Assembly (NCBI GenBank): GCA_020630525.1
Contig: JAHDBF010000012.1
Span: forward strand, 3,397 to 38,045
Length of the DNA stretch: 34,649 nucleotides
Direction of reading: 5' to 3'
DNA from: Saprospiraceae bacterium
GTDB lineage: Bacteria > Bacteroidota > Bacteroidia > Chitinophagales > Saprospiraceae
Shown: piece after piece, positions 1 to 34,649 of the stretch
Position numbering within the stretch: the first letter of the stretch is position 1
How the letters are laid out: every line of letters starts with the position of its first letter
Notes under the pieces: generated by a model
The model's database searches: none
What the model saw: the letters and a program-made list of their open reading frames with translations, nothing else
What the model was told of the DNA's origin: nothing
Made by a program: the position numbers and the translations under genes

Positions 1-48
1 TTGATTGGATAAAATTTCATCATTCTGACGTAAATTTTATCCAATCAA
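1..48. repeat. Perfect 17-bp inverted repeat upstream of cysQ
   Basis: Bases 1-17 (TTGATTGGATAAAATTT) are the exact reverse complement of bases 32-48, around a 14-nt loop. The right arm ends two bases before a -7 promoter element at 50-57, so the dyad covers the -33 region of the cysQ promoter. It could be the terminator hairpin of a gene left of the window or an operator. There is no T-run after the right arm on the plus strand. The left arm may continue beyond the window. Confidence 0.75.
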
Positions 49-49
49 T

Positions 50-57
50 TACATTTG
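50..57 (+). promoter_or_regulatory. Bacteroidota -7 element of cysQ
   Basis: TACATTTG matches the TAnnTTTG consensus exactly and lies 16 nt before the cysQ ATG, which implies a very short leader. No good TTTG is found 19-21 nt upstream; that place is taken by the loop and right arm of the inverted repeat. Confidence 0.45.
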
Positions 58-73
58 TGCCAAAATATACATA

Positions 74-865
74 ATGGATAGCGCACATATACTCGAATTA
101 ATAGAAGCTGTAAAAGATATTTCCATAGATGCTGGAAAAGTAATCTTAGATGTCTATGAAAATGAAGCAGATTTTGGTATCGAATCTAAATCGGATGATT
201 CTCCTTTGACAAAAGCAGATAATGCGGCAAATGATGTAATCTGTGCTGGCTTGGAAAAACTATCAACAGTATATCCGATCTTATCAGAAGAAAACAAAGG
301 AATAGACTATGTAGATAGAAAAGATTTTGATTTCTTTTGGCTTGTCGATCCTTTAGACGGCACAAAGGAGTTTATAAAAAGGAATGGTGAGTTTACGGTT
401 AATATCGCCTTAATTCATAACAAAGAAACTGTAGCAGGAGTAGTATATGTTCCCGTATCGGGAGATCTATTTTGGGCAGTGAAAGGCAATGGCGCATACG
501 TACAGCGTGATGGTGTAAAAACTAAATTAGAAGTGAACACATACAGTATGCGTGATAAAGACCTAGGTGTAGTATGTTCTCGTTCTCACCTTAATGAAGC
601 AACATCAAGTTTTTTAGCAGAATTAAATGAACCGCGAATCGTCTCTACTGGCAGTTCTCTGAAATTTTTAATCTTAGCAGAGGGTAAAGCTGATGTATAT
701 CCAAGACTTGCACCAACTATGGAGTGGGATACTGGAGCAGCACAAATTATATTAGAAGAGGCCGGGGGAAAAGTTGTTAGAGCAGATGACAATAGCCCAT
801 TACTTTATAACAAAGAAATCTTAAGAAATCCAGAATTTATAGCTTATGGTCGATTAAAGAACTAG
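74..865 (+). CDS. cysQ: 3'(2'),5'-bisphosphate nucleotidase (CysQ)
   Basis: This is a 263-residue protein of the inositol monophosphatase superfamily. The family removes a phosphate from PAP/PAPS in the cytoplasm, keeping the sulfate-activation by-product from accumulating. The metal-binding signature is complete: D49, E72-E73, DPLDGT at 92-97 and the C-terminal motif WDTGAA at 218-223. Length is normal for CysQ. The ATG at 74 follows a promoter-like -7 element closely. The stop overlaps the last four bases of the convergent PBP1A gene, so no room is left for a terminator between them. No sulfate-assimilation gene is visible nearby. Another member of the phosphatase superfamily is possible, but the motif context fits CysQ best. 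Confidence 0.92.
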   Translation: MDSAHILELIEAVKDISIDAGKVILDVYENEADFGIESKSDDSPLTKADNAANDVICAGLEKLSTVYPILSEENKGIDYVDRKDFDFFWLVDPLDGTKEFIKRNGEFTVNIALIHNKETVAGVVYVPVSGDLFWAVKGNGAYVQRDGVKTKLEVNTYSMRDKDLGVVCSRSHLNEATSSFLAELNEPRIVSTGSSLKFLILAEGKADVYPRLAPTMEWDTGAAQIILEEAGGKVVRADDNSPLLYNKEILRNPEFIAYGRLKN

Positions 866-3261
866 TTGTTTTTTCTTCGATTTTTGCGCTTCTTTTTCCT
901 TTTAGAATTCCATTTTTTAATGCCTTCGATGATGTCTATAATTAGTTTATCGTCATCATTGAAATCTTCATGCTTATCATTTCTTTTTCTAGGTTTTGAA
1001 AATTCATTTCTACGTTTTTTTGATTTTTGAATGATTTCTATTAATTCTTCATCATCAAAAATTGAATCTTGGGGCAATCCTATGATTGGTTCACAATTGT
1101 CAAAAATGTAGGGAGCAAAATCTTCATTATCTGAAAGGAGATTATTTTTTGCGGCATATTCAAAAAGTTGAGCAACCATTGGTAAAGCAGTGCTGCTTCC
1201 TGCGCCCGAACCTAAGTAACGGAAGTGTATGCGTCTATCTTCAGTGCCTACCCAAGAACCAATCGTTAAATCAGCATTATAGGCAATATACCAACCATCA
1301 GATTGATTTTGAGTAGTGCCAGTTTTTCCTGAAATTTCAAACGGAATATTATAATTGTTATGTAGTTTTTTTCCTGTTCCAGAGACGGAAGCATCTCTTA
1401 ATATACTATTGATTATTTGAATATTGTCAATGCTAAGATCAGTAGTGTCTGATTGAAATTCATTTCTAATATACAATGTGTCTCCCTCTGCGGATTCAAT
1501 TCTTGTGATTCCGTAAGGCTCATTTCTTACGCCATGATTGCCCAGTACAGCATACGCCTGAACCATTTCAAAAAGAGAAATATCTGAAGTGCCAAGTACC
1601 ATAGAAGGTACTTCAGAAAGTTGACTTACTATACCTAATTTTTTTGCATTTTTTACAATATTTTTAATGCCAGCACGGAAAAGTACTTGGACAGAAACAG
1701 TATTCATGGAATTCATTAATGCATGAAATAAAGTTACTTCGCCACCATATTCATCATTTGCATTTTTAGGAGTCCAATCATCGTAATCAGTGTATGTTCT
1801 GAGTTCGTTTTTAAAGTAATCACAAGCATTGATATTTTGCTCTAACGCAGTAAGGTATACGATAGGTTTAAATGTTGATCCGACTTGTCGTGCAGAAATG
1901 ATATTGTCAAGTTGAAATTTGCTAAAATCATTTCCACCTACCCAAACTTTTATTGCACCAGTTCTTGTTTCTAACCCGAGAATTCCACTATGTAGCAAGC
2001 TAAGGTAGTGTTTTATAGAATCTATTTTTGTTCCACGGATTTCTTTGTCTCCTTCCCAATCCCAAACTAATTTTTGTTCTGGAGTTGTGAATCTGGTTAA
2101 TATTTCTTTATTTGTTTTTCCTGCAGATTTGAGATTTTTGTAGAGAGGATCTTTCTTAATCCAGTCATCGATTATTTTTGTGTTTTTCCCAAATAGCTTT
2201 CCTCCTTCCCAAGCTTTAATAAAGTTTTTTTGAAGTTGGCTCATATGAGAAGCCATGATTTTTTCGGCTGTGATTTGCATGTCCAAATCAAGGGTAGTAT
2301 AGATCCGTAATCCATCTTTATACAGATGATATTCACTATTGTCGCTTTTCTTGTTTTCTAGGCACCAACGATTAAATTCTCTTTTTATTTGTGCTTTAAA
2401 ATATCGGGCTGTTTCGTTTTCTTGAGAAGGGTTTTGATAGTCAAGAGCTAAGCTATCTAATTTTTGATTTGTTAGGTTAACGCCTTTGTAAATGCTGTTT
2501 TCTGATGCAAGAGATAGTACTAAGTTTCTTCGTTGAGTTGCTCTCTGTGGGTGAATCCTTGGACTGTAATAGCTTGGTGCTTTTAATATTCCTACTAGAG
2601 TTGCGGCTTCAGAGATAGACAAGTCTTTTGGTTGTTTATTGAAAAACCTGTGAGACGCTGTCGATAATCCAAAGGCTTTTTCTCCGAATGAAACAGTATT
2701 GGAATATAAGGTAATAATCTCTTTTTTAGAATAGATTTTTTCAAGACGCTTTGCTAGTATGTGTTCTTTGAACTTATTTACAGGGATAGATAGTAAACCA
2801 AAATTTTCTCTCTTAAAAACATTTTTTACCAACTGCTGAGTGATGGTACTTCCGCCACCACTAGATTTATTTTGTAGCAAAATGGTTTTAATAAAAACTC
2901 TTGCTAAACTTCTGTAGTCGATACCATTATGAGTATAAAATCTTTTGTCTTCTGCACATACCAACAGTCTAGGAAAGTGTTCTCCTAGTTCTTCGTATTT
3001 GAGATTTTTTCTATTTTCTAGATAATACTTTGCCAGTAATTTTCCATTGTTGGCATACAGTTCTGACGATTGCGGATTATTTATTTTTATCAATTCTTCA
3101 TCAGATGGTAAGTCAATAATTATCTCAAATTTTACGAGAAAATATAAAGCAAAAACACTGACGAAAGATACTGCAATAACTATGCTTGCAATTTTGAATT
3201 TATGTTTTGCTATAAAGTCAAAATATTTTTTTATGGTTTGTTTCGTTTTTTCCGCGTTCAC
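862..3261 (-). CDS. Penicillin-binding protein 1A, bifunctional transglycosylase/transpeptidase
   Basis: This 799-residue class A penicillin-binding protein polymerises and cross-links peptidoglycan at the outer face of the inner membrane. A membrane anchor spans about residues 22-44. The GT51 domain follows, with EDKRF at 104-108 (catalytic Glu104) and GGGSTITQQLVKN at 135-147. The transpeptidase has the STFK motif at 462-465 (nucleophile Ser462), SMN at 518-520 and KTGT at 646-649. The C-terminal tail, about residues 740-799, is dominated by Lys, Arg, Asp and Asn. The start is GTG at 3261 (codons for Met-Asn-Ala-Glu); no in-frame ATG lies close. A strong terminator separates it from the upstream coiled-coil gene, so it probably has its own promoter, which I could not place. 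The family call is firm; whether it is called PBP1A or PBP1C-like by others is less so. Confidence 0.95.
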   Translation of the reverse strand: MNAEKTKQTIKKYFDFIAKHKFKIASIVIAVSFVSVFALYFLVKFEIIIDLPSDEELIKINNPQSSELYANNGKLLAKYYLENRKNLKYEELGEHFPRLLVCAEDKRFYTHNGIDYRSLARVFIKTILLQNKSSGGGSTITQQLVKNVFKRENFGLLSIPVNKFKEHILAKRLEKIYSKKEIITLYSNTVSFGEKAFGLSTASHRFFNKQPKDLSISEAATLVGILKAPSYYSPRIHPQRATQRRNLVLSLASENSIYKGVNLTNQKLDSLALDYQNPSQENETARYFKAQIKREFNRWCLENKKSDNSEYHLYKDGLRIYTTLDLDMQITAEKIMASHMSQLQKNFIKAWEGGKLFGKNTKIIDDWIKKDPLYKNLKSAGKTNKEILTRFTTPEQKLVWDWEGDKEIRGTKIDSIKHYLSLLHSGILGLETRTGAIKVWVGGNDFSKFQLDNIISARQVGSTFKPIVYLTALEQNINACDYFKNELRTYTDYDDWTPKNANDEYGGEVTLFHALMNSMNTVSVQVLFRAGIKNIVKNAKKLGIVSQLSEVPSMVLGTSDISLFEMVQAYAVLGNHGVRNEPYGITRIESAEGDTLYIRNEFQSDTTDLSIDNIQIINSILRDASVSGTGKKLHNNYNIPFEISGKTGTTQNQSDGWYIAYNADLTIGSWVGTEDRRIHFRYLGSGAGSSTALPMVAQLFEYAAKNNLLSDNEDFAPYIFDNCEPIIGLPQDSIFDDEELIEIIQKSKKRRNEFSKPRKRNDKHEDFNDDDKLIIDIIEGIKKWNSKRKKKRKNRRKNN

Positions 3262-3305
3262 CTTTTAAGAATGCATATTCATGCTAAATTATTATATCGG
3301 TAATA

Positions 3306-3340
3306 AAAAAATCCCAAGAGTTTTGCCCTTGGGATTTTTT
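3306..3340 (-). terminator. Rho-independent terminator, probably bidirectional in form
   Basis: A 13-bp perfect stem pairs bases 3306-3318 with 3328-3340 around a 9-nt loop; the core is TCCCAAG/CTTGGGA and the arms end in A6 and T6. It sits 19 nt past the stop of the minus-strand coiled-coil gene and ahead of the PBP1A gene, so it ends the former transcript. Confidence 0.9.
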
Positions 3341-3358
3341 ATATTGATGAAATGACTT

Positions 3359-4405
3359 TTACATTCCACCTGGTTTACCTATAAGTTTTGTCACTTCGTT
3401 CATGACATCTATATTAAGTGATTTAAGCATTTCTGCTGCTTTCATTAATGTGTTTTTTGCCACATTTAGTGCATTTAAATTTTCTTTCGTTGGACTTAAT
3501 TTTGCTTTTGCTTGAGTTTCTAGGTATGATTCTTTTGCATCCTCATATACTTTTTTTGCTTCTGGTGCTTTTACATCACTTTGCATTGTAGCTTCTCCTT
3601 TTTTGCTTTTAGTTTGAGTTGCTGACATGGATTTTGTGGTTTTTTCGGTAGCGGATTCATTGATTTCTACTGATTTTTCTTTTTGCATTTTTTCTGCTTC
3701 TTTTTGCATTTTTTCCACTTCTTTCTTTGCTTCGGTTTTTTGTTTTGCAGTTTCTCTTTCAAGTTTAGCAGCTTCTTTTTGGGCCTCAGCTTTTGCTTTC
3801 TCTGCTTCTTTCTTCATTTTTTCCGCTTCCTTTTCTGCTTCAGCTTTTTTCTTTGCAACTTCTTTTTCTGCTTTTTCTATATCTTTTATTTCTTTGAGAT
3901 CTTCTTTGGTTTCTTTAAGCTCTTTCTTTGAAGATTTTTCCATTTCCTTCATTGATTTTACTTCTTTTTTTGCCTCATCAAGCGCTTTTTTCTCTTCTTT
4001 TGCTATTGCTTTAGCCTTTTCTTTTTCCATTTTTGCTTCTGCAGCAGCCTTTTCTCGTTCCATTTTAGCAGCTTCCATTTTAGCTTTTTGTTCTTCAGAG
4101 ACTCCCGCTTCAGACTTCATAATAGCTTTGTCTAATTTGTCGGCTTCTTTATTGGCTTTCTTTACGCTTTTAGCCTTGTCATTGGCTTGTTTTGCAATTT
4201 TTTTCGCCTCTTTTTTTGCTTTCTTCGCCTCTTTAGCCGCTTTTTTTGCTGCCTTTTTTTCTTGCTTAGCTGCTTTAGCTAATTTTTTAGCTTCTTTTTT
4301 TGCTGCTTTAGCTGCTTCTTTTTCAGTTTGAACACTTGATTGTGCATTAGACTGAGCCATTGGAATGGTAAGTCCTAAGATTAAGAGTATGATTAACTTC
4401 TTCAT
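3359..4405 (-). CDS. Secreted Lys/Ala/Glu-rich coiled-coil protein, unknown function
   Basis: I do not recognise a family for this 348-residue protein. It starts with a clear signal peptide (MKKLIILLILGLTIPMAQSNA, cleavage probably near residue 21). Almost all of the mature part up to about residue 265 is Lys, Ala and Glu in alternating charged and Ala steps, such as KKEAKKLAKAAKQEKKAAKK, which predicts long helices or coiled coil. The last 80 residues are more ordinary in composition (APEAKKVYEDAKESY, then a Leu-containing helix ending KLIGKPGGM). Low complexity also creates long open frames on the opposite strand, which are shadows. Its own terminator at 3306-3340 makes it a single-gene unit. 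A periplasmic or surface spacer, or a TolA-like bridge, is conceivable but not supported by a specific motif. Confidence 0.8.
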   Translation of the reverse strand: MKKLIILLILGLTIPMAQSNAQSSVQTEKEAAKAAKKEAKKLAKAAKQEKKAAKKAAKEAKKAKKEAKKIAKQANDKAKSVKKANKEADKLDKAIMKSEAGVSEEQKAKMEAAKMEREKAAAEAKMEKEKAKAIAKEEKKALDEAKKEVKSMKEMEKSSKKELKETKEDLKEIKDIEKAEKEVAKKKAEAEKEAEKMKKEAEKAKAEAQKEAAKLERETAKQKTEAKKEVEKMQKEAEKMQKEKSVEINESATEKTTKSMSATQTKSKKGEATMQSDVKAPEAKKVYEDAKESYLETQAKAKLSPTKENLNALNVAKNTLMKAAEMLKSLNIDVMNEVTKLIGKPGGM

Positions 4406-4474
4406 TGTATAAAAATTATTGTTTGTTTAAAATGTTCGAAAGATTATCGATAGGAAATGATTGATACAAAACTA

Positions 4475-4488
4475 ACGCTATATAGCGT
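4475..4488. promoter_or_regulatory. 14-bp perfect palindrome in a divergent intergenic region
   Basis: ACGCTATATAGCGT is a perfect palindrome in the 195-nt gap between the minus-strand coiled-coil gene (start 4405) and the plus-strand glycosyltransferase (start 4601). It is followed by related pieces (TAGC...GCTA and ATAGCTA). Size and place fit an operator, but no regulator can be named. Confidence 0.35.
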
Positions 4489-4600
4489 ATTATGCTACAT
4501 ATAGCTAATTAAGTTTTTCCTAAAATTTTTAAAACTTTAAAGTGAGAGCTTAATTTTTATTCTTACACTTGTCATATGATGATTTCAGAATTCAGTAAAA

Positions 4601-5353
4601 ATGAATAATAAACTTAGTGGAGTAATAATTGCCAAAAATGAAGCAGTAAACATTGGGAAAACAATTTCTGCTTTAAAAAGTATCAGCGATGATATTATAG
4701 TTCTAGATTCTGGAAGTACAGATAATACTCGAGAAATTGCGGAAAATTTAGGGGCCATTGTTCACGATGTAGATTGGTTAGGATATGGAAAAACTAAAAA
4801 TCTTGGTCACCGATTGACTCAAAATGATTGGATTATATCTGTTGATGCGGATGAGTTATTGTCCGAAGAATTAATTGCTAATATTCTAAAAATTACTTTT
4901 AAAGACCGCCACATTTACCATATCTCTACCAAACAAAATTACTGCGGAAAGTGGATTACTTATTCAGAGTTTAAACCCAAACACCATCCTAGGATTTTTA
5001 ATAAACAAGAGGTAAAATGGAACGATAGACTTGTCCATGAATCACTAGAACCTTTACATGACAAAACACATGTTTTCTTAGATGGTCATATTATGCACTA
5101 TTCATATGCTGATAAAGCAGAGCATTTGCAAAAACTAGAAAATTATGCTAAGCTTACTGCAGAACAATGGGCCAGGGAAGGATACAATTTAGGCTTTTTA
5201 AAACGTTATTTAGGTCCAAGTTTCCGGTTTTTAAAGTCTTATATACTCAATTTAGGATTTTTGGAAGGAAAATTGGGTTATCAAATTAGTGTATTGAATG
5301 CTAAAATGCTCAAAATCCGAAATAGACACTATGACAAGATTGTCTCAAAATAA
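4601..5353 (+). CDS. Family 2 glycosyltransferase, WaaE/KdtX-like
   Basis: This 250-residue cytoplasmic glycosyltransferase has a GT-A fold. The opening SGVIIAKNEAVNIGKTI, then VLDSGSTDNT at 34-43 and the DxD-type motif VDADE at 81-85, are typical of the WaaE/KdtX subgroup, which adds a hexose to lipopolysaccharide core or surface glycan. The middle part (GKWITYSEFKPKHHPRIFNK, later HIMHYSY) also matches that subgroup. Length is normal. Its last 23 bases overlap the start chosen for the downstream thioredoxin-like gene, so the two are probably co-transcribed. The exact sugar and acceptor cannot be read from the sequence. A near-consensus -7 element (TACACTTG at 4564) precedes it. Confidence 0.88.
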   Translation: MNNKLSGVIIAKNEAVNIGKTISALKSISDDIIVLDSGSTDNTREIAENLGAIVHDVDWLGYGKTKNLGHRLTQNDWIISVDADELLSEELIANILKITFKDRHIYHISTKQNYCGKWITYSEFKPKHHPRIFNKQEVKWNDRLVHESLEPLHDKTHVFLDGHIMHYSYADKAEHLQKLENYAKLTAEQWAREGYNLGFLKRYLGPSFRFLKSYILNLGFLEGKLGYQISVLNAKMLKIRNRHYDKIVSK

Positions 5354-5828
5354 ATTATTGGTGCTCTTGGTTTGCATTGTATTTGTTTTCTACCAATGTA
5401 AACCTAAACAGGAAATTGTTTCCTCAGAAATATCAGAAACTTTTTATCTTGACGGTAAAGTTGAATTTCTCAAAGCACCTGATTTAACAGCTGCCATTGA
5501 TTATGCCACTGAATTACAGAAGCCACTTTATGTGCAATTCTTTACGGATTGGTGTCTACCATGTAAAGTGATGAGCGAAGAAATTTATAACTTAGATCAA
5601 GCTGCAAATATATTTAATCAGTCTTTTGTAAATTATAAAGTCAAAGCTGATGAAGTTAACGGTGCTAATATGCGCTTACTTTATAATGTAAATGAAATTC
5701 CAACCCTTTTATTTTTAGATCATAAAGGAAGAGTACTTGGTCGCATCGATGGTGGACCTAGCTACACTACATTAATGCAGTATGCAGACGGTGTAATCCA
5801 AGACTGGAATATTTCTGACTCTGAATAA
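5331..5828 (+). CDS. Membrane-attached thioredoxin-like protein (WCLPC)
   Basis: This is a 165-residue thioredoxin-fold protein. An N-terminal hydrophobic segment (residues 9-21) is followed by FYQC; that Cys could be a lipid site, but Gln before it is not canonical, so an uncleaved anchor is equally possible. The redox motif is WCLPC with cysteines 75 and 78, preceded by VQFFTD as in the C-terminal domain of DsbD, and the cis-Pro loop reads NEIPTLLF. I chose the ATG at 5331 rather than an in-frame ATG at 5298, because it puts the hydrophobic segment right at the N-terminus. It is likely a periplasm-facing thiol reductase or DsbD-gamma-like protein. It overlaps the glycosyltransferase by 23 nt. 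Confidence 0.82.
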   Translation: MTRLSQNKLLVLLVCIVFVFYQCKPKQEIVSSEISETFYLDGKVEFLKAPDLTAAIDYATELQKPLYVQFFTDWCLPCKVMSEEIYNLDQAANIFNQSFVNYKVKADEVNGANMRLLYNVNEIPTLLFLDHKGRVLGRIDGGPSYTTLMQYADGVIQDWNISDSE

Positions 5829-5981
5829 TATTACCCAAATTACAGTTATTAATATCCCACAAGGTGTTAGCATAAATATTGATAAATCGGGGCAGAAAAC
5901 ACAGCCATAACATTATCTTTTGAGGGTGTTTCTAACGATGAGTTAGCGGTTTTTCTACGTTTTATGTGGAATTTGTATTAA
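5824..5981 (+). pseudogene. Frameshifted coding-like remnant after the thioredoxin-like gene
   Basis: Two adjacent frames read like one protein end. Frame one (5824-5892) gives ITQITVINIPQGVSINIDKSG and hits a stop at 5908. Frame two, joined at the GGGG run 5889-5892, gives AENTAITLSFEGV then SNDELAVFLRFMWNLY and stops at 5979-5981. A single base added in the G-run would join them. No ATG, GTG or TTG start is available in frame one, which opens inside the thioredoxin-like gene. I do not recognise the family. A chance pair of short open stretches cannot be excluded. Confidence 0.35.
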
Positions 5982-5999
5982 TAAATTAAAAGTAGAATT

Positions 6000-6689
6000 T
6001 TAAGCCAATTTACCAATATTTCTGATCAATATTTTATTGGGTTTTCTTGTCGAGAAATGAATAATATCTGCTCTTTTTAACTCACCTAAAACACGAGAAA
6101 CTGTTTGTCGACTTGTATCAGTTAAGAATGCAATATCTGAATGTGATAAGCTATGCTTTACCAGAATTTCATCAAAACCAATTTTAATACCTTTCTTAAA
6201 TGCCAATTTCTTTAAGAATCCCTCGATACGTTTTTGCGCTTTCTTGTACACAAAATCAGAAATTCGCTGCTCCAATTCTGCAAGCCTGTTTAATACTTGG
6301 GAAACAATACTCGCACTAAATTCAGAATTCTTTAATAATAAATCTTCAAATGTCAATTTTGGAATAGTAATCACTTGAGAATCTGACAATGCTTGTGCAA
6401 AATCTTTTCTTTGATTTTCTTTCCCAAGAATATTTTCTCCGAATAATTCTCCGTCATGTGCAAGTTGCTTTATGATAGATCGGCTAGAGTCGATATTAGA
6501 ACCTAGTTTAATACTGCCTTTTTGGACTACATATACATTTGCTATCTCATCTCCATTTCTGTATATAACTTCATCTTTTTTTATTGACTGGATCGTACAC
6601 CTTGTAGAAAGCTCAGAGATTTGGTTGTGATTTAACGTCGAAAAAATTTCTAATTCCTTGATTAATAAAAATTTCATTGAAGCATCCAT
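6000..6689 (-). CDS. Crp/Fnr family transcriptional regulator
   Basis: This 229-residue regulator has an N-terminal cyclic-nucleotide-binding-like beta-barrel (about residues 12-120; GDEIANVYVVQKGSIKLG and GELFGE are typical) followed by a long dimer helix. A winged helix-turn-helix lies at about 181-206 (LSHSDIAFLTDTSRQTVSRV), where SRQTVSR is the recognition helix. Only one Cys (31) is present, so an Fnr-type iron-sulfur cluster is ruled out. The CRP-type Arg-Ser cAMP contact is not obvious in the phosphate-binding region, so the ligand is unknown. It is flanked by the remnant at 5824-5981 on one side and a 241-nt gap on the other. A -7-like element TAATTTTG (6726-6719, minus strand) lies 30 nt before the ATG. 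Confidence 0.9.
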   Translation of the reverse strand: MDASMKFLLIKELEIFSTLNHNQISELSTRCTIQSIKKDEVIYRNGDEIANVYVVQKGSIKLGSNIDSSRSIIKQLAHDGELFGENILGKENQRKDFAQALSDSQVITIPKLTFEDLLLKNSEFSASIVSQVLNRLAELEQRISDFVYKKAQKRIEGFLKKLAFKKGIKIGFDEILVKHSLSHSDIAFLTDTSRQTVSRVLGELKRADIIHFSTRKPNKILIRNIGKLA

Positions 6690-6718
6690 AGTAAATGTTT
6701 TATAGATAAGATGAATGC

Positions 6719-6726
6719 CAAAATTA
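6719..6726 (-). promoter_or_regulatory. -7 element of the Crp/Fnr gene
   Basis: On the minus strand this reads TAATTTTG, an exact TAnnTTTG match, 30 nt before the regulator's ATG. No TTTG is found at the expected upstream distance, so the assignment rests on the -7 half only. Confidence 0.3.
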
Positions 6727-6900
6727 AACTACTCAAAAGATGGAATAATTTAACATTTGAGTCAATAAATGATGAGAATTCAGAATAAAATACTGAATGT
6801 TGGTTGTGTGTGCCTAAAATTTAAAATTATATTCTTACTCCAAGCCGATTGCCAGTTTTGTTTTGTAATATTCCTGCTTAATCGCCCATTCTAGTTTTAA

Positions 6901-6924
6901 TTATTGAGAAAATTATTGAGAAAA
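6901..6924. repeat. Two perfect 12-nt tandem copies after the TlpA-like stop
   Basis: TTATTGAGAAAA occurs twice in direct succession (6901-6912, 6913-6924), just past the stop of the minus-strand TlpA-like gene. Read on the minus strand in that gene's frame, each copy codes Phe-Ser-Gln-stop. A slippage duplication is the simplest origin. Confidence 0.8.
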
Positions 6925-6930
6925 TTTATC

Positions 6931-7560
6931 CTATTTCGCATACTTTTTAATTTGCTTTAGCAATTCTTCTTCATATCCAGGCCTGAATCCTTTTTTGTAA
7001 TATACTTGTTTTCCATTTTTATCAAATACAAATTCTTGAGGAAGACCATTCAGCTTTGATGGCATGATGTTTCTAAAGTTTCTTTCATAGTCCCAATAAG
7101 TCGGCCAAGGCCAATCTTTTTCTTTTACCATTTGAGAAAACCTTTCTCCATTTTTAGGAAAATCTACGGAGATGGCTACTACATCAAAATCCGCTTCCTT
7201 TTGCCATTCGGCATATTTCTTCTCCAATGTTTGGAATTTAACTTTACAAGGCGGACACGTTGTTAACCAAAACAATAAAACGGTGGTTCTACCTTTTTTT
7301 AAAATCTCAGAAGTATTAACCACATTGCCGTCAGCATCTCTCAGATTTACATCAAAAGGGTAGTCAAGAACTAAATCAGTTTTTTGAGCAGACTTCTTAA
7401 TCGTTTTGCTTTTCAAAGGTACATTTTGAACAAAAGCTGGTTTTGTGGATGCCTGTTCTACTTTAGGTTTAGAATCAGTCATTTCTGTTTCAGAATTTTT
7501 GTTTTTAACAAGAAAAAACACCAATCCTGCTGCCACAATCAAAAAACCTATATACTTCAT
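6931..7560 (-). CDS. TlpA/ResA-like membrane-anchored thioredoxin
   Basis: This 209-residue protein has an N-terminal membrane anchor (MKYIGFLIVAAGLVFFLVKN), a linker rich in Lys, Thr and Ser (about 21-62), then a thioredoxin fold with the pair C102-C105 in FWLTTCPPCKVKF. The insert and VAISVDFP strand are typical of TlpA/ResA/DipZ proteins, and GLPQEFVFDKNGK carries the cis-Pro loop. It should act as a periplasmic thiol-disulfide reductase, for example in cytochrome c or cell-envelope protein maturation; the target cannot be told. The ATG at 7560 follows a -7 element by about 18 nt. Past the stop, the same frame continues through two repeat-borne stops into a further 21-codon open stretch. 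Confidence 0.88.
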   Translation of the reverse strand: MKYIGFLIVAAGLVFFLVKNKNSETEMTDSKPKVEQASTKPAFVQNVPLKSKTIKKSAQKTDLVLDYPFDVNLRDADGNVVNTSEILKKGRTTVLLFWLTTCPPCKVKFQTLEKKYAEWQKEADFDVVAISVDFPKNGERFSQMVKEKDWPWPTYWDYERNFRNIMPSKLNGLPQEFVFDKNGKQVYYKKGFRPGYEEELLKQIKKYAK

Positions 7561-7578
7561 TTTAATTTAAATTTGTTG

Positions 7579-7586
7579 CAAATATA
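7579..7586 (-). promoter_or_regulatory. -7 element of the TlpA-like gene
   Basis: On the minus strand this is TATATTTG, an exact TAnnTTTG match, 18 nt before the ATG at 7560. No convincing TTTG partner is seen upstream. Confidence 0.3.
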
Positions 7587-7699
7587 AATGATATCTCAAT
7601 GCCAAGCAGTTTTGAAATATCGTTTTGCAAATTTTAAAAAGCTTTATAAAAATCTTATACAAATTAAAGTTATTATGTTATCCAGTCGGGCAATTAATG

Positions 7700-7727
7700 C
7701 TTTAAATGGTATTAGTACTATTTAAAG
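7700..7727. repeat. Hairpin spanning the M14 peptidase stop codon
   Basis: CTTTAAAT (7700-7707) pairs with ATTTAAAG (7720-7727). The stem continues inward as GGTA against TACT with one G-U pair on the plus strand, leaving a 4-nt TTAG loop. The minus-strand stop of the peptidase (7718-7720) lies in the stem. No T-run follows on the minus strand, so this is not a standard terminator. Confidence 0.6.
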
Positions 7728-10216
7728 AAAATGCAGTTAGCAAATAATGTAGATCCACCATACCAAAAGCCTCTAAAATTTGGATTGTCTACCAACATTA
7801 TAAGATTTCCTTCTCCCTTAGACATGCGCATTACAGAGGTACTATTACTGCTTTTCTCTTTATTATGTATAGAAGCATAACCACACAACAATGGATTTTC
7901 AGTATAACTTCCAACTGTTTTTATAGCAGGACTCAATGGCGTTTGATACCACTGTGTACCTTTTTTGAAAATGGGCAGATTATCCGATTTATATCCAAAC
8001 ATCAATGGATCGTTAAGGTCAATTTTTGTATTGAATATGGCACCACCGATCACTTGTCCACCAGAGTCTTTTAAAGATTTTGGATCATTGTCTGATTTGT
8101 TTTCTAAGCTTATCCAATTAGCATTTTCTGCAATTTGAATAGCTCTTCTCATCAAGATTAGGGTGCCTCCTTTTTCTATCCATTCATTTAATTTGTTGTT
8201 TACGACTTCGTCGAATGAATACCGTCCATCGGCAAAAATAATATGCGTGTAACGATCAAGATTTGATCTACCCAATTGGTTTATGTCAAATTTTGTAACA
8301 GGGATTTTCCATCTGTAATCTAACTGAAAATAATTGTCTCCAACCTCATAGGCATTGGTGCCTTCTCCAGTGATTAGCGCGAGAGAAATTTGTTGGATCG
8401 TATCAATGTGATTTGATTTTAATTCTTGAATAGATTTGTTAATATACTTTGCTTCAATGTCGTTTTCTTTAATTAATTTTCTTAATAATGCGCTGTTACT
8501 ACTTTCCATTTTTGGCAAGTCCAATATTAGATCACCAGCATTAATATTTAAGTAATCATCTGCAATATCTTTAGTGGCACGCTCAACCAAAATACCATTA
8601 TTTGTCAGTTGATATGCCAATGAAGGTGCCATGTAATTTGACCAAGGAATTACACAATGATAAGCCTCCTTGTTAAATCTATTGGTTTTCGGAGCAACAA
8701 TAGATTCGCCTAAATTTAATGAAACGTTTCTAGGGATCTCTGCAAAGTCAGCATTAAATGCATGAGGAAAATTCCATGTAGAAACATCATAAAAGATACT
8801 ATCTGTAAAGCTGGTTCTTTCTTCGAATATTGATTCGATTAATGTAGTTTGTCTTTGGTCAGAGCCGATGATTAAGCTGGATTTAGCTGGAAATTTTTTG
8901 CCATCAACTTCAATATTTTCAGTATTCTGAGAAATGATAATCTTGTGTGATTCCACAATATTTTTAAATCTCTCTCGCTTCCATAAATCTGGGATGTTTA
9001 TGATGTAACCATATCTATCTTTCTTTTTAGATTTTGCCAGTCTCTCTTTATAAAAATCATGTTGGTAAAGTAAAATACTATCACGCATTTCTACACAAGC
9101 TTTGTGCGTAGATAGAGAAGTAACCACTTGGTTCCTAATACTAAATGGCCAACTCAATAGTCCATTGTCAGTCTCTTGTAATATTCCTTCAGAGGTAGCT
9201 TGCTCAAACAATATTCCGATGCACCCTTGACCATCTGGATACGTTGATCCTTTGCCATAATAAAAATCATCAAACCGCTCTTTACTAAAATATGCTGCTC
9301 CTATAGAATCAAGATGCTGACCATGATAATCAGCGATGCCTTCTGTTATGTCTTGATTGATTTGTGGAGTCAATGGATTTGTTCTTGATGGAACTCCAGG
9401 TTGAAAAAAGAATGTACTGTTTTTACCCATTTCATGATGGTCTGTTAATACATTGGGATTCCATTTTTGAAAAACATCAATCCTTCCTTGAGATTCAGGA
9501 TGAGTAAGCAATAACCAATCTCGATTTAGATCAAACCAATAATGATTTGTTCTACCTGTAGGCCAAGGTTCATTGTGATTTATGTCATTTGGATCAGTTA
9601 CAAACATCATGTCTCTAGTGCTGTTTACCCAACTTGCATAACGTTGAAAACCATCAGGATTATAACATGGGTCGAAAAGGATCACTAGATTGTCAAGCGT
9701 TTTTTTTACCTGCTCAGATTTTCCTGCGGCGAGATAATAAGCAACCAATAACGCTGCATTTCCGCCAGAAGCTTCATCTCCATGAATACTATATCCTTGA
9801 TAAAGTACTAGAGGCATATTGGTAACATCGACCTTTTCATTAGAATATGGATCGGATAATTTTTTGTGATTTTCCAATATTTCATCTATTCGACCTTGGT
9901 TTTTTTCTGATGTAATCGTGAGATATGCAAGCTGCCTTCGTTCATAAGTTTCTGCATATTTAGTGATTGTAACTCGATCTGATAATTCTGCCAACAATTC
10001 CATATAAGCCAATTGCCTATCATGATTTACATACCATTCTCCGATTTCATAACCCAAAAATTCCTTTGGACTAGGAATGTTTTCATCGTATTCAGTTTCT
10101 GGAAGATAATAGCTTAAGTCTACTTCATCCAGCAAGTTTGATTGAGTAAATCCATTCCATTGACTTATCATTAAGCCAATTAAAGTGAATATTCGCAAAG
10201 AAGTAATTACTTTCAT
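7718..10216 (-). CDS. Secreted M14-family zinc carboxypeptidase with GATase1-like C-terminal region
   Basis: This is an 832-residue secreted metallopeptidase. A signal peptide covers about residues 1-25 (ending NGFTQ). The M14 domain shows the zinc motif HGDE at 145-148, DPCYNPDGF at 182-190, the substrate-binding NRDW at 231-234, the third zinc ligand in TDHHEMG at 259-264 and the likely catalytic Glu338 in GILFEQATSEG. It should cleave C-terminal residues or peptides outside the cytoplasm. From about residue 608 (ALITGEGTNAYEVGDNYF, HIIFADGRYSFDE, GGTLILMRR) the protein looks like a glutamine-amidotransferase-like Rossmann domain without an obvious catalytic Cys. Such large two-part M14 proteins are common in Bacteroidota. 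It is a single-gene unit, divergent from the gene at 10246 with a 29-nt gap. Confidence 0.92.
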   Translation of the reverse strand: MKVITSLRIFTLIGLMISQWNGFTQSNLLDEVDLSYYLPETEYDENIPSPKEFLGYEIGEWYVNHDRQLAYMELLAELSDRVTITKYAETYERRQLAYLTITSEKNQGRIDEILENHKKLSDPYSNEKVDVTNMPLVLYQGYSIHGDEASGGNAALLVAYYLAAGKSEQVKKTLDNLVILFDPCYNPDGFQRYASWVNSTRDMMFVTDPNDINHNEPWPTGRTNHYWFDLNRDWLLLTHPESQGRIDVFQKWNPNVLTDHHEMGKNSTFFFQPGVPSRTNPLTPQINQDITEGIADYHGQHLDSIGAAYFSKERFDDFYYGKGSTYPDGQGCIGILFEQATSEGILQETDNGLLSWPFSIRNQVVTSLSTHKACVEMRDSILLYQHDFYKERLAKSKKKDRYGYIINIPDLWKRERFKNIVESHKIIISQNTENIEVDGKKFPAKSSLIIGSDQRQTTLIESIFEERTSFTDSIFYDVSTWNFPHAFNADFAEIPRNVSLNLGESIVAPKTNRFNKEAYHCVIPWSNYMAPSLAYQLTNNGILVERATKDIADDYLNINAGDLILDLPKMESSNSALLRKLIKENDIEAKYINKSIQELKSNHIDTIQQISLALITGEGTNAYEVGDNYFQLDYRWKIPVTKFDINQLGRSNLDRYTHIIFADGRYSFDEVVNNKLNEWIEKGGTLILMRRAIQIAENANWISLENKSDNDPKSLKDSGGQVIGGAIFNTKIDLNDPLMFGYKSDNLPIFKKGTQWYQTPLSPAIKTVGSYTENPLLCGYASIHNKEKSSNSTSVMRMSKGEGNLIMLVDNPNFRGFWYGGSTLFANCIFFK

Positions 10217-10245
10217 AGTCTAAAAATTTAATTTCGATTCAAAGT

Positions 10246-10542
10246 ATGCAGGTCTTCATGATAATTATCATAGCAATTTTCATTGCTTTATTGTTCTTAA
10301 ATATTTTTTTCAGAGTCAAGGTATTAAAATACTATAAGATTTTAGTCCAAAACCGTGTACAGTTTGATGCAAAGTGGATTTTCGATAAAAAGAAAATGGA
10401 AACAGAAGTCCTCGCTAAAAATCCTACATTTGCAACAGAAATCAATGCTTTTGCATCGAACATTCGCAAATCAGTAAAAATAGCTTCAATTTTAGTTGTA
10501 CTCATTACAATATTTGGGTGCATTCTGATGTATTATAAGTAA
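10246..10542 (+). CDS. Small two-helix membrane protein, unknown function
   Basis: This protein has 98 residues and I do not recognise its family. It has a very hydrophobic N-terminal helix (about residues 3-23), a basic and amphipathic middle (KVLKYYKILVQ..., KKKMETEVLAKNP) and a second helix at about 75-95 (SVKIASILVVLITIFGCILM). Start may be the ATG at 10246 or the one at 10258 (Met5). Its stop lies 13 nt before the oxidoreductase start, so it may lead the operon that follows. The 29-nt gap to the divergent peptidase gene must hold both start regions; the closest promoter-like string is TAATTTCG at 10229. Confidence 0.65.
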   Translation: MQVFMIIIIAIFIALLFLNIFFRVKVLKYYKILVQNRVQFDAKWIFDKKKMETEVLAKNPTFATEINAFASNIRKSVKIASILVVLITIFGCILMYYK

Positions 10543-10555
10543 TCGAACCAAACTT

Positions 10556-11521
10556 TTGAAAAAACCAATATTGAGAATAGGTGTAGTAGGAACTGGACAT
10601 TTGGGGAACATACATATTAATTGCCTGAGTCAAACCCCTTTCAATCTGATCGGTATCAATGACATTGATAGTGAAAAAGGCATTGCTGTAGCTAACAATC
10701 ACAACACGACATTTTACTCAGATTATGAAGCACTTCTCGAAAAAGTTGACGCTATATTGATTGTAGCAGATACAAAAAGTCATTTCAACTTAGCGCAAAA
10801 AGCCATTAATCGCGGAGTTCATACATTTATTGAAAAACCTGTTACTTCTACATTGGAAGAGGCTTTTGATTTGGTTAAATTACAATCCAAATTTCCTGAT
10901 TTAGTAATTCAAGTAGGTCATGTAGAGCGTTTCAATCCTGCATTTAAAAGCAGTAAGGCTAAGATTCAAAATCCAAGATTTATAGAATGTCATAGATTGG
11001 CAAACTTTAATCCCCGAGGAAATGACGTTTCAGTTGTTTTAGATTTAATGATTCACGATTTAGATATCTTACTTGCTTTAGTAAATAGTAATATCAAAGA
11101 AATTAGAGCTAATGGAGTTCAAGTCATTTCTGAGACATCAGATATTTGCAATGCACGTATCGAATTTGAAAATGGTAGCGTTGCTAATATTACTGCGAGT
11201 AGATTGAGTCTTAATGCGATGCGGAAATTTAGAATTTTTCAAGATGATGCTTATATCTCGATAGATTTTTTAGAAAAGAAAAATCAAATTGTCAAATTAA
11301 GTGACAACCCAGAAAATGGAATGTCTCTTGAAACAAAAAATGGTACTAAATACCTCAACATTGAAATCAACGAAAACCAAGAACATAACGCAATTGTAGA
11401 AGAACAGCAGGAATTTTATAATTCTATTGTAAATGGTGATAAAGTAAAAGTCGACCTAAATCATGCATACAAAGTAATGGACTTAGCTCAAAATATTGAA
11501 AAACTAGTACAAAATCAATGA
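10556..11521 (+). CDS. Gfo/Idh/MocA family NAD(P)-dependent oxidoreductase
   Basis: This 321-residue enzyme has a Rossmann domain with the dinucleotide loop GVVGTGHLGNIH (9-20), the family signature EKPVTST at 93-99 and a second domain with VGHVERFNPAF at 120-130 and DLMIHDLDI at 163-171. These are typical of sugar-oxidising members, including the UDP-GlcNAc 3-dehydrogenase type; the substrate here is not proven. The start codon is TTG at 10556; no ATG is available and the encoded MKKPILRIGVVG fits the family N-terminus. The last four bases (ATGA) overlap the start of the downstream lipoprotein gene. With the sugar transferase further on, a nucleotide-sugar role is plausible. Confidence 0.85.
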   Translation: MKKPILRIGVVGTGHLGNIHINCLSQTPFNLIGINDIDSEKGIAVANNHNTTFYSDYEALLEKVDAILIVADTKSHFNLAQKAINRGVHTFIEKPVTSTLEEAFDLVKLQSKFPDLVIQVGHVERFNPAFKSSKAKIQNPRFIECHRLANFNPRGNDVSVVLDLMIHDLDILLALVNSNIKEIRANGVQVISETSDICNARIEFENGSVANITASRLSLNAMRKFRIFQDDAYISIDFLEKKNQIVKLSDNPENGMSLETKNGTKYLNIEINENQEHNAIVEEQQEFYNSIVNGDKVKVDLNHAYKVMDLAQNIEKLVQNQ

Positions 11522-12381
11522 GGCAAAATATTTATTTTATAGCTTTTTTAATGCTAAGCATAATCTATACTGGTTGTGGATTGGTTGACAATTTTGATAC
11601 AGAAGCAATGTTTATAGAAGTATCAGATGTTTCTGTCTCTACAAATCAAAATCAAGGTTCTAGCAGTCACAACATTAAAGATGTTTGGATCATTGAGGAG
11701 GGACAGTCAACTGGAGTTCACGAGATACCAACCAATACCGCAATCTTAAGTGAGAACCAAGAAATAGAAATTATATATCAGGCCGCCATAAGAAAAAATG
11801 GTGTTAGCTCAGACTTAGCAGTGTATCCATTTCTAGAAAATATAACAGAAACAATTTTATACCAACCATCTGGTGTTGTAAATAAAACTTTAGAATTTAA
11901 ATACCGAGACAATGCGATATTTTCATTTATAGAGGGTTTTGAGCAAAATCACCAAATGAATTTTGATGCTGATGAAAACGCGCAATCATTCATGCAAAAA
12001 GTAACGACCGATGCAAAGGATGGTCTGTATTCTGGATATTACAATCTTACAGATTCTATTCCAAGTATCGAAGTGGCTACTGACATTATCTATGATAGTT
12101 GGCCTCAAAATTCGACTCCAGTTTATTTGGAATTAGATTATAAAAATGATATTCCTTTTGACATTGGTTTGATCGGTTATTTTGCTGGTTCTAATGCCAC
12201 TGCTTACTATATCACCATTACAGAAAGAGAAGATTGGAATAAAATATATGTTGACCTTACGGATTTGATTGCAAGTTCTCAGTTGGAAGGTTATAGGGTT
12301 GTTTTTAGGTCTGTCTTAGATACTACGACATTAGATTCAGGAAATGTATTTATTGATAATCTAAAAGTGTTGCATTTTTAG
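11518..12381 (+). CDS. Predicted lipoprotein, unknown function
   Basis: This 287-residue protein has a type II signal peptide: MRQNIYFIAFLMLSIIYTGC, with lipid-accepting Cys20. The residues after Cys (GLVDNFD) do not form the charged surface-export signal known in several Bacteroidota, so the final leaflet is open. The mature part looks beta-rich; the C-terminal half (about 130-287, ending DSGNVFIDNLKVLHF) resembles carbohydrate-binding-like sandwich domains, but this is only an impression. It is translationally coupled on both sides: ATGA overlap with the oxidoreductase upstream and zero spacing to the sugar transferase downstream. That suggests a role linked to surface glycan, but no family is recognised. 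Confidence 0.72.
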   Translation: MRQNIYFIAFLMLSIIYTGCGLVDNFDTEAMFIEVSDVSVSTNQNQGSSSHNIKDVWIIEEGQSTGVHEIPTNTAILSENQEIEIIYQAAIRKNGVSSDLAVYPFLENITETILYQPSGVVNKTLEFKYRDNAIFSFIEGFEQNHQMNFDADENAQSFMQKVTTDAKDGLYSGYYNLTDSIPSIEVATDIIYDSWPQNSTPVYLELDYKNDIPFDIGLIGYFAGSNATAYYITITEREDWNKIYVDLTDLIASSQLEGYRVVFRSVLDTTTLDSGNVFIDNLKVLHF

Positions 12382-13806
12382 ATGTCTGGAGGCCAACGAA
12401 AAGCAGAAATTTTTATTTACCGATTCTTAGATTGGTTGACATCATGTCTTTCGTGGTTCATATTTTTTGTTTCCAGAAAATTCATTGAAGATCCAAATCA
12501 GACATTCGTAGAGGCAATTAGTGATGAAAAGTTGTATCACGGATTAGTATTAATTCCGATGGGTTGGTTAATCCTTTATTCCATATTTGATAAATATTCT
12601 GACATATACAGATATTCTCGTTGGGCAACATTAGTAAGGACATTTGTTATCAGTTTTTTTGGATCTCTGTTTCTATATTTTTCTGTTTTAATTGACGACT
12701 CCTCCTTACAATATAGTACAGTATTATCAGCATTATTAAGGTTATTCCTTATTCATTTTCTTTTGACAGCATTTGCTAGAATGACTTTTTTAACAGTGTC
12801 AAGTAGAAGATTAAAACAAGGTAAAGTACAATATAATACCTTGATTATCGGCGGCGATATAAGCGCAGTAGAATTGTATGATGAGCTTATAAATAAGCCT
12901 TACGGTAAAGGCCATAACTTTATTGGATTTATTGACAGCAATGGAAAATCAACCAATCATTTGCAGGCTAAAATTCCTTTACTTGGAAAATTAGCAGCAC
13001 TGAGTCAAATCATTGAAGACTATAATATAGAAGAAATAATTATTGCTATTGAGACTTCTGAGCATAACAAACTCAAAGAGATTTTGGATGTAATCTATGA
13101 TTATTCTGATCGCTTATTGGTGAAAATTATTCCTGATATGTATGATATTATGGTCGGTAGCGTCAAGTTAAATCATGTCTATGGCGCTATATTAATCGAG
13201 ATTGATCAAGAGATAATGCCTCGATGGGAAATTTTATTAAAAAGAATAATTGATATTACCTTAAGTGCATTGTTCTTGTTAATATTTTCTCCATTATATC
13301 TATACATAGCAATTAGGGTTCGTTTATCCTCTCCTGGTCCAATATTATATTTACAAGAAAGAGTTGGTAAAAACTTCAAGCCATTTTATATCTATAAATT
13401 TAGATCAATGAATGTCAATGCGGAAATGAATGGTCCGCAATTGTCATTTGAAGATGATCCTAGAATCACCAATTGGGGTAAAACAATGAGGAAATGGAGA
13501 TTGGACGAATTGCCACAATTTGTAAATGTCATTAAAGGGGAAATGTCTCTAGTCGGACCTAGACCAGAAAGACAATTTTATATAGACCAGATTACCGCAG
13601 AAGCTCCGCATTATAAGCACCTTTTAAAAGTAAGGCCTGGAATTACTTCTTGGGGGCAAGTAAAATATGGTTATGCTTCTAATCTTTCCCAGATGCTCCA
13701 ACGACTAAAATATGACATCATATATATTGAGAATATGTCGCTCGGATTGGATGTTAAAATTTTATTCTATACAATATTGGTACTCATTCAAGGAAAGGGA
13801 AAGTAA
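12382..13806 (+). CDS. Polyprenyl-phosphate sugar-phosphate transferase (WcaJ-like)
   Basis: This 474-residue integral membrane protein has hydrophobic helices in the first 140 residues, a CoA-binding-like Rossmann part (NTLIIGGDISAVELYDEL, about 150-260) and a C-terminal bacterial sugar transferase domain from about 285. The catalytic domain has the expected pieces: KRIIDITLSALFLL, SSPGPILYLQERVG, FYIYKFRSM, WRLDELPQFVNVIKGEMSLV, GPRPERQFY and VRPGITSWGQV. Such enzymes put the first sugar phosphate on undecaprenyl phosphate and start exopolysaccharide, capsule or O-antigen units. The sugar is not identifiable. It directly follows the lipoprotein gene and its stop shares one base with the aroE start. 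Confidence 0.93.
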   Translation: MSGGQRKAEIFIYRFLDWLTSCLSWFIFFVSRKFIEDPNQTFVEAISDEKLYHGLVLIPMGWLILYSIFDKYSDIYRYSRWATLVRTFVISFFGSLFLYFSVLIDDSSLQYSTVLSALLRLFLIHFLLTAFARMTFLTVSSRRLKQGKVQYNTLIIGGDISAVELYDELINKPYGKGHNFIGFIDSNGKSTNHLQAKIPLLGKLAALSQIIEDYNIEEIIIAIETSEHNKLKEILDVIYDYSDRLLVKIIPDMYDIMVGSVKLNHVYGAILIEIDQEIMPRWEILLKRIIDITLSALFLLIFSPLYLYIAIRVRLSSPGPILYLQERVGKNFKPFYIYKFRSMNVNAEMNGPQLSFEDDPRITNWGKTMRKWRLDELPQFVNVIKGEMSLVGPRPERQFYIDQITAEAPHYKHLLKVRPGITSWGQVKYGYASNLSQMLQRLKYDIIYIENMSLGLDVKILFYTILVLIQGKGK

Positions 13807-14537
13807 TGGATAAAAGACGATTTGGCTTAATAGGATTTCCACTTTCTCATAGCTTTTCTGCAGGTTATTTTGCTGAAAAGTTTAATAATGAAAATATTCT
13901 TGATGCACAATATGATGCATTTGAATTAAAAGACATAAATGAAGTAGAAAGCATTTTTAGCTTAGAAAATATTCAAGGAATCAATGTTACAATTCCTTAT
14001 AAAGAAGCAATTATTCCATATTTGGATGAATTAAGTCAAGAAGCTAAAGAAATCGGAGCAGTGAATACAGTATTAATTGAAAATCATAAAAAGATAGGTT
14101 TTAATACTGACGCATTCGGGTTTAAAAAAAGTCTTCAAGAATTTATACTTATTGAAGATTATCAAGCATTAATTTTAGGAACTGGTGGCGCCTCTAAAGC
14201 AGTGCAATATGTTTTTAAAGATTTAGGAATAGCTTATACTCTGGTATCAAGAAATTCAGATTTTTTGACCTACGAAGAAATTGATGAATCAGTAATAAAA
14301 ACACATAATTTAATTGTGAATACTACACCGCTAGGAATGAGTCCCAATATCAATCATTGTCCCAATATTCCTTACCAATATCTTTCGTCAAATCATTATT
14401 TATTAGATCTGATATATAATCCTGAAAAAACATTATTTTTGACTAAAGGAGAGGAAAAAGGAGCTCATATTCTAAATGGTCTACCTATGTTAGTTAATCA
14501 AGCAGAAAAAGCTTGGAATATCTGGAATAAACAATAA
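13806..14537 (+). CDS. aroE: Shikimate dehydrogenase
   Basis: This 243-residue enzyme reduces 3-dehydroshikimate with NADPH in aromatic amino acid synthesis. Visible signatures are the shikimate-binding GFPLSHSFSA (10-19), the catalytic Lys66 in TIPYKEA, Asn87 in GAVNT, Asp102 in NTDAFGF and the cofactor loop GTGGASKA (125-132). It is shorter than the usual 270 or so residues, as in other Bacteroidota versions, and no motif is missing. The start ATG overlaps the sugar transferase stop by one base, so translation is likely coupled. The proline dehydrogenase gene follows after 4 nt. Function is clear; the operon partners are metabolically unrelated. Confidence 0.94.
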   Translation: MDKRRFGLIGFPLSHSFSAGYFAEKFNNENILDAQYDAFELKDINEVESIFSLENIQGINVTIPYKEAIIPYLDELSQEAKEIGAVNTVLIENHKKIGFNTDAFGFKKSLQEFILIEDYQALILGTGGASKAVQYVFKDLGIAYTLVSRNSDFLTYEEIDESVIKTHNLIVNTTPLGMSPNINHCPNIPYQYLSSNHYLLDLIYNPEKTLFLTKGEEKGAHILNGLPMLVNQAEKAWNIWNKQ

Positions 14538-14541
14538 CAAA

Positions 14542-15741
14542 ATGAAAACTGGCAAGCCCGAAAAGGGTTTTTTAGATTTTGATAATACCGAAATAGCCTA
14601 TGCAAGCAAGTCCAATAAGGAATTAAGGCATATTGCGAATTTATTTAGACTGATGAACAATAGTACATTGGTTAATTTAGGTACTTCCTTGGGATTAACA
14701 GCAATGAAATTTAACCTTCCGCTTGCTGTTCCAATTTTTAAAAGAACAATATTTAGTCAATTTGTCGGAGGAGAAAATTTACTCGATTGCCAAAAAACTA
14801 TAGATTTTCTCTACAAAAATAATAGCTTAACAATCCTAGATTATGGTGCCGAAGGAAAATCTGACGAGAGTGAATTGGATTTAGTAAAAGAAGAAACCAT
14901 TAAGGCAATTCAACTTGCCGCATCCAATAACTCTGTACCTGCCGTAAGTACAAAGTTGACCGGATTGGTAAGAAATGAAATTCTAGAATCTTTAAATAAA
15001 GGAGAAGAATTATCTGAATCAGATTTACATGATTATTCCAAGTTTTATGATCGGCTCGATGCCATTTGTAAAACTGCTTCAGACCTTAAGGTCTCCATTT
15101 TCGTAGATGCAGAGGAAAGTTGGATTCAAATTGCAATTGATCGATTGGTCGATGAAATGATGGAGCAGTATAACAAGGAAAAAGTGATCGTCTGGAATAC
15201 TTTTCAACTATATAGAAAGGACAAATATGACTTTCTCCAACAAAGCCACGAAAAGGCAGAATCTAGAGGATATATGCTTGGAGCAAAATTGGTCCGTGGA
15301 GCATACATGGATAAAGAGGCCGCAAATGCTAAGGATTTAGGAATTGAAAACCCAATTCACGATTCTAAAGAAAACACAGACAAAGCTTTTAATGATAGTG
15401 TCAAATTTTGTGTTGACAACTATAAAATCATAGGGTCATGTTGCGCATCTCATAATTTAGAAAGCAATCTATATCAAGCAAAACTTATTGAAGAAAATAA
15501 CATTGATAAAAAACATCCTCATCTGAATTTCTGCCAATTATATGGGATGAGTGATAACATCACCTTTAATCTAGCAAATGCAGGATATAATGTTGCCAAA
15601 TACATGCCTTATGGTCCTGTAAAAGAAGTAATCCCATACCTTATTAGAAGAGCCAAAGAAAACGCATCCGTTGCTGGAGATATGTCTAGAGAATTAAGGC
15701 TAATTGTTGGAGAGTTACGCCGTAGGGGACTAAATAAGTAG
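14542..15741 (+). CDS. Proline dehydrogenase (FAD-dependent)
   Basis: This 399-residue monofunctional proline dehydrogenase oxidises proline to pyrroline-5-carboxylate, passing electrons to the quinone pool through FAD. Family signatures seen are the barrel strands FVDAEES, VWNTFQLYRKD, GAKLVRGAYMDKE (the conserved RGAY), CCASHN and FCQLYGMSDN, and the C-terminal YGPVKEVIPYLIRRAKEN with the substrate-binding Arg pair. The longer N-terminal helical region matches the eukaryote-like, Bacteroidota-type form rather than PutA. No P5C dehydrogenase domain is fused. It is the last gene of the plus-strand run and meets the CoA-binding gene tail to tail with 3 nt between them, so the transcripts overlap unless ended inside coding DNA. 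Confidence 0.93.
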   Translation: MKTGKPEKGFLDFDNTEIAYASKSNKELRHIANLFRLMNNSTLVNLGTSLGLTAMKFNLPLAVPIFKRTIFSQFVGGENLLDCQKTIDFLYKNNSLTILDYGAEGKSDESELDLVKEETIKAIQLAASNNSVPAVSTKLTGLVRNEILESLNKGEELSESDLHDYSKFYDRLDAICKTASDLKVSIFVDAEESWIQIAIDRLVDEMMEQYNKEKVIVWNTFQLYRKDKYDFLQQSHEKAESRGYMLGAKLVRGAYMDKEAANAKDLGIENPIHDSKENTDKAFNDSVKFCVDNYKIIGSCCASHNLESNLYQAKLIEENNIDKKHPHLNFCQLYGMSDNITFNLANAGYNVAKYMPYGPVKEVIPYLIRRAKENASVAGDMSRELRLIVGELRRRGLNK

Positions 15742-15744
15742 AGA

Positions 15745-16116
15745 TCAATATTGTCCTGTGTTGAGCATAACAAGTGTACAAGCATGTAAAACTTCAATGC
15801 CTTCATTTCTAGCAAGCATAGATAATTTGGCATTTTCAGCTCCAGGATTTAGAATGATACGTTTTGGCTTCAAGCCCAATATATAATCCAATCCAGTTCC
15901 AAGATTTTTCTCACCAACATATACAGTAATTGTATCTATGCCTTCAAATTGTGGTTCACCTTTTCGAATTAAGATTCCATTTACTTCTCCTTCTCTTAAT
16001 CCGACAGCCAAGACTGGGTGATTCTTTTTCTGCAATAAAATCATTGCTTTATGAGCGTACCTTTGCGGATTCAAAGATGCACCTATAACTAAAGTGGATT
16101 TTGAGTTCATATACAA
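15745..16116 (-). CDS. CoA-binding domain protein (YccU-like)
   Basis: This 123-residue protein is essentially one CoA_binding Rossmann domain: LVIGASLNPQRYAHKA near the N-terminus, VGLREGEVNG, then LGLKPKRIILNPGAEN and CTLVML at the end. Related proteins bind CoA or nucleotides; their role is unsettled. The start could be the ATG at 16116 or the one at 16110 (Met3); the difference is two residues. It converges on proline dehydrogenase with a 3-nt gap. A TATATTTG element on the minus strand lies about 60 nt upstream. Confidence 0.82.
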   Translation of the reverse strand: MYMNSKSTLVIGASLNPQRYAHKAMILLQKKNHPVLAVGLREGEVNGILIRKGEPQFEGIDTITVYVGEKNLGTGLDYILGLKPKRIILNPGAENAKLSMLARNEGIEVLHACTLVMLNTGQY

Positions 16117-16174
16117 TTAAATTTAATGTAAAGTATATTGATTTACCAACATCAATTCATGAAAATTAAGAAAA

Positions 16175-16182
16175 CAAATATA
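16175..16182 (-). promoter_or_regulatory. -7 element of the CoA-binding gene
   Basis: On the minus strand this reads TATATTTG, an exact TAnnTTTG match, 58 nt before the ATG at 16116. A TTTG partner at the standard distance is absent. Confidence 0.3.
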
Positions 16183-16460
16183 TGTATTTAATTAGATGTA
16201 TAAATTATTGATTTTAAATGTCCAAAACATTAAGATTAATTTTATGTATATAAATATAGGTATGTATAATATTTAACTATCTGATTTTTAGTTAGTTAAG
16301 TCAATATATTTAATGATTGATATTCACATGTAATTTTGTATTTATACGATGTATATAGCACTAGAAAGCAAAATTTAAATTCGGTAAACGTCAAAACAAC
16401 AAAATTTTACGTAACAATTGCAATTGATATTAAAATTATCGTGCAAATGTAATTTTACCC

Positions 16461-16491
16461 TTTGCTTAAATGGAAATAAGTCTTACTTTTG
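16461..16491 (+). promoter_or_regulatory. Bacteroidota-type promoter of rpsL-rpsG-fusA
   Basis: TTTG at 16461-16464, a 19-nt spacer and TACTTTTG at 16484-16491 match the primary-sigma consensus TTTG-N19-TAnnTTTG exactly. Transcription should begin about 16497, giving a leader of about 40 nt before the rpsL ATG. The leader has a small TTCC/GGAA hairpin only. Confidence 0.85.
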
Positions 16492-16537
16492 CATTTCCTT
16501 TTTCGGAAGGTATTAATTGTATTATAAAAATTACCAT

Positions 16538-16912
16538 ATGCCTACTATAAATCAGTTGGTTAGGAAAGGTCGTAAAAAGATCGTTACAAAAAGTAAATCA
16601 AGAGCATTGGAAGGGTCGCCTCAGAAGAGGGGTGTTTGTACTAGAGTATATACAACTACACCTAAGAAGCCTAACTCTGCATTGAGAAAAGTTGCTAAAG
16701 TTAGATTGACAAATGGAATTGAAGTGATCGCATACATCCCTGGAGAAGGGCATAACTTGCAGGAACACTCTATTGTGTTGATTAGAGGAGGAAGAGTAAA
16801 AGATTTACCTGGTGTACGTTATACAATCGTAAGGGGAGCGCTTGATACAGCTGGAGTTGAAGGTAGACTACAGTCAAGATCTCAATATGGAACGAAGAGA
16901 CCTAAAAAATAA
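16538..16912 (+). CDS. rpsL: 30S ribosomal protein S12
   Basis: This 124-residue small-subunit protein at the decoding centre opens with [14 protein letters not shown], the standard S12 start. An in-frame ATG 21 nt upstream (16517) would add seven residues absent from the family, so 16538 is preferred. Key segments are [19 protein letters not shown] and [13 protein letters not shown]; the two Lys positions linked to streptomycin resistance (in PKKPNS and VKDLPG) carry Lys, the sensitive state. First gene of the str cluster, with a strong promoter upstream. Confidence 0.98.
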
Positions 16913-16938
16913 TCTGGTAGTATTTAAATTAAAAGCAC

Positions 16939-17406
16939 ATGCGTAAAAGAAAGCCTAAAAAGAGAATTCTAGCACCAGATCCAAGATTTGGTGACCCAAT
17001 GGTGACTCAATTTGTAAATCATTTAATGTATAGTGGGAAGAAAACTACTTCTTTTCAGATATTTTATTCTGCATTAGATATAGTTGGTGAAAAATCTGGA
17101 GAAAACCCACATGACGTTTGGAAGCAAGCATTACAAAACATAATGCCTGCTGTTGAAGTAAGAAGTAAAAGAGTCGGGGGAGCTACATTCCAAATTCCTA
17201 CAGAAATCAGAGCTGCAAGAAAAACTTCTATCGGTATGAAGTGGATGCTTAAGTATGCAAGAACCCGTGGAGGTAGAGGAATGGCAGAAAAATTAGCTGC
17301 GGAAATTATAGCTGCAAGCAAAGGAGAAGGTGCAGCAGTGAAGAAAAAAGAAGATACGCACAGAATGGCAGATGCCAATAGAGCGTTCGCTCACTTTAGA
17401 GCTTAA
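16939..17406 (+). CDS. rpsG: 30S ribosomal protein S7
   Basis: This 155-residue protein nucleates assembly of the 30S head and contacts E-site tRNA. It opens [30 protein letters not shown], of which the [10 protein letters not shown] core is diagnostic; [34 protein letters not shown] and the C-terminal [15 protein letters not shown] match S7. Length is typical. It starts 26 nt after rpsL and precedes fusA by 40 nt. Confidence 0.98.
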
Positions 17407-17446
17407 TAAAAATAAAAATATTTTAGACCTAACAGTATTTTAGATC

Positions 17447-19582
17447 ATGGCTAGAGATTTAACATTTTATAGAAATATAGGTATTGCAGCACACATTGAT
17501 GCTGGAAAAACTACGACTACGGAACGTGTATTATATTACACAGGAATGAGTCACAAGATTGGAGAAGTTCACGATGGTGCAGCTACCATGGATTGGATGG
17601 AGCAAGAGCAAGAAAGAGGTATTACAATTACTTCTGCTGCTACAAAAACCAATTGGAACTGGAAAGGTCAAGATTATCCAATGAATATCATTGACACTCC
17701 TGGTCACGTGGATTTTACTGTTGAGGTTAATAGATCTTTAAGAGTATTGGACGGTTTAGTATTCTTGTTTTGTGCAGTTTCTGGTGTTGAACCACAATCT
17801 GAAACAAACTGGAGACTAGCTGATAATTATAATGTACCTAGAATCGGTTTTGTTAATAAAATGGATAGATCTGGTGCAGATTTTTTAAGCGTTGTGAAAG
17901 ACGTAAAAGAAAAGCTTGGTTCTGAAGCGATTCCATTGCAGATTCCTATTGGTGCAGAAGAAACTTTCAAGGGAGTAGTTGACCTAATTACCGGTAAGGC
18001 TATCGTTTGGAATGAGGATGATATGGGTATGACTTTCGAGGAAGTAGAGATTCCTGAGGATATCGTAGATACTGTTTCTGAATGGAGAGAAAAATTGTTA
18101 GAAGCAATCGCAGAATATGATGATGCTTTAATGGAGAAGTATTTTGAAGATCCAAATAGTATCACTGAAGAAGAAATGATTAATGCAGTAAGACAAGCAG
18201 TATTGGCTAATAAGTTTGTGCCAATGATGTGTGGTTCTGCATTTAAAAATAAAGGTGTTCAGGCAGTATTAGATGCAGTATGTGCATTCTTACCTTCTCC
18301 AATCGATGTTGGAGATATTACAGGTATGAATCCTAAAACTGATGAAGAAACTTCAAGAAAACCTTCTTCTGATGAGCCTTTTTCTGCTTTAGCATTTAAG
18401 ATTGCCACTGATCCTTACGTTGGTAGATTGGCATTCTTTAGAGTATATTCTGGATCTTTAGATGCAGGATCTTATATACTCAATAATAGAACTGGAAAGA
18501 AAGAAAGAATTTCAAGGTTATACCAAATGCACTCCAATAAGCAAAACCCAATCGATAGGGTAGAGTGTGGGGATATTGCAGCAGGTGTAGGATTTAAAGA
18601 TTTAAGAACAGGAGATACGCTTTCTTCAGAAGATGCTCCAATTGTTTTCGAATCTATGGTATTCCCAGATCCTGTAATTGGTGTAGCAGTTGAGCCTAAG
18701 TCTCAAAAAGATCTCGATAAGTTAGGAATGGCATTGGCCAAACTAGCAGAAGAGGATCCAACATTTAGAGTAAGATATGATGAAGATACAAACCAGACTG
18801 TAATTTCAGGAATGGGAGAACTTCACTTAGAAATTATACTAGATCGTTTAAGAAGAGAATTTAAAGTAGAATGTAATCAAGGAGCACCACAAGTAAGTTA
18901 CAAAGAAGCACTTACTAAAATGGTTGACCATACAGAGCGTTTAAAGAAACAATCTGGTGGATCTGGATTATTCGCAGAGATGTCTTTCGAACTAGGTCCT
19001 GCAGATGAAGAATTTTTAGAATCGGAAGATTATAAGAATGGTAAGGTGAAGTTGCAATTCGTGAACGATATTTTTGGAGGATCTATTCCTAAGGAATTTT
19101 TCCCTTCGGTAATCAAAGGTTTCAATGCTATGATGAACAATGGTGTCCTAGCGGGATACGGTATTGATAGTATGAAAGTGAGATTGTATGATGGTAAGAC
19201 ACACGCGGTGGATTCTAAGCCTATAGCTTTCGAATTAGCAGCAAAAGAAGGATTCAAAGCAGCAGCTAAAAGTTGTGGTCCTGTTTTACTTGAGCCAATC
19301 ATGAAATTAGAAGTTGTTACTCCAGAAGAATATACTGGAGCTGTAATTGGAGACTTAAACAGAAGACGTGGTCTTCCTAAATCTCAAGACCAAAGAACTG
19401 GTGGAGCAATCTCTATTAAAGCAGATGTGCCTCTTTCTGAAATGTTTGGTTATGTAACGCAATTAAGAACAATAACATCAGGTAGAGCCAATAGTACCAT
19501 GGAATTTTCGCATTACACTGCCGCACCAAAAAATGTTGCAGAAGAAGTAATTGCAAAATCTAATGGAGCAGTTGGCGTTTAA
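17447..19582 (+). CDS. fusA: Elongation factor G
   Basis: This 711-residue translational GTPase drives tRNA-mRNA translocation and, with RRF, ribosome recycling. The G domain has G1 [10 protein letters not shown] (15-24), the switch I piece RGITI, G3 DTPGHVDF and G4 NKMD. The rest has the EF-G domain II to V features, including GMGELHLE. The start [21 protein letters not shown] is normal for the family. It ends the str part of the cluster; tuf does not follow, as in other Bacteroidota. The rpsJ promoter begins 2 nt past its stop. Confidence 0.98.
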
Positions 19583-19583
19583 A

Positions 19584-19614
19584 TTTGGATAATTAAAAAA
19601 TAGCTGTATCTTTG
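19584..19614 (+). promoter_or_regulatory. Bacteroidota-type promoter of rpsJ and the S10 cluster
   Basis: TTTG at 19584-19587, a 19-nt spacer and TATCTTTG at 19607-19614 match the consensus exactly. The element lies in the 49-nt gap after fusA, so the S10-spc-alpha genes can be transcribed independently of rpsL-rpsG-fusA. Start near 19620 leaves about 12 nt before the rpsJ ATG. Confidence 0.85.
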
Positions 19615-19631
19615 CAGCCCTAATTAAAGGT

Positions 19632-19940
19632 ATGAATCAAAAGATAAGAATAAAACTTCGTTCGTATGACCACAATCTAGTGGATAAATCAACGGAGAAA
19701 ATAGTGAAAACTGTGAGAAACAGTGGAGCCGTGATATCTGGACCGATTCCTCTTCCGACTGAAAGAGAAGTATTTACTGTGTTGAAATCACCACACGTAA
19801 ATAAAAAGTCGAGAGAGCAATTCCAGCTCAGGACCCACAAAAGATTGATAGAAATCTTTACTCCTACTCAAAAAACTGTAGACTCTCTATCTAAGCTAGA
19901 GCTACCGAGTGGTGTGGATATTCAGGTCAAACTCACATAA
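19632..19940 (+). CDS. rpsJ: 30S ribosomal protein S10
   Basis: This 102-residue small-subunit head protein, also a NusB partner in antitermination, reads [30 protein letters not shown] (the conserved loop) and [17 protein letters not shown], ending in a beta strand as usual. First gene of the S10 cluster with its own promoter. A 68-nt gap with a hairpin follows before rplC. Confidence 0.98.
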
Positions 19941-19959
19941 TATAATTTAAAATAATTAA

Positions 19960-19989
19960 GACCACTATCAATATGATTTGGTGGAGGTC
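19960..19989 (+). promoter_or_regulatory. Hairpin in the rpsJ-rplC spacer, possible leader element
   Basis: CCAC (19962-19965) pairs with GTGG (19981-19984) and, inside it, ATCA (19967-19970) with TGAT (19974-19977) around an ATA loop. A competing pair GACC (19960-19963) with GGTC (19986-19989) uses the same bases. It lies 20 nt before the L3 start, so it could affect rplC translation. Confidence 0.35.
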
Positions 19990-20008
19990 AATATAATAAT
20001 GTTCAGAA

Positions 20009-20629
20009 ATGGATGGAATAATTGGACGTAAGTTAGGTATGACTAGCATATTTGATGATATGGGTAATAATATCGCCTGTACTATCATCGAAGCTTCTCC
20101 TAATGTTGTCACTCAAGTAAAAAACGAAGACTCAGACGGTTATGCCGCCTTGCAAATAGGTTATGGCGATCGTACCGAAAAGAGACTTAGTAAGGCTATG
20201 ATCGGCCACTTTAAGAAGAGTGGTGCTTCTCCAAAAAGAAAGTTAGTTGAGTTCAGAGATTCAACAATTGACAAAAATGCAGGAGATACAATTGCAATAG
20301 ACGAGATTTTTGCAGAAGGTGATAAAGTAAACGCAATTGGAGTTTCAAAGGGTAAAGGTTTTCAAGGTGTTGTTAAGCGTCATGGTTTTCATGGTGTTGG
20401 TGATGCTACACACGGACAACATAATAGATTAAGAGCTCCTGGTTCTATCGGGGCTGGGTCTACACCTTCTAAAGTTGTAAAAGGCATGCGTATGGCAGGT
20501 CGTACTGGAGGAGAAAGGGTAAAAACTAAAAACCTTAAAGTAGTGAAAGTTTTTGCTGAGAAAAATTTATTGTTAATAAAAGGAGCTGTCCCTGGACATA
20601 AAGGTTCTTTCATAATTATAGAAAAATAA
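20009..20629 (+). CDS. rplC: 50S ribosomal protein L3
   Basis: This 206-residue protein binds near the peptidyl-transferase centre and is an early assembly protein. It opens [19 protein letters not shown], the L3 signature, and carries the long loop [36 protein letters not shown], including the Gln in GQHNR modified in other bacteria. End KGSFIIIEK is normal. It begins the tight rplC-rplD pair (5 nt). Confidence 0.98.
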
Positions 20630-20634
20630 TCCTG

Positions 20635-21261
20635 ATGAAAATCGATGTAATAAATACACAAGGACAGTCAACAGGAAGATCAGTAGAGCTACCTGAAAAC
20701 GTATTCGGCGTTGAGCCAAATAACCATGCAGTGTACTTAGCAGTAAAATCTTATCAAGCTGCCCAAAGACAAGGAACCCACAAATCTAAAGAGAAAGGTG
20801 AGGTTAATAAGTCAACGAAAAAAATCAAAAAACAAAAGGGTACAGGAACAGCAAGAGCTGGATCTTTAAAGTCTCCACTATTTAAAGGTGGTGGAAGAGT
20901 CTTTGGACCTAAACCACATAAATATAGTGTAGGGGTAAATAAAAAAGTCAACCAGTTAGCCAGATATTCAGCGCTTTCTGCTAAAGCAAGTGAGGGATTA
21001 ATTAAAGTAATTGAAGATTTTAGCTACGAAGCACCCAAAACTAAAGATTTTCAAAGCGTCCTAAATAACCTTGAACTAGCTGGTAAAAAATCAATTTTTG
21101 TCTCTGGAAATCCAGACAAAAATGTTTACCTCTCAAGTAAAAACATACAAAAAGTAGGAGTAATCTCTGTAGATACAATGAATATTTTTGATATTCTAAG
21201 TGCTAATACAATAGTTCTAACGGAGAGTGCAATTGAGAAAATGAAATCAGCTACTTCTTAA
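20635..21261 (+). CDS. rplD: 50S ribosomal protein L4
   Basis: This 208-residue large-subunit protein has a loop that lines the exit tunnel. The tunnel-loop segment KKQKGTGTARAGSLKSPLFKGGGRVFGPKPHKYS is complete and follows QRQGTHKSKEKGEV. In gamma-proteobacteria L4 also represses its own operon; no such leader is evident here. It sits 5 nt after rplC and 11 nt before rplW. Confidence 0.98.
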   Translation: MKIDVINTQGQSTGRSVELPENVFGVEPNNHAVYLAVKSYQAAQRQGTHKSKEKGEVNKSTKKIKKQKGTGTARAGSLKSPLFKGGGRVFGPKPHKYSVGVNKKVNQLARYSALSAKASEGLIKVIEDFSYEAPKTKDFQSVLNNLELAGKKSIFVSGNPDKNVYLSSKNIQKVGVISVDTMNIFDILSANTIVLTESAIEKMKSATS

Positions 21262-21272
21262 TAACAGTAATT

Positions 21273-21569
21273 ATGTCTAAGCAAGTATTAATAAAACCGA
21301 TTATATCTGAAAAGTCAGAGATTCTGACAGAAGATTTAGGAAAATACAGTTTTGTGGTTAATAAATTAGCTAATAAAATTGAGATAAAATCAGCTATTGA
21401 AAAATTATACGGAGTAAATGTTGCTGGTATAAATACAATAGTAATGCCTTCTAAATCTAAAGTGAGAAACACGAAGACAGGAGTTCAGAAGGGTAGAGTG
21501 TCAAGCTTTAAAAAAGCAATTGTAACTCTAGTAGATGGAGAGGAAATTGACTTCTTCGGAGAAATTTAA
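21273..21569 (+). CDS. rplW: 50S ribosomal protein L23
   Basis: This 98-residue protein sits at the tunnel exit and docks SRP and trigger factor. The opening MSKQVLIKPIISEKSEIL and the KYSFVVNKLANKIEIKSAIEKLYGV motif are standard; the loop before KVRNTKTGVQKGRVSSFKKAIV is short. Length is normal for bacteria. It lies 26 nt before rplB. Confidence 0.97.
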   Translation: MSKQVLIKPIISEKSEILTEDLGKYSFVVNKLANKIEIKSAIEKLYGVNVAGINTIVMPSKSKVRNTKTGVQKGRVSSFKKAIVTLVDGEEIDFFGEI

Positions 21570-21595
21570 TTTGAAAATTTAAACTGACAATTGTA

Positions 21596-22420
21596 ATGTC
21601 ATTAAAGAAATTTAATCCAATAACACCAGGTACGCGTCACAGAGTAGGAAATACTTATGATGAAGTAACTACGAACAAGCCAGAGAAGAGCCTTACTAAA
21701 GGTTTAACAAAAAAAGGTGGTCGTAATAGAACTGGTAAAATGACCATGAGAAATCGTGGTGGAGGACATAAAAGAAAATACAGAGTAATCGATTTCAAAA
21801 GAGATAAGGACGGAGTAGTAGGTATCGTAAAAACGATAGAATACGATCCGAACAGAACATCTTACATCGCTCTAATCGAATATGCTGATGGAGAAAAGAG
21901 GTATATACTTGCCCCAGATAAACTTGCTGTTGGTGCAGAAGTAATCTCAGGGGACAGTGTTGAACCTACGATCGGAAATGCAATGAGACTTGATAAAGTG
22001 CCTTTGGGAGCATCTATCCATGCGATAGAAATGACACCAGGGAGAGGAGCAGCTTTGGCAAGAGGTGCTGGTACTTATGGAGTATTGGTAAGCAAAGAAG
22101 CTAAATACTGTGTTGTGAAATTGCCATCTGGAGAAGTAAGGAAAATATTAAGTGTTTGCAGATGTACAATTGGAATTTCTTCTAATAGCGACCACAACAA
22201 ACAAGTTTTAGGAAAAGCTGGAAGAAGTAGATGGATAGGAAAGAGACCTAGAGTAAGAGGTGTAGCGATGAACCCTGTAGATCACCCGATGGGTGGTGGT
22301 GAAGGTAGAGCTTCAGGTGGTCACCCGAGATCAAGAACAGGAATCATGGCGAAAGGGCAGAAAACGCGTAATAATAAGAAGCATTCTACTCAATTGATAA
22401 TATCAAAACGTAAGAAATAA
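21596..22420 (+). CDS. rplB: 50S ribosomal protein L2
   Basis: This 274-residue protein is needed for subunit joining and peptidyl transferase. Visible: [45 protein letters not shown], and the C-terminal [27 protein letters not shown] with the conserved His. The start is normal. It is followed by rpsS after 2 nt, so translational coupling is likely. Confidence 0.98.
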
Positions 22421-22422
22421 TA

Positions 22423-22689
22423 ATGTCTAGATCGTTAAAAAAAGGACCTTATGTTGGTCATAAACTTTTGAAAAAAGTTTTGGCAGCTAAAGAAAGTGGT
22501 AAAAAGTCTGTAATCAAGACATGGTCAAGATCTTCAATGATTATTCCTGATATGGTTGGTTCAACTATCGCTGTTCATAATGGGAAATCTTTTATACCAG
22601 TTTATGTAACTGAAAATATGGTAGGCCATAAATTAGGTGAGTTTGCTCTAACGAGAACTTACAAAGGTCACCAGGGAAATAGAAAATAA
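22423..22689 (+). CDS. rpsS: 30S ribosomal protein S19
   Basis: This 88-residue protein of the 30S head, partner of S13, reads [19 protein letters not shown], then [52 protein letters not shown], a full S19 pattern. Length is typical. It sits between rplB (2 nt) and rplV (26 nt). Confidence 0.98.
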
Positions 22690-22715
22690 ACAACTTTAGA
22701 AAATAGACTAAAGAA

Positions 22716-23108
22716 ATGGAAGCAGTAGCTAAATTAAAAAATTGTCCGCTCTCAGCTAGAAAGATGAGACTTGTAGTAGCAAATATTCGAGGAAAGAATG
22801 TAAATGAAGCTTTGGATATATTAAGATTTACAACAAGAGAAGCGTCAGAATGGGCTGAAAAAGTTCTTTTATCTGCAATTGCAAATTGGGAGAACAAATT
22901 AGATAATGCATACGAAGCAGGAGATTACGATCTCTATGTAAAGACTGCATTGGTTGATGAAGCTGGTATGCTAAAGAGATTTAGACCTGCTCCACACGGA
23001 AGAGCACATAGAATAAGAAAAAGATCAAATCACCTTACTTTAATTGTTGAAAATGGTAAGGCTTTAGATAACGCAGCTGATACAGCCGCTAATGATAACC
23101 AAGAATAA
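22716..23108 (+). CDS. rplV: 50S ribosomal protein L22
   Basis: This 130-residue protein extends a beta hairpin into the exit tunnel. LKNCPLSARKMRLVVANIRGK opens the family pattern, and the hairpin MLKRFRPAPHGRAHRIRKRSNHLTLIV is intact. A short acidic/Asn-rich tail (DNAADTAANDNQE) follows the fold, longer than in E. coli L22. The rpsC start is 12 nt downstream. Confidence 0.97.
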   Translation: MEAVAKLKNCPLSARKMRLVVANIRGKNVNEALDILRFTTREASEWAEKVLLSAIANWENKLDNAYEAGDYDLYVKTALVDEAGMLKRFRPAPHGRAHRIRKRSNHLTLIVENGKALDNAADTAANDNQE

Positions 23109-23120
23109 TTAATTATCTAC

Positions 23121-23867
23121 ATGGGTCAAAAAACAAATCCAATTGGAAATAGGCTAGGAATCATCAGAGGTTGGGATTCTAGCTGGTACGGAGGAAAGAA
23201 CTTTGGAGAAAAGGTAGTAGAAGACGAGAAAATTAGAAGATATTTATTAGCCAGAATTCAAAAAGGTGGAATTTCTAAAATTGTTATAGAAAGAACACTA
23301 AAGAGAATCACGGTAACAATAAATACATCCAGACCTGGTATTATCATCGGTAAGGGTGGATCTGAAGTTGATAAAATTCGCGAGGAGCTTAAAAAACTGA
23401 CAGGTAATGATATTCAGATCAATATAGTAGAAATACGTAAACCTGAATTAGATGCCAATATCGTTGGAGAATCAATAGCTAAGCAAATCGAATCAAGAGT
23501 AAACTATAGAAGAGCCATCAAGATGGCTATACAGTCTACAATGAGAGCAGGAGCTGAGGGAATAAAAGTGAGAATCAGTGGTAGATTGAATGGTGCGGAA
23601 ATGGCACGTTCTGAAGAATATAAAGACGGAAGAACTCCATTGCACACTTTTAGAGCTGATATTGATTACGCATTACAAGAAGCATTGACCGTATATGGTC
23701 TGATAGGTGTGAAAGTATGGATTTGTAAAGGAGAAGTACTTGGTAAAAGAGACCTTTCGCCTAATGTAGGTGTGGATCAAAAGACTAAAGGAGGTCGAGG
23801 TGGAAACAGAGGCGGAAACAATAGAGGAGGCCGAGGTGGAAACAGAGGCGGAAATAGAAGAAATTAA
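23121..23867 (+). CDS. rpsC: 30S ribosomal protein S3 with Arg/Gly/Asn tail
   Basis: This 248-residue protein lines the mRNA entry channel and contributes to the helicase activity of the 30S. The N-terminal [20 protein letters not shown], the KH motif [16 protein letters not shown] and the C-domain [27 protein letters not shown] are standard. From about residue 224 the tail is only Gly, Arg and Asn ([12 protein letters not shown], then the same with one change), produced by a 36-nt tandem duplication. Such RGG-like tails can bind RNA, which is inference here. The next gene, rplP, is 56 nt away with a -7 promoter element in between. Confidence 0.97.
23790..23855 (+). repeat. 36-nt in-frame tandem duplication in rpsC
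   Basis: The 30-nt stretches 23790-23819 and 23826-23855 differ at only two bases and are 36 nt apart, so the unit is 12 codons ([12 protein letters not shown]). Within it CGAGGTGGAAACAGAGGCGG is exact in both copies. This is typical of slippage or unequal exchange. Confidence 0.9.
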
Positions 23868-23880
23868 AATAAAAAAGTCG

Positions 23881-23888
23881 TACTTTTG
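23881..23888 (+). promoter_or_regulatory. Possible internal -7 element before rplP
   Basis: TACTTTTG is an exact TAnnTTTG match 36 nt before the rplP ATG, in the longest gap between rplC and rpoA except the one before rpoA itself. No TTTG lies at the proper distance upstream (the bases there are rpsC codons). The AAAAAGT/ACTTTTT arms around it could also form a weak hairpin. Confidence 0.3.
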
Positions 23889-23923
23889 CGGCACTTTTTC
23901 AAGAGAGTTAATGTAATTATACA

Positions 23924-24346
23924 ATGTTACAACCGAAAAGAACAAAATATAGAAAGCATCAGAAAGGAAGAATTAAGGGACTTGCGTATAAAGGAAGTAC
24001 CATTAACTTCGGCTCATTTGCTTTAAAATCCATGGAAGAAGCTTTTATCACTAATAGACAGATAGAAGCAGCAAGGATTGCTATGACAAGATATATGCAG
24101 AGACAGGGTAAAGTTTGGATTAGAATATTTCCAGACAAACCAATAACTGCAAAGCCTCTTGAGGTAAGGATGGGTAAGGGTAAAGGTGCCGTTGACCATT
24201 GGGTAGCTAGGATAAAGCCAGGAAGAATAATGTTTGAAATGGATGGTGTTCCTAAAGAGGTTGCTTTCGAAGCTTTGAGACTTGCAGCACAAAAGTTGCC
24301 AGTAAGAACTAAAACGGTTGTAAGACCAGATTTCGTTGAAGAATAA
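23924..24346 (+). CDS. rplP: 50S ribosomal protein L16
   Basis: This 140-residue protein near the A site opens [16 protein letters not shown], then [42 protein letters not shown], and contains [24 protein letters not shown]; Arg in LEVRMG is the position hydroxylated in some bacteria. Length and both ends fit L16. It is 12 nt from rpmC. Confidence 0.98.
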
Positions 24347-24358
24347 TCTATTTGAGTA

Positions 24359-24610
24359 ATGGCAAGTAAAAAATTTATAGAATTACAAGAATTTTCAGAT
24401 GAGCAGTTACAAAACGAGCTCTCAGAAACTGTAGTTCAATACAGAAAAATGAAATTTGATCATGCGCTAAAAGGTCTTGAAAATCCAATGACCATTAGAG
24501 CTGTAAGAAGAGATATCGCTAGACTGAAAAATGAAGCTAGAAGAAGAGAAGTGGCGAACTTTACTGAAGCCCAAGTAGCGAAAAGATCTAAAATTAGAAA
24601 TAGAAAATAA
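24359..24610 (+). CDS. rpmC: 50S ribosomal protein L29
   Basis: This 83-residue two-helix protein near the exit site is slightly longer than the 60-70 residues of many bacteria because of a basic tail after [11 protein letters not shown] ([19 protein letters not shown]). The core [45 protein letters not shown] is typical. The rpsQ gene starts 5 nt later. Confidence 0.95.
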
Positions 24611-24615
24611 TCTCA

Positions 24616-24879
24616 ATGTCAGAGGTAAAGGAAAAACACAAAAAACAAAGAATAGGCGTTGTTAGCAGCAACAAAATGGATAAATCCATAACTGTTCTTA
24701 TTGAAAGAAAACTTCGTCACCCAATTTACGGTAAATTCGTAAAGAAAAGTAAGAAGTTTATGGCACACGATGCCGCCAACGAATGTAACGAAGGTGATCT
24801 AGTAAAAATCGAAGAATCTAGACCATTGAGTGCAAAAAAACGTTGGAAATTAGTTGAAATTATAGAAAGAGCTAAGTAA
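24616..24879 (+). CDS. rpsQ: 30S ribosomal protein S17
   Basis: This 87-residue OB-fold protein binds 16S rRNA helix 11. [66 protein letters not shown] are the family pattern in full. It lies 5 nt after rpmC and 12 nt before rplN. Confidence 0.97.
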
Positions 24880-24891
24880 ACATATTTAAGA

Positions 24892-25257
24892 ATGATACAA
24901 CAGGAAAGTAGACTTAAAGTAGCAGACAACTCTGGAGCCAAAGAAGCACTTTGTATCCGTGTATTGGGTGGATCTGGAAGAAGATATGCTTCAGTTGGCG
25001 ATAAAATTATCGTTTCTGTAAAAGTAGCATCACCTGGTGGTGTAAAAAAAGGTCTAGTGTCGCCGGCGGTAGTCGTAAGAACTAAAAAAGAAGTAAGAAG
25101 AAAAGATGGATCATACATCCGCTTTGATGACAACGCAGTTGTTTTACTTACTCCAGCTGATGAACCAAGAGGAACAAGGATTTTTGGACCTGTTGCTAGA
25201 GAATTAAGAGAGAAGGAATATATGAGAATTGTTTCACTTGCTCCCGAAGTACTATAA
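24892..25257 (+). CDS. rplN: 50S ribosomal protein L14
   Basis: This 121-residue protein at the subunit interface opens [33 protein letters not shown], the conserved L14 start, and has [29 protein letters not shown] before the C-terminal SLAPEVL. Length is standard (122 in most bacteria). rplX starts 12 nt on. Confidence 0.98.
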
Positions 25258-25269
25258 AAAGGAAATAAA

Positions 25270-25611
25270 ATGGCATTTAAAAAGCAAATAGAAAGCCCAA
25301 ACAAAATCCACATCAAAAAGGGAGACAAAGTTGTTGTGATTTCTGGCTCAAATAAAGGAGCTACTGGAGAAGTATTAGAAGTTTTTCCAAAGAAATATAG
25401 AGCAATTATCGATGGTGTTAATATCGTAAAAAAACACACCAAGCCAACTAATGATAACCCTGGTGGAATTAACGAACAAGAAGCCGCTATTCATATTTCC
25501 AATATAATGATCGTTGATCCGAAAACAGGTGAACCATCAAAAATCGGAAGAAAAAAAGTGGATGGTAAGACTGTAAGATTTGCTAAAAAATCAGGAGAAA
25601 TAATTAAGTAA
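25270..25611 (+). CDS. rplX: 50S ribosomal protein L24
   Basis: This 113-residue assembly-initiator protein carries the KOW motif [21 protein letters not shown], followed by [49 protein letters not shown]. Its stop and the rplE start share one base (TAATG), a coupled pair. Confidence 0.97.
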
Positions 25612-26174
25612 TGAGTTACATACCTAATTTACAGAAAAAATATAAAGAGGAGATTGTTGCCAAATTAATGGAGGAGTTTAAATACAGCTCTGTTATGGAA
25701 GTCCCAAAATTAAAGAAAATTACCCTCAATAGAGGTGTAGGTGGTGCAACCCAAGATAAAAAAATTGCCGCTAACGCAGTTGAGGAACTCACTTTGATAA
25801 GTGGTCAGAAATCTGTACCAACAAAAGCAAAGACTTCTATTTCCAACTTTAAGTTAAGAGAAGGAATGGTTATCGGGGCTAAGGTAACACTAAGAGGTAC
25901 TAAAATGTACGAATTCCTTGACAGATTGGTTTCTGTAGCTCTACCTAGAGTAAGGGATTTTAGAGGAATAAAAGATAAAGCATTTGACGGAAGAGGAAAT
26001 TACTCATTGGGTATTACAGAGCAAATAATCTTCCCAGAAATTGATATCGATAAAGTAAGTAAAATTACAGGTTTAGACATTAGTTTCGTGACATCAGCCA
26101 AAACAGATGCAGAAGCATTAGCTTTGCTTAAGTATTTAGGGCTACCATTTAAAAATCAAAATATAGCTGTCTAG
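25611..26174 (+). CDS. rplE: 50S ribosomal protein L5
   Basis: This 187-residue protein binds 5S rRNA and the P-site tRNA. It has [48 protein letters not shown], the loop [26 protein letters not shown] and the C-terminal LLKYLGLPF. Length is typical. Start overlaps rplX by one base and rpsN follows after 2 nt. Confidence 0.98.
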
Positions 26175-26176
26175 TT

Positions 26177-26446
26177 ATGGCAAGGAAATCACTAATAGCA
26201 AGAGAGGCAAAAAGAGTAAAACTCGTTGCAAAATACGCTAAATTAAGAGAAAAGTTAAAAGCAGAAGGTGACTACGATGCTTTAGACAAATTACCTAAAA
26301 ATGCAAGTCCAGTAAGATTGCACAATAGATGTAAACTTACAGGAAGACCAAAAGGTTACATGAGAAAATTTGGAATCAACCGTGTAACATTTAGAAAAAT
26401 GGCTAACGAAGGTAAAATTCCTGGAATAACTAAAGCCAGTTGGTAA
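26177..26446 (+). CDS. rpsN: 30S ribosomal protein S14, zinc-independent form
   Basis: This 89-residue protein is in the longer, zinc-free class: the CxxC pairs of the short 61-residue type are missing, and the fold is completed by the longer N-terminal half ([33 protein letters not shown]). The C-terminal [39 protein letters not shown] is diagnostic. Only one Cys remains. It lies between rplE (2 nt) and rpsH (20 nt). Confidence 0.97.
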
Positions 26447-26466
26447 ACTAAGAAAAAAGATTTGAT

Positions 26467-26868
26467 ATGTCAATGACGGATCCTATAGCAGATTATCTAA
26501 CAAGAGTTAGAAATGCACAGCAAGCTGGGCACAGAGTAGTTGCTATTCCTTCTTCAAAAATGAAAAAAGCTATTACCGAAATACTCTATGATCAAGGGTT
26601 TATACATAAGTATAAATTTGATGACAGCGGCGTACAAGGTACAATCAATATAGCATTAAAATACGATAGAGAAACCAAAGTTGGAACTATCAGAGAGATT
26701 CAAAGAATCAGTAAACCAGGATATAGACAGTATGTAGGTGCTGATAGTATTCCTAGGATTATCAATGGTCTCGGTGTTGCAATCGTTTCTACATCAAGAG
26801 GTGTAATGACAGGAAAACAAGCTGTTTCAGCTAATGTTGGTGGTGAGTTAATTTGTTACGTCTATTAA
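26467..26868 (+). CDS. rpsH: 30S ribosomal protein S8
   Basis: This 133-residue protein organises the central 16S rRNA domain. It opens MSMTDPIADYLTRVRNAQQAG and ends with STSRGVMTGKQA, VGGELICYVY, as in the family. The start at 26467 or at the second Met (26473) cannot be separated; other bacteria use the Met-Ser-Met form as well. rplF starts 19 nt later. Confidence 0.97.
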   Translation: MSMTDPIADYLTRVRNAQQAGHRVVAIPSSKMKKAITEILYDQGFIHKYKFDDSGVQGTINIALKYDRETKVGTIREIQRISKPGYRQYVGADSIPRIINGLGVAIVSTSRGVMTGKQAVSANVGGELICYVY

Positions 26869-26887
26869 TATTATTTAAAAGAGAATT

Positions 26888-27439
26888 ATGTCTAGAATAG
26901 GAAAGGCGCCAATAGAAATTCCAGGTGGAGTGACACTTGATATTAGCAAAAGTAATTTAGTGACTGTCAAAGGTCCTAAGGGTGAGTTGACACAACAAGT
27001 TGATTCTGATCTAGGATTAACACTAGAAGATGGTGTGTTAACAGTTTCAAGACCTACAGAGCAAAAAAGACATAAGTCTTTGCATGGCTTGTACCGTTCT
27101 CTTATCAATAACATGGTTGTTGGTGTGAGCGAAGGTTATGAAAAAACTTTAGAGCTTGTCGGTGTAGGTTACAAAGCGGCAAATTCAGGACAATTATTAG
27201 AACTGACACTCGGGTATTCTCACCCTATTTATTTCTATGTTCCTGATGAAGTAAAAGTGGAAACTGTTACCGAAAAAGGTAAAAATCCTATGGTAAAATT
27301 GGCGAGCCACGATAAACAATTGATCGGGCAAATCGCTGCGAAATTAAAGTCTCTTAGAAAATCTGAACCTTATAAAGGGAAAGGTATCAAGTTTGAAGGA
27401 GAAGTTCTTAGAAGAAAAGCTGGTAAAACTACTGCATAG
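26888..27439 (+). CDS. rplF: 50S ribosomal protein L6
   Basis: This 183-residue protein, at the base of the L7/L12 stalk, has the duplicated L6 fold. [19 protein letters not shown] is the usual opening, and the second repeat reads [25 protein letters not shown], then [41 protein letters not shown], the C-terminal signature. Length is normal. rplR follows after 19 nt. Confidence 0.98.
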
Positions 27440-27458
27440 TATAATTGAATTATATACC

Positions 27459-27791
27459 ATGAAAATTAGTAAAAGAAAAAGAATTCAATACCGAATTAGA
27501 AAAAAAGTTAACGGTACTCAAGACAGACCTAGACTATCGGTATACAGAAGTAATAAAAACATTTATTGTCAAATCATTGATGATGTAAATGGCGTAACCT
27601 TAGCCTCAGCTTCTCCTGGAGAAGGAACTGGTGTAGGTATTGCTCAAGCCAAAGCTGTAGGAACAGCAATAGCAGAAAAAGCAAAAGGCCTTAACATTTC
27701 AAACGTGGTTTTTGATAGGGGTGGATATTTATTTCATGGTAGAATCAAAGCATTAGCAGATGCTGCCAGAGAAAGTGGTTTAAATTTCTAA
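27459..27791 (+). CDS. rplR: 50S ribosomal protein L18
   Basis: This 110-residue 5S rRNA-binding protein starts [19 protein letters not shown] at 27459; a longer in-frame start at 27393 would lie inside rplF and add residues foreign to the family, so it is rejected. [30 protein letters not shown] and the C-terminal [28 protein letters not shown] match L18. rpsE is 9 nt away. Confidence 0.97.
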
Positions 27792-27800
27792 TATAGCGCA

Positions 27801-28313
27801 ATGGCAAATAACAAAGGAAAGCAAATAGAAGCTTCAGACGTAAAAGAAAAATTAGTTAGCCTTAACAGAGTTGCGAAAGTAACTAAAGGGGGTCGAACAT
27901 TCAGTTTCGCTGCGCTAGTAGTAGTAGGTGATAGCAACGGAATGGTAGGTCACGGGTTAGGAAAAGCTAGAGATGTATCAGAATCAATCGCTAAAGCCGT
28001 TGATGAAGCTAAAAAGAATTTAGTGAGAGTTCCGTTGATTAAAGGGACGATACCTCATGCTCAATTAGGAAAGTATGGTGCTGGAAAGATTCTTATCAAA
28101 CCAGCAGCAGATGGTACCGGTGTAATTGCAGGTGGAGCCATGAGAGCAGTTTTGGAATTAGCAGGTGTACAGAATGTACTTGCAAAATCACAAGGTTCTT
28201 CTAACCCTCACAACGTTGTAAAAGCAACAATCGATGCATTAAGTAAATTAAGAAATGCACAGCAAATTGCAAAAACTAGAGGAATCTCTATGAAGAAATT
28301 ATTCGAGGGATAA
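27801..28313 (+). CDS. rpsE: 30S ribosomal protein S5
   Basis: This 170-residue protein contributes to accuracy and mRNA entry. The double-stranded-RNA-like N-domain reads [43 protein letters not shown], and the C-domain has [41 protein letters not shown]. Both are complete. rpmD starts 16 nt later. Confidence 0.98.
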
Positions 28314-28329
28314 TCCAAAAAAATAAGTA

Positions 28330-28509
28330 ATGGCTAGAGTTAAAATAACACAAGTAAGAAGTACGATCGATAGATCAAAGAGACAAAAAGCCACTATGGC
28401 TGCTCTTGGATTAAGAAAAATGCACCAATCAGTAGAAAAAGACTTAAGTCCTGCTGTAGCTGGTATGATCGAAAAAGTTCAACACTTGTTGAAAATAGAA
28501 GAAGTTTAA
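28330..28509 (+). CDS. rpmD: 50S ribosomal protein L30
   Basis: This 59-residue gene is easily missed because it is so short. It encodes MARVKITQVRSTIDRSKRQK, then ATMAALGLRKMHQSVEKDL and a short C-terminal helix ending KIEEV. The pattern (ITQVRSTIDR, then LGLRKMHQSV) and the place between rpsE and rplO are those of L30. It starts with ATG at 28330 and ends with TAA at 28507-28509. Confidence 0.96.
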   Translation: MARVKITQVRSTIDRSKRQKATMAALGLRKMHQSVEKDLSPAVAGMIEKVQHLLKIEEV

Positions 28510-28533
28510 TTATAAAATTTAATTCATTAGATA

Positions 28534-28980
28534 ATGAATCTGCATACATTGACACCAGCCAAAGGCTCGGTAAAAAGATCAAAAAGAAAAGGAAGAGGAC
28601 AAGGTTCTGGTAAAGGGGGTACCGCTACTAGAGGTCATAAAGGTGCTAAATCTAGATCAGGTTATAAGTCTAAAAGAGCTTTCGAAGGTGGGCAAATGCC
28701 TCTTCAAATGAGATTGCCTAAAAGAGGTTTTAAAAACATCAATAGAGTATCTTATATAGCTTTAAATGTACAAGCGCTTCAGGCAATTTCTGAAAAGTAC
28801 AATACAAAAGATTTATCTCTTGAAAAATTGATTGAACTTGGTATAGTAGACGCTAATGTTAAAGTTAAGTTGCTAGCAAAAGGAGAAATTAAAGATGCCA
28901 TAAATGTGTCAGCACATGCTGCTTCTTCTTCAGCTAAAGAAGCTATTGAAAGCAAAGGTGGATCATTAACCATCGTATAA
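28534..28980 (+). CDS. rplO: 50S ribosomal protein L15
   Basis: This 148-residue protein threads 23S rRNA. MNLHTLTPAKGSVKRSKRKGRGQGSGKGGTATRGHKGAKSRSG is the N-terminal RNA-binding arm; FEGGQMPLQMRLPKRGF follows. The C-terminal L18e-like part ends ESKGGSLTIV. It is 8 nt before secY, the standard partner. Confidence 0.98.
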   Translation: MNLHTLTPAKGSVKRSKRKGRGQGSGKGGTATRGHKGAKSRSGYKSKRAFEGGQMPLQMRLPKRGFKNINRVSYIALNVQALQAISEKYNTKDLSLEKLIELGIVDANVKVKLLAKGEIKDAINVSAHAASSSAKEAIESKGGSLTIV

Positions 28981-28988
28981 TTTAGATT

Positions 28989-30356
28989 ATGAATAAGTTT
29001 TTCGAGACACTAAGGAATATTTGGAGTATTAAAGAATTGCGTGAAAGAATTACATTCACATTATTAATTCTTGCAGTATACCGATTAGGATCTTTTATTG
29101 TTTTACCTGGCGTTAATGCCTCCGCATTGGATACAGCTGCTGCTGCAAGAGGAGCGAATGATATCTTAGGTTTAATCAATACCTTTTCTGGTGGTGCATT
29201 TAATAATGCTGCAATATTTGCATTAGGTATTATGCCTTATATTACTGCATCTATCATTATCCAATTATTGGGATTCGCAGTTCCTTATTTCCAAAGACTA
29301 CAATCTAAAGAAGGGGAGTCGGGAAGAAAGAAAATTACTCAAATCACCAGATTACTGACTGTATTTATAACCTTAGTACAAGGTGGTGCATATCTTACTT
29401 ACATTAATTCCACACCAGGTGCAGTTAGTAGTTCTATCGATCCAACTATTTTCTGGATCAGTAATATTATTATTCTATCTACTGGTACAATATTCGCAAT
29501 GTGGTTGGGTGAGAAAATTACAGATAAAGGAATTGGAAATGGTATTTCTCTATTAATAATGATTGGTATTATTGCAACTTTACCAGTAGCATTTTTTGCA
29601 GAATTACAAACGCAGTTTGTTAGCTCTCCACTAATATTTATTATAGAAATAGCAGTTCTATTCTTAACAGTATTAGCAACAGTATTAATCGTCCAAGGTG
29701 TAAGAAGAATTCCAATTCAGTTCGCTAAAAGAATGGTTGGAAGAACTAATTCAAGTATGCCAGTAGCAGGAGCAAGAGATTATATTCCATTAAAAGTGAA
29801 TGCGGCAGGTGTAATGCCAATTATATTTGCTCAAGCGATTATGTTCTTACCAGTTTCTATCGGACAATGGTTGTCAAAAGATGGAGGCACTCCAGGTGAT
29901 TTTATATTGAGTTTATCAGATTGGAAGTCAATTCCATATAATGTTATATTCTTTTTATTGGTTGTATTATTTACTTATGTGTATACAGCATTATTAGTAA
30001 ATCCACAACAATATGCAGAATATTTAAAAAGACAAAATGCGTTTATTCCAGGCGTTAAGCCAGGTTTACCTACACAAGAATATATAGATTCATTAACGAC
30101 TAGAGTAACACTACCGGGTTCATTCTTTTTAGGATTGATATCTATATTCCCAGCATTTGTTGCTGCGGCGGGTGTAAATGATGCTTTTGCAATATTTTTT
30201 GGTGGAACATCATTATTGATTTTAGTAGCAGTAGTATTAGATACTTTACAGCAAATAGAATCATATTTATTACTTAGAAAGTATGATGGTCTAGTAAAGT
30301 CAGGAAAGGTAAAAGGACGTAGTAGTGGTATGCAAACAATTGGAGCTGGAATGTAA
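28989..30356 (+). CDS. secY: Protein translocase channel subunit SecY
   Basis: This 455-residue inner-membrane protein forms the channel of the Sec translocase with SecE and SecG. Ten hydrophobic helices can be traced from about residue 20 to 435. Conserved pieces are VYRLGSFIVLPGV in helix 1, the periplasmic plug region SGGAFNNAAIFALGIMPYITASIIIQLL, QRLQSKEGESGRKKITQ in the first cytoplasmic loop and WLGEKITDKGIGNGISLLIM. The cytoplasmic loop before helix 9 contains GVKPGLPTQEYIDS. Length is normal. adk, often next to secY in other phyla, is absent and map follows directly after 12 nt. Confidence 0.98.
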   Translation: MNKFFETLRNIWSIKELRERITFTLLILAVYRLGSFIVLPGVNASALDTAAAARGANDILGLINTFSGGAFNNAAIFALGIMPYITASIIIQLLGFAVPYFQRLQSKEGESGRKKITQITRLLTVFITLVQGGAYLTYINSTPGAVSSSIDPTIFWISNIIILSTGTIFAMWLGEKITDKGIGNGISLLIMIGIIATLPVAFFAELQTQFVSSPLIFIIEIAVLFLTVLATVLIVQGVRRIPIQFAKRMVGRTNSSMPVAGARDYIPLKVNAAGVMPIIFAQAIMFLPVSIGQWLSKDGGTPGDFILSLSDWKSIPYNVIFFLLVVLFTYVYTALLVNPQQYAEYLKRQNAFIPGVKPGLPTQEYIDSLTTRVTLPGSFFLGLISIFPAFVAAAGVNDAFAIFFGGTSLLILVAVVLDTLQQIESYLLLRKYDGLVKSGKVKGRSSGMQTIGAGM

Positions 30357-30368
30357 TCCAGCCTAAGC

Positions 30369-31169
30369 ATGATTTACTACAAAACAGAAGAGGAAATAGA
30401 ACTGATAAGGCAGAGTTGTCTATTAGTTTCAAAAACACTCGCTCATGTAGGATCAATGTTAAAACCAGGAATTACAGGATTTGATATTGACAAAGCAGCA
30501 GAAGAGTTTATAAGGGACCATAAAGCTGTTCCCGGTTTCAAAGGATATAATGATTTTCCAGCAACATTATGTATTTCAAAAAACGAGGTTGTTGTACATG
30601 GAATTCCTACAGATGAACCATTTAAAGAGACGGATGTACTTTCGATTGATTGTGGAGTTTATATGAATGAATTTTATGGTGATGCTGCATACACCTTTGC
30701 TTTTACTGAAGTAAATAGAGAAACAATGGATCTCTTGGTAGCAACAGAAAAAAGCCTATATAAAGGTATTGAACAAGCAGTTGTTGGAAATAGAATTGGA
30801 GATATAAGTTTTGCGATTCAGTCATATACAGAAAAAGAAATGGGTTACGGAGTAGTAAGAGAATTGGTCGGGCATGGATTAGGCAGAAACTTACATGAAT
30901 CTCCAGAAGTACCAAATTATGGAATGAGAGGAAGAGGTTCTAAATTACAAAGTGGCTTGGTTATAGCAATCGAACCAATGATTAATCTAGGAACAAGAAG
31001 AATAGTGAATTCAAATGACGGTTGGACAATTCGCACAAGAGATAGAAAAATTTCGGCACATTATGAACATTCGATTGCAGTGAAAGAGGAAGGGCCAGAC
31101 ATTCTATCAGATCATAGCTTTTTAAAGGAAGCTATAAAAAATAATAAAAATTTAAGCGTAATTGAATAA
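30369..31169 (+). CDS. map: Methionine aminopeptidase, type I
   Basis: This 266-residue cytoplasmic metalloenzyme removes the initiator Met from new proteins. The five metal ligands are visible as D94 (SIDCGVY), D105 (YGDAA), H169 (VGHGLG), E202 (IEPM) and E233 (HYEHSIAV), with substrate-contact His78 and His176. Type I is shown by the absence of the helical insert. It lies between secY and infA, replacing the adk-map pair of other bacteria; this is usual in Bacteroidota. Confidence 0.97.
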
Positions 31170-31198
31170 AAAAACCGATATTTGCACTCCGATTTATT

Positions 31199-31417
31199 AT
31201 GGCTAAGCAAGAATTAATAAAACAAGACGGCGTTATTGAGGAATCTTTGTCTAACGCAATGTTCAGAGTAAGGTTAGAAAACGATCATTTGATCGTAGCA
31301 ACCATCTCTGGAAAAATGAGAATGAATTATATTAGAATTCTTCCTGGAGATAAGGTTTCTGTAGAAATGTCTCCTTATGATCTATCAAGAGGAAGAATTA
31401 CTTATCGATATAAATAG
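31199..31417 (+). CDS. infA: Translation initiation factor IF-1
   Basis: This 72-residue OB-fold factor binds the A site of the 30S during initiation. [72 protein letters not shown] is essentially consensus; short diagnostic parts are [21 protein letters not shown] and [11 protein letters not shown]. The ATTTGC string at 31180-31185 in the 29-nt gap before it resembles a weak -7 element (GATATTTG). rpmJ follows after 3 nt. Confidence 0.98.
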
Positions 31418-31420
31418 ATT

Positions 31421-31537
31421 ATGAAAGTAAGAGCATCAATTAAAAAGAGAAGTACTGATTGCAAAATAGTACGCCGTAAAGGTAAACTGTATGTAATCAA
31501 TAAAAAGAATCCTAGGTTTAAACAAAGACAAGGTTAA
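31421..31537 (+). CDS. rpmJ: 50S ribosomal protein L36, zinc-free form
   Basis: A 38-residue gene, too short for most gene finders. It starts [20 protein letters not shown] and ends [12 protein letters not shown]. Of the four zinc ligands of the classical form (Cys11, Cys14, Cys27, His33), only Cys14 is kept; the others are Ser, Asn and Phe, so this is the zinc-independent type. It sits in the usual infA-rpmJ-rpsM order. Confidence 0.96.
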
Positions 31538-31539
31538 TC

Positions 31540-31917
31540 ATGGCAAGGATAGCAGGTGTAGATTTACCCAAAGATAAAAGAGGCATTATTGGCCTGACTT
31601 ACATTTATGGTATTGGTAGTACCAAAGCAAGTGAAATATTAGCCGCTTGTAGCGTAAGTGAAGATACTAAAATTAGAGAATGGTCTGATGATAACATTCG
31701 TTCCATTTCTGCATTAATCCAAGACAGCTATACAGTTGAAGGGGAGTTAAGAAGTGAAATTCAGATGAACATTAAACGTCTGATGGATATCGCTTGTTAT
31801 CGTGGACTTAGACATAGAAGAGGTCTCCCAGTAAACGGGCAAAGAACGCGTACCAATGCGCGTACTAGAAAAGGAAGAAAGAAAACTGTCGCAAACAAAA
31901 AGAAAGCAACTAAATAA
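31540..31917 (+). CDS. rpsM: 30S ribosomal protein S13
   Basis: This 125-residue head protein touches the P-site tRNA and S19. The opening [34 protein letters not shown] and the C-terminal helical tail [36 protein letters not shown] are complete. It starts 2 nt after rpmJ and precedes rpsK by 6 nt. In E. coli S4 binds a pseudoknot in the rpsM leader; with only 2 nt after rpmJ no such leader can exist here outside coding DNA. Confidence 0.98.
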
Positions 31918-31923
31918 TTCGAT

Positions 31924-32304
31924 ATGGCGCAGGCAAGAAAAAGAAAAAAGGTTAAATGCGATCCAGAAGGGATTGTATACATTAAAGCTAGCTTTAATAA
32001 TATCATTATTTCGCTTTGTAACAAAGCTGGTCAGGTAATCTCTTGGTCTTCTGCTGGAAAGCAAGGATTTAGAGGTTCTAAGAAAAACACACCTTATGCA
32101 GCCCAAGTTGCAGCTGGTGATGCTGGTCAAGTTGCTTTTGATGCAGGAATGAGATTCGCAGAAGTTTTTGTTAAAGGTCCTGGTTCAGGAAGAGAGGCAG
32201 CTATCAGAGCAATCGACGGTCTTGGCATAAAGATTACAAAAATTAAGGATGTTACTCCAATGCCACATAATGGATGTCGTCCTCCTAAGAAAAGAAGAGT
32301 TTAA
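31924..32304 (+). CDS. rpsK: 30S ribosomal protein S11
   Basis: This 126-residue platform protein near the Shine-Dalgarno/anti-Shine-Dalgarno region reads [46 protein letters not shown], then [46 protein letters not shown], the conserved C-terminus with its basic tail. Bacteroidota S11 is known to cover the anti-SD together with S18 and S21, matching the lack of SD sequences in this window. Confidence 0.98.
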
Positions 32305-32326
32305 TTCAATTTAACTATTACCTAGA

Positions 32327-32941
32327 ATGGCAAGATATACAGGTCCAAAAACTAAAAAAGCAAGAGCATTCGGAGAGGCTATTTACGGTCCAGATAGAAG
32401 TTTCGAAAAGAGAAAGTATCCTCCTGGACAACATGGGGCTAACAGAAGAAGAAAGAAACAAAAGTCTGATTATGCTGTTCAATTGCTAGAAAAACAAAAA
32501 GCTAAATATACTTACGGTATACTAGAAAGACAATTTAGAAACTTGTTCGAAAAAGCAAGTAGAAAGTCTGGAGTAACTGGTGAGATATTATTACAATATT
32601 TAGAAGCAAGACTAGATAACACCGTTTATAGATTAGGATTATCTCCTACTAGAAGAGGTGCCAGACAATTGGTGACGCATAAGCACATATTAGTAAATGG
32701 TATATTGACTAATGTGCCTTCTTGCAAACTAAGACCTGGTGATGTAATTTCTGTAAGAAATAAATCAAAAAATCTAAGTGTAATTACTGATTCTATTGGT
32801 GCTAACTCAAGAAACAATAAGTGGTCTTGGTTGGAATGGAATGCAGATAGACAAGAAGGAAAGTTTTTGGAGTATCCAGAAAGAGATAATATTCCTGAAA
32901 AGATTAACGAGCAGTTAATCGTGGAATTATATTCTAAGTAA
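32327..32941 (+). CDS. rpsD: 30S ribosomal protein S4
   Basis: This 204-residue primary binder of 16S rRNA is the zinc-free form: the N-terminal Cys cluster is absent ([21 protein letters not shown]). Other pieces are [52 protein letters not shown] and the S4 RNA-binding domain [17 protein letters not shown]. It ends 66 nt before rpoA, where a U-tailed hairpin lies. S4 represses the alpha operon in E. coli; whether it acts here is not known. Confidence 0.98.
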
Positions 32942-32943
32942 CG

Positions 32944-32983
32944 AAAATGGTCGGTAACTTTAAGTTATTGACCTCATTTTTTT
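32944..32983 (+). terminator. U-tailed hairpin between rpsD and rpoA, attenuator or processing site
   Basis: GGTCGGTAAC (32949-32958) pairs with GTTATTGACC (32964-32973) through ten pairs, two of them G-U, with a 5-nt TTTAA loop. A-T pairs extend the base (AAAAT with ATTTT) past a 2-nt bulge and a run of seven T (32977-32983) follows. The G-U pairs are stable only in the plus-strand RNA. Since rpoA and rplQ follow, it probably ends or slows only part of transcription. Confidence 0.55.
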
Positions 32984-33007
32984 CTCCTAAAATTCACAAA
33001 TTATAAT

Positions 33008-34006
33008 ATGAGCATATTAAATTTTCAGAAACCTGACAAAATCTTATTACAAAAAGCAACTGATTTTGAAGGTACATTTGAATTTAAGCCTCTAGAGCCT
33101 GGTTTTGGTCAAACAATTGGAAACTCTCTAAGAAGAATTTTACTTTCTTCGCTAGAAGGATTTGCAATTACTGCCGTTAGAATTGCTGGTGTTGATCACG
33201 AATTTGCTACCATTAAAGGTGTAGTAGAAGATATGGTTGATATAATCTTAAACTTAAAGCAAGTTAGAATTAAGCCGCTTTTAGATGAGGATAATTTGGT
33301 TGAAGAGAAAATCTACCTTACTATTTCTGGTCAAGAACAATTCTTAGCAGGAGATATTGAGAAAAATACCAATGTTTTCAAAGTACTAAACCCAGATCAC
33401 TTAATCTGTAGAATGGATGCAACCGTAAATTTAGAAATTGAATTTACTGTTTCTAAAGGTAGAGGTTATGTTGGTGGAGAAGAAAATATTAGAAAAGATG
33501 CACCTATTGGGGAAATCGCAGTTGATGCTATTTATACTCCAATCAAAAAGGTAGCTTATAAAATAGAAAATACTAGGGTAGGTCAAAGAACAGATTATGA
33601 GAAATTACTCATGACAATTCAGACTGATGGAACTATCCATCCGGAAGAAGCGGTAAAATCTGCATCTAGAATTATGATCCAACACCTTATGCTAATCACG
33701 GACGAAAACATAACGTTCGAAGACGCAACAAAGAGTGATGACAATATCGTAGATGAGCACATCTTACATATGCGTAAGTTATTGAAAACTTCACTAGAAG
33801 ATTTAGATCTTTCTGTGAGAGCATACAACTGCTTGAAAGCGGCTAAGATTAACTCTTTAGGTGAAATGGTAAAATATGATACTCATGAGTTATTGAAGTT
33901 CAGAAACTTCGGTAAAAAATCATTGGTAGAAATAGAAGAATTATTACAAAACAAAGGCCTTACTTTCGGTATGGATCTTTCAAAATATAAATTAGACGAA
34001 GAGTAA
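33008..34006 (+). CDS. rpoA: RNA polymerase alpha subunit
   Basis: This 332-residue subunit assembles core RNA polymerase as a dimer. The N-terminal domain has [51 protein letters not shown] and, after about residue 150, [34 protein letters not shown]. The C-terminal domain (about 253-315) with [23 protein letters not shown] and [13 protein letters not shown] binds UP elements and activators. Length is standard. It lies 66 nt after rpsD behind the U-tailed hairpin and 129 nt before rplQ, the longest gap inside the ribosomal cluster. Confidence 0.98.
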
Positions 34007-34018
34007 TCTTCTCTGATT

Positions 34019-34107
34019 TAATCGCCCAGCTCGGCTAAAACGCCGGATTTATTTAACGCGATTTGTTTACTAAGAGAGTAATTTCCTAAAGCTGGAACTC
34101 AGGAAAC
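34019..34107 (+). ncRNA. Structured element between rpoA and rplQ (candidate cis-RNA)
   Basis: In the 129-nt gap, AATCGC (34020-34025) pairs with GCGATT (34058-34063), enclosing CGGC/GCCG (34032-34035 with 34042-34045, loop TAAAAC). TTAC/GTAA (34067-34070 with 34078-34081) forms a small stem, and TTTCCT/AGGAAA (34082-34087 with 34101-34106) a fourth hairpin. The loop of the last holds AGCTGG (34090-34095), the exact complement of CCAGCT (34026-34031) in the first element, so a pseudoknot or kissing contact is possible. The stretch is richer in G and C than flanking spacers. No T-run follows, so it is not a terminator. Confidence 0.4.
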
Positions 34108-34135
34108 TTAAAGTGATAAATCAAAATTAATTGTC

Positions 34136-34618
34136 ATGAGACACGGAAAAAAATTCAACCACTTAGGTAGAAAAAAAGGACACAGAAAAGCCTTGCTAAG
34201 AAACTTATCTTTATCTCTTATTGAGCATAAAAGAATCAATACAACCTTAGCAAAAGCAAAAGCTTTAAGAACACACATTGAGCCTATTTTAACTAAGGCT
34301 AAAACCAATACGCAACATTCAAGAAGAACAGCGTTTTCTTACTTACAAAGTAATGATGCACTTAATGAATTGTTCGGTGTTATTGCTGAAAAAATTGCAG
34401 ATAGACCAGGAGGATATTGTAGAATTATCAAGACTGGCACAAGAAAAGGTGATGCAGCTGAAATGGCAATGATAGAATTGGTTGATTTTAACACATTAAT
34501 GTTAGAAAACAAATCATCTAAGCCTAAGACAAGAAGAAGTAGAAGAGGTGGAGGAAAGAAAGCGGCAGCAGCAGTTGCAGCTCCAGTAGTCGAAAAAGCA
34601 TCTTCTGAGGAAGAATAG
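34136..34618 (+). CDS. rplQ: 50S ribosomal protein L17 with C-terminal extension
   Basis: This 160-residue tunnel-exit protein opens [45 protein letters not shown], then [29 protein letters not shown], the complete fold by about residue 125. The remaining 35 residues ([33 protein letters not shown]) are a Lys/Arg, Ala and Glu tail, seen as well in other Bacteroidota. It closes the cluster; the 31 nt left after its stop are A-rich and show no terminator before the window ends. Confidence 0.98.
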
Positions 34619-34649
34619 TAAATAAAAGCAAAAAAATATTAAAAAGGCA

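Follow-up and report, generated by a model that had tools for sequence, protein, structure and literature searches.

A conserved pseudoknotted RNA between rpoA and rplQ in Saprospiraceae, probably a cis-acting leader of the ribosomal protein L17 gene

Why the genes for RNA polymerase alpha and ribosomal protein L17 should stand well apart in a closely packed ribosomal gene cluster is the question raised by the end of a 34,649 nt stretch of DNA from a Saprospiraceae bacterium (GCA_020630525.1, contig JAHDBF010000012.1, contig positions 3,397-38,045, forward strand), the whole of which is here called the window. The cluster lies at the window's end, and the contig stops where the window stops. 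The two genes that bound the gap, in window positions, are:

33008..34006, + strand: rpoA (RNA polymerase alpha), the gene upstream of the element; ORF with Pfam RNA_pol_A_bac, RNA_pol_L and RNA_pol_A_CTD
34136..34618, + strand: rplQ (ribosomal protein L17), the proposed regulated gene; ORF with Pfam Ribosomal_L17

The ORF coordinates bear out the gap of 129 nt (34007-34135) given by an initial annotation, whose remark that neighbouring gaps are mostly 2-30 nt is also fair; the seven other gaps, which separate the eight genes running from position 28989 to rpoA, measure 12, 29, 3, 2, 6, 22 (rpsK-rpsD) and 66 nt, the last (rpsD-rpoA) being the sole exception. The same annotation took the sequence to be richer in G+C than flanking spacers. 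The G+C content is 0.357 for the rpoA-rplQ gap and 0.416 for positions 34019-34107, and the statement holds against rpsD-rpoA (0.273) and rpsK-rpsD (0.227) but not against one 12 nt gap farther upstream (0.583). Between rpsD and rpoA the window also has a terminator-like hairpin (32949-32983) of 11 pairs, 4 of them G-C, followed by TCATTTTTTT, which suggests that rpoA is perhaps partly uncoupled from the preceding genes; by eye, rpsD-rpoA hairpins are also present in some of 12 relatives examined and absent from others.

Read together with its relatives, the rpoA-rplQ gap of the window is composed of the following parts:

34020..34120, + strand: whole putative leader element; architecture conserved in relatives
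34020..34025, + strand: P1 5' strand AATCGC; exact pairing with 34058-34063
34026..34031, + strand: pseudoknot 5' strand CCAGCT; covariation in 19 aligned spacers, and changes on the tree
34032..34045, + strand: P2 hairpin CGGC(6 nt)GCCG, adjoining the 3' end of the pseudoknot 5' strand; a hairpin here in 16 of 20 window-type spacers
34046..34057, + strand: A/U-rich linker, by its sequence; relatives also have an A/U-rich tail after P2
34058..34063, + strand: P1 3' strand GCGATT; shares 34062-34063 with the core lower strand
34062..34066, + strand: 5' strand of the core lower helix, TTTGT; its partner is 34116-34120, and it is taken as homologous to NGCAN of the relatives
34067..34068, + strand: 5' side of the core internal loop, TT; mostly UA or UU in relatives
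34069..34074, + strand: core upper helix ACT plus P4 AAG; partners at 34112-34114 and 34107-34109
34082..34106, + strand: P5 hairpin TTTCCT/AGGAAA with the pseudoknot strand in its loop; inner helix of varied sequence in 20 window-type spacers
34090..34095, + strand: pseudoknot 3' strand AGCTGG, in the P5 loop; exact match, covariation, and changes on the tree
34112..34120, + strand: core 3' strand AGT-G-ATAAA, in which G 34115 alone forms this side of the internal loop; ends 15 nt before the rplQ ATG

The complementarity of CCAGCT and AGCTGG claimed at the outset is exact (34026-34031 with 34090-34095). Where four stems had been counted without being listed, those identified here are P1, P2, the core (with P4), P5 and the pseudoknot helix; the interval of 34019-34107 then proposed is slightly short because the core 3' strand (34112-34120) falls outside it. 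The complete core helix of the window reads TTTGT-TT-ACT-AAG ... CTT-AA-AGT-G-ATAAA. P1 is of narrower occurrence: by eye the same-genus relatives L002-L004 keep it as AATCGAT/ATCGATT and L005 has it broken, and it was not seen by eye in most wider relatives. As to termination, formerly dismissed for want of a U-tract, a scan of the gap shows no strong U-tract terminator and lists one weak candidate, the P2 hairpin (5 pairs) with ATTTATTTAA; the conserved core carries no U-run.

In the window's sequence alone the element does not rise above chance, and its significance comes through relatives. Folded by itself the gap has a minimum free energy z-score of -0.57, with 52 of 200 shuffles folding as well, and at least one exact 6 nt complement occurs in 96.6% of 500 shuffles (9.8% when four or more G/C are required). 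The window's core is degenerate, with a G-U pair and neither the GCA nor the GAAG of its relatives; the core model described below finds no match to it even unfiltered, and the nested energy prefers another fold (-22.6 kcal/mol vs -9.9 for the nested part of the proposed structure, pseudoknot omitted). Assignment of the window therefore rests on relatives, among which L035, with a core of TTTGT-TA-AC ... GT-G-ACAAA, forms a bridge between the window's form and theirs. In that other fold of the window, 34014-34025 (the TGATTTA-ATCGC region) pairs with 34113-34123 (GTGATAAATCA), a competing helix which would sequester the core 3' strand; by eye it is apparently not conserved in the four same-genus relatives, and it could be either a switch or chance.

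The relatives come from a collection by genome, in which rplQ was present in 36 of 40 genomes, counting that of the window, and 30 of the 36 became loci, and from a collection by RpoA of 80 named loci, mostly Saprospiraceae by title. Together 110 sources (109 loci and the window) gave 102 distinct spacers, because some genomes are in two collections (e.g. L002 and L031); L104 had no rplQ. Most of these spacers share a core, 5' NGCAN-UA-AC and 3' GU-G-N'UGC-GAAG, close to the rplQ start (about 20 nt before it); in the 7 of 102 with gaps below 50 nt it was not found. Among the 95 spacers of at least 50 nt, 78 pass when both core strands are anchored by sequence only, a number that includes spurious anchors (e.g. 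L002, L019, L027, L029). The variable pair beside the internal loop lies outside these anchors and is nevertheless complementary in 73 of the 78, vs a mean of 38.6 and a maximum of 52 in 10,000 shuffles; it is A-U in 39, U-A in 16, G-C in 11, C-G in 2, and G-U or U-G in 5. The first two pairs of the upper helix are more constant, A-U in 75 and C-G in 69 of the 78. A stricter rule (anchors and five of six pairs) retains 71 spacers, with a median of 20 nt from core end to rplQ start, and also passes 25 of 1,900 shuffled spacers.

Covariation supports the secondary structure of the core, as is expected of ribosomal protein leaders. In an alignment of 26 short-insert rows (A2), hand-chosen from 69 rows from which 13 named rows had been excluded, 93.7% of core cells are paired vs 83.6% in shuffled alignments and at most 51.7% when the strands are slid, and the covariation score is 0.300 vs 0.100, with 0 of 500 shuffles as high. 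The variable core pair has changed type at least 19 times on a protein tree of RpoA plus L17 (95 rows); the tree was made by a quick method and has support below 80 on 39 of 92 inner branches, so that counts of changes are approximate.

The pseudoknot is found in a subset of spacers. Twenty such window-type spacers, the window and L002-L005 among them, were picked by eye with core strands set by hand; they include the near-copies L020/L107 and L039/L040, whereas L121 and L146, which also look window-type by eye, stand outside all counts, and L126 repeats L047. Their core strands are 38-44 nt apart with a helix between, and the core 3' end lies 13-18 nt before the ATG. The loop strand of the pseudoknot, 5-6 nt long, starts 21-24 nt upstream of the core's 3' strand, and its partner lies upstream of the core, mostly just 5' of a P2 hairpin that a rule locates at the expected place in 16 of the 20 (L020 doubtful). 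The paired strands differ widely: CCAGCU/AGCUGG, ACAGCU/AGCUGU, UCAGCU/GGCUGA (one G-U), UUGGCC/GGCCAA, AUGGCU/AGCCAU, ACGACC/GGUCGU, UCGGCC/GGCCGA, UCGACC/GGUCGA and GCGACC/GGUCGC, and in L036 and L037 the first pair is a U-U mismatch. In a MAFFT alignment of 19 of the 20 rows (A1; L005 was excluded for its long P2), 92.0% of pseudoknot cells are paired vs 73.4% shuffled and at most 45.1% when slid, the covariation is 0.690 vs 0.315, and five of the six pairs show changes on both sides. On the tree the six pairs require at least 6, 3, 2, 3, 0 and 6 changes, with G-U and unpaired states counted and with the registers of L047 and L055, which are misses in the A1 test, set by complementarity. 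When partners are permuted among the 20 spacers, the observed sum of best helices is reached in 0 of 20,000 permutations, although the best helix of L035 in this test is not the pseudoknot. Duplex energies between spacer halves, dominated by gapped duplexes, carried no information and were replaced by contiguous helices. The pairings that the initial annotation proposed to look for in close relatives are thus kept there with compensatory changes, the CCAGCT/AGCTGG contact included, and a conserved pseudoknotted RNA in the rpoA-rplQ gap is real.

Analogous contacts occur in the longer-insert spacers (ACAGGC/GCCUGU, AAGGGC/GCCCUU, ACAGGU/ACCUGU, UUGGC/GCCAA), where an exact complement lies downstream of 17 of 22 strands picked by hand. 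The signal is weaker there, permutations reaching the observed sum in 35 of 20,000 (29 spacers), and in 189 of 20,000 in a looser test (24 spacers) in which L098 and L106 are mis-anchored; L087 is mislocated in the P2 count. By eye no pseudoknot partner was seen for 41 anchored spacers outside the window type with core strands less than 45 nt apart. All 20 window-type spacers fall in a supported clade of 32 rows whose other 12 rows are not window-type, and the pseudoknot is therefore dispensable; one and the same core occurs both with and without it.

The core is specific to its place. A core model (R1) run on both strands of the 80 loci (383,337 bases) gives 58 matches at E <= 1 (49 at E <= 0.01), one per locus, all on the coding strand and all inside the rpoA-rplQ gap; 20 are seed spacers or copies of these and 38 are not. 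The remaining 22 loci, without a match, include most of the window type. Position thus speaks well for the cis-regulatory RNA first suggested, and the 38 non-seed matches place the element, in the manner of ribosomal protein leaders, upstream of the same ribosomal protein gene in many species. Genome-wide scans with the model at E <= 0.01 found it in 6 of 149 genomes of the order and 2 of 296 of the phylum (20-41 candidates scored per listed genome); these scans are insensitive, and spacers were therefore read directly in a wider sample of 100 regions, 99 of them readable (L171 gave no rplQ). Within the window's family (f1) the sequence-anchored rule finds the core in 6 of 9 spacers, and outside it in 0 of 90, only 44 of which are at least 45 nt long. 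A comparison with Rfam, advised earlier, matches no family to the element: at gathering thresholds the window has no match and 20 relatives have none except an off-target intron fragment in L021, and looser thresholds give chance-level matches only.

The element is probably a cis-acting ribosomal protein leader for rplQ and no other gene of the alpha operon; its most likely ligand is L17, which would thereby block its own translation. That the element works at the RNA level, that it represses translation and that L17 binds it are what we infer from the structure, its covariation and its place before rplQ. L17 is favoured because rplQ directly follows the element and the ligand of a leader is often deduced from its regulated ribosomal protein gene, by what PMC7247131 calls the 'Only' principle. 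L17 would bind at the core, where two short helices flank a 2:1 internal loop, and in the window's lineage the upstream strand would lock onto the hairpin loop to form a pseudoknot holding this core. When L17 outnumbers 23S rRNA it would bind the folded leader and make it more stable; lying near the start codon, the leader may then hinder the 30S subunit and translation initiation, and L17 output would fall without lowering that of alpha or S4. Conservation of sequence around an asymmetric internal loop within covarying helices makes the core resemble a protein site. bL17 aids folding of H47-49, as described in PMC9935924; comparison of the element with 23S rRNA of E. coli and of one order-level relative gave no resemblance beyond chance, and a search for 23S rRNA in the window's genome gave no match. 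Likeness to the rRNA site of the ligand is common among ribosomal protein leaders but is not a requirement.

Several known systems bear comparison. The L17 leader described for Actinobacteria and Proteobacteria (Eckert et al. 2020, PMC7247131) is, like the element here, upstream of rplQ as its only regulated ribosomal protein gene, and its ligand was likewise deduced to be L17 from that gene; L17 is named there among proteins not earlier known as leader ligands. However, it belongs to other phyla, and the likeness drawn here is one of position and deduced ligand. L17DE (RF01708; PMC2864571) is also a structured RNA tied to the L17 gene, but is described from Lactobacillales and Listeria as lying downstream of rplQ, whereas the element here is upstream and has no RF01708 match. 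No published L17 leader in Bacteroidota was found in the open-access literature searched, and the leader proposed here is not described in the sources searched.

The main rival ligand is S4, a repressor of bL17 in E. coli, where a second S4 site upstream of rplQ has been proposed; by analogy S4 would repress L17 along with the first alpha operon genes through the element described here. As reported in PMC10931766, S4 represses bL17 but not alpha, and its known target in the same operon is, as here, a pseudoknot; the E. coli leader, however, precedes the first gene and encloses its ribosome-binding site, whereas the present element lies between rpoA and rplQ and has no Rfam match. The second site was deduced from the E. 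coli rpoA-rplQ sequence (Meek and Hayward 1984, cited in PMC10931766, where strong evidence for it is said to be lacking). In the 80 loci the core model has no match near rpsM, rpsK or rpsD (the rpsM start and at least 150 nt upstream were covered in 72, rpsD in 76), which counts against S4, but mildly, since diverged cores escape the model. For Bacteroidia and Flavobacteria, PMC7247131 describes S4 leaders that, although from the same phylum and gene cluster, are hairpins upstream of rpsD, where the window has a gap of only 22 nt. A second S4 site is unlikely, and the strong covariation, single regulated gene and defined pseudoknot of the element offer a direct test of S4 versus L17 in Bacteroidota.

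Other explanations dispense with a repressor protein. The element might uncouple rplQ from rpoA at the level of transcription or mRNA fate, whether by ending part of the transcripts, by directing RNase processing or by shielding the rpoA 3' end: a hairpin of at least 8 pairs followed by four T precedes the core in 16 of 90 core-bearing or window-type spacers and is sometimes P2 itself, and TTTT occurs within 10 nt after P2 in 8 of the 22 longer-insert spacers and in 3 of the 20 window-type ones. The conserved core, however, lies downstream of such hairpins and close to the start codon, and the window's own candidate is weak, so that this explanation too seems improbable. The Bacteroidota use few Shine-Dalgarno sites, and the closeness of the core to the start codon, seen in most spacers that have it, would also suit a positive element, e.g. 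structured ribosome recruitment, with no protein ligand; this is quite improbable, since the surroundings of the internal loop and GAAG are kept while the helices vary, as suits a protein site, and the core is absent from the 90 sampled spacers outside f1. Chance folding of a functionless spacer would agree with the unremarkable single sequence of the window, but the repeated compensatory changes are against it, and for the shared core and pseudoknot chance is refuted by covariation; that the spacer has no function is hardly credible. Control of rplQ by L17 through the conserved core remains the preferred reading.

Other structures precede rplQ in more distant relatives. In family f20, eight of nine spacers (L141, L150, L152, L153, L159, L163, L166, L177) have upstream of rplQ a hairpin in which the conserved apex (A/T)TCCT(T)GACACGG tops a helix that varies in sequence (for example GGCTGTAATTCCTGACACGGTACAGCC), which is possibly another L17 leader; the sole Rfam match up to E 1 for all eight is a miRNA in L150 at E 0.37, chance-level and far below the gathering score. 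By eye, spacers of family f4 (L027, L130, L139, L180) have GCATACCTGATACGGTGC-like hairpins, with CTAGTACGG in L180, and two class-level genomes (L214, L217) have AATTCC...ACGG hairpins in the rpoA-rplQ gap. Tentatively, and with more doubt than confidence, L17 autoregulation may be ancestral in much of the Bacteroidota, in which case the Saprospiraceae core and the f20, f4 and class-level hairpins would have diverged from a single L17-binding RNA, the pseudoknot being a clamp often reshaped or lost. Finally, among the 16 spacers with a hairpin of at least 8 pairs and four T before the core, it stands in L009, L010, L046, L049, L058 and L092 just after rpoA, as if rplQ were transcriptionally insulated, whereas in others such as L069 it is P2.
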